DNA of 64,000 nucleotides, taken from assembly GCF_038003525.1 (NCBI RefSeq), contig NZ_JBBOPI010000001.1:1107001-1171000 (forward strand), written 5' to 3'. The position numbers and the translations under genes are program-made. This DNA is from Solibacillus sp. FSL H8-0538. Its GTDB lineage: Bacteria; Bacillota; Bacilli; Bacillales_A; Planococcaceae. The notes beneath the pieces were generated by a model. The model was given only the letters and a program-made list of their open reading frames with translations, ran no database searches and was not told the DNA's origin. Positions 1 through 64,000 of this stretch are shown one piece after another; position 1 is the stretch's first letter, and each line of letters starts with the position of its first letter.

Positions 1-108
1 GAACAAGAGCGAGTGCTATCTGATTTATGGGCTGTTGCAGAAAATGATGAAAAACATGCGATAGCTAGCTGCATCGTCAAACTTGTTCAAAATAAAAATA
101 CTCATTAA
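1..108 (+). CDS. ymfJ: DUF3243 family protein YmfJ, C-terminal fragment
   Basis: This reading frame is open from base 1 to a TAA at 106-108 and gives the last 35 residues of a protein whose start lies before the window. The tail (EQERVLSDLWAVAENDEKHA, then IASCIVKLVQ) resembles the C-terminus of the small YmfJ/DUF3243 proteins of Bacillus. Their biochemical role is not known to me. The next gene is a YmfK homologue, as in Bacillus subtilis, which supports the call. The gene is cut by the window edge, not broken. Confidence 0.7.
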   Translation, partial: EQERVLSDLWAVAENDEKHAIASCIVKLVQNKNTH

Positions 109-433
109 GAGAAATGGTTGCGCCAAGAGTGGAATTTTCACTTCTGGCGCAATTGTGCTACTCGACAAAGTATTGATTTAAAACATTATGTCTGTCGGCC
201 AAGTCCTATGAAGCAAAAAAAAGAGGGTGTCTCAATGCCCTTGTGAGACATCCTCTTCTTGTCATGTTATGGAATAAAATTGGTAATTTTTATAAAAATA
301 AAATTTAAATATAATAAAATTTAAGATATCGCAGAAAAACCGCCGTTTCGAACTTTTCAATACATATAAAATCAGCTATGATGGAACTTATAAAGTTATT
401 TTTACGTTTCTATGATGAGGGGACGGATTTGGG
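109..433. other. Intergenic region with two hairpins, ymfJ to ymfK
   Basis: No gene is visible here. There are two inverted repeats. One pairs TTGCGCCA (118-125) with TGGCGCAA (145-152). The other pairs 221-234 with 243-256 with a single G-T wobble. A very AT-rich stretch follows (about 275-330). The second hairpin could be a terminator, though its T-run is weak. A promoter for ymfK probably lies in the AT-rich part, but I cannot place its boxes. Confidence 0.5.
221..262 (+). terminator. Hairpin, possible terminator after ymfJ
   Basis: A 14-nt arm at 221-234 (AAGAGGGTGTCTCA) pairs with 243-256 (TGAGACATCCTCTT) with one G-T pair and an 8-nt loop. The following sequence is only moderately T-rich, so efficient termination is uncertain. 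Confidence 0.5.
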
Positions 434-1231
434 ATGGGCGAATGGTATTTTGAGTACGAAATTCAGGTGAATCGTCCTGGGTTATTAGGGGATATTGCTT
501 CACTACTTGGTATGCTTCGGGTCAATATTGTCTCAATTAATGGCGTTGATGAAGGAAGACGGGGTATGCTTCTTCAAGCAAAAAACGAAGATTCAATTGA
601 GCGTTTTATTTCCATCGTATCTACGATGGAAAACATAAATGTAACAAAGTTCCGCATTCCTAAATTACGCGACAGGTTAGCCGTTCGACACGGACATTAT
701 ATTCCTCGTGACGCCGACGAGAAAAATACGTTCCGCTTCGTACGCGATGAACTGGGTATTTTAGTTGATTTTATGGCCGAGTTATTCAAAAAAGAAGGTA
801 ATAAATTAATTGGTATTCGTGGTATGCCGCGTGTAGGGAAAACGGAATCCATTGTTGCAGCAAGTGTTTGTGCAAATAAGAAATGGATTTTCATTTCATC
901 CACTATGATTAAACAAACGGTTCGCAACACGCTTATTGGTGATGAATTTCATGGCAATAATATATTTATTTTAGACGGTATTGTAACACGGCGTTCAAAT
1001 GATGAGCGCCATCAACAACTCGTGCGCGAGATGATGAGCATGCCAACGATTAAAGTCATTGAGCATCCTGATATGTTCGTACAACATTCTCAATATAAAA
1101 TTGAGGATTTTGATTATATTATTGAGCTTCGCCACCATCCCGATGAAGAAATCACATATGAAATCATTGAGAAAAATAATATGATGTCACAGTCCGACAA
1201 CTTTGGAGGATTCGGTGAATTTAATTTTTAA
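434..1231 (+). CDS. ymfK: DUF3388 protein YmfK (ACT-like domain plus P-loop-like region)
   Basis: This 265-residue protein matches the YmfK/DUF3388 family, whose function is not established. Residues about 5-75 read like an ACT ligand-binding domain (YEIQVNRPGLLGDIASLLG, then a second half ending ISIV). Around residue 130 there is a Walker-A-like loop, GMPRVGKTES. About 45 residues later comes a hydrophobic strand ending in Asp (NIFILDG) that could be a Walker B. The arrangement suggests a nucleotide-binding protein controlled by a small ligand, but that is inference. The start ATG follows a GAGGGGACGG ribosome site. The gene lies 18 bp upstream of the rodZ homologue and is probably cotranscribed with it. 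Confidence 0.85.
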   Translation: MGEWYFEYEIQVNRPGLLGDIASLLGMLRVNIVSINGVDEGRRGMLLQAKNEDSIERFISIVSTMENINVTKFRIPKLRDRLAVRHGHYIPRDADEKNTFRFVRDELGILVDFMAELFKKEGNKLIGIRGMPRVGKTESIVAASVCANKKWIFISSTMIKQTVRNTLIGDEFHGNNIFILDGIVTRRSNDERHQQLVREMMSMPTIKVIEHPDMFVQHSQYKIEDFDYIIELRHHPDEEITYEIIEKNNMMSQSDNFGGFGEFNF

Positions 1232-1249
1232 TAAAAGTAGGTGTTTTTG

Positions 1250-2116
1250 TTGACAGAATTAGGCGCTCGCCTGAAAGAAGCTAGATTAGCTAAAGGCTAT
1301 AGCTTAGACGATTTGCAAGAAATTACGAAAATTCAAAAGCGCTATTTAGTCGGCATTGAAGAAGGCAACTATTCCATCATGCCTGGTTCATTTTACGTGC
1401 GCGCATTTATTAAGCAGTATGCGGAAGCGGTAGGGCTTGAGCCGGATGCATTACTTGCTGAATACCAAAAAGATGTGCCTGGTGCTCAAAAAGAAGAAGT
1501 TGCACAATCCTTTACGCAAAGTCCGAATCGTAGAAAGATGAATTCTACTTCGTCAAGTAAAATGATGGAAGTAATGCCTAAATTTATTGTGGCACTATTT
1601 ATTATCGTCATTATTGTAGTTATTTGGGCTTTATATTTACAGAAGGCAAACAATTCTCCGGATATTATTGACGATGCATCGGCACCAATTGAGTATGCGC
1701 AAAAGCCTACAACTAATGAGCAAGTACCAAGCGTTGATGAGGACAAAGAGGAAGATATCGTTGAAGAACCAATCGTAGAAGAGCCGGTTGTAGAGCAAAC
1801 TATTAGTGCAGGTGTAATCGACGGTGAAACGACAACTTATGAAGTAACAGGTACTGAAACTTTAAGCATCCGAGTAGAAGTAGCTGGTGAAACTTGGGTT
1901 GGGATTCGTAACGAAGCACGAGCTGAACAAATAGAGGCAAAAGTATATAGTACTGGTACTGTTGTGGAAAATGATTCAACAGCGGACGGTTATGCCCGTA
2001 TTCGTTTAGGAAACTCGAAAGTAGCAAAAGTATTTGTGAATGATGTGGAATTACAATATACACAAGACCTTGCAGCACAAAATATTATTTTAAAATTAGT
2101 TAAAGAGGAGCAATAG
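1250..2116 (+). CDS. rodZ: RodZ-like cytoskeletal helix-turn-helix membrane protein (YmfM)
   Basis: The protein is 288 residues from the TTG at 1250. I prefer this start because AGGTG at 1238-1242 lies 7 bases before it; an upstream GTG at 1241 overlaps that site. Residues about 3-75 form a RodZ-type helix-turn-helix (LGARLKEARLAKGYSLDDLQ). A single membrane helix follows near residues 110-130, then an acidic Glu/Val-rich linker and a C-terminal DUF4115-like beta domain. RodZ links MreB filaments to the cell-wall elongation machinery at the membrane. Its place between ymfK and pgsA is the Bacillus order. Confidence 0.88.
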   Translation: MTELGARLKEARLAKGYSLDDLQEITKIQKRYLVGIEEGNYSIMPGSFYVRAFIKQYAEAVGLEPDALLAEYQKDVPGAQKEEVAQSFTQSPNRRKMNSTSSSKMMEVMPKFIVALFIIVIIVVIWALYLQKANNSPDIIDDASAPIEYAQKPTTNEQVPSVDEDKEEDIVEEPIVEEPVVEQTISAGVIDGETTTYEVTGTETLSIRVEVAGETWVGIRNEARAEQIEAKVYSTGTVVENDSTADGYARIRLGNSKVAKVFVNDVELQYTQDLAAQNIILKLVKEEQ

Positions 2117-2162
2117 TCATCTTAGTAGATGGCTATTTTCTTTCAATGAAAGGTGTTAACAA

Positions 2163-2741
2163 ATGAATATTCCAAATAAGATTACAGTCTCACGTATTTG
2201 TTTAATCCCATTTTTTATGATTGTAATTATGTTTGATTTTGGTTGGGGAACAATGGAGCTATTCGGTGCAGAAATGCCCGTCCATCATTTTGTTGGTGCG
2301 ATGATTTTTATCATTGCCTCTGTAACAGACTGGGTGGACGGTTTTTATGCGCGTAAGTACAACTTAGTAACAAATTTCGGCAAGTTTTTAGATCCATTAG
2401 CAGATAAGTTACTTGTATCTGCGGCATTAATTTTATTAGTAGAGCTTGGGATGGCACCAGCTTGGATTGTCATCATTATTATTAGCCGTGAATTCGCGGT
2501 AACAGGTCTTCGTTTAATTCTCGCTGGAGAAGGCGAAGTCGTTGCGGCCAATCAATTAGGAAAAATAAAAACATGGGCACAGATTGTTGCGATTTCGGCC
2601 TTGTTATTACACAATACAATTTTTGAATTATTTGGTATTCCGTTCGATATGATTGCGTTATATGCTGCTTTATTCTTTACAGTTTGGTCAGGATGGGATT
2701 ATTTCTATTTAAATCGCCGAGTGTTGCTTGATTCGAAATAA
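2163..2741 (+). CDS. pgsA: CDP-diacylglycerol--glycerol-3-phosphate 3-phosphatidyltransferase
   Basis: PgsA makes phosphatidylglycerophosphate from CDP-diacylglycerol and glycerol-3-phosphate, the committed step to phosphatidylglycerol, in the cytoplasmic membrane. The 192-residue protein has the CDP-alcohol phosphotransferase signature: DWVDGFYARKYNLVTNFGKF followed by LDPLADK. All four Asp residues, the Gly-Ala/Arg positions and the spacing are intact. Several hydrophobic helices surround it, including one at the N-terminus. An AAAGGTG ribosome site lies about 10 bases upstream of the ATG. The gene sits 46 bp after rodZ and 15 bp before cinA, in one probable operon. Confidence 0.95.
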   Translation: MNIPNKITVSRICLIPFFMIVIMFDFGWGTMELFGAEMPVHHFVGAMIFIIASVTDWVDGFYARKYNLVTNFGKFLDPLADKLLVSAALILLVELGMAPAWIVIIIISREFAVTGLRLILAGEGEVVAANQLGKIKTWAQIVAISALLLHNTIFELFGIPFDMIALYAALFFTVWSGWDYFYLNRRVLLDSK

Positions 2742-2756
2742 AAGGGGTTTTAGAGA

Positions 2757-4013
2757 ATGAATGCGGAGATTATTGCTGTCGGCTCTGAGCTACTACTTGG
2801 ACAAATTGCGAATACAAATGCAAAGTTTATTTCGAGTCAGCTTTCAGAGCTAGGAATTAATGTGTTTTATCATACGGTCGTTGGAGATAATCGAGATCGC
2901 TTAGTGGAAGTCATTAAGCTTGCAGAATCCCGTGCAGATTTAATTATTTTTTCAGGCGGTTTAGGTCCAACAAAGGATGATTTAACGAAGGAAACGATCG
3001 CGGCGCATCTCGGAGTTGAGTTAACGAGTGATGCTGATGCAATGATTTTAATAGAAGATTTTTTTGCACGACATAAACGTCCAATGACAGACAATAATCG
3101 TAAGCAAGCCCTAGTACTAGACGGCTGTGAAGTATTAGCGAATCGTCACGGGATGGCACCAGGTATGTTGTTTGAACAAGAAGAGCGTATTTATATTCTC
3201 TTACCAGGTCCACCAAAAGAACTGAATCCGATGTTTCAATTCGAAGCGAAGCCAAAGCTTGCGGCTCGCTTAACGGACGGGGCAGTAATTGTGTCGCATG
3301 TACTCCGCTTTTATGGCATTGGTGAAGCAGAACTAGAAGAGCGCGTACAAGCTATTTTGGACACCCAAACGAATCCGACTGTGGCCCCATTAGCTTCAGA
3401 CGGTGAAGTGATGCTACGTATTACAGCGAAGGCACAGGATGAAGATGAGGCGTGGCGCTTAATTGGCGAGAAGAAGGCGGAAATATTAGCAATCGTTGGT
3501 GAGTACCAATACGGTGTTGACGATGATTCACTCGCTTCTAAAATGGTAGAAATGTTATTAGATAACGGCTTAACAATTGCGGCTGCTGAAAGCTTAACTG
3601 CAGGGTTATTTCAATCAGAACTAGCAGAAATTCCAGGTGCTAGCGGCACATTAGTAGGCGGTGTTGTTACTTATGCCGAACAAACGAAAATCGAACAGCT
3701 TGGTATTTCGGAGCAATTATTAACCGAATTTGGTGTCGTTAGTAGCGAATGCGCAGCAGCAATGGCTTTTAATGTACGTGAAAAGTTTGGTACGCACATT
3801 GGGATTGGCTTAACCGGTGCAGCAGGTCCAGAAGCGCATGATAACCAGCCACCTGGTACAATATGGGTGGCACTTAGTATTGGCCAAGAAGAGCCTGTTA
3901 CGTATCGTTTACAGCTGTCTAGTGCTCGGAATACAAATAGACTGCGTGCAGTTAAGTTCACGTATAGCTTCTTAATGAGAAAACTTGTGCAAAAAGGCTA
4001 TAAAAAACGATAA
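2757..4013 (+). CDS. cinA: CinA: competence/damage-inducible protein with NMN deamidase domain
   Basis: The 418-residue protein has the two CinA domains. The N-terminal half is a molybdopterin-binding-like fold (AEIIAVGSELLLGQIANTNA and SGGLGPTKDD), associated with ADP-ribose pyrophosphatase activity. The C-terminal part is a PncC-type nicotinamide-nucleotide amidohydrolase (AAAESLTAGLF and GLTGAAGPE). In other bacteria cinA is often cotranscribed with recA. Here a terminator and an independent recA promoter lie between the two genes, so read-through would have to pass the terminator. Length and start are normal for the family. Confidence 0.93.
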   Translation: MNAEIIAVGSELLLGQIANTNAKFISSQLSELGINVFYHTVVGDNRDRLVEVIKLAESRADLIIFSGGLGPTKDDLTKETIAAHLGVELTSDADAMILIEDFFARHKRPMTDNNRKQALVLDGCEVLANRHGMAPGMLFEQEERIYILLPGPPKELNPMFQFEAKPKLAARLTDGAVIVSHVLRFYGIGEAELEERVQAILDTQTNPTVAPLASDGEVMLRITAKAQDEDEAWRLIGEKKAEILAIVGEYQYGVDDDSLASKMVEMLLDNGLTIAAAESLTAGLFQSELAEIPGASGTLVGGVVTYAEQTKIEQLGISEQLLTEFGVVSSECAAAMAFNVREKFGTHIGIGLTGAAGPEAHDNQPPGTIWVALSIGQEEPVTYRLQLSSARNTNRLRAVKFTYSFLMRKLVQKGYKKR

Positions 4014-4045
4014 AGAGGGTAAATAATAAACGCCCGAAATTATGG

Positions 4046-4080
4046 AATTTGAGCTTGTAAAAAGGGCTCAAATTTTTCTT
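4046..4080 (+). terminator. Rho-independent terminator after cinA
   Basis: A perfect 9-bp stem, AATTTGAGC (4046-4054) with GCTCAAATT (4066-4074), is followed by a T-rich tract. It separates cinA from the recA promoter. Confidence 0.8.
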
Positions 4081-4092
4081 TTGGCCAAAAAC

Positions 4093-4106
4093 CGAAAATA
4101 TGTTCG
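4093..4106. promoter_or_regulatory. LexA/DinR box upstream of recA
   Basis: The 14-mer CGAAAATATGTTCG matches the Gram-positive LexA consensus CGAACNNNNGTTCG except for one base in the left half-site (A for C). It ends 8 bases before the recA -35 box, a position from which bound LexA could block RNA polymerase. SOS control of recA is therefore likely, perhaps with weaker binding than at a perfect box. Confidence 0.75.
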
Positions 4107-4114
4107 CTTTTTTC

Positions 4115-4143
4115 TTGAATATCGTCTCAATAAGAAGTATAAT
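4115..4143 (+). promoter_or_regulatory. SigA-type promoter of recA
   Basis: TTGAAT (4115-4120) and TATAAT (4138-4143) are separated by exactly 17 bp, a near-ideal housekeeping promoter. A strong ribosome site, AAGGAGGA (4173-4180), lies 6 bases before the TTG start of recA. Confidence 0.85.
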
Positions 4144-4186
4144 AGAGACATACCAAAACAGAGTAATTTCTTAAGGAGGAAATATT

Positions 4187-5251
4187 TTGAGCGATCGTAA
4201 AGCAGCCTTAGATATGGCGTTAAAACAAATTGAAAAACAATTCGGTAAAGGTTCGATTATGAAGCTTGGTGAACAAAGTGACCGTCGAATTTCAACTTCT
4301 TCATCAGGTTCATTAGCTCTTGATGCAGCGTTAGGGGTTGGTGGTTATCCACGTGGTCGTATTGTTGAAATCTATGGACCAGAATCATCAGGTAAAACAA
4401 CTGTGGCCCTACATGCTATTGCAGAAATACAAGCAAATGGTGGAACAGCAGCATTCATCGATGCAGAGCATGCATTGGACCCAGTATATGCTCAAAAACT
4501 AGGTGTAAATATTGATGAACTATTACTTTCTCAGCCAGATACAGGTGAGCAAGCACTAGAAATCGCTGAAGCATTAGTACGCAGTGGTGCAATCGACATT
4601 TTAGTTATTGACTCAGTAGCAGCATTAGTACCAAAAGCAGAGATCGAAGGCGAAATGGGCGACTCTCATATGGGCTTACAGGCTCGATTAATGTCACAAG
4701 CCCTACGTAAGCTTTCAGGTGTTATTAACAAATCAAATACATTAGCGATTTTCATTAACCAAGTTCGTGAAAAAATTGGTGTAATGTTCGGTAATCCTGA
4801 AACGACTCCTGGTGGTCGTGCGCTTAAATTCTATTCTTCTGTACGATTAGAAGTTCGTCGTGCTGAAACAATTAAGCAAGGGACTGAAATGGTCGGAAAT
4901 AGAACAAAAATTAAAGTAGTAAAAAATAAAGTAGCTCCACCATTCCGTACGGCTGAAGTAGATATTATGTATGGTGAAGGGATTTCAAAAGAAGGCGAAA
5001 TCGTTGACTTAGGTGCAGAACAAGACATCGTACAAAAATCAGGTTCTTGGTATGCGTACAATGAGGAACGATTAGGACAAGGTCGTGAAAATGCAAAGCA
5101 ATTCTTAAAAGAAAACCCTGCGATTCGTGATGAAATTGCCAATAAAATTCGTGAATCATATGGACTTGGTTCAATTGCCTATACGGTTGGTGCACATGAT
5201 GAAGATGAAGAGATTGATTCAGAATTAGCTTCATTATTAGCTGACGAATAA
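4187..5251 (+). CDS. recA: RecA recombinase
   Basis: RecA polymerises on single-stranded DNA, pairs homologous strands and stimulates LexA autocleavage. The 354-residue protein is full length. The Walker A loop GPESSGKT is at residues 64-71, with [10 protein letters not shown] as Walker B, QALRKLSG and the L2-region [12 protein letters not shown]. The acidic C-terminal tail ([17 protein letters not shown]) is typical. The start is TTG, chosen for the AAGGAGGA site 6 bases upstream. The gene has its own promoter and LexA box and is closed by a strong terminator, so it forms a single-gene unit. Confidence 0.98.
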
Positions 5252-5252
5252 A

Positions 5253-5294
5253 AAATAAATCCAGTGAGCCCGTGCTCACTGGATTTATTTTATT
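5253..5294 (+). terminator. Strong rho-independent terminator after recA
   Basis: A perfect 17-bp stem pairs 5253-5269 with 5274-5290 around a 4-nt loop. The arms are flanked by A and T runs, so it may also act on the opposite strand. Confidence 0.9.
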
Positions 5295-5705
5295 TAGGCT
5301 ATATTAATTAACAAAGTTTAATTTAAGGAACTGCTTCCTCTAGGCTCAGTAAAGATAACGCACAAACGCCTCTAAAAAAATTATTCTGTATTATGGGAAA
5401 TTTCACATGATGGGAAAAACAATTGCAACTTGAAATTCTTTAAACGGATTTATAGGAGAAAAGTTGTAATACCTAATATTGGATAAGCTGAAAAATCACG
5501 ACTTTTTTAGTTGTTTCAGAAAAGTTAGCAAAATCATTATGATGAAAAGGCTGAAACGTCGGCAATCCTTGACATACCTAGTATGGAAATATACAATTAA
5601 AATGTATAATTTCTAAATTTTGAAATGAAATAGGCACTATGTTGAATGCCTCAACATATTCGCCAACTAGAACATCAGACATATTAAGCAAGTAGGAGGG
5701 ATTAT
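5295..5705 (+). other. Intergenic region between recA and rny
   Basis: No gene is evident in this stretch. In Bacillus subtilis pbpX lies between recA and rny, and nothing resembling it remains here. The 3' part holds the rny promoter, leaving a leader of about 100 nt. I see no riboswitch-like fold that I could defend. Confidence 0.5.
5569..5597 (+). promoter_or_regulatory. SigA-type promoter of rny
   Basis: A consensus -35 TTGACA (5569-5574) is followed after 17 bp by TACAAT (5592-5597). A second TATAAT stands at 5605-5610 without a clear -35 box. The rny ribosome site AGGAGG is at 5694-5699. Confidence 0.8.
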
Positions 5706-7262
5706 ATGATGGAATCAATTATCCCCGCTTTGCTAGGATTCGCTGTCGGTGTCGCTGTTATCTATTTCTACATGAAACAAGTGAATGAATCAAAGGTGAC
5801 TGGTGCAAAGCATACTGCACAGGCAATCGTCGATGAGGCGAAGCGTGAAGCAGATGCATTGAAAAAAGAAGCACTACTTGAAGCAAAAGATGAAACTCAC
5901 AAATTTCGTACTGAAGCAGAAAATGACATTCGTGAACGTCGTGGAGAACTTCAGAAACAAGAGAACCGTTTATTGCAACGAGAAGAGAATCTTGATCGCA
6001 AGGATGATGCTCTGAACAAGAGAGAGACAAGCTTAGAGCGTAAAGATGAAGCTCTAGCTGGAAGACAACAGCATATTGAACAGATGGAAAGCAAAGTGGA
6101 AGAACTCGTTGCGGCTCAAAAGTCAGAACTTGAACGCATCGCAGCTTTAACACGTGAAGAAGCGAAAGGCATCATTTTAAAGCAAGTTGAAAATGAACTT
6201 TCAACAGATATCGCAGTTATGACGAAGGAAGCTGAAACACGTGCGAAAGAAGACTCTGACAAAAAAGCACGAGAAATTTTATCGTTGGCCTTACAACGCT
6301 TTGCAGCTGATCATGTTGCAGAAACTACGGTTTCGGTTGTAAACTTACCAAATGATGAAATGAAAGGCCGTATTATTGGTCGAGAAGGTCGTAATATCCG
6401 TACACTTGAAACGCTGACAGGTATTGATTTAATTATTGATGATACGCCAGAAGCAGTTATTTTATCAGGCTTTGATCCAATTCGTCGTGAAACAGCACGT
6501 CTTGCACTTGAAAAATTAGTACAAGATGGTCGTATTCACCCAGCGCGTATTGAAGAAATGGTTGAAAAATCTCGCCGTGAAGTGGATGAACAAATCCGCG
6601 AAACGGGAGAGCAAACAACATTTGAGGTAGGCATTCACAACCTGCACCCAGATTTAATGAAAATTCTTGGTCGCATGAAATATCGTACAAGCTATGGTCA
6701 AAACGTACTGAAGCACTCTGTTGAGGTAGCTCACTTAGCGGGCTTACTTGCTGCAGAGCTTGGTGAAGACGTGACGCTAGCTCGCCGTGCAGGTTTACTG
6801 CATGATATTGGGAAAGCCATTGACCACGAAGTAGAAGGAAGCCACGTTGAAATCGGCGTTGAGCTTGCGACGAAGTATAAAGAACACCCAGTTGTTATTA
6901 ACTCGATCGCATCTCACCACGGAGATACGGAAGCCACTTCTGTTATCGCAGTACTTGTAGCTGCAGCGGATGCATTATCAGCAGCTCGTCCAGGTGCTCG
7001 TAGCGAAACATTAGAAAATTACATTCGCCGACTAGAGAAGCTTGAAGAAATTTCGGAAAGCTATGACGGTGTTGAAAAATCATTTGCCATCCAAGCAGGT
7101 CGTGAAATCCGCATTATTGTTCAACCTGAAAAGATTGATGATCTTGCCTCACACCGCTTAGCACGCGATATCCGCAAACGTATTGAGGAAGAACTGGACT
7201 ACCCTGGTCATATTAAAGTGACAGTAATCCGTGAAACTCGTGCAGTTGAATATGCGAAATAA
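5706..7262 (+). CDS. rny: Ribonuclease Y
   Basis: RNase Y is the membrane-bound endoribonuclease that starts mRNA decay in Firmicutes and docks with other degradosome proteins. The 518-residue protein begins with one membrane helix (about residues 4-24). A long charged coiled coil follows to about residue 200, then a KH domain ([15 protein letters not shown]) and an HD phosphohydrolase domain with HDIGKA. Length is standard for the family. Two ATGs are adjacent; I keep the first, 6 bases after AGGAGG. In Bacillus, ymdB follows directly, but here about 32 kb of polysaccharide genes intervene. Confidence 0.97.
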
Positions 7263-7263
7263 T

Positions 7264-7302
7264 AAAAACCTCTTTTGACAATTGTCAAAAGAGGTTTTTT
7301 CT
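7264..7302 (+). terminator. Rho-independent terminator after rny
   Basis: A self-complementary stretch of about 36 nt centred on TTTTGACAATTGTCAAAA is followed by T residues. It closes the rny transcript just before the polysaccharide island. Confidence 0.88.
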
Positions 7303-7415
7303 TTGGAAAAAATTAATTATCAATAACTTGTTGTGGGGAGTACGCCATATATTTGTCCTTCTTTCCCCTACTTCCTATAAAAAATCCAACAAAACTATAA
7401 TTCTATGATACTACT

Positions 7416-7445
7416 TTGACAAACTATAACAAATTGAACTAGTAA
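7416..7445 (+). promoter_or_regulatory. Possible promoter at the start of the polysaccharide island
   Basis: A consensus -35 hexamer TTGACA (7416-7421) lies about 130 bp upstream of galE. The sequence at -10 distance (TAGTAA, 7440-7445, 18-bp gap) is a poor match, so this is tentative. Confidence 0.3.
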
Positions 7446-7549
7446 TAAATATAGTCGAAGTCACATAATTTGAAATACATCAAGTAATAATAATGCAAAG
7501 AAAATGGGTAATTCATGATTTACTAGATGATATTAGAAAGGACAATAAC

Positions 7550-8578
7550 ATGCATATTCTAGTTTCAGGTGGACTTGGCTATATAGGTAGCCATACATGC
7601 TTAGTTTTGTTAGAAGCAGGCCATACAATTAGTATTGTGGACAATCTCATAAACAGTAAAATTGAAACATTAGAGAAATTACGAATCATTTCTACTAGTG
7701 ATTTTCAATTTTATCAATGCGATATTTTAGATTATGAGCATTTAGAAACAATAGTTCATGAGGGTAATGTGGATGGTATTATTCATTTCGCTGGATTAAA
7801 GTCTGTAGGAGAGTCGGTTTCAAATCCTTTAGAGTATTATCGAGTTAATTTGAACACTACAATTAATTTAACGAGGCTTGCTGTAAAATATAAAATTCCA
7901 AGATTTGTTTTTAGTTCATCTGCCACTGTATATGGTTCAGCCAAATCCCCTTTAGTAGAGTCTCAAAAATTATTACCAACAACAAATCCTTATGGTGAAA
8001 CGAAAGCGATGTGTGAAAAGATCTTAAATGATGCTTCTCAAGCCAATCCAAATTTAGGCGTGACATTGCTAAGGTATTTTAATCCAATAGGTGCCCATGA
8101 AAGTGGACTAATTGGAGAGAATCCCAATGGCACACCGAATAATTTAATGCCTTATATTACTCAAGTAGCTAAAGGGAAACTGGAAAAGTTAAAAATTTTT
8201 GGCAATGATTATCCTACGAACGATGGTACTGGCGTTCGTGATTTTATTCATGTCATGGATTTAGCTAAAGGGCATGTAGCGGCGATTGAAAAGCAAAAAA
8301 GCGGCGTACAAGTTTATAATTTAGGTACGGGTAAAGGGACGAGTGTACTAGAAATTATTAAAACGTTTGAAAGAGTTAATAATTTGGAAATTCCCTATGA
8401 ATTTATAGAGCGAAGAAATGGTGATATAGCTGAAGTATATGCAAATGTGTTGAAAGTTGGAAAAGAACTAGGGTGGAAAACGGAAAGGAATATTGAGGAT
8501 ATGTGTAGAGATGCTTGGCGTTTTGAAAATCAAAATTCGCAATATGAGGAAGAAAAATTTTCTGAATTATGGAAGTGA
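7550..8578 (+). CDS. galE: UDP-glucose 4-epimerase
   Basis: GalE interconverts UDP-glucose and UDP-galactose (in some members also the N-acetyl forms) for polysaccharide building blocks. From the ATG at 7550 the protein is 342 residues, a normal GalE length. An AAAGGA site ends 7 bases upstream; longer upstream starts lack one. The NAD-binding GGLGYIGSH is at the N-terminus, with SSATVYG and the catalytic YGETK (Tyr-x-x-x-Lys) further on. The C-terminal part has the family's LGTGKGTSVLEII segment. It is the first gene of the island and lies in the same direction as the rest. Confidence 0.95.
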   Translation: MHILVSGGLGYIGSHTCLVLLEAGHTISIVDNLINSKIETLEKLRIISTSDFQFYQCDILDYEHLETIVHEGNVDGIIHFAGLKSVGESVSNPLEYYRVNLNTTINLTRLAVKYKIPRFVFSSSATVYGSAKSPLVESQKLLPTTNPYGETKAMCEKILNDASQANPNLGVTLLRYFNPIGAHESGLIGENPNGTPNNLMPYITQVAKGKLEKLKIFGNDYPTNDGTGVRDFIHVMDLAKGHVAAIEKQKSGVQVYNLGTGKGTSVLEIIKTFERVNNLEIPYEFIERRNGDIAEVYANVLKVGKELGWKTERNIEDMCRDAWRFENQNSQYEEEKFSELWK

Positions 8579-8857
8579 TGCGAGACACTTTTAAATTTTT
8601 TATGAAAACGTTAAAAGGCTATTGCAATCTAATAGAGGATAAAAAAAATAAAACATCTTTCGTTGAGAAATTGGAGTATGACACTAAAAATCAACGTAGA
8701 GGTGTTTTTTTCTATGGGGAGACAGTCAGTTCAAGTGTTATTAATAAAATTTGAGAAATATACTTAGAAAAGACGGTATTAATTTATAAATTTTTGTTAA
8801 TTATATCATGTATTACATATTAATGGGTTTTGAAACAGGAAATAGGGTGGTGTACGA

Positions 8858-9637
8858 ATGATTGATATGCATAGCCATATATTGTGGAATGTTGATGATG
8901 GGCCAAAAACGATGGTCGAATCGATGAAGATGTTTCAACAAGCCGTAAAAGAAGGTATTACAAATATAATTGCCACGTCACATTGTCATCATCCACAGCA
9001 TCATGTGGATTACAATGTAGTCAATAATCAAATGCACATATTACAAAATGAACTCACCAATAATAGTATCCCTTTAACGCTTCATGTAGGACATGAAGTA
9101 CGGTTATCTGAAAAAATTGTGTCACTCTATAAAGCCAAACAAATTCACACATTAGCAAATTCGAATTATTTATTGCTGGAATTACCATCACATACGATAC
9201 CGTATTATACAACAAGTATGATTCAGGCGTTATTGGTGGAAGGTATTACGCCCATCATTGCGCATCCAGAACGCAATAAAGCCATTGCAGAAAAACCTAG
9301 TCGCCTAGAGCAGCTAATCCGAGAAGGGGCACTTGCACAAATAACAGCAGGGAGTTTAGCGGGGCTTTTTGGTAGGAACATACAAAAGCTCTCACTGGAT
9401 TTAGTAAAAGCAAATTTAGTTCATTCGTATGGATCAGATGTCCATAATTTAACCAAACGTCCATTTCTTTTTGACGCGGGCCTCTGTTATTTAGAAAAGA
9501 AAAAACAATTAGATGCAGTGGACACGTTACTAGAAAATAACGCGAGAATTCTAGAAAATAAGCCATTTATTATACATGAAACGGAGGAAATCGAGGTAGT
9601 GAAATGGTGGAATCTTTATAAGTCCTTCGTTTACTAG
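8858..9637 (+). CDS. ywqE: PHP-family tyrosine-protein phosphatase (YwqE/CpsB type)
   Basis: This family removes phosphate from the tyrosine kinase that controls chain length and export of capsular polysaccharide. The 259-residue protein opens with the PHP metal-binding motif MIDMHSHILWNVDDGP. Further metal-ligand His/Asp residues are at ATSHCHHPQH, IIAHPERN and GSDVHN. AGGGTGG lies 7 bases before the ATG. The presumed partners, the Wzz-like adaptor and the kinase, are at the far end of the island (37.8-39.2 kb). In many gene clusters the three genes are adjacent, so the separation is notable. Confidence 0.9.
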   Translation: MIDMHSHILWNVDDGPKTMVESMKMFQQAVKEGITNIIATSHCHHPQHHVDYNVVNNQMHILQNELTNNSIPLTLHVGHEVRLSEKIVSLYKAKQIHTLANSNYLLLELPSHTIPYYTTSMIQALLVEGITPIIAHPERNKAIAEKPSRLEQLIREGALAQITAGSLAGLFGRNIQKLSLDLVKANLVHSYGSDVHNLTKRPFLFDAGLCYLEKKKQLDAVDTLLENNARILENKPFIIHETEEIEVVKWWNLYKSFVY

Positions 9638-9679
9638 ACCCCCAAAAAAAATAGGACATTTAGTACCGAGGAGGACATG

Positions 9680-10585
9680 ATGAAAAAAGTATGGAAGTGG
9701 CTTGCAATAACGGTACTTATTCTATGTGTTATAGGTTTTGCTATTTATTTTAAACTGTATAGTGATTTGAAGAGTACTGCTGAAGAAATGTATACGCCAC
9801 TTAATGATGAACTACCTGCCAAAAGAACACAAGTAGTCGATATCACTAAAAAGGAGCCGTTTTCTGCGCTCATCTTAGGGGTAGACGAGCGGGATGGAGA
9901 TGTTGGACGTTCCGATACGATCATTGTATTGACTGTCAATCCTACTTTAAACTCTACAAAATTGATCAGCATTCCACGTGATACGTATACCAAAATTATT
10001 GGCAAGGACTTTCAAGATAAAATTAACCATGCCTATGCTTATGGTGGAATTGAAATGGCCATGAAAACCGTCGAAAATTTACTAGATATTCCTATAGACT
10101 ATGTGGCGCAGGTCAATATGGAAAGCTTTACAGATATAGTTGATATCGTTGGGGGAATTACTGTAAATAATACATTAGAGTTTAACTTTGAGGATGAGCA
10201 TTTCCCAATTGGTGAATTATCGTTAGATGGCGAAAAGGCATTAAAATATGTACGAATGCGTTACGAGGATCCTGAGGGTGATTTTGGACGCCAAAACCGT
10301 CAAAAACAAGTTATTCAAGGAGTATTAAAGAAAAGTATATCGTTTAACACGGTGCTTAACTATAAAACGATTTTTAAAACTTTGGAAGAAAATATAAAAA
10401 TTAACGTTATGTTCGATGATCTCCTTAACATTAGAAAACACTATGGAAATAGTTTTAATACCATTGAACAGCTCTATATAAATAATGGTGTAGGGACTAA
10501 AACGGAAGGGATTTACTATTATTTACCAGATGAAAAGGAGCTAGAAGAGATTCAAGAAACGCTAAAAAATCATTTAGAAATTTGA
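9680..10585 (+). CDS. LytR-CpsA-Psr (LCP) family glycopolymer transferase
   Basis: LCP enzymes transfer lipid-linked teichoic acid or capsule polymers to peptidoglycan on the outer face of the membrane. The protein has about 301 residues. A signal-anchor helix covers about residues 5-26, followed by the LCP catalytic domain. Visible motifs are ILGVDERDGDVGRSDTIIVL, ISIPRDTYT and KALKYVRMRY with its conserved Arg residues. I prefer the second of two adjacent ATGs (9680) because GAGGAGGA (9668-9675) sits too close to the first (9677). Its place next to the phosphatase suggests it anchors the island's polymer to the wall. Confidence 0.9.
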   Translation: MKKVWKWLAITVLILCVIGFAIYFKLYSDLKSTAEEMYTPLNDELPAKRTQVVDITKKEPFSALILGVDERDGDVGRSDTIIVLTVNPTLNSTKLISIPRDTYTKIIGKDFQDKINHAYAYGGIEMAMKTVENLLDIPIDYVAQVNMESFTDIVDIVGGITVNNTLEFNFEDEHFPIGELSLDGEKALKYVRMRYEDPEGDFGRQNRQKQVIQGVLKKSISFNTVLNYKTIFKTLEENIKINVMFDDLLNIRKHYGNSFNTIEQLYINNGVGTKTEGIYYYLPDEKELEEIQETLKNHLEI

Positions 10586-10600
10586 TTGGATAATAAGAAT

Positions 10601-10636
10601 TGAGCCCTATGTTTTACTGGGTTCATTTCTTTTTAT
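10601..10636 (+). terminator. Terminator-like hairpin after the LCP gene
   Basis: TGAGCCC (10601-10607) pairs with GGGTTCA (10619-10625) with one wobble, followed by a T-rich tail. It suggests that galE-phosphatase-LCP form a unit separate from the genes after 10.8 kb. Confidence 0.6.
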
Positions 10637-10798
10637 TTGCATGAAATAAGTCAAGCTAAAGTATTGGATATTTACCCCATGCATAGCCAAATCATTAACT
10701 ATATTGGTAAAGGATAACTAATTTTTTTAAAAATGAATACTCATACACTGTATAAAATAGACTGTACAGAAACGATGTAGAAAGAAGGGGAAACACGT

Positions 10799-12637
10799 GT
10801 GAACTACAAATTAAGGTACACAATATTCTTTATTCTTGATTCACTAATCGTGTTATCAGCCATTTTTATGAGTTATGTGTTATTGAACCCTACCTACAAT
10901 ATTTCTGGCGATTCATTAATTGTCATGAGTTCGATTACATTATTGATAAGCCATCATATTATGGCGTATTTCTTCCACTTGTATAATCGTATGTGGAGTG
11001 TAGCTTCGGTTAGGGAATTGTTGACAATCAGTTATGCCGTAACAATTTCAATTATTGTGGCAAGTGGGCTTCAATTTTTAGTAAAAGGTGATATTTACTT
11101 AAGGATAATGGTTATTACATGGCTATTACACATTGTGCTAATAGGTGGCTCCCGCTTTATTCTACGGCTTTTGCATGATCGAACTTCATTTAAACCACAG
11201 GATAATTTAAAACGTGTGTTAATAGTTGGGGCTGGGGAAGCAGGTACAATGCTCGTACGAAGTATTAAGCGAAATCCATTTCCAGAATATCAAGTTGTGG
11301 CTATTGTCGATGATGATCGAAACAAACAACAGTTAAAACTAATGGACGTTAAAGTATGCGGCACTACAGAAGAAATCCCACAAATTGTTCAAGAGAAAGC
11401 AATTGATGAAATTATTTTAGCTATTCCCTCTCTTGGTAAATTAGCCATTCGAGAAATTTATTCTCTTTGTGCTAGTACTACCGCAACCATTAAAATAATG
11501 CCGAAAATTGAGGATGTCATAACAGGTAAAGTTTCGGTAAACGACATGCAAGAGGTTAATATTGAGGACTTACTTGGTCGTAAAGAAATCCAACTTGATA
11601 TGATAGCCATCGCCAATAAATTAACAAATAAAGTAATCCTCATAACCGGTGCGGGTGGATCTATTGGTGGTGAAATATGCCGACAAGTAGCACAATTTCA
11701 GCCCAATAAAGTAATTCTACTAGGGCACGGTGAAAACTCCATTTACACAATTTACATGGAATTATCCGAAAAAACAGAACACAGAAATATTGAGTTTGTT
11801 CCAGTCATTGCAGACGTCCAAGATCGAGAACGAATTTTTGAAGTTGTACAGCAATATCAGCCAGATGTTATTTATCATGCAGCAGCACACAAGCATGTCC
11901 CACTGATGGAGTACAACCCAAGAGAGGCAGTAAAAAATAATATCTTTGGAACTAAAAACGTAGCAGAAGCTGCACATACATTCGGCGTATCCAACTTTGT
12001 GATGATTTCGACAGATAAAGCGGTAAACCCACCAAACGTAATGGGCGCAACGAAACGAATCGCAGAAATGATTATTCAAAACATCGCGAGAAATAGCGAC
12101 ACGAACTTTGCAGCCGTACGTTTTGGCAATGTGCTTGGTTCACGTGGAAGCGTAGTGCCAAGATTTAAAGCGCAAATAGCGGCGGGAGGACCGGTCACTG
12201 TAACCCATCCAGAAATGACACGCTATTTTATGACCATTCCAGAAGCGTCAAGACTTGTGTTGCAGGCAGGTGCACTTGCCCAGGGGGGAGAAGTGTTCGT
12301 GTTGGATATGGGTGAGCAAATAAAAATTGTCGATTTAGCGAAAAACCTGATTCGATTATCTGGATTTACAGAAGATGAGGTGGGCATTAAATTTTCTGGT
12401 ATACGTCCTGGTGAAAAGATGTATGAGGAGCTACTCAATGCTGAAGAAATTCAGGAAGAACATGTCTATCCGAAAATCCACGTAGGAAAAGCCAATTGTA
12501 TGGATGAAACTCTTTTGATGACTTGCCTTGCAGAGCTAGAAGATACTAATGTATTAGAAATAAAACAAAAAGTAATTGATATCGCTAACGGCAACTGGGT
12601 AACTAGCACAACGCATTTACCTAGAACGATTGCTTGA
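10799..12637 (+). CDS. Membrane-bound UDP-HexNAc 4,6-dehydratase (EpsC/PglF/CapD type)
   Basis: Members of this family convert UDP-GlcNAc to its 4-keto-6-deoxy form, the first step to bacillosamine- or FucNAc-type sugars. The 612-residue protein has about four N-terminal membrane helices (to about residue 125) and a Rossmann domain starting VLIVGAGEAGTMLV. The catalytic short-chain dehydrogenase domain has ILITGAGGSIGGEICRQV and the active-site region STDKAVNPPNVMGATK. The start is GTG, with AGAAGGGG 8 bases upstream. The aminotransferase and initiating transferase that follow are the usual partners in PglF/PglE/PglC-type pathways. Confidence 0.92.
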   Translation: MNYKLRYTIFFILDSLIVLSAIFMSYVLLNPTYNISGDSLIVMSSITLLISHHIMAYFFHLYNRMWSVASVRELLTISYAVTISIIVASGLQFLVKGDIYLRIMVITWLLHIVLIGGSRFILRLLHDRTSFKPQDNLKRVLIVGAGEAGTMLVRSIKRNPFPEYQVVAIVDDDRNKQQLKLMDVKVCGTTEEIPQIVQEKAIDEIILAIPSLGKLAIREIYSLCASTTATIKIMPKIEDVITGKVSVNDMQEVNIEDLLGRKEIQLDMIAIANKLTNKVILITGAGGSIGGEICRQVAQFQPNKVILLGHGENSIYTIYMELSEKTEHRNIEFVPVIADVQDRERIFEVVQQYQPDVIYHAAAHKHVPLMEYNPREAVKNNIFGTKNVAEAAHTFGVSNFVMISTDKAVNPPNVMGATKRIAEMIIQNIARNSDTNFAAVRFGNVLGSRGSVVPRFKAQIAAGGPVTVTHPEMTRYFMTIPEASRLVLQAGALAQGGEVFVLDMGEQIKIVDLAKNLIRLSGFTEDEVGIKFSGIRPGEKMYEELLNAEEIQEEHVYPKIHVGKANCMDETLLMTCLAELEDTNVLEIKQKVIDIANGNWVTSTTHLPRTIA

Positions 12638-12743
12638 AAAACTTATTCCCTTAACAAAAAGAAGCACTAGTAAAACAGTACAAATAAATTAGCTTTGTTT
12701 AGTTTCCATTTTAATAATAACTATATGTAGAAAGGCGAGATGT

Positions 12744-13970
12744 TTGAAAAAAGCTGACGTTAGAAATATCCAATTTTCTCCACCGGATATTACGGATTTA
12801 GAGATTGCTGAAGTTGTTAACGTTATGAATTCAGGTTGGATTACTACTGGACCAAAGACAAAAGAGTTCGAGAGAAGAATAGCCGAGTATGTTGGTACAA
12901 ACATGGCAGTTTGTCTAAATTCTGCAACAGCGGCTATGGAGCTAACTCTTCGTATTTTAGGAATAGGACCTGGAGATGAGGTTATTACTTCAGCCTATAC
13001 CTATACAGCCACTGCTTCAATTATTGACCATGTAGGTGCAAAAATCGTATTAGTTGATACAGCTACAGATTCTTTTGAAATGGATTATTCGAAGCTTGCT
13101 AATGCAATAACTGAAAAAACGAAAGCTATTATTCCAATTGATATTGCTGGAAAGATGTGCGATTACGATGCGCTATACGAAGTAGTAGAGAGTAAAAAAG
13201 AACTGTTTACACCTAAAAATAAACTTCAATCGTTATTTAATAGAGTAATTATTATGACTGATGCTGCTCATGCATTTGGAGCTGAAAGAAAGGGTAAGAA
13301 ATGTGGGCAAGTTGCAGATTTTACTTGTTACTCTTTTCATGCGGTTAAGAATTTAACAACTGCAGAAGGTGGAGCTGTCGTTTGGAGAAATGATCTTCAA
13401 TTAGATGATGAATGGCTCTATAAACAATATATGCTATACAGCCTTCATGGCCAATCCAAGGATGCCCTGGCAAAAACGCAAATAGGTGCCTGGGAGTATG
13501 ACATTATCTATCCAGCCTACAAGTGTAATATGACCGATATTATGGCTGGCTTGGGTTTAATCCAACTAAATCGATTTGAAGCTCTAAAAAAAAGACGTAA
13601 AGAAATTATAGAGATGTATGACAAGGCGCTTACACCATTAGGTATCCAAAGCTTGCAGCATTATGGAGATAATTTTTCTTCTGCAGGGCATCTGTATTTA
13701 GCTAGAATACCTGGGATAGACGAATATAAGAGGAATATCATAATTGTGAGAATGGCGAAAGCTGGAGTAACTTGTAATGTGCATTATAAACCATTACCTT
13801 TGTTAACAGCATATATGAATCTTGGGTTTGATATTAAGGATTATCCGAATGCCTTTAATGTTTATAAGAATGAAATCACACTGCCACTTCATACTTTATT
13901 GAGTGATGGGGATGTGGAGTATGTGTTGGAAAATCTTTTAGAAATTATAAGGGGTATTGAATTTGTATAA
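12744..13970 (+). CDS. DegT/DnrJ/EryC1 aminotransferase (PglE/EpsN-like)
   Basis: This PLP enzyme most likely aminates C4 of the 4-keto sugar made by the dehydratase just upstream, giving a UDP-4-amino sugar. The 408-residue protein shows the DegT fold: GWITTGPKTKEFE at the N-terminus, TDAAHAFGAERKG for cofactor binding and the Schiff-base lysine in SFHAVKNLTTAEGG. The start codon is TTG, with a GGCGAG-type site a few bases before it. The next gene overlaps its end by 8 nt, suggesting coupled translation. Substrate is inferred from neighbours only. Confidence 0.87.
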   Translation: MKKADVRNIQFSPPDITDLEIAEVVNVMNSGWITTGPKTKEFERRIAEYVGTNMAVCLNSATAAMELTLRILGIGPGDEVITSAYTYTATASIIDHVGAKIVLVDTATDSFEMDYSKLANAITEKTKAIIPIDIAGKMCDYDALYEVVESKKELFTPKNKLQSLFNRVIIMTDAAHAFGAERKGKKCGQVADFTCYSFHAVKNLTTAEGGAVVWRNDLQLDDEWLYKQYMLYSLHGQSKDALAKTQIGAWEYDIIYPAYKCNMTDIMAGLGLIQLNRFEALKKRRKEIIEMYDKALTPLGIQSLQHYGDNFSSAGHLYLARIPGIDEYKRNIIIVRMAKAGVTCNVHYKPLPLLTAYMNLGFDIKDYPNAFNVYKNEITLPLHTLLSDGDVEYVLENLLEIIRGIEFV

Positions 13971-14637
13971 AAAGTATATTAAGCGTAATATAGATATCTT
14001 TTTTGCCTTTGTTAGTCTACCAGTTTTACTGGTAGTCTTCATTTTTGTGGCTCCATTTATAGTATTAACAGATAAAGGTTCCATCTTTTATAATGCAAAG
14101 CGAATTGGAAAGGACGGAAAGCTGTTTAAAATGTATAAATTCCGCTCTATGACAATTGATGCACCAGATATTAGGTTACCGGATGGTTCCACATATAATG
14201 CTGTAGATGATCAGAGGGTTACAAAAGTAGGGAAATTTTTGAGGGAAACATCGCTGGATGAGTTACCACAAATTATAAATATATTAAAAGGTGATATGAG
14301 CCTTATAGGACCTAGACCAGATCCACCCGATTGGCTTGATCGATATTCGGAGGATGTGCGAATTTTTCTCACAGTCAGACCAGGTATTACTGGATATAGT
14401 CAAGCATATTATAGAAATTCCATTGATAGTGAAGAGAAAATGAAGAACGATGTGTACTATGCTCAAAATTGTTCATTTACTCTAGATAGTAAGATTCTCC
14501 TTAAGACAGCAGTAGTCGTTCTTAAAAAGGAGAATACGTATGCAGATACGTCAAGTGCAATGCCAGTTAAGGATCTCGAAATCTACATTGTCCAAAAAAG
14601 TAAAGAGGAGACTACCAGTGAAAAAATTAATTCATGA
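13963..14637 (+). CDS. Initiating undecaprenyl-phosphate sugar-1-phosphate transferase (PglC/EpsL-like)
   Basis: This enzyme places the first sugar phosphate on the lipid carrier undecaprenyl phosphate, starting each repeat unit at the inner membrane face. The protein has about 224 residues, with a hydrophobic re-entrant helix near residues 10-35. The bacterial sugar-transferase motifs YKFRSM, TSLDELPQIINILKGDMS and LIGPRPDPP follow. I take the TTG at 13963, 8 bases after AAGGGG; an in-frame TTG at 13957 is too close to that site. The small size matches the minimal PglC type without the extra membrane domain of WbaP. Confidence 0.88.
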   Translation: MYKKYIKRNIDIFFAFVSLPVLLVVFIFVAPFIVLTDKGSIFYNAKRIGKDGKLFKMYKFRSMTIDAPDIRLPDGSTYNAVDDQRVTKVGKFLRETSLDELPQIINILKGDMSLIGPRPDPPDWLDRYSEDVRIFLTVRPGITGYSQAYYRNSIDSEEKMKNDVYYAQNCSFTLDSKILLKTAVVVLKKENTYADTSSAMPVKDLEIYIVQKSKEETTSEKINS

Positions 14638-14746
14638 GTACAGAAACAAATTCCGTTATAAATTAATTGGTAGTAGAGAGGGTTACAGAGTATATAACAT
14701 AAAGCATATCGGTAAAGTCTTAGAACAAGTAGTGGTGACGGCGTAA
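14618..14746 (+). CDS. Small basic 42-residue ORF between sugar transferase and ATP-grasp gene
   Basis: I do not recognise this product. A GTG at 14618 follows AGAGGAG (14604-14610) at 7 bases. The frame runs to a TAA that directly abuts the GTG of the ATP-grasp gene. The start overlaps the 3' end of the sugar transferase gene by 20 nt. The peptide begins MKKLIHEYRNKFRYKLIGSR, is rich in Lys/Arg/Tyr early and ends in hydrophobic EQVVVTA. It may be a real small protein, or a leader whose translation couples to the ATP-grasp gene, which has no good ribosome site of its own. A chance ORF is also possible. Confidence 0.4.
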   Translation: MKKLIHEYRNKFRYKLIGSREGYRVYNIKHIGKVLEQVVVTA

Positions 14747-15940
14747 GTGAAAAAGATCATGATATTAGGGGCTAGCTTACTCCAACTGCCAGCCATTTTA
14801 AAAGCTAAAGAGATGGGCCTACAAGTGGTGGCAGTTGATATGGATAAAAATGCTATTGGGTTTAACAATGCAGATGTTAGTCTTCAGATTAGTACTACTG
14901 ATATTCCTAAAGTAGTTGAAGCTGCCAAGCGTTTCCAAATAGATGGGGTGATGACACTTGCTAGCGATCTCCCAATGAGGACTGTAGCAGCAGTAGCAGA
15001 AGAATTAAATATTATTGGCATTAGTAAAGAGACAGCACTGAAGGCTACCAATAAAGCAATTATGAGAGAGTGTTTACAAGAATTCAATGTTCCGATCCCC
15101 GTGTTTTACAGAGTAGATCGATATGACGAATATTTAAAAAGCGTTCAGCAAGTCGGAGGGAAATGTATTGTAAAACCTGCTGATAACTCCGGTAGTCGTG
15201 GAGTATTTTTAATAAATGATATGAATGATCAAGAATTAGTTGAATATGCTTTCGAATATAGCAAAAAGTTTTCCAACAGTGGTGAAATCGTTGTTGAAGA
15301 ATATATGGTTGGCGCAGAAGTGAGTGTAGAAACGTTAAGTGTTGGTGGAAAAGTTCATATTATTGCAATTACTGATAAATTGACAACAGGTGCGCCAAGA
15401 TTTGTGGAAATGGGTCATTCACAGCCATCTTGTTTATCAGAAAATATAAAAAAACAAATCGAAGAAGTAACAAATGCTGCGGTCATGGCACTTGGCATAA
15501 AAGAAGGTCCCTCTCATACAGAAATAATAGTAACCACCGAGGGCCCTAAAGTTGTGGAGATAGGTGCAAGGCTTGGTGGTGATAATATTACTACTCATTT
15601 AGTACCACTCTCAACCGGAGTTGATATGGTGAAGTGTTGTATTGAAATCGCATTAGGACGGAAGCCTGAACTGGAAAGCAAAATTAACCTAGGTTCTGCT
15701 ATTAGATATTTTGAAACGCATTATGGAAAACTAATTAGCATAAGTGGCGTTGATCAAGCAAGGCAAAATGCTAGCGTCCAACAAATAAGCTTTGTAAAGA
15801 ACGTCGGAGATGATATTTGTGAAATCAATAGTAGTTCAGATAGAGTGGGATTTATTATTACACAAGCCATTGATGCGTTTACTGCAATAAATAATTGTGA
15901 GATGGCTAAAAACTTGATCAAATTTCAAATAGGGAGCTAA
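14747..15940 (+). CDS. ATP-grasp ligase (carbamoyl-phosphate-synthase-like fold)
   Basis: ATP-grasp enzymes join a carboxylate to an amine through an acyl phosphate. The 397-residue protein starts with a Rossmann-like pre-ATP domain (KKIMILGASLLQLPAILKAK). It continues with the ATP-binding region (GGKCIVKPADNSGSRGVF, IVVEEYMVGAEVSVE) and the Mg-ligand strand VVEIGARLGGDN. It sits where PglD-type acetyltransferases sit in related clusters, next to the aminotransferase and initiating transferase. Joining an amino acid or other acid to the new 4-amino group is therefore a reasonable inference. Start is GTG, abutting the stop of the small ORF. Confidence 0.8.
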   Translation: MKKIMILGASLLQLPAILKAKEMGLQVVAVDMDKNAIGFNNADVSLQISTTDIPKVVEAAKRFQIDGVMTLASDLPMRTVAAVAEELNIIGISKETALKATNKAIMRECLQEFNVPIPVFYRVDRYDEYLKSVQQVGGKCIVKPADNSGSRGVFLINDMNDQELVEYAFEYSKKFSNSGEIVVEEYMVGAEVSVETLSVGGKVHIIAITDKLTTGAPRFVEMGHSQPSCLSENIKKQIEEVTNAAVMALGIKEGPSHTEIIVTTEGPKVVEIGARLGGDNITTHLVPLSTGVDMVKCCIEIALGRKPELESKINLGSAIRYFETHYGKLISISGVDQARQNASVQQISFVKNVGDDICEINSSSDRVGFIITQAIDAFTAINNCEMAKNLIKFQIGS

Positions 15941-15944
15941 TGCG

Positions 15945-17210
15945 GTGAGAATTTGGATTGTTTCAGTTGGAGAACCTCTCCCAACTGATGGTGAGAATAC
16001 AAGATTAAGAAGAATGGGAAATCTTGCGAACTGTATTTCTGAAAATGGTCATTCTGTTGAGTGGTTCACTGTCTCGTTTGATCACTATAAAAAAATACAA
16101 AGGTGTAAAGAAGATAAAGATATTATTGTTAACGACAATTTTATTATGCATTTAGTATATACAAGCGGGTATAAAAAGAATATTTCACTTAGAAGGATTA
16201 TGCAGCATAAAGCTGCAGGTCGTAAAATCTATAAAAAAATGAATAGCTTATCAAAACCAGATATTATTATTGCTTCAATGGAGCCATTAGAGGTCTCTTC
16301 AGCTGCAACGAAATATGGTGTCAAAAATTTAGTGCCAGTCATAGTTGATGTAAGGGATTTATGGCCAGAAATTTACTATGAGGTATTACCGAAAAGGGTA
16401 CATTTTTTGTTGAAACCGTATGTTGAATTCTGTCGCATAATACTACGTAAAACCATGGCAGCGGCTTATTCAATAATAGGCTTGTCGGACAAATTTCTTG
16501 AGTATGGTTTGAGTTTTGCAGGTCGAGAAAAAGGAATTTTAGATAGAACGTTTCCTATTGCGTATCCTAATTATAATTATAGTCTCTATGAACATAGTTT
16601 TAATAAATATTGGGGGAATTTAGGAATTAAAACTACTGATTTTATTATCGTTTTTTTTGGTAATTTCGGAAAACAATTTAATTTTGAAAGTATTATTGAA
16701 GCAAGTAATTTATTAAAAGATAGCCCCAGTATTAAGTTTGTGTTATGTGGGACTGGACCCCAACTGGATGATGTTAATAATAGGACATCATCCAATGTGA
16801 TTTTTCCAGGTTGGATCGAAAAAGAACAAATATCATCAATGGCTTCTAACGCGAACTTAGGAATCGCGCCATACATTAATAGCAAGAATTATACTCAAAA
16901 TACACCGAATAAGTTTGGAGAATATTTATCAGCCAGCTTACCCGTATTAGTTAGTGTTTCAGGATCAATGGAAAAAGCATTGAAAGAGAATCACTGTGGC
17001 TATAAGTATAATAACGGCTCAAACTTAGCGGAAATTATAAAAAACTATTTTAATAATAGTGAAAAGTTAGTTGAGCATTCTATAAATGCGCGACAGTTAT
17101 ATGAGCAAGAATACAACGGTGATGTGGCTTATAGCAAAATGCTTGATTATCTAATTGAAGTAAACAAAACATATGCTGACAATAAGGAGCGAATTCATGA
17201 CACTTTATGA
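15945..17210 (+). CDS. Glycosyltransferase family 4 (WbuB-like)
   Basis: The 421-residue protein looks like a GT-B fold transferase adding a sugar to the lipid-linked repeat unit on the cytoplasmic face. The N-terminal region (IWIVSVGEPLPTDGENTRLR) and VDVRDLWPEIYYE resemble WbuB-type enzymes. The C-terminal nucleotide-sugar region has VFFGNFGKQFN, FVLCGTGPQLDD and the acceptor-loop-like NTPNKFGEYLSASLPVLVSV. Donor and acceptor cannot be read from sequence. The start is GTG just after the ATP-grasp stop, and its end overlaps the next gene by 14 nt. Confidence 0.85.
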   Translation: MRIWIVSVGEPLPTDGENTRLRRMGNLANCISENGHSVEWFTVSFDHYKKIQRCKEDKDIIVNDNFIMHLVYTSGYKKNISLRRIMQHKAAGRKIYKKMNSLSKPDIIIASMEPLEVSSAATKYGVKNLVPVIVDVRDLWPEIYYEVLPKRVHFLLKPYVEFCRIILRKTMAAAYSIIGLSDKFLEYGLSFAGREKGILDRTFPIAYPNYNYSLYEHSFNKYWGNLGIKTTDFIIVFFGNFGKQFNFESIIEASNLLKDSPSIKFVLCGTGPQLDDVNNRTSSNVIFPGWIEKEQISSMASNANLGIAPYINSKNYTQNTPNKFGEYLSASLPVLVSVSGSMEKALKENHCGYKYNNGSNLAEIIKNYFNNSEKLVEHSINARQLYEQEYNGDVAYSKMLDYLIEVNKTYADNKERIHDTL

Positions 17211-18516
17211 TCAAATCATAAATAGACAAGAAAAAATTTCGATCGTTGGGTTGGGGTATGTTGGAATGCCGTTAGCTGTTGCTTTCGCAAAGAAAGTAGA
17301 TGTCATCGGTTTTGATTTGAATATTCAGAAAATTGAGGAATATAAAAATGGTATAGACGCTACAAATGAGGTTGGTGATACAGCTATTAAACAATCGACA
17401 GTAGATTTTACTTATGATGAAAAAAAACTTCAAGAGGCAAAGTTTCACATTGTTGCTGTCCCTACACCTGTAAATGCGGACAAGACACCGGATTTAAGTC
17501 CAGTTGAGGGTGCTAGTAAAATTATTGGAAAAAATCTTAGTAAAGGATCGATTGTAGTATATGAATCTACGGTGTATCCGGGTGTTACAGAGGATGTATG
17601 TATCCCAATTCTTGAAAAAGAATCTGGTCTAAAATGTGGAGTGGATTTTAAGGTCGGGTACTCTCCAGAACGCATTAATCCTGGTGATAAAGTATATCGA
17701 TTACAGAACATTAAAAAGATTGTTTCTGGCATGGACAAAGAGTCATTAGAAGAAATTGCGAAAGTTTATGAGCTTGTCGTTGAGGTTGGGGTTCATCGAA
17801 CAAAATCAATCAAAGTAGCGGAAGCAGCTAAAGTAGTTGAAAATAGTCAACGTGATATTAATATTGCCTTCATGAATGAACTTGCGATGGTTTTTGATCG
17901 CATGGGTGTTGATACCTATGAGGTAATCGAGGCGATGAATACGAAGTGGAATGCACTGAAGTTTTATCCAGGGTTAGTAGGTGGTCACTGTATAGGGGTA
18001 GATCCTTACTACTTTATTTATGAAGCGGAAAAACTAGGATATCATTCGCAGATTATCTTATCTGGTAGAAAGATAAATGATGGCATGGGAGAATATATTG
18101 CTAATGCTATTATAAAAAAATTAATTCTTGCGAACAAAAAAGTGAAAAAGTCAAAAGTAGTTATTTTAGGTATTACCTTTAAGGAAAATTGTTCTGATAC
18201 AAGGAATTCTAAAGTAGAAGATATTTTGAAACACCTAAATGAATATGGTATAAAGCCGGTAATAGTAGATCCACAAGCATCTCCTATCGATGCAAAACGT
18301 CATTATGGAGTTGATTTAGTACCTCTGGATTCAATAAATGATGCAGATTGTCTTGTTTTTTCAGTAGCTCATGATGAATTTAAAAAATTGAACGTTGATG
18401 ATATGGACAGACTATTTAGAGCGTTACCAAACGAGGAAAAAATTATAATAGACGTCAAGAGTATTTTAGATAAGAATGAGCTCGAAAATCAAGGTTATAG
18501 TTATTGGAGATTATAA
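17197..18516 (+). CDS. UDP-N-acetylhexosamine 6-dehydrogenase (TviB/WbpO type)
   Basis: This enzyme oxidises C6 of a UDP-HexNAc twice with NAD, giving a UDP-HexNAc uronic acid. From the ATG at 17197 (AAGGAG 7 bases upstream) it has 439 residues. The NAD motif KISIVGLGYVGMPLAVAFAK is N-terminal. VAVPTPVNADKTPDLSPV and YESTVYPGVTED follow, and the catalytic Cys is in GGHCIGVDPYY. The overall pattern looks like TviB/WbpO-type (UDP-GlcNAc/GalNAc) rather than UDP-glucose dehydrogenases, but exact substrate is uncertain. It supplies the only obvious uronic acid donor in the window. Confidence 0.87.
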   Translation: MTLYDQIINRQEKISIVGLGYVGMPLAVAFAKKVDVIGFDLNIQKIEEYKNGIDATNEVGDTAIKQSTVDFTYDEKKLQEAKFHIVAVPTPVNADKTPDLSPVEGASKIIGKNLSKGSIVVYESTVYPGVTEDVCIPILEKESGLKCGVDFKVGYSPERINPGDKVYRLQNIKKIVSGMDKESLEEIAKVYELVVEVGVHRTKSIKVAEAAKVVENSQRDINIAFMNELAMVFDRMGVDTYEVIEAMNTKWNALKFYPGLVGGHCIGVDPYYFIYEAEKLGYHSQIILSGRKINDGMGEYIANAIIKKLILANKKVKKSKVVILGITFKENCSDTRNSKVEDILKHLNEYGIKPVIVDPQASPIDAKRHYGVDLVPLDSINDADCLVFSVAHDEFKKLNVDDMDRLFRALPNEEKIIIDVKSILDKNELENQGYSYWRL

Positions 18517-18519
18517 AGA

Positions 18520-19557
18520 ATGTATAAATTTGGAATTTGCGGACACTTTGGGGGAGGACAAGAATTTTTAGACGGTCAGACAGTAAAGACAAAAATTTTA
18601 ACGGAAGAATTAAAACAGGAATTTGGATCGACAGAAGTAAAAGTTGTCGATACACACGGTTGGAAAAAAAACCCTATAAATTTATTTAAAGAATGCCTTT
18701 TTTTAATTAAAAACTGCGAAAATATAATTGTTTTACCTGCTCACAATGGTGTAAAAGTCTTTGTACCATTCTTTGTACTATTGAATAAAATTTTTAGCCG
18801 TAAACTTTATTATATGGTCATAGGTGGCTGGTTACCAAGCATAGTAGATAATAATATCAAACTTAGGGGGCATGTAGGAAAGTTTACTGTAGTTTATGTA
18901 GAAACGCATTCTATGTTAGAAAGATTAGTTGAACAAGGATTAAACAATATAAAAATTCTTCCTAATTTTAAAAGGTTGGAAATTGTTAATGAAAACGAGC
19001 TCGTTTATTCAATAGGTGAACCTTATAAACTCTGTACTTTTTCGCGAGTTATGGAGGAAAAAGGAATAGAAGATGCAATAAAAACCGTAATAAAAATTAA
19101 TGAATCATTAGGAAAAAGTGCATATTCTTTAGATATTTATGGGCCTATAGATCCTGGCTATGTAGAGAGATTTGAAAGGCTAAGTGAAAAATTTCCGGAG
19201 TATATTGTATATAAAGGTGTTGTTGACTATAACAAGACTTCCAAAGTATTAAAAGATTACTTTGCGTTATTATTTCCAACACACTTTAAAACAGAAGGCG
19301 TGCCTGGTACGATAATTGATGCTTATTCGGCTGGGGTACCAGTAATAGCTTCTCAATGGGATTCTGTTAATGAAATAATCTCTCATGAACTAACAGGTAT
19401 TATTTATGATTATAGGAAAAATTCGGAACTAGAATATTTATTGCTCCAAATATTTGAAAATCCAAATAAAATTAACAACATGAAAATAAACTGTTTGAAA
19501 AAAGCAAAACAGTATTCTACAGAAACAGTTATTAAGGAGTTTTTAAAATATTTATAA
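18520..19557 (+). CDS. Glycosyltransferase family 4
   Basis: The 345-residue protein has a GT-B layout. The N-terminal acceptor domain carries a Gly-rich loop (GICGHFGGGQEFLDGQTVKT). The C-terminal donor domain has YKLCTFSRVMEEKGIEDAIK and the family-4 Glu motif region FKTEGVPGTIIDAYSAGVPV. It starts 3 bp after the dehydrogenase stop and runs in the same operon. The fold call is firm; the sugar added is unknown. Confidence 0.85.
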   Translation: MYKFGICGHFGGGQEFLDGQTVKTKILTEELKQEFGSTEVKVVDTHGWKKNPINLFKECLFLIKNCENIIVLPAHNGVKVFVPFFVLLNKIFSRKLYYMVIGGWLPSIVDNNIKLRGHVGKFTVVYVETHSMLERLVEQGLNNIKILPNFKRLEIVNENELVYSIGEPYKLCTFSRVMEEKGIEDAIKTVIKINESLGKSAYSLDIYGPIDPGYVERFERLSEKFPEYIVYKGVVDYNKTSKVLKDYFALLFPTHFKTEGVPGTIIDAYSAGVPVIASQWDSVNEIISHELTGIIYDYRKNSELEYLLLQIFENPNKINNMKINCLKKAKQYSTETVIKEFLKYL

Positions 19558-19576
19558 ATGAGAGGGTTAATTGTAT

Positions 19577-20497
19577 ATGGGTTTAAGCATATATAACATA
19601 AAGAGATGGACTAGAATGTTAACAGGTAGAAGCATTGAACATGTACATCAGGGTATTGGAAAAATATATTCCCTTTCAGAAGTCAAAGGATATTATAACG
19701 ATTTAACAGAAAAAGTTACGAAGGATCAATATTATAGCGACGTAAAACTTCCGATCTTAATAACAGAAAGTGGTTCAGAAGTGTTATTTCCGATCGCTAT
19801 TTTCCAATTTGGTTTAGGTGCATATGATTTATATTTATTAGAAAACGAAACTCTTTTCTTAGAAAAATTTAAAATTTGTGTTGATTGGGCAGTCGATAAT
19901 CAAAATCCAGATGGGTCATGGAACAATTTCTATTTCAATCAACCCGAAGCACCTTATTCATCAATGGCACAGGGTGAAGGGGTGTCACTCTTAGTAAGAG
20001 CTTATAAGGAATTTAACAATGAAAAGTATCTTTTGGCAGCGAAAAGAGCAATAAGTTTTTTAATTAAGCCTCTAGAAGAGGGTGGAACGACCAAATATAC
20101 TAATAACGAAATTTTTTTACAAGAGTTTACAAACAAACCGACAGTACTAAATGGATGGATATTTTCGCTCTTCGGGTTATACGATTATATTAAAATCGTT
20201 AATGATGATAAAAATATTATTGACATATATAATCGTTCAATTCAAACATTGGCAAACCACATGAATGATTTTGATAATGGCTATTGGAGTAAATATAACA
20301 TTGAACATATAATTACAAGTCCATTTTATCATAGACTTCATATAGCCCAATTAAATGTGATGTATGAAATTACAGGAGAAGATATCTTTAGTGAATATCT
20401 TGAAAAATGGACAATCTATAATAATACACCGCTTAATCGATTTAGAGCGTTCACTGTAAAAGCTATGCAAAAACTACTTGAAAATGAGAAGGAATAA
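19577..20497 (+). CDS. D-glucuronyl C5-epimerase family protein
   Basis: The 306-residue protein matches the C-terminal (alpha/alpha)-barrel domain of heparosan D-glucuronyl C5-epimerases. That domain turns D-glucuronate units in a finished polymer into L-iduronate. Diagnostic stretches are LNGWIFSLFGLYDY and SPFYHRLHIAQLNVMYEITG, with NPDGSWNNFYFN nearer the N-terminus. No signal peptide is visible, so it would act inside the cell or on lipid-linked precursor. I use the ATG at 19577; a TTG 6 bases earlier is nearer the GAGGG site but too close. The nearby UDP-HexNAc dehydrogenase suggests its target could be a HexNAc uronic acid. Confidence 0.8.
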   Translation: MGLSIYNIKRWTRMLTGRSIEHVHQGIGKIYSLSEVKGYYNDLTEKVTKDQYYSDVKLPILITESGSEVLFPIAIFQFGLGAYDLYLLENETLFLEKFKICVDWAVDNQNPDGSWNNFYFNQPEAPYSSMAQGEGVSLLVRAYKEFNNEKYLLAAKRAISFLIKPLEEGGTTKYTNNEIFLQEFTNKPTVLNGWIFSLFGLYDYIKIVNDDKNIIDIYNRSIQTLANHMNDFDNGYWSKYNIEHIITSPFYHRLHIAQLNVMYEITGEDIFSEYLEKWTIYNNTPLNRFRAFTVKAMQKLLENEKE

Positions 20498-20500
20498 AAT

Positions 20501-21607
20501 ATGGATAAGAAAACAAAGGTAATGCAAATAATTCCGGAGTTTGGGCTTGCTGGTGCAGAAATCATGGTTGAAAGCCTGTCAGTTGCATTGTATGAAGATG
20601 GATTTGATATAAGTATTGTTAGCCTTTATGATTTTCATTCTGCCATTACGGAAAGATTAGAAAACCATAAAATACCGCTTTTTTATTTGGATAAGAAAAA
20701 GGGCTTTGATATAAGGGTTTTTTTTCGGTTATATAAATTATTTAAGAAAGAAAAGCCAGATGTGATCCATACACACCGTTATATAATGCCCTATGTGATA
20801 CCGGCAGCAATCTTGGCGAAGGTACCAACTAGAATTCACACGATACACAATATTGCAGAAAAAGAAGTTGGGAAAATGTCCAGAAAGATAAACTACTTTT
20901 TTTATAAATATTGTAGGGTGATACCTGTAGCGATTAGTCCCATCATAAAAAAAACAGTAATCTTAGAATATAGATTCCCAGAAAATCAAGTAGAACTAGT
21001 TTATAACGGTATAGATTTAACAAGGTGTATTCAGAAGAAAGAATACCAGGCTAAAAAAGGTGTAATTAACATCCTTCATATAGGACGATTCTCCGAGCAG
21101 AAGAACCATGTTGGTTTAATTAAAGCATTTAAAATTATTCATACGAATATTCCAAATGCCGTATTAACATTAATAGGTTCAGGAGAGTTGGAAAAGACAA
21201 TAAGGGATCTAGTAATAGAACTTGAATTAGAAAATTGTGTAGAATTTTTAGGAGTACAATCAAATGTTTATCCGTATTTAAATGAGGCGGATATATTTGT
21301 GCTACCGTCAAAATGGGAAGGCATGCCCATTACACTAATTGAGGCTATGGCTACAGGATTATCAATAGTAGCTACGAGAGTCGGGGGGGTTCCTGATATG
21401 ATTGAGGAAAATGCAACAGGATTATTAGTTGATGTGGAGCATGAGCAAATTGCAGCTGCATTACTTAAATTGATTAGAAACAGTAGTTTGAGAGAAAAGT
21501 TGGGAACTGCAGCAAAAGTTGAATCAAAACGATTTTCATCAAAAGAAATGGCGAAAAAATATGAACTAATATATAAAAACGGTGAGAGTTATTGGAGTGG
21601 GAAGTAA
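20501..21607 (+). CDS. Glycosyltransferase family 4
   Basis: A clear GT4 enzyme of 368 residues. The N-terminal domain begins VMQIIPEFGLAGAEIMVESL with the Gly-Ala-Glu acceptor loop. The donor domain has NILHIGRFSEQKNHVGLIKA, LTLIGSGELE and the retaining-enzyme motif PSKWEGMPITLIEAMATGLS (Glu-x7-Glu). It follows the epimerase gene after 3 bp and precedes the polymerase gene. It likely adds one sugar of the repeat unit; the specific sugar cannot be told. Confidence 0.92.
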   Translation: MDKKTKVMQIIPEFGLAGAEIMVESLSVALYEDGFDISIVSLYDFHSAITERLENHKIPLFYLDKKKGFDIRVFFRLYKLFKKEKPDVIHTHRYIMPYVIPAAILAKVPTRIHTIHNIAEKEVGKMSRKINYFFYKYCRVIPVAISPIIKKTVILEYRFPENQVELVYNGIDLTRCIQKKEYQAKKGVINILHIGRFSEQKNHVGLIKAFKIIHTNIPNAVLTLIGSGELEKTIRDLVIELELENCVEFLGVQSNVYPYLNEADIFVLPSKWEGMPITLIEAMATGLSIVATRVGGVPDMIEENATGLLVDVEHEQIAAALLKLIRNSSLREKLGTAAKVESKRFSSKEMAKKYELIYKNGESYWSGK

Positions 21608-21637
21608 TAACTTAGAAGAATTTTAAGGGGAGCAACT

Positions 21638-22825
21638 ATGCAAAATATATATCAAAGCGAACGTTTGAATGATAATTATATTGTAATAAGCATCAGAACT
21701 TGGTTGTTAGCTGTATATCTTTTTTTTGCTCCATTTGATTTTTTACAAGTAATCCCTGGTGTTTCGCTATCAAGAGTTCTTATTTGTCTGCCCTTAGTTG
21801 GGTGCTTTTTGTATATGAAATATATGAAGATTCGACTAGATCGTTTTTTATTTGTAATAATTTTATATGTGGGTATGTTGATTATATCAATGTTTTATAC
21901 GTATGACTTAGAAAGTACATCTCAAAGAATAATTACAGTTGGATTAAATATGGCGGTCATACTAACTTTATCAATGTTTCATTACAATAAAAGCGAAATT
22001 ACCATTATAAAAAAGGCCATGGTCTTAAGTGGGTGGCTTACATTATTTTTAATGCTCTTTTACTCTAATACTAGCTTAATGGGAGGCAGAATTACTGTTT
22101 CTGTAAATGGAGTTTACCAGGATCCTAATTATTTATGTGGTTTTTTTATCTTTCCAATTATCCATTATTTTGGGGAATTTATAAAAAAAAAATATATATT
22201 TTCATTTATAAAAATGAGCGTATTTATAATTTTAGTACTATTAACAGGTTCCCGAGGAGGGCTACTGGCAATCCTTGGTTCTTTAATTTTTTATTGTTTA
22301 ATTTGGATGATAACAAAAAAATTTACACTCTCTTCTATCGTATTAATTATTAGTGTAACATCTATATTCATTATTTTCTTTAATACAGTCTTAGGTTTTT
22401 TGCCACAAACAATTACACAAAGATTTGATGCATCCTTCACAGTACAAGATGGTGCTGCAGGTAGAGGGGCTATTTGGGAGAGTATCATATATAAGTTTAA
22501 TGATTCACCTAATTTCAATATGTTATTTGGTTGGGGAGCAGGTACAATTCGAAATTTCACTTATAATGGAAGTGTTGGTCATAATATATGGATCGAGTCA
22601 TTAGTCGAAGTCGGGGTAATTGGCGTGCTCGTTCTTTTCATTTTTTATTTTACTTTTTTCAAAAAGGCCTTAAAAATGGATGAGTACGTTGTTAGCGCCA
22701 GTTTTATAGGATATATGATTATGGCCATGTCTATGTCCCTATATTCATATAAACCTATCTGGAACATTATTCTGCTCATCATGATTTTGAAAAATAGCAC
22801 CGTAAAGAGGGAAATCGTGAAATAA
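21638..22825 (+). CDS. O-antigen/capsule polymerase (Wzy-like)
   Basis: The 395-residue protein is hydrophobic throughout, with about ten to twelve membrane helices and one larger outside loop, as in Wzy polymerases that join repeat units on the outer membrane face. Typical marks are LTGSRGGLLAILGSL, GRGAIWESIIYKF and the region WGAGTIRNFTYNGSVGHNIW with the conserved His-Asn. AAGGGGAG precedes the ATG. This is the only intact polymerase candidate in the island; a second polymerase-like gene lies in ruins at 24.6-25.0 kb. Confidence 0.87.
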   Translation: MQNIYQSERLNDNYIVISIRTWLLAVYLFFAPFDFLQVIPGVSLSRVLICLPLVGCFLYMKYMKIRLDRFLFVIILYVGMLIISMFYTYDLESTSQRIITVGLNMAVILTLSMFHYNKSEITIIKKAMVLSGWLTLFLMLFYSNTSLMGGRITVSVNGVYQDPNYLCGFFIFPIIHYFGEFIKKKYIFSFIKMSVFIILVLLTGSRGGLLAILGSLIFYCLIWMITKKFTLSSIVLIISVTSIFIIFFNTVLGFLPQTITQRFDASFTVQDGAAGRGAIWESIIYKFNDSPNFNMLFGWGAGTIRNFTYNGSVGHNIWIESLVEVGVIGVLVLFIFYFTFFKKALKMDEYVVSASFIGYMIMAMSMSLYSYKPIWNIILLIMILKNSTVKREIVK

Positions 22826-23475
22826 AGCACATAAATTAAAAGCTAAAGTATGCATTTCAGTTTTAACGTTGCAATGTATTACCAGCATTTTATGGATTAT
22901 TTAACTTTGTAAAATTATTTGCAATGCATATTCACGTGACTCGAATCTTTACTTTTGTCTGACAACTTAAGTATAAGATAATTGGAGGTTACGTGCTTTT
23001 TTTGCCCTCAAATTGTATATGGCGGTGATTTTTCCTAGTACTATAATAAGCCATTTACTTCATTTTAGTAGCTCCCAAACATAAACTTGCAAATTTCACT
23101 TGTAATTGTAGCCTCTATATATCCCACAGATTGAACTGGTTTCTTCGTACTTTTAATTAGTTGTTTGTTCAGCTCATGCAGCCCTAACCTATTTGGAAAT
23201 AATATTTATGAAAATGATTCAAATAGTAATTATTGATGTATGAAGTACATATTTTAGTGAATGAGGATATTTTTACTTAAAATGATTGTTTAACTGACGA
23301 CTAAATAGGCAATGATAATATAGTTTTAAACGTTGGTTGCTAAATGGGTTAAAACAAACCACATTATACAATCCTATTCTTTCAATACTATGTGACAAAG
23401 GAGATGGAAAGAATAACCCCAATATTGAAAAGGCCAGGGTAAAACCAGTTATCAATTAGTAAGGGAAGTGTATAA
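22826..23475. other. 650-bp gap between polymerase and FemAB-like genes
   Basis: No intact gene is visible. Near the 3' end (about 23321-23459) one plus-strand frame reads FKRWLLNGLKQTTLYNPIL followed by SILCDKG and some 20 more residues to a stop, with no start codon. It looks like the tail of a decayed protein gene that I cannot name. The rest is AT-rich with scattered stops. Such debris fits gene replacement inside a variable polysaccharide locus. Confidence 0.4.
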
Positions 23476-24588
23476 ATGTTATCGGAGAAGCAAATTAATA
23501 GAATAAAAAAAATAAAATCTTGTCTTCATCTTATCAATTTTGGTGAACTAGAAAAATGGGATCAAATCGTAAAGAGCTTTCATAATTTTGATGTATACTA
23601 TCTTGCCGATTATGTTAAAGCCTTTAAAATCCACAAAGACGGTGAACCACTACTATTCTATTATGAAGATAAAAATATTAAGGCTATGAATGTTGTTATG
23701 AAAAGGGATATAGCAAATGACAAGCGGTTTATAGGGAAAATAGCCCCGAATGTATTTTATGATATTATGACGCCATATGGTTATGGCGGATTTCTAATAG
23801 AAGGACATATTACGGAGGAAAGCTTAAAGGAGCTGGATAATGAATATAGTTCCCTGTGTCTAAAGGAAGGGATCATTAGTGAATTTGTCCGTTTTCACCC
23901 CGTTCTTAAAAATAGTGAAGATGTAAAAGGCATTTATGATATCTCAATACTTGGAAAAACCATTACAATGCAATTGAGTTCACGAGATCTAATTTTGAGT
24001 AATCTTACTAGTGAAAAAAGGAAACGGATTAGAAAAGCTAAGAATTCAGGGATTGAAATTTATTGGGGCAGAAATACAGAATTAATAGGGGAATTTATCC
24101 GTATATATAATTCTACTATGGACTATACTAAAGCAAAAGATTATTACTATTTTACAAAAGATTTTTTTAATAGTATCCTTCATGATTTAAAATACCATTC
24201 ATCTATATTTTACGCTATGGATGATAAAGAGAGAATAGTTGCAATGGCGATTTTCTTATATGCTAATGGACAAATTAACTGTTTCTTGTCAGCTTCAGAT
24301 AAAGAGCTTGATGAACTTGCATTAACAAATTTAATTATGTATGAAGTAGCTTGCTGGGGTAGTGAAAATGGGTACAAAACCCTCCATATGGGTGGAGGGG
24401 TAGGGGGGAAAGAGGATGGTGTATACAGTTTTAAAAAGGCATTCAACAAAAATTCGGAAACAAATTTTCTCATTGGAAAAAAGATATTTAATGAAGAAAA
24501 ATATAGAGAATTAGTAGAAATCAGAGGAGTAGAAGATGATTTTGATGAAGAAACACCATTTTTTCCAATATATAGAAGTTATACTTAA
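23476..24588 (+). CDS. FemAB/GNAT-fold transferase in polysaccharide cluster
   Basis: The 370-residue protein resembles FemAB-like GNAT-fold acyl or aminoacyl transferases. Diagnostic parts are TSEKRKRIRKAKNSGIEIYW, a central GNAT-like stretch YAMDDKERIVAMAIFLYANG and the C-terminal HMGGGVGGKEDGVYSFKKAF. Family members add amino acids to cell-wall precursors or acyl groups to sugars. In this setting a role in decorating an amino sugar is plausible. It is flanked by two debris-filled gaps (22.8-23.5 and 24.6-25.35 kb), as if separately acquired. Confidence 0.75.
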   Translation: MLSEKQINRIKKIKSCLHLINFGELEKWDQIVKSFHNFDVYYLADYVKAFKIHKDGEPLLFYYEDKNIKAMNVVMKRDIANDKRFIGKIAPNVFYDIMTPYGYGGFLIEGHITEESLKELDNEYSSLCLKEGIISEFVRFHPVLKNSEDVKGIYDISILGKTITMQLSSRDLILSNLTSEKRKRIRKAKNSGIEIYWGRNTELIGEFIRIYNSTMDYTKAKDYYYFTKDFFNSILHDLKYHSSIFYAMDDKERIVAMAIFLYANGQINCFLSASDKELDELALTNLIMYEVACWGSENGYKTLHMGGGVGGKEDGVYSFKKAFNKNSETNFLIGKKIFNEEKYRELVEIRGVEDDFDEETPFFPIYRSYT

Positions 24589-24599
24589 TAGGTTATTAA

Positions 24600-24984
24600 T
24601 TTCCCTTTTGTATTAGGGCTTACTATTTTTTGGAATCTAAGCTGCTTAGCTACTGCAAATATTCCCGTATTAAGTGTTATGGCAAAAAGGATTAGTAGTC
24701 AATTATCTCTATTTCCAAGCAAAGAATTGGATTCGTTAACTACTAACAGATCAAGTATTTGGAGAAATCATTTAGTATTCTTTCAAGATCAACCTCTTAC
24801 AAGAATATTATTTGGAGGGAATTAATTACTTTACTGACTTTGATTTTAACTCGAAATTTGAAAACGTTTTCACCAGGCATATATTGATATGCTATTAACA
24901 TTTGGGTTAATAGGAACATTAGTAATGATATTATTTATTTTTATTGTTACATTAACTTATTCAAAAAAATATTATAAAACTAAT
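24600..24984 (+). pseudogene. Decayed O-antigen polymerase (wzy-like) remnant
   Basis: Pieces of a Wzy-type C-terminal half can be read in shifting plus-strand frames. The first runs from MAKRISSQLSLF to NRSSIWRNHLVFFQ and QPLTRILFGGN, then a stop. After a shift comes YFTDFDFNSKFENVFTRH, then after another shift DMLLTFGLIGTLVMILF. The order matches polymerases (Arg-rich loop, His, then a membrane helix). At least two frameshifts and a missing N-terminal half make it non-functional. The 122-bp mobile element is inserted at its 3' end, splitting off whatever followed. Confidence 0.6.
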
Positions 24985-25106
24985 GAGTCTTTACCAGAAC
25001 ATGTGCTTTACTTTAAAAGAAAGTGTACTACTTTATAAGCACATGGAACGGAAAGCGTCCGCCTGGAGTGGAATGTGCTGTCAAGTACTGATTTTGGTGT
25101 AGAGCC
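24985..25106 (+). mobile_element. 122-bp MITE-like element, copy 1 (TSD AAACTAAT)
   Basis: This copy is flanked by a perfect 8-bp direct repeat, AAACTAAT (24977-24984 and 25107-25114). Its ends are imperfect inverted repeats: GAGTCTTTACCAGAACA at the left and the complement of GATTTTGGTGTAGAGCC at the right. It differs from copy 3 at 5 positions by eye. It has no coding capacity. An inner GCACAT...ATGTGC pair could form a hairpin. It interrupts the polymerase remnant. Confidence 0.88.
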
Positions 25107-25351
25107 AAACTAATAATCAAGAATATTTGCTTTTAGTAATGACTGGACGACAATACCTTGAACATTTCAGCTGCTATGTAAGCTGTATCGATCTGCTGCT
25201 ATTTAAAAATAATAATTTTCTTGTGTGTAAATGAAAAACGAAAAGCCTTTGGTACTTCTATTCACAAAAAAATTTAAGACTTACTCATAATCCTTATCGG
25301 TAAATAATATAGTGGATGGACCTTGAGTAGTTCTTAAAGGGAGTGTAAGGA
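25107..25351. other. Gap before the family 2 glycosyltransferase gene
   Basis: After the mobile element's target repeat there is no recognisable gene. The sequence is AT-rich with stops in all frames. AAAGGGAG followed by AAGGA lies just upstream of the next ATG and is its ribosome site. Confidence 0.4.
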
Positions 25352-26326
25352 ATGGAAAATATTCTAGTCAGTATCCACTGTACTACTTATAACCATGAAA
25401 AATATATAGAAGATGCAATTGAAAGTTTTTTAATGCAACAAACAAACTTTAAGTATGAAATCATAATTCATGATGATGCCTCTACAGATAGTACTGCAGA
25501 CATTATTAGAGCATATCAAAGGAAATACCCGGATATTATAAAACCAATATTGCAAAAGGAAAACCAACGATCTAAGGGGGTATCGGTAACTAAATTAAAT
25601 ATGAAGAGAGCAAAAGGGAAGTATATTGCCTTTTGTGAAGGCGATGATTATTGGACACATCCACAGAAATTACAAAAACAGGTAGATTATATGGAAAATA
25701 ATCCGGATTGTAGTTTATGTGTTCATGCAGGGTATATCGTATTTTCATTAGACAAAAAGCTAGTATCGTATAATCGCCCTAATAAAGGAAATAATGTTTT
25801 TACTGTTGAGGAAGTGATTGAAGGTGGTGGTGGTCTTTTCCTCACTAATACCATTCTGTTTTCAACGAAATTTAGTCAAAATAGACCTGCCTTTTTTGAT
25901 GTTTCTCCAGTTGGTGATTATCCATTAGTAATTAATTTATCTTTGCTGGGTACTGTACATTATATAGATGAATATATGTCAGCTTATCGAGTAGGAGTGG
26001 GTGGTTCATGGACTGCTAACTACTTGTCTACTATTGAAAAGAAAAAAACACATTTTGAAGAGATAGCAATTATGCTTGATGAAATAAATAAATACACTAA
26101 CTACCAGTATGAAGATACTATTACAAGAACTAAGAGTCGCAATCAATTTAACCTATTGTTAGAACAAAGGCTGTTTAAAGAGGCAAAAACAGGAGAATTC
26201 AGAGAGTTGTATACTAAATTAGGAGTCAAAAGAAAGATAATTATATTTATAAATCAATATTATCCAAGAGTAGCTGATTACTTAAAATTGATAAAAAGGA
26301 AATGGTTTATATGGGCCATGAAGTAA
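25352..26326 (+). CDS. Glycosyltransferase family 2
   Basis: The 324-residue protein has the GT-A fold of family 2 inverting enzymes. ILVSIHCTTYNHEKYIEDAI opens the nucleotide-binding domain. IIIHDDASTDST holds the first Asp pair and FCEGDDYW the Asp-x-Asp-like metal site. A basic hydrophobic C-terminus may sit at the membrane. It overlaps the flippase start by 16 nt, so the two are probably cotranslated. The sugar added is unknown. Confidence 0.9.
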   Translation: MENILVSIHCTTYNHEKYIEDAIESFLMQQTNFKYEIIIHDDASTDSTADIIRAYQRKYPDIIKPILQKENQRSKGVSVTKLNMKRAKGKYIAFCEGDDYWTHPQKLQKQVDYMENNPDCSLCVHAGYIVFSLDKKLVSYNRPNKGNNVFTVEEVIEGGGGLFLTNTILFSTKFSQNRPAFFDVSPVGDYPLVINLSLLGTVHYIDEYMSAYRVGVGGSWTANYLSTIEKKKTHFEEIAIMLDEINKYTNYQYEDTITRTKSRNQFNLLLEQRLFKEAKTGEFRELYTKLGVKRKIIIFINQYYPRVADYLKLIKRKWFIWAMK

Positions 26327-27786
26327 AAAAAAGTGAGGTCCTTTCATCACTCTTGTGGAAACTAATGGAAAGGGGAGGAACTCAAGGTATCCAATTTATT
26401 GTAATGATTGTGTTAGCTCGACTATTATTACCTGAAGAATTTGGGTTAATTGTTCTTGTAACTATTTTTATTACAATTGCTGGAGTGTTTGTTCAAAGCG
26501 GATTTAATACTGCACTTATTCAGAAGAAAGATGCAGATGCCGTAGATTTTTCATCTGTTTTTTATTTGAGTTTATTTGTTGCAAGTCTGTTATATGTCCT
26601 TCTTTTTATTACAGCCCCATTTATCGCTACATTTTTTGAACAGCCTGAGTTTGCAAGGGTCTTAAGAATCTTATCTTTTACATTGTTTTTTGGGGCATTC
26701 AATTCCATTCAGAATGCTATTATTTCTAGAAATATGGAATTTAAAAAATTATTTATTAGTAGCCTAAGTGCCAATATTTTTTCTGGCATAGTAGGGGTTG
26801 TGTTGGCCTACACAGGTTTTGGTGTTTGGGCTTTAGTAGGGCATCAATTAACGAATCAACTAATGGTTACTATAATTTTGTCGTTTACCGTTAAATGGAA
26901 ACCTCAATTTATATTTTCAATTGACAGAATAAATAAACTATTTTCATTTAGTTGGAGGTTATTGGCCTCTATGCTACTCGATACGATCAACTCAAATTTG
27001 AGAAATCTATTGATTGGTAAAATGTTTAGTCCTGCGACACTAGGTTTTTATAATAGAGGGGATCAATTTCCGAATCTTCTTATAAGCAATATCAATGGTT
27101 CTATACAGTCTGTTATGCTTCCAACTCTGTCGTCATATCAGGATGATAAGCAAAAAGTAAAAGCGATTGTACGTAGAGCGATTGTAACGAGTGCATTTAT
27201 AGTGATCCCAATGATGGTTGGTTTGGCTGTTATTGCTGAACCACTAGTAAAGATTTTATTAACAGATAAATGGTTACCAGCAGTTCCATTTTTACAAATT
27301 TTCTGTGCTGTTTATGCATTATGGCCAATTCATACAGCCAATTTACAGGCTATTAATGCTTTAGGGAGGAGTGATATCTTTCTAAAATTAGAAATTGCAA
27401 AAAAAATTCTCGGACTCATTATTTTAGCAATAAGCTTACCATTTGGAGTTTATGCAATAGCTATCGGAATATTTGTAGGGGGCATCCTATCTACGTTTAT
27501 TAATGCCTACCCAAATTTGAAGTTGTTAAATTATAGTATTCAAGAGCAGTGGAAAGATATTATACCATCCTTATTAATTTCCTTATTAATGGGTGCAGCA
27601 ATTTATCCTATTCAGTGGGTTGGAATGTCCGATATGCTGACGGTGATTACTCAAATCGTTGTTGGTGTTGTTTTATATATAGGTTTAGCAAGGGTATTTA
27701 AACTAGAATGTTTTACGTATTTATTGATGACATTGCAAGAAATGGTGAGCAGGCAAAAAGGAATCACTGTAAAAGAGCTGTATTAA
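26311..27786 (+). CDS. Polysaccharide flippase (Wzx-like, MOP superfamily)
   Basis: This membrane protein would move lipid-linked repeat units to the outer face for polymerisation. About 491 residues form 12-14 hydrophobic helices. The start region LLWKLMERGGTQGIQFIVM and GFGVWALVGHQLTNQLM are typical of the Wzx/TuaB-like group. I use the ATG at 26311, 10 bases after AAGGA; an earlier in-frame ATG at 26302 sits right against that site. It is the only flippase in the island, matching the single intact polymerase. Confidence 0.9.
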   Translation: MGHEVKKSEVLSSLLWKLMERGGTQGIQFIVMIVLARLLLPEEFGLIVLVTIFITIAGVFVQSGFNTALIQKKDADAVDFSSVFYLSLFVASLLYVLLFITAPFIATFFEQPEFARVLRILSFTLFFGAFNSIQNAIISRNMEFKKLFISSLSANIFSGIVGVVLAYTGFGVWALVGHQLTNQLMVTIILSFTVKWKPQFIFSIDRINKLFSFSWRLLASMLLDTINSNLRNLLIGKMFSPATLGFYNRGDQFPNLLISNINGSIQSVMLPTLSSYQDDKQKVKAIVRRAIVTSAFIVIPMMVGLAVIAEPLVKILLTDKWLPAVPFLQIFCAVYALWPIHTANLQAINALGRSDIFLKLEIAKKILGLIILAISLPFGVYAIAIGIFVGGILSTFINAYPNLKLLNYSIQEQWKDIIPSLLISLLMGAAIYPIQWVGMSDMLTVITQIVVGVVLYIGLARVFKLECFTYLLMTLQEMVSRQKGITVKELY

Positions 27787-27830
27787 TGCCATATCAAATA
27801 GATTAAAAAATAATTTTAGAGGTGTAGTAA

Positions 27831-29048
27831 ATGAAAAAACTATTAATGCTAGGTGGTTCTCCTTCTCAGGTTCCCGCGATTAAGAAAGCAAAAGAGATGG
27901 GATATTACGTTATAACATGTGACTATCTTGAAGACAACCCCGGACATCAGTTTTCTGACGAGTACTACAATGTTAGTACTATAGATAAAGAAGCTGTTTT
28001 AGCATTAGCAAAGACCTTAAAATTAGACGGAGTAGTCTGTTATGCTGCAGATTCAGGAGCGCCTACAGTAGCGTATGTAGCGGAACAGTTAGGATTGCCA
28101 GCATTTCCATATCAATCTGTCGAGATCCTGTCGAATAAGGATTTGTTTCGATCATTTCTGAACGAAAATAATTTTAACGTTCCATTAGCTATAGGTTATG
28201 CAACACTTGAGGAAGCTATTGTAGACTTTCATAACTTTAAAATGCCTGTGATGGTAAAGCCCATTGATGCTTCAGGAAGTAGAGGTATTTCAAAAATAAA
28301 CTCGATAGAGCTTCTTCAGGAAAAAGTGGAATATGCTTTAAGCTTCTCAAGAGCCAAACGTTTTATTATTGAAGAGTATATTGAAAAGCAAGGATACCAG
28401 TTGGGGGTAGATGGTTTCTCTGTAAATGGCCATCTTGTATTTTCTGGTATTGCAAATAATCATTTTGAATCTAAGCTTTTAAATCCATTTCTCCCAATAG
28501 GAGAAAGTTATCCTAGTAATCTACCGGAGCATTTGAAGTATAAAATTGATAATGAAATTCAAAGATTAATAAATTTATTAGATCTGAAAACAGGTCCTTT
28601 TAATGTTGAAGTTCAAATTGACAATAGAGAAAATATTTATATTTTGGATATAGGTGTACGAAATAGTGGTGACTTGACTCAAATTATAAAATATGCAGAT
28701 GACATTGACTTAATAAAATATACAATAAAGGCTGCATTAGGTGAGGACTGTAGTGATTTAACGAGGACGGAACCAGTAGGATATTGGTCTAGTTTTCTAG
28801 TTATTAGTGAGAAGAGTGGATTATTTAAAGGATTAGAAATTGAAAATGAATTCCTAAAAAATAATATTGTTGAAATTGATGCACTAGTAAAATACAGTGG
28901 AAATATGGTAAAACCCGACGAACAATTAGGGAAAATGGTACTGACATTTTCTTCAATGGCTGAAATGTTAGAGAAAATGGATAATATGACAAATTGGATT
29001 AAGATCATTGTTGAAGAAAGTGTATTTAGTGATGTCACAAATACGTAA
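27831..29048 (+). CDS. ATP-grasp ligase, tandem copy 1 (altered Mg-ligand strand)
   Basis: The 405-residue protein is the upstream member of a tandem pair. Its first 60 residues match the next gene at 54 positions. The pre-ATP domain starts KKLLMLGGSPSQVPAIKKAK, and the ATP region has PVMVKPIDASGSRGISKI and FIIEEYIEKQG. The metal strand reads ILDIGVRNSGD, where copy 2 has LIEIAPRNGGD: the usual Glu is Asp and two Gly/Pro positions differ. It may have lost or changed activity. It probably belongs to the amino-sugar modification module of the following genes. Confidence 0.82.
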   Translation: MKKLLMLGGSPSQVPAIKKAKEMGYYVITCDYLEDNPGHQFSDEYYNVSTIDKEAVLALAKTLKLDGVVCYAADSGAPTVAYVAEQLGLPAFPYQSVEILSNKDLFRSFLNENNFNVPLAIGYATLEEAIVDFHNFKMPVMVKPIDASGSRGISKINSIELLQEKVEYALSFSRAKRFIIEEYIEKQGYQLGVDGFSVNGHLVFSGIANNHFESKLLNPFLPIGESYPSNLPEHLKYKIDNEIQRLINLLDLKTGPFNVEVQIDNRENIYILDIGVRNSGDLTQIIKYADDIDLIKYTIKAALGEDCSDLTRTEPVGYWSSFLVISEKSGLFKGLEIENEFLKNNIVEIDALVKYSGNMVKPDEQLGKMVLTFSSMAEMLEKMDNMTNWIKIIVEESVFSDVTNT

Positions 29049-29086
29049 TCTTCATTATCTTTCAAAATGACAAATGAGGTGTAATA

Positions 29087-30310
29087 ATGAAAAAATTATT
29101 AATGCTAGGTGGTTCATATTTTCAAGTTCCCGCTATTAAAAAAGCAAAAGAGATGGGTTATTACGTTATAACTTGTGATTATTTAGAAGATAATCCAGGC
29201 CACCAATTTGCCGATGAGTCCTATAATGTCAGTACTACTGATAAAGAAGCTGTATTACATTTGGCAGATTCGTTGCAAATAGACGGTATCGTTTGCTATG
29301 CAGCAGATTCGGGAGCACCAACAGTAGCGTATGTTGCTGAGAAATTAGGATTGCCTTCACATCCATATAAATCTGTGGAATTACTGACTAATAAGGAAAA
29401 GTTTAGAGAATTTCAGAAGGAAAATGGGTTTAACATCCCTAGAGCTAAAGGATATCACACATTGGAAGAAGCTAAAGCTGATTTTCATACCTTTAATATG
29501 CCTGTCATGATTAAACCGGTTGATTCGTCGGGGAGTAAAGGGGTTTCGAAAATAGACTCAATCGAACTTCTTGAAGAAAAAGTGAAGAATGCATTAAGTT
29601 TCTCAAGAGTTAAACGTTTTATTATAGAAGAGTATATTGAAAACTTTGGTCCTCATGTTGGCGGAGATGGCTTTTCTGTAGATGGTAAACTTGTATTTCG
29701 ATGTTTATCAAATGAATATTTTTCAATAGATCGAATAAATCCATTTGTTTCTGTATTTGCGAGTTGGCCTTACATGATGCCAGAACATATTCACAATAAA
29801 ATTCACGATGAAATTCAAAGAGTTTTAGATTTACTCAATATGAAAACAGGTGCTTACAATTTTGACATTCGTGTTGATAATAATGAAAATGTGTATCTTA
29901 TAGAGATTGCTCCGCGAAATGGTGGAGACTGGAACCCTCACGCAATAAAATATGCAACGGGCATTGATACGCTTAAATATACGATTAAGGCAGCACTAGG
30001 TGAAGACTGTAGTGATTTAACTATGATTGAACCTACTGGATTCTGGGCCAGTTATGTATTGAATAGTCAGAATAGTGGGATTTTTAAAGGAATTGAGATC
30101 CAAGAAGATTTTAAAAATAACAATCTTGTGGAATATGAATTAGTAGTACAACCGGGTGATGATATTTCTGCTCTTACAGGAGCCCATGATAAGGTTGGGA
30201 TCATGATACTGAAATTTTCTTCAACGGAGGAAATGTTAGATAAGGTGGACAATATGACTAACTGGGTGAAGATTATCATTGAAGAACCTTTATTTACGAA
30301 TAACAAATAA
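29087..30310 (+). CDS. ATP-grasp ligase, tandem copy 2
   Basis: The 407-residue protein is the closely related partner of the preceding gene. It keeps the expected ATP-grasp features: PVMIKPVDSSGSKGVSKI, FIIEEYIENFGPHVGGDGF and the metal-binding strand VYLIEIAPRNGGDW. It resembles the ATP-grasp protein at 14.7 kb in overall plan but is more distant from it. A likely role is forming an amide between a carboxylic acid and an amino sugar or amino acid, inferred from the PLP and dTDP-sugar genes just downstream. The 122-bp element follows it after 18 bp. Confidence 0.84.
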   Translation: MKKLLMLGGSYFQVPAIKKAKEMGYYVITCDYLEDNPGHQFADESYNVSTTDKEAVLHLADSLQIDGIVCYAADSGAPTVAYVAEKLGLPSHPYKSVELLTNKEKFREFQKENGFNIPRAKGYHTLEEAKADFHTFNMPVMIKPVDSSGSKGVSKIDSIELLEEKVKNALSFSRVKRFIIEEYIENFGPHVGGDGFSVDGKLVFRCLSNEYFSIDRINPFVSVFASWPYMMPEHIHNKIHDEIQRVLDLLNMKTGAYNFDIRVDNNENVYLIEIAPRNGGDWNPHAIKYATGIDTLKYTIKAALGEDCSDLTMIEPTGFWASYVLNSQNSGIFKGIEIQEDFKNNNLVEYELVVQPGDDISALTGAHDKVGIMILKFSSTEEMLDKVDNMTNWVKIIIEEPLFTNNK

Positions 30311-30328
30311 TTTACGGTACATCTAGAT

Positions 30329-30450
30329 GGGTCTTTACCAAAACATGTCCTTTACTTTAAAAGAAAGTGTATTACTTTATAGGCACATGGAACGGAAGGC
30401 GACCGCCTGGAGTGGAATGTGCTGTCAAGTTCAGATTTCGGTGTAGAGCC
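30329..30450 (+). mobile_element. 122-bp MITE-like element, copy 2 (TSD ATCTAGAT)
   Basis: This copy is bounded by a perfect 8-bp direct repeat, ATCTAGAT (30321-30328 and 30451-30458). It has the same ends and length as the other two copies and differs from copy 3 at about 7 positions. It is inserted between the second tandem ATP-grasp gene and the PLP-protein gene, leaving both intact. Confidence 0.9.
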
Positions 30451-30555
30451 ATCTAGATAGTTGAGAATTTTTTTTGTTCAATTATCTGATAATTGGAGTT
30501 TTATGATTTACAAAAAATTATACTTCGGATTTTTGATCTTCTTAGAGGTGATGTA

Positions 30556-31506
30556 ATGAAAGAATTAGGTGGATACTTTGGTTTGGAGCAGTTAGTAAAT
30601 AATGAATATCATGATGATTTAGTTGCATTAAACAATGCACGAAATGCATTTTTATACTTACTTAAGTCAAAAGGGATTCAGAAAGTATATATTCCTTACT
30701 ATTTATGTGATTCAGTAAGCGACATGTTGAATAAAAATAACTATGAATTTGAATATTATAAAATAAACACCCATTTTATCCCGATATTTAATAAAAAAAT
30801 TTATGACAATGAAATCCTTTATATTGTTAATTACTATGGACAACTGTCTAATGAGAAAATTCTTCTACTGAAACAAACATATAAGCAAATATTAATAGAT
30901 AATACACATGCCTTCTTTCAAAGACCGTTGGGTGGGATTGATACTATTTATTCTTGTAGAAAGTTTTTTGGAGTGCCTGATGGAGCGTATCTTTCAACAG
31001 ATAAAAAACTAAGTGAAGAACTAAAGATTGATGTTTCAAAAGAGAGAATGACACATATTTTGGGGCGTTATGAAGGTTTAGCTGCCGATTTTTATGTTAA
31101 CTTTCAAGAAACGGATAAGTTACTTAATGATGAGCCTTTAAAATCTATGTCAAAACTTACTCATAACCTTCTCGGAGCAATTGATTATGAAAACGTTCGT
31201 CAAATCAGAAATAATAATTATGCATATTTAGAAAGTGCGCTCAAGGTAAAGAATAAATTGCAACTAGTAATACCTAATGGGGCTTTTGCATATCCCCTTT
31301 ATACCGAAAATGCAATTGAAATTAGAAAAAAATTAATAAAGAGGAACCTGTATATTCCAACTTTATGGCCAAATGTACTGGAAAGCGCATTAGAAAATAG
31401 TATTGAGTACCAATATTCAGCCAATATTCTCCCGTTACCATGTGATCAGCGTTATGAAGAAGATGATATGAAATATATTGTACACTGTATAAATGAAGAA
31501 ATATAA
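30556..31506 (+). CDS. Divergent DegT-like PLP-dependent protein
   Basis: From the ATG at 30556 (AGAGGTG upstream) the protein is 316 residues, shorter than usual DegT aminotransferases. The fold is recognisable. ILIDNTHAFFQRP aligns with the cofactor-binding Asp region (normally DAAHAFG), and YSCRKFFGVPDGAYL holds a Lys at the Schiff-base position. The N-terminal substrate region IYIPYYLCDSVSDML is unlike VioA or PglE enzymes. It may use a different keto sugar or an amino acid as substrate. It lies between the tandem ATP-grasp genes and a normal aminotransferase gene. Confidence 0.7.
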   Translation: MKELGGYFGLEQLVNNEYHDDLVALNNARNAFLYLLKSKGIQKVYIPYYLCDSVSDMLNKNNYEFEYYKINTHFIPIFNKKIYDNEILYIVNYYGQLSNEKILLLKQTYKQILIDNTHAFFQRPLGGIDTIYSCRKFFGVPDGAYLSTDKKLSEELKIDVSKERMTHILGRYEGLAADFYVNFQETDKLLNDEPLKSMSKLTHNLLGAIDYENVRQIRNNNYAYLESALKVKNKLQLVIPNGAFAYPLYTENAIEIRKKLIKRNLYIPTLWPNVLESALENSIEYQYSANILPLPCDQRYEEDDMKYIVHCINEEI

Positions 31507-31595
31507 ATCATCAGATACTTTATCGATATCATAAGTCAAATTATTTCATAAAGGTAAAGATTAAAACCCTAATGTCCATGAAATGAGGTGCTAGT

Positions 31596-32708
31596 ATGAA
31601 TAATCCAATACAAGTGACACGTTCATCAATGCCAGGTTTGGATGAGTATGTAGAAGAAATAAAAGATCTTTGGGATAACCAGTGGCTAACTAATATGGGG
31701 ATTAAACATAGACGATTAGAAGCAGAGTTAGCTCGGTATTTAAACACGCCAAACATTGCTTTATTTACAAATGGTCATCTTGCACTTGAATATTTAATAG
31801 GTGCCTTAGAACTTAAGGGAGAGGTTATCACGACGCCTTTTACCTTTGCATCAACAACCCATGCAATTGTTAGAAACGGTTTAACGCCAGTTTTCTGTGA
31901 TATTAATCCACATGATTATACAATTCAAACGGAAAATCTTGAAAGTTTAATAACGGAAAAAACTTCAGCCATAATTCCTGTTCATGTTTATGGGAATGTT
32001 TGTGATTTTAAAGAAATTGAGAGAATAGCAAAAAAATTTAATCTTAAAGTGATTTATGATGCAGCCCATGCCTTTGGTGTTACCGTTGATGGACTAGGGG
32101 TGGCTAATTTGGGTGATGCTTCCATGTTCAGTTTCCATGCGACAAAAGTCTTTAATACAATAGAAGGTGGAGCATTAACCTTTGCCGATTCTAGCATGAA
32201 AGAGGTATTAAATAGTTATAAAAATTTTGGGATTACTGGACCAGAAACGGTGGAGTATACAGGCGGTAATGCAAAAATGAATGAATTTCAAGCTGCAATG
32301 GGTCTTTGCAATCTTCGACATGTAGATGAAGAAATTTATAAGAGAAAGATAATATATGAGCGGTATATTGAAAATCTTAATAATATTAAAGGAATTAATT
32401 TATCCCTTCCGCAAAAAGGTGTTAAAAGTAATTATGCATATTTTCCAGTTATATTTGATGGTTTTCCACTTTCAAGAGATGAGGTTCATGATGAATTAAC
32501 AAAACAAAATATTTTTTCTCGAAAGTACTTCTTCCCACTTACAAATAGTTTTGAGTGTTATCGAGATAGATTTACTCCAGATGAAACTCCAATAGCGAAA
32601 TATATAGCGAAAAGGATCCTTACTTTCCCACTTTATGCAGATTTAAGTTTGGGAGATGTGGATAGGATTTGTGCGATTATTAAGACAAGTATTACTAATG
32701 TACGATAG
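31596..32708 (+). CDS. dTDP-4-keto-6-deoxyglucose aminotransferase-like (VioA/DegT family)
   Basis: The 370-residue PLP enzyme has the full DegT pattern: NQWLTNMGIKHRRLEAELAR, IYDAAHAFGVTVDG and the lysine in SFHATKVFNTIEGG. It lies just before rfbA and rfbB, which make dTDP-4-keto-6-deoxyglucose, and no rhamnose genes (rfbC, rfbD) are present. Together they suggest a dTDP-4-amino-4,6-dideoxy sugar (viosamine or a stereoisomer) as product. That identity is inferred from context. GAGGTG precedes the ATG. Confidence 0.87.
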   Translation: MNNPIQVTRSSMPGLDEYVEEIKDLWDNQWLTNMGIKHRRLEAELARYLNTPNIALFTNGHLALEYLIGALELKGEVITTPFTFASTTHAIVRNGLTPVFCDINPHDYTIQTENLESLITEKTSAIIPVHVYGNVCDFKEIERIAKKFNLKVIYDAAHAFGVTVDGLGVANLGDASMFSFHATKVFNTIEGGALTFADSSMKEVLNSYKNFGITGPETVEYTGGNAKMNEFQAAMGLCNLRHVDEEIYKRKIIYERYIENLNNIKGINLSLPQKGVKSNYAYFPVIFDGFPLSRDEVHDELTKQNIFSRKYFFPLTNSFECYRDRFTPDETPIAKYIAKRILTFPLYADLSLGDVDRICAIIKTSITNVR

Positions 32709-32842
32709 ATAAGTTGAGCAATGTTTTAAGAATAGGAAATCGAGAATCAAATTAGCTTTATCTAACTTTAGTTTAAACAATCTGACAAACTCTATGAATT
32801 AATTATTTTCAATAATAAGCATATTAAAGAGGTGAACGTTGA

Positions 32843-33733
32843 ATGAAAGGAATCATCTTAGCTGGTGGATCAGGTACTCGACTGTATCCCTTGACTAAAT
32901 CCGTTTCAAAGCAAATGTTACCCGTTTATGATAAGCCCATGATTTATTACCCGCTATCTGTATTAATGCTAGCAGGAATAAGAGAGATTTTGATTATTTC
33001 TACACCTAGAGATATTGAAGGTTTTCAGGAACTACTTGGAGATGGCTCGATGCTAGGCATGAGTTTTGAATATGCTGTTCAAGATTATCCAAGTGGCTTA
33101 GCGGAAGCTTTTATTATTGGTGAAAAGTTTATTGGAGATTCCTCGGTGGCATTAGTGTTAGGAGATAATATTTTCCATGGATCTTATTGGATTAATGTGT
33201 TAAAAGAAGCTGCAAATTTAACTTCTGGTGGAATTATTTTCGGCTGCTATGTAAAAGATCCTCGAGCCTATGGTGTTGTAGAGGTAGATGAGCATGGAAA
33301 CGCCATTTCAATAGAAGAAAAGCCTAAAAATCCTAAATCCTCTTATGCAATTCCCGGCTTGTATTTCTTTGATAATGACGTAGTGGAAATCGCAAAAAAC
33401 GTAAAGCCGTCAAAGCGGGGCGAAGTGGAGATTACTTCGATCATAGAGGAATATTTACGAAGAGGCGAATTAAAGGTGGAGCTTACAGGTAGAGGATTGG
33501 CATGGTTAGATACAGGAACACATGAATCTTTACTTGAAGCATCAAATTTTGTTGAGGCTATTCAAAAAAGGCAAGGGTTATATATAGCGTGTATTGAAGA
33601 AATTGCATTTAGAAAAGGCTATATTACTAAAAAACGGTTATTAGAACTAGCTCAACCGCTTATGAAAACAGAATATGGAAAGTATTTGTTGGAAATTTCT
33701 AATACATTAATTGACTCTCATGTAAACGTGTAG
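32843..33733 (+). CDS. rfbA: Glucose-1-phosphate thymidylyltransferase
   Basis: RfbA joins dTTP and glucose-1-phosphate to give dTDP-glucose. The 296-residue protein is full length, starting [18 protein letters not shown], the nucleotide-binding loop. [20 protein letters not shown], the metal Asp in LVLGDNIF, and [18 protein letters not shown] follow. AGAGGTG lies 8 bases before the ATG. It is followed by a double-hairpin repeat and then rfbB. Without rfbC and rfbD nearby, its product probably goes to a 4-amino sugar rather than rhamnose. Confidence 0.96.
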
Positions 33734-33739
33734 AGTTTT

Positions 33740-33823
33740 TTTAGTGGTTAAGAAAGTATAACTTTCTTAACCACATAAGTAAGGACATCAACACGCCCTA
33801 TTTTGGGCGTGTTGTGTCTTTCT
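33740..33823 (+). repeat. Double-hairpin intergenic repeat, copy A
   Basis: Two hairpins lie side by side. The first is a perfect 14-bp stem, 33744-33757 with 33761-33774. The second has core AACACGCCC (33790-33798) paired with GGGCGTGTT (33805-33813), flanked by GACA and TGTC. The linker ACATAAGTAAGGACATC and the 3' TGTCTTTCT recur in the other copies. The element begins a few bases after the rfbA stop and could also end transcription. Confidence 0.8.
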
Positions 33824-33854
33824 GATTTTAACTTTTTAATGAGGGGCGAAATGG

Positions 33855-34889
33855 ATGACCAGGAAGAAAGTACTCGTTACTGGTGGAGCAGGGTTCATTG
33901 GTGGTAATTTTGTTCAGTATATGATTGAAAAGTATCCCGAATATGAGATTTATAATTTAGATGGTCTAACGTATGCGGGTGATTTAACGAAACATCGTGG
34001 GATTGAAACAAAGGATAATTATCATTTTATTAAGGCAGATATTGTTGATTATGAGATTATAATTCCTCTATTTGAAAAACATAAATTTGATTATATTATT
34101 CATTTTGCTGCAGAAAGTCATGTTGATCGTTCCATCACTGATCCGGGTGTATTTGTTCGAACAAATGTAGTAGGGACACAAGTATTATTAGAGGCGGCAA
34201 AAAAAATAGGAATTACAAAATTTGTGCACGTTTCAACAGATGAAGTATATGGGGAATTAGATTTTGATCCCACGACATTTTTTACAGAAGATACACCGCT
34301 TCAGCCGAATAGTCCATATAGTGCGAGTAAAGCATCATCAGATTTATTAGTTCGGGCGTATCATCATACTTATGGATTACCTATTAACATCACACGTTGT
34401 TCAAACAACTATGGGCCTTACCACTTCCCAGAAAAATTAATTCCTTTAACCATATCTCGCCTATTAAATGAAGAAAAAATCCCTATCTATGGGGACGGGC
34501 AAAACATTCGTGATTGGTTACATGTTTTTGATCATTGCGTGGCCATAGATTTAGTATTGCACGAAGGGGTAAATGGAGAAGTATACAATGTAGGTGGACA
34601 TAATGAGCGTACTAATTTAGAAGTGGTTAAAACAATTATTCATTCATTAGGGAAATCAGAAGAACTAATAGAGTTTGTGACAGATCGGTTAGGACATGAC
34701 AAGCGTTATGCAATTGATCCGACTAAATTAGAGCAATTAGGTTGGAAGCCCACTTATACGTTTGAAACAGGAATTGCCCAAACGATTCAATGGTATATAG
34801 ATAACAATGCATGGTGGGAGCAAATTATTAGTGGACAATACCAAAAGTATTTTGACAAGCAGTATTCGTTAGAGATATTAAAAAAGTAG
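33855..34889 (+). CDS. rfbB: dTDP-glucose 4,6-dehydratase
   Basis: RfbB converts dTDP-glucose to dTDP-4-keto-6-deoxyglucose with NAD. The 344-residue protein has VLVTGGAGFIGGNFVQYM at the N-terminus, HFAAESHVDRSI and STDEVYGELDF. The catalytic YSASKASSD supplies Tyr and Lys. The start ATG at 33855 is 8 bases after GAGGGG. Copies of the same intergenic repeat lie on both sides of the gene. Its keto product is the likely substrate of the VioA-like aminotransferase upstream. Confidence 0.96.
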   Translation: MTRKKVLVTGGAGFIGGNFVQYMIEKYPEYEIYNLDGLTYAGDLTKHRGIETKDNYHFIKADIVDYEIIIPLFEKHKFDYIIHFAAESHVDRSITDPGVFVRTNVVGTQVLLEAAKKIGITKFVHVSTDEVYGELDFDPTTFFTEDTPLQPNSPYSASKASSDLLVRAYHHTYGLPINITRCSNNYGPYHFPEKLIPLTISRLLNEEKIPIYGDGQNIRDWLHVFDHCVAIDLVLHEGVNGEVYNVGGHNERTNLEVVKTIIHSLGKSEELIEFVTDRLGHDKRYAIDPTKLEQLGWKPTYTFETGIAQTIQWYIDNNAWWEQIISGQYQKYFDKQYSLEILKK

Positions 34890-35200
34890 TGTTTTTACTA
34901 CAGTTGGGACTGAATTCTGAAAGAGATGGGGTTCAGTTCTTATCTACATAAGTAAGGACATCATCTCGCCCTATATTGGGCGAGATGTGTCTTTCTAATG
35001 TCTTGTTGCTTATTAAAACGACATAATTATTAAATATTCCTTAGTAATTAAGCGTGTAGGTAATTCATATAATGGAGGAGTTAAACAAGATAGTGAACGT
35101 TATGAACTATAGTAAATATAACTGAAATAGCGCTTAACAAAGAATGCTAGAGAAACTTATTGTAGTTTGACGTAATTACACTTGTGAAATGAGGAGAAAC
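34890..35200. other. Gap between rfbB and pgi
   Basis: The 5' half holds repeat copy B. The rest (about 35000-35190) is AT-rich with no gene and no promoter I can place with confidence. GAGGAG at 35191-35196 is the pgi ribosome site. Confidence 0.5.
34933..34999 (+). repeat. Double-hairpin intergenic repeat, copy B
   Basis: The second hairpin is perfect: ATCTCGCCC (34963-34971) with GGGCGAGAT (34978-34986). The shared linker TACATAAGTAAGGACATC and the 3' TGTCTTTCT are present. The usual first hairpin is replaced by a different inverted repeat upstream (ACTGAA with TTCAGT, about 34909-34938). Confidence 0.75.
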
Positions 35201-36499
35201 TTGACATTTCAATTAATCCGAACAGGTATTTTAAATGAATCGTTCTTAGAAATTGATTGGTTAGGCTATTCGTCTTCGGTAGCTACCATTCATCACTATT
35301 TAGAAAAAATAAATGGTGAATTAACTGGGTGGCTCCATTCCCCTTTAGAAAAAAACGATGATATGTTGGATTCAATTCAACGTATCGCTTCTGAAATTAA
35401 ATCGAAAGCGGATGTGTTAGTTGTTATAGGTGTAGGGGGCTCTTTTTTAGGAGCAAGAGCTATTCAAAATGCTTTAACACCATATTTCGGTACTCAGGAA
35501 AATGGAATTCAAGTGTTATATGTAGGTCAAAATATGAGTGGAGCCTATATTCAACAGTTATTAAATAGTCTGAAAGAAAAAGAAATCTATGTAAACGTCA
35601 TTTCGAAGTCAGGCACAACGATGGAGCCGGCATTAGCTTTTCGCGTCTTTCGGAAATATATGGAACACCGTTATGCCAAGGAAGCGCAAAAGCGGATCAT
35701 CGTCACAACGGATGCTGAAAAAGGTTTGTTAAAGAAAATGGCAGAGAATTCATGCTATCGTCACTTTGTCATTCCTGCAAATATTGGGGGCCGCTATTCA
35801 GTACTAACCCCAGTAGGTCTCTTGCCAATTGCGGTAGCTGGTGTGGATATTAGGCGATTACTGGAAGGTGCTAAGAAGGCTGCTATTCTATTAAAAGAAG
35901 AAAATCTCGAACTAAATGAAGCGTATCGTTATGCTGTCATTCGCCATGCGCTATATAAAAAAGGCTATCAACTCGAATTGCTCGCGACTTTCGAACCTAG
36001 TCTTGCAAAACTACAAGAGTGGTGGAAGCAATTATTTGGTGAAAGCGAAGGGAAAGGCAAAAAGGGGTTATTTCCAGCTACTGTTAGCTATTCCACTGAC
36101 TTACATGCTATTGGTCAATTTATACAAGAAGGCAGTCCGATTTTATTTGAAACATTACTTCATTTCAAGGAAATCACAGATGATTGTCAGGTTCCTTTTG
36201 ACCATCGAAATGAAGACGAGCTCAATTATTTATCTAACCGTAGCTTCAATGAAATCAATGCTATCTCCAAACAAGGCACTGCAATTGCGCATGCTGAAGG
36301 GGGAGTACCTGTCATTCAACTAGAACTAGAGCGGCTGGATGCCTATCATCTAGGCTACCTCATTTATTTTTTTATGAAGTCATGTGCAATGAGCGCTTCT
36401 TTATTACAGGTCAATCCTTTTGATCAGCCAGGTGTTGAAATGTATAAAAATAAAATGAAAGAATTATTAAATATTAGCTACGTTAAATTCCGTCATTGA
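35201..36499 (+). CDS. pgi: Glucose-6-phosphate isomerase, divergent island copy
   Basis: Pgi interconverts glucose-6-phosphate and fructose-6-phosphate, feeding both glucose-1-phosphate and amino-sugar nucleotides. From the TTG at 35201 it has about 432 residues. An in-frame ATG at 35189 would include the GAGGAG site itself. Recognisable motifs are VVIGVGGSFLGARA, VISKSGTTMEPALAFR, WWKQLFGESEGK and HAEGGVP. It looks divergent from the Bacillus housekeeping enzyme, with a shorter C-terminus (ends soon after NPFDQPGVEMYKNKM). It may be an extra copy for polysaccharide precursor supply. Confidence 0.88.
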   Translation: MTFQLIRTGILNESFLEIDWLGYSSSVATIHHYLEKINGELTGWLHSPLEKNDDMLDSIQRIASEIKSKADVLVVIGVGGSFLGARAIQNALTPYFGTQENGIQVLYVGQNMSGAYIQQLLNSLKEKEIYVNVISKSGTTMEPALAFRVFRKYMEHRYAKEAQKRIIVTTDAEKGLLKKMAENSCYRHFVIPANIGGRYSVLTPVGLLPIAVAGVDIRRLLEGAKKAAILLKEENLELNEAYRYAVIRHALYKKGYQLELLATFEPSLAKLQEWWKQLFGESEGKGKKGLFPATVSYSTDLHAIGQFIQEGSPILFETLLHFKEITDDCQVPFDHRNEDELNYLSNRSFNEINAISKQGTAIAHAEGGVPVIQLELERLDAYHLGYLIYFFMKSCAMSASLLQVNPFDQPGVEMYKNKMKELLNISYVKFRH

Positions 36500-36517
36500 T
36501 TCTTATGAAAAAAGGGT

Positions 36518-36545
36518 CTGCTATTAACACAATAGCAGCGTTTAT
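36518..36545 (+). terminator. Weak terminator-like hairpin after pgi
   Basis: CTGCTATT (36518-36525) pairs perfectly with AATAGCAG (36531-36538), but only three T residues follow. Termination is uncertain. Confidence 0.35.
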
Positions 36546-36628
36546 CAGCATCTAAATCTAAATAATGTGTTAACTACAAAGTCACGAATGACAAGTATTA
36601 CTTAGTAACAGGTGAGGAGCTAATTAAT

Positions 36629-37513
36629 ATGAAGAAAGTTAAAAAAGCAATTATTCCAGCAGCTGGTCTGGGAACGCGTTTTCTGCCAGCGACAAAAGCG
36701 ATGCCGAAAGAAATGTTACCGATTGTTGACCGACCTACAATAGAATACATCGTTGAAGAGGCCATTCAATCGGGGATAGAAGATATTATTATTGTTACGG
36801 GTAAGGGGAAACGAGCAATTGAAGACCACTTTGATAGAAATTTTGAACTTGAAGATAATTTAATGAAAAAAGGGAAATTTGAGCTTCTAAATAAAATCAA
36901 TCAATCCTCAAAAGTTGAAATCCACTATATAAGACAAAAGGATCCAAAAGGGCTTGGCCATGCAGTTTGGTGTGCTAGGAATTTTATTGGAGATGAGCCA
37001 TTTGCTGTTTTATTAGGAGATGATATTGTGCAGGCGGAAAAACCTTGCTTGAAACAATTAATTGAACAATATGATGAAACAAACTGTTCAATATTGGGTG
37101 TTAAAAAAGTACCGGATGACCAAACATCTCGCTACGGTATTATTGACCATTGTACTGCTGAGGGAAGGCGATATCAAGTAAATAATCTAGTTGAAAAACC
37201 TATACAAGGTACTGCACCATCTAATTTAGCAATTATGGGGCGGTATATTTTAACACCAGAAATCTTTACGTTCTTAGACAATTTAGAAGCAGGTGCTGGT
37301 GGTGAAATTCAGCTAACTGATGCACTCCAAAAGTTGAACGAGATTCAAAAGATCTATGCTTATGAATTTGAGGGAAAGCGATATGATGTTGGTGAAAAAT
37401 TAGGATTTATAAGAACGACTGTTGAGTTTGCATTAAATAATGAAGAGTTTGGCATTGAAGTAGAAGAAATGTTGAAAGAAATATTATCACAAAGGACAGC
37501 TTATATAGACTAA
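36629..37513 (+). CDS. gtaB: UTP--glucose-1-phosphate uridylyltransferase
   Basis: This enzyme makes UDP-glucose, the substrate of GalE at the start of the island and of several surface polymers. The 294-residue protein carries the GalU/GtaB signature [40 protein letters not shown], the metal Asp in VLLGDDIV and [24 protein letters not shown] lies upstream of the ATG. Gene position between pgi and the Wzz-like gene puts the UDP-sugar supply at the island's 3' end. Confidence 0.95.
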
Positions 37514-37605
37514 ATAGTGAAGATTCGATAGAAATCAAATAATTTTTGAATGTTGGTTTAGCTTGTATTGTGAGAGGCTGCGAAAATTATAGTAAGCAAT
37601 GAAAT

Positions 37606-37640
37606 CCTAAAGTTTAGTAGCAACTTTGGGTTTTTTTGTT
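37606..37640 (+). terminator. Rho-independent terminator after gtaB
   Basis: CCTAAAGTT (37606-37614) pairs with AACTTTGGG (37622-37630) with one wobble and is followed by seven T residues. It separates gtaB from the wzz-kinase pair, which must have its own promoter in 37641-37770. Confidence 0.7.
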
Positions 37641-37787
37641 TTGGGAATTTCCATGAAAATGATTAATAGGAATAAATTTTCTGTATTTTTCATACAATAA
37701 TAAGTGAAGATAATAGAGGGATTTCACTATTTGTAAATGGATATGCCTTTGGGTAGTATTGTGACTTTGGTACAAGGGGGGGATTAA

Positions 37788-38516
37788 ATGGAGGAATCAA
37801 AAAGTTTACAAGAAATCGCAAAGATAATAAGAAAACGATTTTTACTTATCATTAGCCTAACTGTTATTAGTGTTGGAATCGCTGCTGGTCTTAGCTTTTA
37901 TGTTTTAACCCCCATCTATCAGGCACAAACTCAAATTTTAGTTAATCAAAACAGTAACAGCACAGAAGCATATTCATGGGAAAAAACAGAAATCGATTTT
38001 CAATTAATTAGTACGTACAATATCATTATGACAAGTTCTGGTATTTTAAGTAAGGTCATTGAGAAACTTGAAATGAACACAACGCCAGAAAGTTTATCAA
38101 AACAAATTACAGTGTCAAATGAAAGTAACTCAAAAGTTGTCAATATTAGAGTGGAAGATGAAAATCCGCTGCGGGCAGTGGAAATTTCAAATACAGTAGC
38201 TGAAGTTTTTAAAGAGGAAATTCCTAAATTAATGAGTGTTGATAATATTAATATTTTGTCAGCTGCTAAGTTAAGTGAAAATCCATCTCCAGTAAAACCT
38301 AAAAAGTTGCTTAATATGGCCATTGCTGCAGTTGTCGGTTTAATGATTGGTGTTGGTTTAGCCTTTTTATTAGAAATGTTAGATACAACGATTAAAAACG
38401 AGAAAGATATAGAAGAAGTTTTGGAATTGCCAGTTATGGGGTTAGTAGGTTCAATTGCACCAGAAAAAGTGATAAAAGATCCCCTTCAATCGCGTAGAGT
38501 AAGGAGGAATTCATAA
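37788..38516 (+). CDS. ywqC: Wzz-like capsular chain-length regulator/kinase adaptor (YwqC type)
   Basis: This protein sits in the membrane, sets polymer length and activates the tyrosine kinase encoded next. The 242-residue protein has a short inside N-terminus, a first helix near residues 18-40 (LLIISLTVISVGIAAGLSFY), an outside Wzz domain and a second helix near 185-203. Before the second helix stands the Pro-rich PSPVKPKK, as in the family. The cytoplasmic tail would contact the kinase. A strong AAGGGGGGG site precedes the ATG. Its stop overlaps the kinase start (TAATG). Confidence 0.92.
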   Translation: MEESKSLQEIAKIIRKRFLLIISLTVISVGIAAGLSFYVLTPIYQAQTQILVNQNSNSTEAYSWEKTEIDFQLISTYNIIMTSSGILSKVIEKLEMNTTPESLSKQITVSNESNSKVVNIRVEDENPLRAVEISNTVAEVFKEEIPKLMSVDNINILSAAKLSENPSPVKPKKLLNMAIAAVVGLMIGVGLAFLLEMLDTTIKNEKDIEEVLELPVMGLVGSIAPEKVIKDPLQSRRVRRNS

Positions 38517-39241
38517 TGTTTGGAATAATGAGTAGAAAAAAGAAAAAAAAGTTAAAACTTTCAATGATGGGTCGCAAGCTAATTACAGTGTCGGATACGA
38601 AGTCTATTATATCTGAGCAGTTTCGGACAATCCGTGCAAACATAACATTTTCTATGCCCGATCAAGAATTAAAAACCATTCTAGTAACTTCGTCTACACC
38701 CGGTGAAGGTAAATCAACAAATGCTTCTAATCTGGGTGTCGTTTTTGCTCAAGAAGGTAAAAAAGTATTACTTGTAGATGCAGATATGCGTAAACCGACA
38801 TTGCATTATACGTTCAACATATTTAATACATTAGGCTTGTCAACTGTGCTAACAAGACAGCATGCTATTAATAATGCAATTCAGGAGACGTTTGTATATG
38901 GCTTATATGTTATCCCGAGTGGTCCGATTCCCCCCAATCCAGCTGAATTACTTTCTTCTAAAATGATGGAGGCTTTTATGGAGGATGCGAAGAAGAATTA
39001 TGACATAGTAATTTTTGATGCACCCCCGATATTATCTGTTTCAGATGCACAAATATTGTCTAACAAATGCGATGGCACTTTGTTAATCGTTAATTATGGT
39101 GTTGTAGAAAAGGAAATTGTTCTAAAAGCGAAGGCAACGCTTACTGCTTCTCAAGCAAAAATTTTAGGAGTGGTATTAAATAATTATGTAATGCCTCGTA
39201 ATCATCATTATTATAAGTATTATAGTAGTATTGAGGAGTGA
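38516..39241 (+). CDS. ywqD: Bacterial tyrosine kinase (BY-kinase, YwqD/CapB type)
   Basis: The 241-residue cytoplasmic ATPase phosphorylates its own C-terminal tyrosines and thereby controls polysaccharide assembly. It has Walker A TSSTPGEGKSTNASNL (about residues 59-73), Walker A' LLVDADMRKPTLHY and Walker B IVIFDAPPILSVSDAQ. The tyrosine tail is short: NHHYYKYYSSIEE, four Tyr in all. It overlaps the adaptor gene by one base, with AAGGAGG 8 bases before the ATG. The matching phosphatase is at 8.9 kb, about 29 kb away. Confidence 0.93.
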   Translation: MFGIMSRKKKKKLKLSMMGRKLITVSDTKSIISEQFRTIRANITFSMPDQELKTILVTSSTPGEGKSTNASNLGVVFAQEGKKVLLVDADMRKPTLHYTFNIFNTLGLSTVLTRQHAINNAIQETFVYGLYVIPSGPIPPNPAELLSSKMMEAFMEDAKKNYDIVIFDAPPILSVSDAQILSNKCDGTLLIVNYGVVEKEIVLKAKATLTASQAKILGVVLNNYVMPRNHHYYKYYSSIEE

Positions 39242-39285
39242 AAGTTGATTTATTGGGTTGTTGAAAAAGTGCCTATAGTTTAATT

Positions 39286-39330
39286 AAGCGAACCATTCGT
39301 CGGTTAAATCGACGAATGGTTCGCTTTTTC
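39286..39330 (+). terminator. Strong rho-independent terminator at the end of the island
   Basis: A perfect 17-bp stem (39286-39302 with 39310-39326) with a 7-nt loop is followed by Ts. It closes the kinase transcript and the polysaccharide island. Confidence 0.92.
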
Positions 39331-39410
39331 AGTGGATAAAAAAGTACAACTTTCTGATCCACATACGTAAGGAAAGTAACTCGCTCTATTTTGAGTGAGT
39401 TGTGTCTTTT
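39331..39410 (+). repeat. Double-hairpin intergenic repeat, copy C
   Basis: Hairpin 1 pairs GTGGAT (39332-39337) with ATCCAC (39357-39362), with an inner AGT/ACT pair. Hairpin 2 pairs AACTCGCTC (39378-39386) with GAGTGAGTT (39393-39401). The linker ACATACGTAAGGA and the 3' TGTGTCTTTTTGAT match the other copies. It starts directly after the terminator. Confidence 0.78.
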
Positions 39411-39551
39411 TGATGTATTATTGGAAATACTAAATTTTAGTGGTGTTCTAATGAAGTCAAATCAATAGCCTTCAACTAAAGTTCTTTCCGGGTGAACTTC
39501 AATATTGTTTTGTCAAAATACTATCGAATAAGCCAAAATGGAATGCAATTT

Positions 39552-39581
39552 TTGCTTCTAAGTGGGATAGGGTGGTAGAAT
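39552..39581 (+). promoter_or_regulatory. Possible SigA-type promoter of ymdB
   Basis: TTGCTT (39552-39557) and TAGAAT (39576-39581) are spaced by 18 bp, about 40 bp before the ymdB start. Each hexamer differs from consensus at two or fewer positions. In Bacillus ymdB follows rny directly; here it would need its own promoter. Confidence 0.4.
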
Positions 39582-39619
39582 GGAAGGAATGTTGATTGAA
39601 AGAAAGTGTGGTCATAAAT

Positions 39620-40417
39620 ATGAAAGTTCTATTCATCGGTGATATTGTGGGTTCGATTGGCCGTGACGCAGTGGAGAAATATTTACCTCGTCTGAAGAAA
39701 AAATATGCAGTAGATGTAGTGATTGCGAACGGTGAGAATGCAGCAGCAGGGCGCGGCATTACGCGAAGTATTTATAATGATTTATTACAAATGGGCGTTG
39801 ATGTGATCACGATGGGGAACCATACGTGGGACAACAAAGACATTTTTGATTTTATTGATGACGCGGATTATTTAATTCGTCCAGCAAATTTTTCGAAGGA
39901 TGCACCAGGGCGCGGTATGACGCAAGTGTCGAAAAATGGCGTGACGATTTCGGTTATTAATTTACATGGACGAGTATTTTTACCGCCGCATGAGGATCCA
40001 TTTGCGATGGCAGAGGAAATGGTAGAAGAAGCGCGTAAAACTTCGCCAATCGTATTTGTCGATTTTCACGCAGAAGCAACGTCAGAGAAGATTGCGCTTG
40101 GCTGGCATTTAGACGGCAAAGCTTCCGTAGTTGTTGGGACACATACACATGTACAAACAGCGGACAACCGCATTTATCCAGGAGGCACAGCGTATATTAC
40201 AGACGTTGGGATGACAGGCCCGTATGATGAAATCCTTGGTATGGGTAAAGATAATGTCATTTACAAGTTTAAAACAAATATGCCGGCGCGTTACGAAGTG
40301 CCAAAATCAGGTCGTGAAGTACTAAGTGGTTTCTTCATTGAAATTGATGATAGAACAGGTAAAGCACTACGCCAAGAACGCGTGTATATTAATGCAGATA
40401 ATCCATTTCAAGCATAA
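39620..40417 (+). CDS. ymdB: YmdB-type metallophosphoesterase (2',3'-cyclic nucleotide phosphodiesterase)
   Basis: YmdB is a metal-dependent phosphoesterase that in Bacillus affects the choice between motility and biofilm and interacts genetically with RNase Y. From the ATG at 39620 it has 265 residues, the normal size. Metal-ligand motifs are KVLFIGDIVGSIGRD, NGENAA, MGNHTWDN, DFHAEATSEK and GTHTHVQTAD. An upstream in-frame start would add 8 residues without a ribosome site. Its usual neighbour rny is 32 kb upstream because of the polysaccharide island. Confidence 0.94.
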   Translation: MKVLFIGDIVGSIGRDAVEKYLPRLKKKYAVDVVIANGENAAAGRGITRSIYNDLLQMGVDVITMGNHTWDNKDIFDFIDDADYLIRPANFSKDAPGRGMTQVSKNGVTISVINLHGRVFLPPHEDPFAMAEEMVEEARKTSPIVFVDFHAEATSEKIALGWHLDGKASVVVGTHTHVQTADNRIYPGGTAYITDVGMTGPYDEILGMGKDNVIYKFKTNMPARYEVPKSGREVLSGFFIEIDDRTGKALRQERVYINADNPFQA

Positions 40418-40424
40418 ATAAAAA

Positions 40425-40452
40425 GAGTCAGCTGCGGCTGGCTTTTTTTTAT
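40425..40452 (+). terminator. Rho-independent terminator after ymdB
   Basis: AGTCAGC (40426-40432) pairs with GCTGGCT (40437-40443) around a 4-nt loop with one wobble, followed by a run of T. Confidence 0.8.
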
Positions 40453-40491
40453 TTTAACGGAAAGATTTTTCTAATTAAGAAAACAAAAATT

Positions 40492-41866
40492 GGTTCTATA
40501 CTAAATGTTGGGGTATTACTACAATTTGAGGGTAAAAAAAGACACGTAACACCCAAATGTCTTATACTTTAGTTGCTGAACAAAAGATAAGATGGGGGTT
40601 ACGTGTACATGCATTCTAACATAAGTTTACCAGGATTTGAAGACGCGATTATTTTAAAGACAGAGGTGCGTGGAGGGCAGTATCTGATTCATTTTGAAAT
40701 GCCCATAACGACGCAGGTTTGTCCAAACTGTGGAGAAGATACACGCCGTGTGCACGATTATCGTTGGACTAAGGTAAAACATTTAAAAATGGCAGAACGA
40801 ATGACGACTTTATTTTATCGTAAACGCCGTTATGCTTGTACGTGCGGGAAGCGTTTTGCGGAGAAGAATCAAGTTGTTTCGCCCTATCAACGCTATTCTA
40901 ATGAGTGGAATCAAATGGCTCAAATCCGTTCAGTGAAAGCCAAAACCTTCACTGAGATTGCGCACCAATATGGGGCATCGGTTAGTACCATCATTCGCAG
41001 ATTTGATCGGATTGTTCCTGGAAAAATTAAGGGAGAAACAGCCTTGCCAAAGGTGATTGCCATTGATGAATTCAAAGGCAATGCAGGTGGGGAAAAGTTT
41101 CAACTAATTATTGCCGATGCAGTGACAAAAGAACCTATTGATATTTTACCGGACCGGAAAAAAGAAACCATTAAAGCCTATTTGCGTGAGCATGGGGCAA
41201 ATGTTGAAATGGTCGTTATGGATATGAGTCATTCATTTAAAGCAGCAGTTCAAGAAGCGCTGGATAACCCAATTATCATTGCGGATCGCTTTCACTTTGT
41301 TCGCTATATTTATTGGGCAATCGATCGTGTTCGAGTACGTATTCAGAAGGAATGGAATGATTACGATCGTAAGAAAGTAAAGAAGAAGCGTCATGTATTT
41401 TTTAAGAAACCTAAGGATGTAACTGAGAAAGACCAGTGGTATTTAAAACGCTATTTCAGCTTTTCAGCAGAATTAAAATTGGCTTATCAGTTAAAGGAAC
41501 AGTTTCGAGAATGGTTTGAACTGGCGAAAGAGAATGGTGCAGAGAAACTAAAGGAAACGAAGGAATTCCTTCTGAAGTTTTATGAAGCGGTAGAAGAAGC
41601 TGATATTCCGGAGTTTCAACGCAGTGTGAAAACCCTTCAAAATTGGCAAACAGAAATCCTCAACTCTTTTACATTTAACTATTCAAATGGCTTCGTAGAA
41701 GGTTTAAATAATTTAACAAAAGTAATTAAACGCAATGCTTTTGGCTACCGTCGATTTGATCGATTACGCGCCAAAATTTTATTAACACATCAATACAAAA
41801 CAGTCGGCAATGAAATAGGATAAGGGTGGAGAATTGTATCCCCACCCCAACTATTGACAAAGAACC
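40492..41866 (+). mobile_element. Complete ISL3-family insertion sequence (1375 bp, TSD CAAAAATT)
   Basis: The element is bounded by a perfect 8-bp direct repeat, CAAAAATT (40484-40491 and 41867-41874), the duplication size typical of ISL3. The ends are imperfect inverted repeats: GGTTCTATACTAAATGTTGGGG at the left, and at the right the complement of CCCCAACTATTGACAAAGAACC. One full transposase gene fills most of it. It sits between ymdB and the first spoVS and disrupts no gene. The exact duplication suggests a fairly recent insertion. Confidence 0.93.
40609..41823 (+). CDS. ISL3-family transposase
   Basis: The protein of about 404 residues has an N-terminal zinc ribbon (CPNCGEDTRRVHDYRWTKVK plus ACTCGKRF). 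A helix-turn-helix stretch (AHQYGASVSTIIRRFD) follows, then a DDE nuclease core: Asp in AIDEFKGNAGGEKFQL, Asp in MDMSHSFKAAVQ and Glu in SNGFVEGLNNLTKVIKR. The frame is unbroken. Translation may start at the GTG at 40603 or the ATG at 40609; GGGGG at 40594-40598 fits the ATG slightly better. Confidence 0.93.
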   Translation: MHSNISLPGFEDAIILKTEVRGGQYLIHFEMPITTQVCPNCGEDTRRVHDYRWTKVKHLKMAERMTTLFYRKRRYACTCGKRFAEKNQVVSPYQRYSNEWNQMAQIRSVKAKTFTEIAHQYGASVSTIIRRFDRIVPGKIKGETALPKVIAIDEFKGNAGGEKFQLIIADAVTKEPIDILPDRKKETIKAYLREHGANVEMVVMDMSHSFKAAVQEALDNPIIIADRFHFVRYIYWAIDRVRVRIQKEWNDYDRKKVKKKRHVFFKKPKDVTEKDQWYLKRYFSFSAELKLAYQLKEQFREWFELAKENGAEKLKETKEFLLKFYEAVEEADIPEFQRSVKTLQNWQTEILNSFTFNYSNGFVEGLNNLTKVIKRNAFGYRRFDRLRAKILLTHQYKTVGNEIG

Positions 41867-41874
41867 CAAAAATT

Positions 41875-42253
41875 AACGTATTGAGGATACAACATATCCG
41901 TAAATAAGTGCCATTGACGCTTAATTTCCAATAAGTCGTATGTCTAACTCAACAATTGAGACAACTCACGTTAGGGAAATAAATTCCTCAAAAAAAAAAG
42001 GCGAGAGGATGACCTTACTTTATTATTAGAATCGTTCAATTTCTAGTAACCAATTATAAACTACTACACAGAAAGTTAACGAAGCTATAGAGAATAAGAG
42101 CGAAAAGTAAATAAACGAGCTCGATTCAAAAATAAATAATTCGCTTGGTCATCGCTTGAAGTCTATTTCTCTATTACACGGCATACAATTAGCTACGGAC
42201 AACAAATTAGTTCGTCCTAAAACATAATAGGAATTATATGAGGAGGAATAGCT
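41875..42253. other. Intergenic region upstream of the first spoVS
   Basis: There is no gene. The stretch probably contains the spoVS promoter, now separated from ymdB by the insertion sequence. A loose SigH-like pair, AGGATGA (42006-42012) and GAAT (42029-42032), has a 16-bp gap, slightly too wide, so I do not claim it. GAGGAGGAAT just before the ATG is the ribosome site. Confidence 0.4.
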
Positions 42254-42520
42254 ATGGATGCATTAAAAGTATCGTCTCGTTCTAATCCAAATTCTGTTGC
42301 AGGTGCACTGGTCGCTGTCATTCGTGAACAAGGATATGCGGAAATGCAGGCAGTCGGTGCAGGCGCACTCAACCAAGCTGTAAAGGCAGTGGCGATTGCG
42401 CGTGGTTTCGTGGCACCGAGTGGAACGGATTTAATTTGTGCACCAGCCTTTGCTGATATTACAATTGGCGGGGAAGATCGTACGGCTTTAAAACTTTTGG
42501 TAGAAAAACGTACCCGATAA
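42254..42520 (+). CDS. spoVS: Stage V sporulation protein S, copy 1
   Basis: SpoVS is a small Alba-fold protein needed for late sporulation (coat assembly) and affecting septation in Bacillus. The 88-residue product is the full family length, with the highly conserved LKVSSRSNPNSVAGALVAVI and AIARGFVAPSGTDLIC. GAGGAGG lies upstream of the ATG. It is followed by its own terminator and by a second, nearly identical spoVS gene. The two proteins differ at only 8 of 88 residues. Confidence 0.96.
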   Translation: MDALKVSSRSNPNSVAGALVAVIREQGYAEMQAVGAGALNQAVKAVAIARGFVAPSGTDLICAPAFADITIGGEDRTALKLLVEKRTR

Positions 42521-42535
42521 AACGATAAAACGAAC

Positions 42536-42566
42536 AGGTCGTCCAGATGTGGATGACCTTTTTTAT
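42536..42566 (+). terminator. Rho-independent terminator after spoVS copy 1
   Basis: AGGTCGTCCA (42536-42545) pairs with TGGATGACCT (42550-42559) with one wobble, then a run of T. Its sequence is nearly repeated after the second spoVS gene. Confidence 0.85.
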
Positions 42567-42773
42567 TTTAGGGAGTTTAAAATGAGTTCCGAAAAAAACA
42601 ACATTTGAAACAAACCATTTCAAAAAATCAGAACAACTTATCCATCCGTAAAACAAACGTAGAAATTGATAAGTAGTATTGTGTTTTGAATTTTTATTAT
42701 TTTTGTATAAATATCACATTTTATATTGCGCGCTATACTATCTTGTTAAACTATTTTATAAGGGGGAATTGCT

Positions 42774-43040
42774 GTGGATTCATTAAAAGTATCGTCACGT
42801 TCTAATCCAAATTCCGTTGCAGGAGCAATGGTCGCAGTCATTCGGGAGCAAGGGTATGCAGAAATGCAGGCAGTCGGAGCAGGCGCTGTCAATCAGGCAG
42901 TAAAGGCAGTAGCAATTGCTCGGGGATTTGTGGCACCGAGTGGAACGGATTTAATTTGTACGCCAGCTTTTTCCGACATTACGATTGGCGGGGAAGATCG
43001 TACAGCAATAAAGCTAATTGTGGAAAAACGCAAGCGTTAA
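42774..43040 (+). CDS. spoVS: Stage V sporulation protein S, copy 2
   Basis: The second SpoVS protein is also 88 residues, starting at a GTG with AAGGGGG upstream. It differs from copy 1 at 8 positions, mostly conservative (for example Leu/Met, Leu/Val, Leu/Ile). The upstream 200 bp differ from those of copy 1, so the copies may be expressed at different times. The shared terminator sequence shows that the duplicated unit included the 3' end. Confidence 0.95.
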   Translation: MDSLKVSSRSNPNSVAGAMVAVIREQGYAEMQAVGAGAVNQAVKAVAIARGFVAPSGTDLICTPAFSDITIGGEDRTAIKLIVEKRKR

Positions 43041-43047
43041 AACGAAC

Positions 43048-43079
43048 AGGTCGTCCTCTAATTGGATGACCTTTTTTTT
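43048..43079 (+). terminator. Rho-independent terminator after spoVS copy 2
   Basis: AGGTCGTCC (43048-43056) pairs with GGATGACCT (43064-43072) with one wobble, followed by eight T residues. It is a near copy of the terminator after the first spoVS gene. Confidence 0.85.
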
Positions 43080-43472
43080 GCGCAGAATTCCCGTATAGAT
43101 TGGCTAAAAAGATACAAAATTTACATAAAGAAATGGTATCACATTACAGAAAACTGACCTTGATTCTTGGGATTAAAAAAACCTATTCTATCTATGATTA
43201 CAACTTTATGAACGGTGCGTTCCGTCAAAGGTCTGATTTTTTGTTTCAATATGACATTTGCAATAGTACACGTTACATCTTCGTGTTAAACTAATGTAGG
43301 AAATTTATCTTTTTTCAGTAGGTGTCTACACGCCGCTGAACAAAAATAAGCCTACAGGGATGTCACATATATCGTACAGCAGTTGACTCGTGTAAACTCG
43401 AGTCCGAAATATGGACGTATTTAAACCGAGGCGTAATTGATATATAAATTGCAATCTTAAGGAGATGTTGAA
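43080..43472. other. Intergenic region upstream of korA
   Basis: I see no supported gene. Near the 3' end there is an inverted repeat, GACTCG (43385-43390) and CGAGTC (43399-43404), spaced 8 bp. It lies about 70 bp before korA and could be an operator, but I know no matching regulator. AAGGAGATG precedes the korA start. Confidence 0.35.
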
Positions 43473-45206
43473 ATGTTACATCAGCTTTCATGGAAAGTCG
43501 GTGGGCAACAAGGTGAAGGGATTGAGAGTACAGGTGAAATCTTCTCAATGGCAATGAATCGTTTAGGGTATTTCCTATACGGTTACCGTCATTTCTCTTC
43601 TCGTATTAAAGGTGGCCATACGAATAACAAAATTACAGTTCGTCCAACAGAGGTTCGTTCAATTGCGGACGATTTAGATATTTTAGTGGCGTTCGACCAA
43701 GAAACGATCGACGTAAACTATAAAGAATTAACGCCAAACAGTATTATTATGGCAGATGCAAAATTTGACCCGAAAAATCCAGAAGACTGCGTAGCACCGC
43801 TATTTGCTGTACCATTTACTGAAATTGCCGCGGAATTAGGTACTTCATTAATGAAAAACATGGTCGCAATCGGCGCAACAGCAGCACTTTTAAACTTAGA
43901 AGAATCAGTTTTCCAAAGCGTTGTTGACGAAATCTTCGGCCGTAAAGGGGAAGAAGTCGTAGCGAAAAATATCGAGGCGATTCAAAAAGGTCGAGAAGCC
44001 ATTGCTGAACTAATCGGTCAACGTGTCGGTGAATGGGAGTTAACTCCGGCTGACGGCAAACGTCGCATGTTTATGATCGGTAATGATGCAGTTGCATTCG
44101 GTGCACTTGCAGCAGGTGCGCGCTTCATGGCTGCGTACCCAATTACACCAGCTTCAGAAATTATGGAATACATGATTAAAAAACTACCGAAATTCGGTGG
44201 TGCGGTCATCCAAACAGAAGATGAAATCGCAGCTGCAACAATGGCTATTGGCGCTAACTTCGGTGGCGTACGTTCATTTACAGCTTCAGCGGGACCTGGT
44301 CTTTCACTTATGATGGAAGCAATCGGTTTATCTGGTATGACAGAACAGCCGCTTGTAATTATTGATACTCAGCGTGGTGGCCCATCTACAGGCCTTCCAA
44401 CAAAACAAGAGCAGTCGGATTTAATGGCAATGATTTATGGAACGCACGGTGAAATTCCAAAAGTCGTAATCGCACCTTCTACAATGCAAGAGGCGTTCTA
44501 CGACACAATCCAGGCGTTCAATATCGCAGAAGAATTACAACTGCCAGTTATTATTATGACAGACTTACAATTATCACTTGGTAAACAAACAGTTGAGCCA
44601 TTTGATTACAGTAAAATTAATATTCGCCGCGGTAAAATTGTTGATTCTGTGGAAGCTACAGATTCAAAGGATTACTTCAAGCGCTTTGAAAATACTGAAG
44701 ACGGCATCTCGCCGCGTGTGTTACCTGGTACATTAGGTGGTATTCACCACGTAACAGGTGTCGAGCATGATGAAACAGGGAAACCATCAGAAGCAACAGG
44801 CAACCGCCGTACGCAAATGGATAAGCGTTTCCGCAAGCTAGAAGCATTAAACTTTAATGAACCAGTCTATATCAATGCACCATATGAAGAAGCAGATGTA
44901 TTACTTGTCGGCTTTAACTCAACGCGCGGTGCACTTGAAGAAGTACAAGAAGCTTTAAACGCAGAAGGCATTAAAGCAAATCATGCGCATGTGCGTTTAC
45001 TATTCCCATTCCCAGCAGACATCATGTCTCGATTAGTAGACGGAGCGAAAAAAGTTATTGTTGTGGAGAACAATGCAACAGGCCAGTTAGCAAATATTAT
45101 GAAAATGAATATTGGCGGCCATACAAAAACAGCTTCAATTTTGAAATACGACGGTACACCTTTCTTACCGCGTGAACTTAAAAATCTTGTGAAGGAGGAG
45201 ATCTAA
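43473..45206 (+). CDS. korA: 2-oxoacid:acceptor (ferredoxin) oxidoreductase, alpha subunit with fused gamma domain
   Basis: With KorB this protein oxidatively decarboxylates a 2-oxo acid (commonly 2-oxoglutarate) to the acyl-CoA, passing electrons to ferredoxin. The 577-residue subunit has the gamma domain first (about residues 1-190, starting WKVGGQQGEGIESTGEIFS). The alpha domain follows, with AYPITPASEIMEYMIKKL, TEDEIAAATMAIGANFGG and TQRGGPSTGLPTKQEQSD. It is immediately followed by korB (2-bp gap). AAGGAGATG precedes the ATG. Confidence 0.94.
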   Translation: MLHQLSWKVGGQQGEGIESTGEIFSMAMNRLGYFLYGYRHFSSRIKGGHTNNKITVRPTEVRSIADDLDILVAFDQETIDVNYKELTPNSIIMADAKFDPKNPEDCVAPLFAVPFTEIAAELGTSLMKNMVAIGATAALLNLEESVFQSVVDEIFGRKGEEVVAKNIEAIQKGREAIAELIGQRVGEWELTPADGKRRMFMIGNDAVAFGALAAGARFMAAYPITPASEIMEYMIKKLPKFGGAVIQTEDEIAAATMAIGANFGGVRSFTASAGPGLSLMMEAIGLSGMTEQPLVIIDTQRGGPSTGLPTKQEQSDLMAMIYGTHGEIPKVVIAPSTMQEAFYDTIQAFNIAEELQLPVIIMTDLQLSLGKQTVEPFDYSKINIRRGKIVDSVEATDSKDYFKRFENTEDGISPRVLPGTLGGIHHVTGVEHDETGKPSEATGNRRTQMDKRFRKLEALNFNEPVYINAPYEEADVLLVGFNSTRGALEEVQEALNAEGIKANHAHVRLLFPFPADIMSRLVDGAKKVIVVENNATGQLANIMKMNIGGHTKTASILKYDGTPFLPRELKNLVKEEI

Positions 45207-45208
45207 TT

Positions 45209-46075
45209 ATGGCTACATTTAAAGATTTCCGTAACTCAGTCAAGCCAAACTGGTGCCCAGGCTGTGGTGACTTCTCTGTACAAGCAGCCATTCAACGTGC
45301 TGCTGCAAATGTTGGATACGAACCGAGTGAACTAGCTGTTATTTCTGGTATCGGCTGTTCAGGTCGTATTTCAGGCTATATTAACTCTTACGGCTTCCAC
45401 GGAATTCACGGCCGCGCTCTTCCAATTGCACAAGGGCTTAAAATGGCGAATAAAGACTTAAAAGTTATTGCTTCTGGCGGTGACGGTGATGGTTTCGCAA
45501 TCGGTATGGGGCATACAATCCATGCAATTCGCCGGAATATCGACATCACATATGTAGTTATGGATAACCAAATTTATGGATTAACAAAAGGTCAAACTTC
45601 ACCACGTTCTGCTGCTGGTTTCGTTACGAAATCAACACCAGGTGGGGCAATTGAGCCATCACTTAAACCGTTAGAAGTTGCCTTAACTGCAGGTGCTACA
45701 TTTGTTGCGCAAGGCTTCTCTACTGATATTAAAGAACTAACTGCTATGATCGAAGCTGGTCTGAATCATAAAGGCTTCTCATTCATTAACGTTTTCTCAC
45801 CATGTGTAACATATAATAAAGTTAACACGTACGACTGGTTCAAGGAAAACTTAACAAAGCTTGCAGATGTTGAAGGTTATGACCATACAAACCGTGAAAT
45901 GGCGATGCAAACAGTTATGAGAAATGAAGGTCTTGTAACGGGTATTATTTATCACGATCAAGAAACAACTTCTTATCAAGATAAAATTATTGGCTATTCA
46001 GAGCTACCGCTAACAGATATTGATCTTTCACTACCTGAAGCAGATTTCGATGCATTAGTAAAAGAATTTATGTAA
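45209..46075 (+). CDS. korB: 2-oxoacid:acceptor (ferredoxin) oxidoreductase, beta subunit
   Basis: The 288-residue subunit binds thiamine diphosphate and an iron-sulfur cluster. Cysteines of the cluster appear in WCPGCGDFSVQAA, GIGCSGR and PCVTYNKV. The cofactor motif is GGDGDGFAIGMGH followed by the Asn-rich VMDNQIYGLTKGQTSP. GGAGGAG precedes the ATG, inside the korA end. A terminator follows, so korAB form a two-gene unit. Confidence 0.95.
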   Translation: MATFKDFRNSVKPNWCPGCGDFSVQAAIQRAAANVGYEPSELAVISGIGCSGRISGYINSYGFHGIHGRALPIAQGLKMANKDLKVIASGGDGDGFAIGMGHTIHAIRRNIDITYVVMDNQIYGLTKGQTSPRSAAGFVTKSTPGGAIEPSLKPLEVALTAGATFVAQGFSTDIKELTAMIEAGLNHKGFSFINVFSPCVTYNKVNTYDWFKENLTKLADVEGYDHTNREMAMQTVMRNEGLVTGIIYHDQETTSYQDKIIGYSELPLTDIDLSLPEADFDALVKEFM

Positions 46076-46083
46076 TACATGAG

Positions 46084-46112
46084 CTCGTCACATCCGTGTG
46101 GCGGGTTTTTTT
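46084..46112 (+). terminator. Rho-independent terminator after korB
   Basis: CTCGTCACA (46084-46092) pairs with TGTGGCGGG (46097-46105) through all nine positions if G-T pairs are allowed, followed by seven T residues. Confidence 0.85.
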
Positions 46113-46197
46113 ACATTTAATTTACAAAACTCTTGCAGTATATTAATATTCGGTCGCTATTCTTGGGTTAAAAGCTTGCGGATAAGGAGACTTGCCA

Positions 46198-47724
46198 GTG
46201 CGACTGTCAAAATATATTAAAGTAAAGGACCGTTTAATTGTCTTAATGCTTATTTGCATCGTTTCGAACATTATTTTAGCTGTATTTAGTATGGACTACA
46301 TGCGGAAAATGGAACAAGGAACGGAGAAAATGTATGCTGAAAAGCTTTTATCGATAACCCTTATACATACAATGGAACAGCAACTCGAATCAAAAGGTGA
46401 TTTTGAAGCAGACCTTTTAACTGATTTGAAGCCTGCATTATTCGATTCGAAAATGGACTATTACTATAATCTTTTACAATCTGAGCCAACCGTGGAATTG
46501 CTTGTTGAAGTGAAGCAATATGTTTTAGAACGGGCAAATGCACAGCTTCAGACGTACAAGGCAGACATCAGATTTGGGTATAAATTAATTATCTGTGTAT
46601 CAGTCGTGATGATTTTGCTCGTGCTGTATTTTAGTGTCGTTGCTGCAAAAGCCATTAATAAGCCAACGAAACAACTACAGCGTCTGTTCAAGCTCGCGCA
46701 GCAAGGGGATTTCACGAAAGTAGCAGACTATGATGCCCGCGACGAGCTCGGTGAAACGATGCGCTATTATAATGCAATGATGACCGAAATTAGAGAGTTA
46801 CTAAAAGTGGTAAATACAAGTACTCAATCTGCAACAGCGGCGAATATTTTGCTTGAAAAAAGCTCAGCGGAAATGACTAGAGGTGCGGTGCATATTTCAA
46901 GTGGAACGGAAATAATGGCGCACTCTGCACTGCATACATCCAATCAGCTCAACGAAAACGCGGCATCTATTCAAGAGGTGGCAGGAGGAATTGAGCTCAT
47001 TACGGAACGCATGAAGGATGTTGAACGCAGTATCCAACAAACGATTGCTGAGGCGGAAAGTGGTCAGCAAATTGTCTCGGAAAATTTAACCCAAATGACC
47101 GAAATCGAATATGCGATACAGCAAGCTAATTACACGATGCACGCATTAAATGAGCAGTCGCTAGAAATTCATAAAGTTGTCGACATGATTCATGCCATTG
47201 CCGATCAAACAAACCTACTTGCACTGAATGCCACAATTGAGGCGGCACATGCAGGGGAGCACGGACGCGGTTTTGCTGTTGTTGCGGGTGAAGTGAAAAA
47301 GCTGGCGGCCCAATCGATCCAATTTACGAAGGTTATTGCAGCAAACGTTCATGAAATTCGCTCAGAGGCCAGCAATGCAACGAAGATGATGGAAATGGCA
47401 GTAGCAACAGTCCATCAAGGATTAGTCAAAACGGAACATACTGCAGCCAAATTCCAATTGATTTCGCAGCAGATTTTGCAGATGGGGCCACCCATTGAAG
47501 AGGTGGCAACCGTCATTGATACGATTTCGGCACATACGAAAGAAGTAGCGCAATCATCTGTAGAACTAGGCGCCATGTCGGAAGAAAACACCGTGCAAAT
47601 TACTCAAATGGCTACCAAAGTGGCAGAACAAAAAAAATCGACAGCCGACATGCACGACGAAATCCGGAACATCGCCAAAAATATGCGCGCACTAACTCAT
47701 GCAGTACATCGGTTTAAAGTGTGA
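46198..47724 (+). CDS. Methyl-accepting chemotaxis protein
   Basis: This is a membrane chemoreceptor that would control CheA. The protein of about 508 residues starts at the GTG at 46198, 8 bases after AAGGAG; an in-frame TTG at 46192 is too close. Two membrane helices (about residues 13-33 and 123-145) enclose an outside sensor of only about 90 residues. A HAMP domain (KPTKQLQRLFKLAQQGDF) follows. The signalling hairpin carries NLLALNATIEAAHAGEHGRG followed by FAVVAGEVKKLA. The ligand cannot be inferred from the small sensor. Confidence 0.93.
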   Translation: MRLSKYIKVKDRLIVLMLICIVSNIILAVFSMDYMRKMEQGTEKMYAEKLLSITLIHTMEQQLESKGDFEADLLTDLKPALFDSKMDYYYNLLQSEPTVELLVEVKQYVLERANAQLQTYKADIRFGYKLIICVSVVMILLVLYFSVVAAKAINKPTKQLQRLFKLAQQGDFTKVADYDARDELGETMRYYNAMMTEIRELLKVVNTSTQSATAANILLEKSSAEMTRGAVHISSGTEIMAHSALHTSNQLNENAASIQEVAGGIELITERMKDVERSIQQTIAEAESGQQIVSENLTQMTEIEYAIQQANYTMHALNEQSLEIHKVVDMIHAIADQTNLLALNATIEAAHAGEHGRGFAVVAGEVKKLAAQSIQFTKVIAANVHEIRSEASNATKMMEMAVATVHQGLVKTEHTAAKFQLISQQILQMGPPIEEVATVIDTISAHTKEVAQSSVELGAMSEENTVQITQMATKVAEQKKSTADMHDEIRNIAKNMRALTHAVHRFKV

Positions 47725-47830
47725 AAATAACTTCTTTGCCTTACTAAAAAGTGTTGAAAAAACTACTTTCCCACATCAACTAGGAATCCTCTCATTTGTT
47801 CGCTACAATACGGGCTAAGGAGGGGATTTT

Positions 47831-48754
47831 GTGTTGTTGATGGAACGCTCGACCCCGCAAAAATTGACGATCCTCACTACATTTCAGAGGCGTGTGGATA
47901 GAACGCTGGAGGAGCAATTGAAAGTGGTGACGATTGGCTATGAAGGGGAGAAAAGAGTTGATCGATACTGGAAAGAGATTGCCGGAGAGTATGTGCTATT
48001 TCATAATTTTGAAGGGATGAATGATGTTGGAGGCTCACATCAAATTGATACAATTTTTCTTTGTCCGCAATTTCTCCTTGTACTAGAAATTAAAAATATG
48101 ACTGGGAATTTGACGATTGATGCGGATAAACATCAGTTACTACGAATTCGCAAAACCGGAGAAATTGATAGTTTTTTGAATCCAATCAATCAAGTTATGC
48201 GTCATCAACAGTATATGAAGCGGATTGTGGAAAGGCTTGGCATACAACTCCCAGTCTGTAGCGGTATTATTATGGCGCATCAATCTGCCGTTATCGGCGA
48301 CATGCCAAACGATGTGCCGATTTTTCACGTTAGTGGGCTCGCGATGTTTATTCAGAAGATGTATCAACAACACCCCCGGTCAATCGCACCTCAGCATGTA
48401 GAGCTCATTGGTGAAACATTAGTTACCATGCACAAACCACGTGACTGGACCTACCCAGTTGAAATCGGCAAAGTTCGTAAAGGAGCTCTTTGCGGAGAGG
48501 GGCATGTGATGAAATATAAATCGGGTAAGTTTGTTTGCTTTTGTGGAGAGAAAGGCGTACAACCTTTATATCAAGGGCTCCACGATTATCGACTATTAAT
48601 AAGTGAATGGATTACAAATAAAGACTTTAGAGATTTTTTTATGATAGATAGTAGTGACAAAGCAAATAAATTATTAAGGAAATTGAATTTTTATTATGAA
48701 GGGACGAATAAAGGGAGACGTTATTTAATCCCAAAAGAGGTTTGGCGGATATAA
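47831..48754 (+). CDS. NERD (nuclease-related) domain protein
   Basis: The 307-residue protein has a NERD domain in its first half: GYEGEKRVDRYWKEI, FHNFEGMNDVGGSHQIDTIF and LVLEIKNMTGNLTID. The Asp and Glu-x-Lys residues resemble restriction-nuclease-like cores, so it may cut or bind DNA; activity is unproven. The C-terminal half has four Cys/His-type positions (CGEGHVMKYKSGKFVCFCG) that could bind a metal. The start is GTG with AAGGAGGGG upstream. The last four codons (VWRI) and the stop lie inside the first unit of a 21-nt repeat array. Confidence 0.85.
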   Translation: MLLMERSTPQKLTILTTFQRRVDRTLEEQLKVVTIGYEGEKRVDRYWKEIAGEYVLFHNFEGMNDVGGSHQIDTIFLCPQFLLVLEIKNMTGNLTIDADKHQLLRIRKTGEIDSFLNPINQVMRHQQYMKRIVERLGIQLPVCSGIIMAHQSAVIGDMPNDVPIFHVSGLAMFIQKMYQQHPRSIAPQHVELIGETLVTMHKPRDWTYPVEIGKVRKGALCGEGHVMKYKSGKFVCFCGEKGVQPLYQGLHDYRLLISEWITNKDFRDFFMIDSSDKANKLLRKLNFYYEGTNKGRRYLIPKEVWRI

Positions 48755-48848
48755 GTGAAGTTTTGGCGGATATCCAGAGTAAATTGGCGGATATAGCACT
48801 TGAATCCGCGGATATCCGCCTCAATTTCGCGGATAAATCTGAATTTCG
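48744..48848. repeat. Five-unit tandem array with exact 21-nt period
   Basis: Units begin at 48744, 48765, 48786, 48807 and 48828, exactly 21 nt apart. The conserved core is GGCGGATAT (CGCGGATAT or CGCGGATAA in the last two), while the other 12 nt vary. Because 21 nt is seven codons, heptad-like peptides appear on both strands: LADIQSK-LADIALE on the plus strand and FKCYIRQ-FTLDIRQ-NFTYIRQ on the minus strand. The array begins within the 3' end of the NERD gene and stops about 30 bp before the next gene. Confidence 0.85.
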
Positions 48849-48880
48849 CACAATCAACCCCAAAAAGGAGGCTCATTCCA

Positions 48881-49243
48881 ATGACGAACATTATCGATTT
48901 CATCTCCAAAAAGAAGCATCAGCAAGAGGAAAAACTCCACCGCATCTTTCAAAAACGCAATTCTATCCAGGACCCACAACAACTAGACAAGCTCGTGCAA
49001 TCAAAGCTACTTGCTGTTGAGGATCATCGCCTGTTTCTTGCCTTCATTGCCTACACAGAAGAGCATGAGTTAGACTCTAAAATGATTTTCCGAGAAGTAC
49101 TGCAACTTCCGAAGCACCAATTTGAATCCAAGTATCAAATGAAATGGTCAGCTATTGTACAACTTGCCTTTACGTTTCTCGTGATATTAAAAGGCAACGA
49201 TGAGCAGGCGTACCGAGAATTTCTTACGATCCCTTCGCAATAG
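48881..49243 (+). CDS. Hypothetical small protein
   Basis: I do not recognise this 120-residue protein. The ATG at 48881 follows an excellent AAGGAGG site; a longer frame starting at 48800 lacks one and runs through the repeat array. It begins TNIIDFISKKKHQQEEKLHR, so the first 35 residues are very basic and helical. The C-terminal third is hydrophobic (WSAIVQLAFTFLVILKG) and might touch the membrane. It lies alone between the NERD gene and the miaB promoter. Confidence 0.7.
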   Translation: MTNIIDFISKKKHQQEEKLHRIFQKRNSIQDPQQLDKLVQSKLLAVEDHRLFLAFIAYTEEHELDSKMIFREVLQLPKHQFESKYQMKWSAIVQLAFTFLVILKGNDEQAYREFLTIPSQ

Positions 49244-49244
49244 C

Positions 49245-49274
49245 TTGTCCTTCCGCCTATGTTTTCGCTATAAT
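49245..49274 (+). promoter_or_regulatory. SigA-type promoter of miaB
   Basis: TTGTCC (49245-49250) and a perfect TATAAT (49269-49274) are spaced by 18 bp, directly after the stop of the preceding gene and about 54 bp before the miaB start. It would drive miaB and ymcA. Confidence 0.6.
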
Positions 49275-49327
49275 AGACAAATGGGTATTCGACAGTGCGA
49301 AGCCATTTGAAAGGAGTTTACAGTTCG

Positions 49328-50875
49328 ATGAATGAGGAACAACGACTAGCGAGTCAGCAAGTTAAACAACCAAAAACGTCTGAGGCAAAAGCTGAAAAGG
49401 ACTACAGTAAATATTTTGAAAAAGTGTTTACTGCTCCATCATTAAAAGACGCGAAAAAACGTGGGAAAGAAGATATTAAGTACCATAAAGATTTCGCTAT
49501 TGATGAACAGTTTTTACGTATGGGCGAAGGTCGTAAGTTTTATATTCGTACGTACGGTTGCCAAATGAATGAGCACGATACAGAAGTAATGGCAGGTATT
49601 TTCATGCAGTTAGGATATGAGTCAACAGAGGACATCGAATCAGCAGATGTTGTCCTCCTCAATACATGTGCCATCCGAGAAAATGCGGAAAACAAAGTAT
49701 TTGGAGAGCTTGGATTCCTAGTAAAATACAAACGTAAAAATCCTGAAATGTTAATCGGTGTTTGTGGCTGTATGTCGCAGGAAGAATCGGTTGTGAATAA
49801 AATATTAAAAACGTATCCGCATGTGGATATGGTTTTTGGAACGCATAATATTCACCGCCTACCGAACATTTTACAAGAAGCCTACATGTCAAAAGAAATG
49901 GTCATTGAGGTGTGGTCAAAAGAAGGGGACGTCATTGAGAACCTTCCGAAAAAACGCCTTGGTTCGATCAAAGCTTGGGTTAATATTATGTACGGCTGCG
50001 ATAAATTTTGTACATACTGCATCGTTCCGTATACACGCGGCAAGGAGCGCTCACGCCGTCCGGAAGAAATTATTGCGGAAGTTCGCGAGCTAGCGGCACA
50101 AGGCTATAAAGAAATTATGTTACTTGGCCAAAATGTCAACGCATATGGGAAAGATTTTGAAGACTTACACTATCGTTTGGGCGATTTAATGGACGAACTT
50201 CGAAAAATCGATATTCCGCGTATTCGTTTCACGACGAGTCATCCACGTGATTTTGATGACCAATTAATCGAAGTGCTTGCACAGGGTGGTAATTTAGTAG
50301 AGCATATTCATTTGCCGGTTCAGTCAGGTTCAAATGACGTGCTAAAAATTATGGCGCGTAAGTATACACGCGAGCATTTCTTACAACTTGTTGATAAAAT
50401 AAAAGTTGCGATGCCGAATGTTGCCCTTACGACGGACATTATTGTTGGCTATCCGAACGAGACGGAAGAGCAATTCCAAGAAACATTGGAGCTGTACCGT
50501 GAAGTCGGCTTTGAAATGGCATTTACGTATATTTACTCACCACGCGAGGGAACACCGGCTGCGAAAATGGTCGACAATGTACCAGAAGAAGTAAAAAAAC
50601 AGCGCCTACAACGCTTAAATGCGGTTGTAGCGGAGTTTTCTAGTGCAGCACTGAAGCAACTAGAAGGTGAAGTCGTAGAAGTACTAGTTGAAGGTAGTAG
50701 TAAACGCCGTGATGATGTGCTTGCAGGTTACACGCGCAAAAATAGATTAGTGAACTTTGAAGGTCCGACTGAGTTAGTTGGGAAGCTGGTGAAAGTAAAA
50801 GTAATTGAGGCAAAATCCCATTCTCTCATGGGCGAATTTATAGAGCAAGTAAAAGAAAAGGTGGAGCTAGTATGA
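49328..50875 (+). CDS. miaB: tRNA-2-methylthio-N6-dimethylallyladenosine synthase
   Basis: MiaB adds a methylthio group to i6A37 in tRNA, using two iron-sulfur clusters and S-adenosylmethionine. Its substrate base is made by MiaA, encoded at 60.1 kb. The protein is about 515 residues from the ATG at 49328 (AAGGAG upstream). The N-terminal cluster cysteines are in [19 protein letters not shown] and GVCGCMSQ. The radical-SAM motif is CDKFCTYC, followed by [16 protein letters not shown] domain ends the protein. It overlaps ymcA by 4 nt. Confidence 0.96.
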
Positions 50876-51306
50876 CAAAACTTTATACTAAAGATGAGAT
50901 TGTAGCAAAAGCACAAGAAATCGCGCACATGATTGCGAATACAGAAGAAGTAGAATTCTTCAAAAAAGCAGAAGAGCAAATTAATGAAAATCAAAATGTA
51001 CGTGAAAAAATTGCATCATTAAAAACATTACAAAAGCAAGCAGTGAATTTCCAACATCTTGGAAAAGAAAAAGCGCTTAAAATGATTGAAGGCAAAATCG
51101 CTGGTATTGAAGAAGAAATCGATGCTGTCCCAGTTGTTCAGCAATTTAAGCAATCTCAAACAGATGTAAATGACTTATTGCAACTTGTATCCAATGCAAT
51201 TGCAAACGCCGTTACAACGGAAGTAATTGAAGCTACTGGTGGCGACGTTTTAAAAGGTGAAACAGGCTCAAAAGTACAAAATAGCACACCTGGTAGTTGC
51301 TCATAA
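50872..51306 (+). CDS. ymcA: YmcA (RicA) regulatory protein
   Basis: YmcA works with YlbF and YaaT in a complex that promotes RNase Y-dependent mRNA maturation and, in Bacillus, biofilm formation, sporulation and competence. The 144-residue helical protein has the Com_YlbF pattern ([20 protein letters not shown], then [19 protein letters not shown]). Its C-terminus ends in NSTPGSCS with a Cys that may take part in cluster binding by the complex. The ATGA overlap with miaB shows cotranslation, the usual Bacillus arrangement. Confidence 0.92.
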
Positions 51307-51315
51307 AATGTGAAA

Positions 51316-51347
51316 AGCAGTCCTAATGACATGGACTGCTTTTTTTA
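51316..51347 (+). terminator. Rho-independent terminator after ymcA
   Basis: AGCAGTCC (51316-51323) pairs perfectly with GGACTGCT (51333-51340), followed by T residues. Confidence 0.88.
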
Positions 51348-51428
51348 TGGTAAAAAAGTATACTTTCTCATTTCGTGATACGGGACAACATCTCGCCCTA
51401 TTCTGCGCTTAAGTGGGCCTTTTTCAGT
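51348..51428 (+). repeat. Double-hairpin intergenic repeat, degenerate copy E
   Basis: The sequence follows the plan of copies A, C and D: a GGTAAAAAAGTATACTTTCTC-like first arm, then GGGACAACATCTCGCCCTAT. Hairpin pairing is mostly lost (the right arm reads GCGCTTAAGTGGGC). It lies directly after the ymcA terminator, the same position relative to a gene as the intact copies. Confidence 0.5.
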
Positions 51429-51528
51429 GTAAAAAATTGCTCGTTAATTATGCGAAAATTGTCGTATAATCTTGCTTATTTTGGTATAATCAGTAAATTG
51501 TTCATTTTAATAGGAAGGATAATAAAAA

Positions 51529-53724
51529 ATGTATGAAATTTACAAAAACCAACTACAAAGAAATCAATTGTATTCCGGATTATGTCAGATTGCAAAACAG
51601 CTAGATTCAGGGGTTGTGATAATCGATCCACTGAAGGATTTTACAATTGTTTATGCGAATCATGTTTTTACCGAGATGACAGAGTATAGTGACCATGAAC
51701 TTATCGGCTCTAAACTTACAATGCTACAAGGTCCTTTATCGGACAGTGAGCAAGAGCAAGTTTTTTTAGACAGTCTTCAAAATTTCAAGTCGATTAAAAC
51801 GACAATATTTCATTATCGTAAAGATGGTTCGGCATTTTGGCATGAGCTTTCTAGCTTGCCGATTCATGATGAACAGGGAATCGTACAGTTCCACTACATT
51901 ACTTCAAATGATATTACGAGTATCGTAAATATGGAGGCACTTGTATTATTGGAGAGAGAAGTTTATACGGGGCTTGAACAGGGCGATGAGCTTTCTGTGA
52001 TTTTCGAGCATATTTGCAAGTATGTAGAGATGAAATTCCAAAAAAAATGCCGGTGCTCGATTTTGCTTCTTGAGGGCACACAGTTAAAAGTAGTTGCGTA
52101 CGGATCCTTACCAAAACAATTTAAATCGATTATGCATGGCATGGATATATCTAAATTTATTTATAATGAAGAAACAGCAGTGTTTTTAAAAAAGCCCTTC
52201 ATTATTAAAGATATTAAGCAAAATCAAAATAGTTCCGAATATGCGGATATATTCACTTGCTATAATTTAGTGTCTTCTTGGGGTCAGCCGATTGTAAGTG
52301 CGGAAGGTGAAGTGGTTGGTATTTTTTCAATGTATTTTGAAGAAACAGTAGAACCAAGAGATGTTGATTTTCAATTTTTAAATCGAGTTGCACCAATCGT
52401 GACAATGGCATTTAAATATTTCAATCAAAAGAATGAAATTAGCCAACTTGCTTTTTTTGACCACACTACGGGTTTACGGAATATTGAATCGTTTAAAAAA
52501 GAAATCGTGAAACAATGTAGTAGCGGGACTAAAGGTGTTATTTATATTTTTGAACCGGGAGAGTATCAAAATATTGTAGATTTATATGGACGTCAAGGTG
52601 GCGATGAAATTTTACGCCAGCTGTCAGTTCGCCTGAAAAAATTAGACATTTTTGAACAATCAATTTTAGCCCGCTATACAAGCTCTGCAATTATTATTGC
52701 AACAAAATATCAACCAAAGCAGGATTTTAGCCATACGGATGTAGAGGACATGTTGCTAATTGAGCCGTATAAAATTGCGGATAAAAATGTGTATATTACA
52801 CTGAAAATCGGTACCTCACATTTTGATGAGGGTATTTCTACTGATGTTAGTATCCAACGAGCGGATACGGCACTGTCAGCTGCGTTAAAATGTGTAGGTA
52901 CCGTTATAAAGCAGTATGATGAAACCCAAATTACGGCGATTCAACAAGAAATGGAAGTTTTATCACACATCTCAAGTGCACTGAAAAATAAGGAGTTTGT
53001 GCCTGTATTGCAGCCTAAAGTGAATATTAAAACAGGGGAAATCGAAAGCTTTGAGGCATTAGCACGCTGGATGTCTAAAGATGTAGGTTTCGTATCACCA
53101 GCAATCTTTATTCCAGTCGCTGAAAATACAGGGAATATTCATAAAATTGACCGTTCAATTTTAAAGAAAATACTTGTGTGGCAAAAGGCTCGAATGGATG
53201 CTGGAAAGAAAATGTTCCAAGTATCTGTCAATATTTCGCCAAGTCATTTTTATTATCCTACCTTTGTAGAAAATACATTGGCACTCATTCATAGCTCTGG
53301 TGTAGATCCATGTTATTTGAAATTTGAGATTACCGAAAGTATTGAGCTAGAAAATGTACTGCGTGCTAAAAAAATTATTAACGATTTAAAAGACCAAGGC
53401 ATTGCCACGTCAATTGATGATTTTGGTGTGGGCTATTCTTCACTTAGTTATTTACAGGAGCTACCGTTTGAAGAAATTAAAATCGATAAAAGCTTTATTG
53501 ATAATTTAGCCGAGCCGCGTATGAATGCGGTTGTCAAAACCATTATTCAGCTGTCTGGGAATTTACAAATGACATCAGTCGCAGAAGGCATTGAAACCGA
53601 GGAGCAACATAATGAATTGAAAGCGCTTGGCTGTCATATCGGGCAAGGTTATTACTATTACAAGCCTCTTCTATTAGATGAAGTGGAAGACTTATTTAAA
53701 GATGAAACAACCAGTATACACTAA
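51529..53724 (+). CDS. PAS-GAF-GGDEF(degenerate)-EAL protein, probable c-di-GMP phosphodiesterase
   Basis: The 731-residue soluble protein has a PAS domain (about 20-135), a GAF-like domain (about 150-300) and a GGDEF-like domain (about 305-460). An EAL domain (about 475-725) ends it. The GGDEF hairpin position reads ILARYTSSAIII, so cyclase activity is unlikely; an earlier GGDEI string lies in a helix, not in the active loop. The EAL residues look intact: SFEALARW, VSVNISPSHF, FEITES, SIDDFGVGYSS, IKIDKSF and AEGIETEEQ. It should hydrolyse c-di-GMP in response to PAS/GAF signals. Two TATAAT boxes (51465, 51485) lie upstream. Confidence 0.92.
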   Translation: MYEIYKNQLQRNQLYSGLCQIAKQLDSGVVIIDPLKDFTIVYANHVFTEMTEYSDHELIGSKLTMLQGPLSDSEQEQVFLDSLQNFKSIKTTIFHYRKDGSAFWHELSSLPIHDEQGIVQFHYITSNDITSIVNMEALVLLEREVYTGLEQGDELSVIFEHICKYVEMKFQKKCRCSILLLEGTQLKVVAYGSLPKQFKSIMHGMDISKFIYNEETAVFLKKPFIIKDIKQNQNSSEYADIFTCYNLVSSWGQPIVSAEGEVVGIFSMYFEETVEPRDVDFQFLNRVAPIVTMAFKYFNQKNEISQLAFFDHTTGLRNIESFKKEIVKQCSSGTKGVIYIFEPGEYQNIVDLYGRQGGDEILRQLSVRLKKLDIFEQSILARYTSSAIIIATKYQPKQDFSHTDVEDMLLIEPYKIADKNVYITLKIGTSHFDEGISTDVSIQRADTALSAALKCVGTVIKQYDETQITAIQQEMEVLSHISSALKNKEFVPVLQPKVNIKTGEIESFEALARWMSKDVGFVSPAIFIPVAENTGNIHKIDRSILKKILVWQKARMDAGKKMFQVSVNISPSHFYYPTFVENTLALIHSSGVDPCYLKFEITESIELENVLRAKKIINDLKDQGIATSIDDFGVGYSSLSYLQELPFEEIKIDKSFIDNLAEPRMNAVVKTIIQLSGNLQMTSVAEGIETEEQHNELKALGCHIGQGYYYYKPLLLDEVEDLFKDETTSIH

Positions 53725-53725
53725 T

Positions 53726-53765
53726 AAAAATGCTGCAAATTTATCGAGGATTTGCAGCATTTTTA
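53726..53765 (+). terminator. Rho-independent terminator after the EAL gene
   Basis: A perfect 15-bp stem pairs 53726-53740 with 53750-53764. The A-rich left arm and T-rich right arm give the usual U tract. Confidence 0.9.
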
Positions 53766-53830
53766 GGTTCTAACATTTCCCATTAGCCAACCGTTCAGGT
53801 AGTACTACAACGCTCATAGATGGACTTTTT

Positions 53831-53915
53831 AGTGGATGAAAAAGGATACCTTTCTCATCCACGTAAGTAAGGACATCGACTCGCCCTTTCTTGAGTGAGT
53901 TGTGTATTTTTAATA
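53831..53915 (+). repeat. Double-hairpin intergenic repeat, copy D
   Basis: Hairpin 1 pairs GTGGATGAAAAAGG (53832-53845) with CCTTTCTCATCCAC (53849-53862) with one mismatch. The linker GTAAGTAAGGACATCGACTC and a second, less perfect hairpin (ACTCGC with GTGAGT) follow. It lies after the EAL-gene terminator and before cotE. Confidence 0.75.
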
Positions 53916-53978
53916 CGTAACCCTTTAGGCTTAAGCCGCATACACTAATGCGAGTAGTAAGGAAAGGGGAGATTTTCG

Positions 53979-54554
53979 GTGAAGCGTTTACGTCAAATTG
54001 TGACGAAGGCAGTAATTGCGAAGGGGAAAAAGCGTACTGAATGCAGTGAAACGCTGCGTCCACCGAATGTACCGACAAGCATTTTAGGTTGTTGGGTCAT
54101 TAATCATCAGCACCAGGCCAAAAAAGTAGGGAAATTTGTAGAAGTGTCTGGAAAGTTCGATGTTAACGTGTGGTATGCGTTCAATAATCATTCTAAAACG
54201 GCGGTATTTACAGAAACGATTTCCTATAAGGATCGTATTAAGCTGAAATACCGTGACGAAGAAATCTGTGATTCGACTGATGTTCGTGTTCGTGTCTTGC
54301 AACAACCGAACTGTATTGAAGCGGTCATCACACCAAATGGTGAACAGTTTAACGTCGTGATTGAAAGAGAATTTTTAGTGGAAGTAATTGGTGAAACGAC
54401 AATATGCATCAGTGTTCATCCTCTTGATTTTGAGGAGGAATGGAGTTTTGAAGATGAAAGTTCGATTCAATCGTCAAGTTCATCGTCGTCAAGTTCATCA
54501 TGTTCTTCAATTTCAGGCTTTGGGAAATCGAACGAATCGTCTTCATTTTCATAA
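53979..54554 (+). CDS. cotE: Outer spore coat morphogenetic protein CotE with serine-rich tail
   Basis: CotE forms the platform for the outer spore coat around the forespore. The 191-residue protein matches Bacillus CotE through most of its length: IVTKAVIAKGKKRTECSETL, SILGCWVINHQHQAKKVGKF, RVRVLQQPNCIEAVITPNGE and EREFLVEVIGETT. The C-terminus is unusual. After a short acidic patch (DFEEEWSFEDESS) it turns into a serine run of about ten residues and more Ser, ending NESSSFS, where B. subtilis CotE is strongly acidic. The start is GTG after AAAGGGGAG. It lies just before mutS as in Bacillus. Confidence 0.93.
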   Translation: MKRLRQIVTKAVIAKGKKRTECSETLRPPNVPTSILGCWVINHQHQAKKVGKFVEVSGKFDVNVWYAFNNHSKTAVFTETISYKDRIKLKYRDEEICDSTDVRVRVLQQPNCIEAVITPNGEQFNVVIEREFLVEVIGETTICISVHPLDFEEEWSFEDESSIQSSSSSSSSSSCSSISGFGKSNESSSFS

Positions 54555-54561
54555 AAAATTT

Positions 54562-54610
54562 GAGCGCCTTCTACAATTCATAGTAGATATTAGGGCGCTC
54601 TTTTCTATTC
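54562..54610 (+). terminator. Rho-independent terminator after cotE
   Basis: GAGCGCC (54562-54568) pairs with GGCGCTC (54594-54600), enclosing an inner TCTAC/GTAGA pair, followed by TTTTCT. A TATAAT at 54617-54622 just downstream is probably part of the mutS promoter, though no good -35 box is visible. Confidence 0.75.
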
Positions 54611-54655
54611 TTTTGTTATAATGGACAGTACAAGAAAAGCAAGTGAGGGAACCAG

Positions 54656-57283
54656 ATGACTACATATACACCAATGATGCAACAATATTTAGAAGTCAAA
54701 AAAGAGTATCAAGACGCCTTTTTATTTTATCGATTAGGCGATTTTTATGAAATGTTCTTTGAGGATGCTATTAATGCATCACAAATTTTAGAAATTACAT
54801 TAACAGCCCGTGCTGGAAATACGGACAACCCCATTCCGATGTGCGGTGTACCACATCATGCGGCTAAAAATTATATTGAAACACTTGTCGCAAAAGGCTA
54901 TAAAGTGGCCATTTGTGAGCAAACGGAAGATCCAAAGCAAGCAAAGGGCGTTGTAAAACGTGAGGTTGTGCAGTTAGTAACACCTGGAACGATTATGGAA
55001 GGGAAAACGATTGATGGGAAAACAAATCACTTCCTAGCAGCGGCTGAGGAATTGTCCCCTACAGAAATTGCTTTTGCGTACCTTGATGTATCAACGGGCG
55101 AAGCGAATACGTCGACCATTGAAGGCAGTGTAAAGGAATTAATTCAGCAACTACAAGCTTATACTATTCGGGAATTGATTGTGACAGAGCAGCTGTATAT
55201 TTTAATGGCAGAACAAGCTACAAACTACGGCATTGTATTGTCTCGCGAGACAGAAGAAATGGAAGATGTAAAGGCGGGTCAGTATGTGAGCGCGCTACCA
55301 GCAAACCTGCAACCTGTTGCGAAGCGTCTACTACAATATATTGAACGTACGCAAATGCGTTCCTTATCGCATATTCAAGCGTTTAGCTTTACCGAGTCCA
55401 AAAATTATTTGCGTATCGATACAAATTCAAAGCGTAATTTAGAGCTCATTCAGTCAATTCGAGGCGGTGATGCAAAAGGTACATTGTTATGGTTACTGGA
55501 TGAAACCGTGACAGCGATGGGCGGACGTAAATTAAAGCAGTGGATGCACCTGCCCCTTGCAAGTAAACATGCGATCGAAGCACGCCTTGCCATCGTAACG
55601 GATTTGCTAGAAGAGTTTTTCGTACGTGGCGAGCTACAAAAGTTATTGAAACAAGTGTATGACTTAGAGCGTTTAGCCGGACGCGTTGCATTCGGTTCTG
55701 TTGGCGGTCGTGATTTAGCGCAGCTTCGTGAATCACTACGACAAGTACCAGCAATTCAAGCAAAACTACTAGAAAGTGGTAAAGAAACCTTAACAGCACT
55801 TGGGCGACAGTTAGATTTATGTACGGATATTGAAGCGCTATTATCAATGGCTATTACGGATCATCCTCCAATTTCCATTAAAGAGGGCGATGTTATTCGA
55901 GATAGCTACAATGAACAGCTCGATCAGTACCGCTACGCCTCTCGGAACGGGAAGGACTGGATTGCGCAACTTGAACAAAAGGAACGCGAATTGACGGGCA
56001 TTAAAAATTTGAAAATCGGCTATAATCGTGTGTTTGGTTATTATATTGAAATTACGAAATCTCATTTAGGTAATGCGGATTTAGCACGTTATGAGCGCAA
56101 GCAAACACTTGCCAATGCGGAGCGTTATATTACAGAGGAATTAAAAGAAAAAGAAGCGCTTATTTTAAATGCAGAAGAGCAAAGTTTAGCGCTTGAGTAT
56201 CAATTATTCGTTGAACTGCGCGAGGAGCTAAAGGCTTTTATTCCACGTGTACAAGCGTTAGCGGCACAAATTAGTGAACTCGATGTATTTATAAGCTTTG
56301 CTGTTGTTACTGATAAATACCGGTTTACAAAACCAACATTCCACGACGGACGCGCTTTAACAATTATTGAAGGTCGCCACCCTGTTGTTGAAAAAATGCT
56401 AAATAAGCAAATGTATGTACCAAATGATTGTGTCCTAACTAATGATAAAAATATGATGCTGATTACGGGGCCAAATATGTCCGGTAAAAGTACGTATATG
56501 CGCCAAGTCGCACTGATTGTTGTCCTTGCGCAGATGGGCTGTTACGTACCAGCAGAAGTAGCGGAACTGCCAATTACCGATCAAATTTTTACGCGTATCG
56601 GTGCTGCAGATGATCTAGTAGCAGGACAATCAACGTTCATGGTCGAAATGTTAGAGTCACAGCATGCCATTACGCACGCAACGAAAAACAGCTTACTATT
56701 ATTTGATGAAATCGGTCGCGGAACGTCCACATATGACGGGATGAGCTTAGCACAGGCAATGATGGAATATATTCATACGGAAATCGGTGCCAATACACTA
56801 TTTTCTACGCATTATCACGAGCTAACAGACTTAGAAACACAACTGGAGCACCTGAAAAATGTCCATGTAAGTGCGACAGAAAAAGACGGCCGGGTTGTCT
56901 TCTTGCACAAAGTAAAGACAGGAGCAGCAGATAAAAGCTACGGTGTCCACGTTGCTGAACTTGCGGACATGCCACAAGCAATTATTGACCGTGCACGCGT
57001 GTTACTTGAGGAATTTGAAAGTAAGGAGCCTGTGAAAGTTAGTTTACTGACTCCTACCCAATTACTTGAGCATGATCAATCGGTAGAAAAAGCAAAGCCA
57101 GTCCTAAAAGATGAGGAGCTTCAGCTATCATTATTTGAAGCAGTGCGTGAGGAGCCTCAGTTAACACAAGGTGAGCGAGATGTGTTAGAGGCACTTGCGA
57201 AGCTCAATGTAATGGGGACAACGCCGATGCAGGCAATGACAACACTTTACGAATTACAGCAAAAATTATTAAACGATAACTAA
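54656..57283 (+). CDS. mutS: DNA mismatch repair protein MutS
   Basis: MutS finds mismatched bases and, with ATP, recruits MutL. The 875-residue protein is complete. The mismatch-reading Phe-x-Glu is in [15 protein letters not shown], and the core contains [16 protein letters not shown]. The ATPase has Walker [16 protein letters not shown], Walker [17 protein letters not shown] and the ST-His region [13 protein letters not shown]. mutL follows after 14 bp, so they form one operon. Confidence 0.98.
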
Positions 57284-57297
57284 AAAGGTGGCGTGAC

Positions 57298-59187
57298 ATG
57301 GGAAAAATTCAAATTATGGACGAATGGCTGTCCAATAAAATTGCAGCCGGTGAAGTAGTTGAGCGCCCCGCATCCGTTGTGAAAGAGCTAGTTGAAAATG
57401 CAATTGATGCGGGCAGTACAACAATTGAAGTTTTTCTTGAAGAAGCCGGCCTCGCATCAATCCAAGTTGTAGATAACGGCAGTGGCATGGATGAGGAAGA
57501 TGCACTAAAGTCATTCTTTCGCCATGCTACGTCTAAAATAGAAAAAGAACAGGATTTATTTCGCATTCGCACACTTGGCTTTCGCGGGGAGGCATTAGCG
57601 TCGATTGCATCTGTTTCAAAAGTTTCCATTCGCACGTCAGACGGAAAAACGAGCGGTCTTGAACTTTTTTTAGAAGGTGGCCATGTGAAAGAACAGAAGC
57701 CAACCGCTCTTCGAAAAGGAACAGATATTACGGTGGCACAGTTATTTTTCAATACGCCGGCGCGCTTAAAATATTTAAAAACAATCCAAACCGAGCTCGG
57801 TCATTCGATTGATTTACTGAACCGCATTGCACTTGGCTATCCTGAAATCGCGATTAAGCTCGTACATAATGGTCAGACGCTCCTACAAACAAACGGACGC
57901 GGCAATGTACAGCAAGTGCTCGCTGCCATTTACGGAGCCCATAATGCGAAAAAAATGATTGCCTTTGAAGGTGGAAATAATGACTATAAAGTACATGGCT
58001 ATGCAACGCTACCAGAAGTAACACGTGCCTCCAAAAACTATATGTCTTTATTTGTGAACGGTCGCTGGGTGAAGCATTACCTTGTACAAAAAGCCATTGT
58101 CGATGCGTACCATACGTATTTACCGATTGAGCGTTTTCCAATTGTCCTCCTTTATATTGAAGGGGATCCACACTTAACCGACGTCAACGTACATCCGGCA
58201 AAGCATCAAGTACGTCTTAGTAAAGAGCCGGAACTATTAAAGCTTGTAGAAGAAACGCTGCGTGGTGCCATTCGTCAAGTGATTCGCGTACCACAAGTGG
58301 AAAAGCGTGACAAGCCCGTACGTTTACCGAGCGAGCAAATGAATATTTGGAAACCTGCACAAACAGTGGCACCAACATTTGATGAAACGAAGCTGGGTGA
58401 AATTGTCGAACGCTTAACGCATGAGCAACCGATCGTGCGCGAGCAGGCACCACTTCAATCGATTTTTACTCCATTAGCGAGTGCACCAATTTTTATAGAA
58501 GAAAAATCAATAATAGAAGCTTCCGCACAAAGTACACAAGCCCCCATAGCCCAACAGGAACTGCCGCATGAGTCGGATCAAGAATTCTCGGAAAAGAAAG
58601 AGCACTTTCCGCAACTTGAAGTCGTAGGGCAAATTCATGGTACGTATATTGTGGCGCAAATGGAGGACGGCTTTTATTTGATTGACCAGCACGCCGCACA
58701 GGAACGGATTAAATATGAATATTTCCGTGACAAAGTAGGCGAAGTGAATGCGAACGAACGGCAAGCGCTACTGATGCCCCTCACGTTCCACTATTCTGCG
58801 GATGAGGCATTAACCTTGAAGGAATCCATGATCGCACTTGAAGAAGTAGGCGTGTTTTTAGAAGAATTTGGCCAAGCATCCTTTGTAGTGCGTGAATACC
58901 CAACCTGGTTTCCTAAAGGGGAAGAACAGGAAATAATTGAAGAGCTAATCGAGCAAGTTTTGAAAACGCGGAAAACGGACGTTAAGAAACTACGAGAAGC
59001 AGCAGCTATAATGATGAGTTGTAAAAAGTCGATTAAGGCGAATCATTATTTAAATAAAGAACAGATGGTGAAGCTTTTAGATGATTTACGAGCAGCGGAC
59101 AATCCGTTTACTTGTCCACATGGTAGACCGGTGCTTATTCATTTTTCAACATATGAAGTAGAAAAAATGTTTAAGCGTGTGATGTAA
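57298..59187 (+). CDS. mutL: DNA mismatch repair endonuclease MutL
   Basis: MutL is the ATP-driven matchmaker and, in Bacillus-type bacteria, the nicking endonuclease of mismatch repair. The 629-residue protein begins with the GHKL ATPase ([36 protein letters not shown]). A linker of about 100 residues leads to the C-terminal nuclease with [12 protein letters not shown] (the DQHA-x2-E-x4-E motif), SCKKSIKAN and [11 protein letters not shown]. These motifs show it is the endonuclease type used where no MutH exists. AAGGTGG precedes the ATG. Confidence 0.97.
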
Positions 59188-59218
59188 TAGATGTAAATCC
59201 GAAGCAAAGGGTGATTTA

Positions 59219-60136
59219 ATGGACAAACAAATGCAATATGTAAGAATGAGTGATGGGCATGAAGTTTTTGTTACAACATTTACACCTAAAGAGCAAGTAG
59301 TAGGGCATTTTCATATTTTACATGGGATGGCAGAGCATTCAACACGCTACACATCTTTTGCAGAAATGCTCTGTGAACACGGTTATTTCGTATCGATGCA
59401 CGATCATAGAGGACATGGCAATACCGTTGATCAAAACGGCCAACTAGGCTATTTTGGTGAGCAAAACGGCTTTGCGCGTGTTGTAAAGGATGTATTTGAT
59501 GTCCTGCAAACAATTCGTCAAGGAAGAAATCTCCCACCTGTGACGTTATTTGGGCATAGTATGGGATCGTTTATTGCAAGGCGCTATATACAACTCTATA
59601 GCTCGACATTGCAGGATGTCATCATTTGTGGGACAGGGGCGACAACAAGGCTGCATTATGTGGGGAATCGTCTTGCCAAGGCGCTCGCAAAAACACAAGG
59701 ACCACTAGAAAAAAGTCATCTAATGAATGACCTGAGCTTCGGTAGTTTTAACCAATCATTTAGCAATGTGAAAACGTCATTTGACTGGTTATGTAGCGAT
59801 CAAGAGGAAGTACAAAAATATATCGCTGACCCGAAATGTGGATTTATTGCAACCAATCAATTTTTTGCGGATTTAACAGATGGTCTTATTTTAATAAATA
59901 AAAAGGGTGAAAACTCACGCATTCGTCCAGATTTACCCGTCCTCTTTATAAGTGGCAGTGAGGATCCTGTAGGGGACAAAGGGAAAGGTGTATTCCAAGT
60001 AGCGCAGCAAATGACGGAATCTGGCGTGGAGTCCGTGTCGGTGTACTTATTTGAAGGAATGCGCCATGAAATATTGAAAGAACCAAATAAACAGCATGCA
60101 TACGATATTATTTTACGGTGGTTAAAAAATGACTAA
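59219..60136 (+). CDS. Alpha/beta hydrolase, lysophospholipase/monoacylglycerol lipase-like
   Basis: The 305-residue protein has the serine-hydrolase fold of the PldB/monoglyceride-lipase group. The oxyanion region is [20 protein letters not shown], the nucleophile Ser is in [13 protein letters not shown], the Asp in [13 protein letters not shown] and the His in [28 protein letters not shown] is typical of the family. No signal peptide is seen, so it should be cytoplasmic. It overlaps miaA by 8 nt but the two functions appear unrelated. Confidence 0.9.
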
Positions 60137-61028
60137 AACAAAAGACGTAGTGGCAATTATTGGCCCTACTGCATCAGGGAAAACAGCACTTAGTATTAAG
60201 TTAGCAAAGGAAATCGGTGGAGAGATTATTAACGGCGATTCCATGCAAATTTACAAACAAATGGATATTGGGACAGCGAAAATTACCGAAGAGGAAATGG
60301 ACGGTATCCCCCATCATCTACTCAGCATTAAAGAACCAACAGAAGGCTTTTCTGTTGCAGAATACCAGCAGCTCGTACGCGACAAAATTGTTGACATCCA
60401 GTCGCGCGGCAAAATGCCAATTATCGTCGGCGGTACAGGCTTATATGTGCAGTCTGTTTTATATGACTTCCAATTTACGAAGGAAGAAGTAGATGAAGAA
60501 GCGCGAAAAAAATATTATGAAGCGCTAGCGGTGCTTGGTCCAGATGCAATGCATGCGCGCCTCGCTGCAATTGATCCAGCAACAGCACAGGAAATTCATC
60601 CAAACAATACGCGTCGTGTTATTCGTGCGCTCGAAATGGCGGAGTTGAGTGGCGTATCAAAGGCTGCCGAGGAATTTAATCGCGGCGATATTGCTTTATA
60701 TAATCATTTAATTATCGGTATGGACATGGACCGTGAGAAATTGTATGCCCGAATTAACTTACGTGTGGACATGATGATGGACAACGGGTTAGTAGAAGAA
60801 GTGAAGGCATTGTATGATGCGAATATTCGAGACGTCCAATCCGTGAAAGCAATTGGCTACAAGGAACTTTACGCCTATTTTGACGGCTTCGTTACATTAG
60901 AGGAAGCAGTGGAACAAATAAAGCAAAATTCAAGACGCTATGCTAAACGTCAATTAACGTATTTCCGCAATAAGATGGACGTCCAATGGATAGGGAATGA
61001 TTGGGATGTCATAATAAAAAACTTCTAA
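60129..61028 (+). CDS. miaA: tRNA dimethylallyltransferase
   Basis: MiaA transfers a dimethylallyl group to A37 of tRNAs that read codons starting with U; MiaB then adds the methylthio group. The 299-residue protein has the P-loop [20 protein letters not shown] and [18 protein letters not shown]. The substrate-contact region [15 protein letters not shown] and [14 protein letters not shown] follow. It overlaps the hydrolase stop by 8 nt and precedes hfq, the order common in Bacillus and many other bacteria. Confidence 0.96.
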
Positions 61029-61105
61029 TTTTTCAAAAAAAGAAGGAAAAAATATAGTCATGGCGAATAAAGAGGAGTGAATAGAAAAGAAAAGAGGGAT
61101 CCTTC

Positions 61106-61363
61106 ATGAAATCGATTAACTTACAAGATACGTTTTTAAATTATCTGCGGAAAAATAATATTTTCTTAACGGTATTCCTGTTGAATGGTTTCCAGTTAAA
61201 AGGGACAATCAAATCCTATGACAACTTCACTGTACTGTTAGAATCGGACGGTAAGCAGCAGCTTATTTATAAGCACGCAATCTCTACTTTTGTGCCTTCT
61301 AAACAAGTTGTATTGGCAGGGGAAGAAGATAAATTTAAACCTTTTGTTGATATAAAAGGTTGA
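61106..61363 (+). CDS. hfq: RNA-binding protein Hfq
   Basis: Hfq is a ring-shaped Sm-like RNA chaperone. The 85-residue product carries the Sm1 region ([20 protein letters not shown], then [18 protein letters not shown]) and the Sm2 signature [11 protein letters not shown]. After the core it has about 18 extra residues ([18 protein letters not shown]), longer than the 73-residue B. subtilis protein. GAGGGAT-type sequence precedes the ATG. It follows miaA after 77 bp. Confidence 0.96.
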
Positions 61364-61441
61364 ATTGTATCCTTCGCTAGCAGTTTTCCAGCTATTCACT
61401 TATAATGACAGTGTATAATGAAATATTGGAGGATTTTAAAC

Positions 61442-61744
61442 GTGAAAACAATGACAACTGATGATTTACTAAATTTATTTGATGCAAATGAAGATTTAAA
61501 CGTAATTGATGTTCGCGAGGACTTTGAAGTAGAGCATGGAATGATTCCAGGTGCTATTCACATCCCGCTTGGTTCAATTCCTGAACGTACGGAAGAACTT
61601 GATCCAGCTAAATCATACATCGTCGTATGTAAAGCTGGCGTACGTAGCGCCAATGCTTGCGAATATTTAGCAGCACAAGGCTTTGACGTAACAAACCTAG
61701 AAGGCGGCATGATGTCGTATGATGGTGAGTTAGAATTTAAGTAG
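61442..61744 (+). CDS. Rhodanese-like domain protein
   Basis: Rhodaneses carry sulfane sulfur on a catalytic Cys. The single-domain protein is about 100 residues from the GTG at 61442, with TTGGAGG 9 bases upstream; an earlier in-frame ATG at 61418 would overlap that site. It has NVIDVREDFEVEHGMIPGAI, the active-site loop VVCKAGVRSANAC and NLEGGMMSYDG near the end. No partner gene is adjacent that would tell its sulfur acceptor. Two TATAAT sequences (61401, 61414) lie in the upstream gap. Confidence 0.92.
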   Translation: MKTMTTDDLLNLFDANEDLNVIDVREDFEVEHGMIPGAIHIPLGSIPERTEELDPAKSYIVVCKAGVRSANACEYLAAQGFDVTNLEGGMMSYDGELEFK

Positions 61745-61755
61745 TCTTATAATAT

Positions 61756-61796
61756 AGCGCAGAGTTTTGGGAACCCCCTCAACTCTGTGCTTTTTA
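61756..61796 (+). terminator. Rho-independent terminator after the rhodanese gene
   Basis: AGCGCAGAGTT (61756-61766) pairs with AACTCTGTGCT (61781-61791) with one wobble, then five T residues. Confidence 0.85.
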
Positions 61797-61863
61797 GTAG
61801 GTAAAAAGTAAACCTTTCTAAATGGTGAAAGTGAAATGTACGCGCTTCAATACTTGTCGCGCT
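61797..61863. repeat. Double-hairpin intergenic repeat, degenerate copy F
   Basis: A weakened copy of the repeat: an AGTAGGTAAAAAGTAAACCT-like first half and TCGCGCTCTATTTT in place of the second hairpin core. It lies between the rhodanese terminator and the convergent TRIC gene and may run into the last codons of that gene. Confidence 0.4.
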
Positions 61864-62475
61864 CTATTTTAAAGTTGTATTAATTTTTCGTCTTGGTAAA
61901 TGCCATTTCTTTGTATAGGAACAAATGCGCAATAGTGTAATGAGTATAAATAAAACGTAGTGAAAAATATCGCTCGTGAACATATTGAGGCCAATGATTA
62001 AACCGGCTCCTGCTGCCCACATGGCATAAATTTCATCGCGCAGAACAATTGGTTTACGCCCAGCAAGCAAATCGCGTACCATGCCGCCACCAGAACCAGT
62101 AAGGATGGCTGCAACAATGACCGCACTTAGTGGTAAATTAAGGGATACTGCATACATGGCTCCTTGAATTGCAAAAGCCGAAAGCCCAATAGCATCGGTA
62201 AAATTCCCCCATCGATTCCAATGTTTAATTAAGCGCTGGGGCACTAAAAAGAATATCGTAATAGCCGCAATAGCAATTTGAAACATCGATTCCTGACTCC
62301 ATAGCGTTGATACGGGTAGACCGATTAGGACGTTGCGAATGGCACCACCACCAAAAGCCGTGACAATACCGAGTAAGTAAACGCCGAATAAATCATATTC
62401 TTCTTCCATCGCTACAATCGCACCAGAAATAGCAAAAGCGATTGTGCCAACAACACTAAAGACATCCCATGCCAT
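61864..62475 (-). CDS. TRIC-family cation channel / UPF0126 membrane protein
   Basis: The 203-residue protein has two repeats of about three membrane helices with the Gly-rich motifs of bacterial TRIC channels: FAISGAIVAMEEEYDLFGVY, GGGAIRNVLIGLP and, in the second repeat, TGSGGGMVRDLLAGRKP. Members form trimers that pass monovalent cations such as potassium. The C-terminus is basic (YTKKWHLPRRKI). It is the only minus-strand gene in the window. A GGAGGGGT site precedes the ATG on its strand. Confidence 0.9.
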   Translation of the reverse strand: MAWDVFSVVGTIAFAISGAIVAMEEEYDLFGVYLLGIVTAFGGGAIRNVLIGLPVSTLWSQESMFQIAIAAITIFFLVPQRLIKHWNRWGNFTDAIGLSAFAIQGAMYAVSLNLPLSAVIVAAILTGSGGGMVRDLLAGRKPIVLRDEIYAMWAAGAGLIIGLNMFTSDIFHYVLFILITLLRICSYTKKWHLPRRKINTTLK

Positions 62476-62588
62476 TTGTGACCCCTCCGTAAAAAACTCA
62501 ATATGACAAGAGAATAGCAGTTTTATAGTTAGCCGTCAAAAGCAAATTGTTGACGGCTAGTATATAATTAATAAAGTAAAAGAAGTTT

Positions 62589-62710
62589 GGGTCTTTACCA
62601 AAACATGTCCTTTACTTTAAAAGAAAGTGCACTACTTTATAGGCACATGGAACGGAAAGCGTCCGCCTGGAGTGGAATGTGCTGTCAAGTACTGATTTTG
62701 GTGTAGAGCC
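62589..62710 (+). mobile_element. 122-bp MITE-like element, copy 3 (TSD AGAAGTTT)
   Basis: This copy has the same ends and the same length as copies 1 and 2. It is bounded by a perfect 8-bp direct repeat, AGAAGTTT (62581-62588 and 62711-62718). It lies in the divergent gap between the TRIC gene and ynbB, about 40 bp before the ynbB start, so it may affect the promoter of either gene. No coding capacity is seen. Confidence 0.92.
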
Positions 62711-62751
62711 AGAAGTTTATTGTTATTTTTAGATAGAATGGAGTTTTCATC

Positions 62752-63999
62752 ATGGCATTTAGTTCAAATCTAACAGAAGAAACGTTAGCGCTTGCTACGC
62801 ATATCGAGGAAAAAGTTCGCCCTTACCATGCAAAAGCAGACGCCCAAGCCTTTTTCAATCAACAAAAGGTATTAGCTGCATTCCGCAAGCATCAAGTTAG
62901 TGATTATCACCTCAATCCATCAAGTGGCTACGGCTATGACGACGAGGGCCGCGATAATTTAGAGCGCGTGTATGCAGAAGTTTTCGGCGCAGAAGCAGCG
63001 ATTGTACGCCCGCAAATCATTTCAGGAACACATGCTATTACTCTAAGTCTATTCGGTGTACTTCGCCCGGGCGACGAGTTACTGTACATTACAGGAAAGC
63101 CTTATGATACATTGCAATCAATTGTATACGGTGGCGAAAAAGATACAGGTTCATTAAAGGATTTTAATATTAACTATTCACATATTGATCTACTCGACAA
63201 TAAAGAGATTGACTGGGACGGTGTGCGCGCGGCAGTAAATGCCAACACAAAAATGATCGCTATCCAACGTTCAAAAGGCTACGCAACACGCCCATCATTC
63301 ACAATTGAAGCCATTGAAGCAATGGTTAAACAAATTCGTGAAATTGCACCAAAGGCAGTCATTTTTGTGGACAACTGTTACGGTGAATTTGTTGAAGCTT
63401 TAGAGCCAACTGAAATCGGCGCGGACTTAATGGCAGGCTCACTCATTAAAAATCCAGGTGGCGGTTTAGCAAAAATCGGAGGCTATATTGCAGGACGTGC
63501 TGATCTAGTCGAGAAATGTGCCTACCGCATGACGTCACCAGGCATTGGTGCAGAGGCAGGCGCGACATTAAATACACTTGCTGACTTTTACCAAGGCTTC
63601 TTCCTAGCACCGCATGTTGTGGCACAAAGCGTAAAAGGTGCCATCTTCACAGCAGCTATGCTAGAAGAAATCGGTATGACAACATCACCTCACTATACAG
63701 ATGCACGTACAGATTTAATTCAGTCTGTATCTTTCCAAACAGCGGAGCAAATGGTCGCATTCTGTCGCGAAATCCAAGCGGCTTCACCAATCAATGCCCA
63801 CTTCGCACCGGAACCAGCATACATGCCCGGCTATGAGGATGATGTCATTATGGCTGCTGGTACATTTGTACAAGGCTCTAGTATTGAGTTAACTGCAGAT
63901 GGCCCAATCCGTCCTCCGTATACAGCGTTTGTGCAAGGTGGACTAACCTATGAGCATGTAAAATATGCAATTTGCTCGGCAGTACAAGCATTAAAATAA
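62752..63999 (+). CDS. ynbB: Methionine gamma-lyase family / aluminium-resistance-like PLP protein (YnbB)
   Basis: The 415-residue protein belongs to the PLP-dependent family named after cystathionine lyases and aluminium resistance; its true reaction is not settled. Seen here are HLNPSSGYGYDDEGRDNLER, RPQIISGTHAITLSLFGVLR and the cofactor region VIFVDNCYGEFVEALEPTE. The probable Schiff-base Lys is in MAGSLIKNPGGGLAKIGGYI. The stop codon TAA is at 63997-63999, one base before the window end. In Bacillus, ynbB precedes glnRA, which would lie just outside the window. Confidence 0.93.
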   Translation: MAFSSNLTEETLALATHIEEKVRPYHAKADAQAFFNQQKVLAAFRKHQVSDYHLNPSSGYGYDDEGRDNLERVYAEVFGAEAAIVRPQIISGTHAITLSLFGVLRPGDELLYITGKPYDTLQSIVYGGEKDTGSLKDFNINYSHIDLLDNKEIDWDGVRAAVNANTKMIAIQRSKGYATRPSFTIEAIEAMVKQIREIAPKAVIFVDNCYGEFVEALEPTEIGADLMAGSLIKNPGGGLAKIGGYIAGRADLVEKCAYRMTSPGIGAEAGATLNTLADFYQGFFLAPHVVAQSVKGAIFTAAMLEEIGMTTSPHYTDARTDLIQSVSFQTAEQMVAFCREIQAASPINAHFAPEPAYMPGYEDDVIMAAGTFVQGSSIELTADGPIRPPYTAFVQGGLTYEHVKYAICSAVQALK

Positions 64000-64000
64000 A

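Follow-up and report, generated by a model that had tools for sequence, protein, structure and literature searches.

The BOX and RUP repeats of pneumococcus are short, non-coding, structured and dispersed, and BOX is modular too. MITEs of the ISL3 type are likewise an already known kind of element. In the Bacillus cereus group, structured mobile repeats include bcr1, among others (Okstad et al. 2004, as cited in PMC2267715). A further point of reference is an RNA family, Bacillaceae-1 RNA (Rfam RF01690), which the table of Weinberg et al. (2010, PMC2864571) enters as certain to be an RNA and unlikely to be cis-regulatory. The 122-bp repeat described here touches each of these subjects. Very probably, it is an ISL3-type MITE of ISL3 descent, the short form of which has lost a structured core.

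The window, a stretch of 64,000 nucleotides from Solibacillus sp. FSL H8-0538, contains three copies of this element, all on the plus strand: copy 1 at 24985-25106, copy 2 at 30329-30450 and copy 3 at 62589-62710. As a first, sequence-only reading of the window had reported, each is exactly 122 bp long and lies within its own perfect 8-bp target duplication: AAACTAAT at 24977-24984 and 25107-25114; ATCTAGAT at 30321-30328 and 30451-30458; and AGAAGTTT at 62581-62588 and 62711-62718. The three duplications all differ from one another, and each is identical on both sides of its copy. Pairwise differences between the copies, given in that reading as 5-7 bases, were counted as 5, 7 and 10. The ends are the imperfect inverted repeats that had been noticed there, of ~28 bp (GGGTCTTTACCAAAACATGTGCTTTACTT against GGCTCTACACCAAAATCTGTACTTGACAG); in the family consensus, they agree as inverted repeats at 20 of 29 positions.

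Copy 1 lies between a FemAB-like gene and a glycosyltransferase gene, copy 2 between an ATP-grasp gene and an open reading frame without assignment, and copy 3 between a glycine-transporter-domain gene and a methionine gamma-lyase-family gene. One copy had been placed inside a dead polymerase gene. A decayed Wzy_C-like remnant adjoins copy 1 (24700-24984, plus strand; PF04932, E=1.8e-4, below the curated cut-off). This remnant has several stop codons upstream of the element and independent of it, so the Wzy-like gene was damaged by more than the insertion of copy 1.

When the whole genome (3.93 Mb in two contigs) was searched, as the sequence-only reading had proposed, 40 copies with common ends were recovered; copy positions are those given by searching. 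The family is short (121-311 bp) and without a transposase gene, and falls into length classes of 121-123, 143, 208, 268 and 307-311 bp: 16 copies of 121-123 bp, one of 143 bp, nine of 208 bp and 13 of 268-311 bp, with one further copy cut off where contig 2 ends. The three copies in the window are all of the short class. A plasmid search gave no match. At locus L037, a SAM riboswitch (RF00162, 72.6 bits; 110-230, minus strand) adjoins a 310-bp copy.

The claim that the copies had transposed holds across the genome. Perfect 8-bp duplications flank 22 of the 39 testable copies, with one mismatch in seven others and two in a further seven, giving 36 of 39 with a duplication at two or fewer mismatches. 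At shifted control positions, perfect 8-mer pairs occur by chance at a rate of 1.5e-5 per site. The target sites are AT-rich. The comparison with empty sites, also proposed in the sequence-only reading, was run on a relative's copy: the element in G097 (target duplication TAAAAATA) is missing from the orthologous site in G146, a site that is ~80% identical, has contiguous flanks and carries the target once. This result covers a related MITE of the same family in G097 rather than the window copies, the relatives searched for empty sites all lying outside the window's own genus. A second search, for a sister site of the G150 copy, found none.

These data also bear on whether the repeat could be a regulatory RNA dispersed by recombination, flanked by repeats through chance, and not a transposon. 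Such an origin would fit the conserved structure of the core in longer copies, which includes an Rfam RNA family, but it is contradicted by the 22 perfect duplications, by the end-for-end match to an autonomous ISL3 element described below and by the empty site in a relative. We regard it as extremely improbable.

That the element is non-coding, has transposed and depends on a transposase in trans was correctly read from the window, and the family depended on can now be named as ISL3. A pattern search in the genus of G147, taken as Lysinibacillus, found autonomous 1369-bp ISL3 elements with 8-bp duplications in G155 and G158. The transposase of this element has domains PF01610, PF14690 and PF13542 (NCBIfam NF033550); it is intact in the G158 copies, and the G155 copies are partly masked. 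In the family consensus, the left inverted repeat of the MITE (24985-25013, plus strand, in copy 1) matches the right end of the autonomous element at 25 of 29 positions, and the right inverted repeat (25078-25106, minus strand) matches its left end at 24 of 29. The window's genome itself holds a fossil of the matching element, a fragment of 53 codons with stops and an intact right end (79% amino-acid identity over 53 aa). Together, the end-for-end match and the fossil indicate that the MITE family descends from the 1369-bp ISL3 lineage and that its helper has decayed in this genome. A search of the same genome for an intact helper with matching ends found only this fossil. Such a helper is required for mobility today but not for descent, and the family is thus probably unable to move in this genome now.

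An intact ISL3-family insertion sequence of 1375 bp does lie in the window (40492-41866, plus strand; target duplication CAAAAATT; ends GGTTCTATACTAAATGTTGGGG). It is one of four intact copies in the genome, each with an 8-bp duplication. As a candidate helper of the MITE it was rejected on its different ends, which have 14-17 of 29 positions in common with those of the MITE and make it no obvious helper. The four copies differ from the matching element in their ends and show 29% amino-acid identity.

Movement of the MITE would have involved: supply of a transposase by a full-length ISL3 element; recognition by this transposase of the two ~28-bp ends; and insertion into AT-rich 8-bp targets, which became duplicated. 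The ends, the duplications, the empty site in a relative and the autonomous partner are observed, and catalysis of these steps by an ISL3 transposase is inferred.

The interior of the longer copies is structured. From 208 bp upwards, the copies contain a long, imperfect, rod-like hairpin, whose tip in copies of at least 268 bp is Bacillaceae-1 RNA, in either orientation. The four copies that were scored match the whole RF01690 model at 76-82 bits, against a gathering score of 35. In the window, including the 122-bp copies, RF01690 has no match; the short form lacks the module. Of 121 genomes of the taxonomic family, 88 contain RF01690, many with dozens of copies. Three carrier families, two of the ISL3 type and one apparently IS1182-derived, account for 22 of the 23 matches listed for this genome: ten are in family A (the MITE), nine in family B and three in family C, and the remaining match is in no recognised carrier. 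As the longer copies carry RF01690, Bacillaceae-1 RNA travels largely within mobile DNA in this genome. An automated scan of the regions around RF01690 in other genomes showed 8-bp duplications and inverted repeats at no more than control level, and the core-in-transposon claim is accordingly limited to the identified carriers in this genome and in a few of its relatives.

The pairing of the rod was assessed by aligning 23 cores, drawn from several genera and carriers, and shows strong covariation. Here, 84.0% of cells are paired, against 34-50% in slid versions, and 24 of 29 pairs have changed on both sides. Folding energy was one of the criteria by which the cores were chosen; this enriches for paired sequences but gives no advantage to compensatory changes. 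In family A, the outermost helix reads GCACAT/ATGTGC, and most other carriers have TTGATT/AATCAA there; the internal loop GACTCC / GGAAAGCG hardly varies. The alignment shows that pairing of the core is conserved, which is consistent with RNA function and with DNA-level repair of imperfect palindromes alike. A left-end promoter from which the hairpin would be transcribed was also considered; consensus scans of the element do not support it.

At least two further carriers of the same core are present in this genome. Family B, with ends GGGCACTGAAAAAGT, is a degenerate relic that retains a weak IS1182-like peptide, a 39-aa remnant whose best NCBIfam match is NF033551 (IS1182; E=0.025, far below the cut-off), with no Pfam support; the family is apparently derived from IS1182. 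Its tip alternates at the same place between Bacillaceae-1 RNA and a short hairpin, as in family A. About 27 degenerate copies with GGGCACTGAAAAAGT ends (loci L086, L089-L094, L097, L098 and L106-L123) have a terminator-like hairpin just within the left end, the core in most cases, and IS1182-like reading-frame remnants. The ends of family C resemble those of autonomous ISL3 elements of G030 and G145 (GGCTCATCACC). A family C element with Bacillaceae-1 RNA (locus L087, G000:C1:1171258-1171324) lies 258 bases past the window end and has a near-perfect 8-bp duplication, TGAACTTT/TGAATTTT. In G074, loci L100-L105 represent another carrier of the core, in several similar copies with ends like TCAGGCGTGTTGATTA. 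Conceivably, the core and its exchangeable tips, Bacillaceae-1 RNA among them, form a discrete unit that passes among unrelated Bacillaceae transposable elements and is retained by them, either because its structure serves the carriers or because the unit spreads by itself; this proposal is speculative, and we hold it with low confidence.

In long copies, the core is preceded by CGGAAGGCG and followed by CGGAAAGCG, which are imperfect direct repeats. Short copies have one fused repeat instead, in which the variable site is either A or G. In copy 1, this scar of the lost hairpin lies at 25045-25068 (plus strand; GGAACGGAAAGCG joined to TCCGCCTGGAG), and copies 2 and 3 have it at the same place within the element. 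From the scar and the repeats, we infer that the 122-bp form is the trimmed remainder of a longer element whose hairpin was lost between two GGAA(A/G)GCG repeats, by deletion between CGGAAGGCG and CGGAAAGCG.

The core hairpin was apparently lost several times, or short and long forms were exchanged between copies. Several origins or exchange are suggested by: the two junction states; the private variants beside the scar that short and long copies have in common (CCACC in L006 and L029, GGAAACG in L008 and L023, TACTG in L002 and L031); the tree of ends, weak and poorly resolved with one well-supported branch, on which length class is unclustered (13 changes against a shuffled mean of 12.5); and the short copies of the L. 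contaminans-like G147, which have other junctions. The pattern expected of repeated deletion could also arise from gene conversion between copies.

The orientation of the copies depends on their length. Contig 1 has dnaA at its start, and the sign of its GC skew changes between 1.85 and 1.95 Mb. Sixteen of 17 short copies (the 143-bp copy included) run with the replication fork, against 9 of 21 long copies (Fisher p=0.0015), an effect found post hoc in one genome with n=38. Slippage past the hairpin during replication is the route of core loss that we prefer, tentatively and with somewhat less than even confidence. Slippage would be favoured when the plus strand of the element is the lagging-strand template, which would explain the orientation of the short copies. 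The clean deletion scar is nearly absent elsewhere, with 2 matches in 31 other genomes, many of which have the core, and this weakens the case for a general slippage process. Single-strand folding energies calculated with DNA parameters are close (-40.3 vs -36.7) and also count against this route.

Alternatively, the 122-bp form might be a founder sub-family that transposed as such, with uniform orientation arising from insertion or selection bias. One founder would be expected to leave the same scar nearly confined to this genome, as is found, and most short copies do keep their own target duplication. The short copies nevertheless fall in both main end lineages and have private variants in common with different long copies; their junction states differ, and the tree of ends leaves them ungrouped. 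The genome's four own intact ISL3 copies follow no orientation rule, two running with the fork and two against it. We consider a single founder rather unlikely.

Orientation was also counted against neighbouring genes, taken as open reading frames of at least 100 codons rather than from curated annotation. Short copies are co-directional in 12 cases, opposed in none, divergent in four and convergent in none; for long copies the counts are 7, 6, 8 and 2. The notion that all copies face downstream genes was dropped, the full count showing this for short copies only. These counts speak for a rival reading in which selection, rather than the fork, keeps short copies in the sense orientation upstream of genes, a long hairpin in the 5' leader being harmful or a trimmed one useful. 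Because the rod folds on either strand (-91.3 and -79.0 kcal/mol as RNA), a simple cost of carrying a hairpin should hardly depend on the strand, and the consensus scan found no promoter within the element; we think such selection rather unlikely. Since most genes run with the fork, effects of the fork and of transcription are inseparable in these counts, including under the preferred slippage route.

In the open-access literature, searches by sequence string and by element type in Bacillus and Lysinibacillus found no earlier description of the element. What is without an earlier account found is that an Rfam RNA family is here mostly a transposable-element module, at the tip of a larger conserved structure. 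An orphan RNA family gains a genomic home, in that nearly all strong Bacillaceae-1 matches in this genome are parts of transposable elements, and its role becomes testable as a mobile-element question. The short and long copies also provide a natural test of orientation-dependent hairpin loss in a bacterial chromosome.

Compared with the known systems, the MITE has in common with ISL3 insertion sequences two distinct ends, matched end for end, and 8-bp AT-rich target duplications. It differs from the autonomous ISL3 element in lacking a transposase, in an interior that is a structured core or a deletion scar, and in its length of 121-311 bp. With bcr1, the MITE is alike in being short, non-coding, structured and dispersed, a likeness in kind only; the likeness to BOX and RUP of pneumococcus is of the same order. 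Bacillaceae-1 RNA differs here from its catalogued form: it forms one of the exchangeable tips on a larger conserved rod, occurs in both orientations and lies mostly inside transposable elements.
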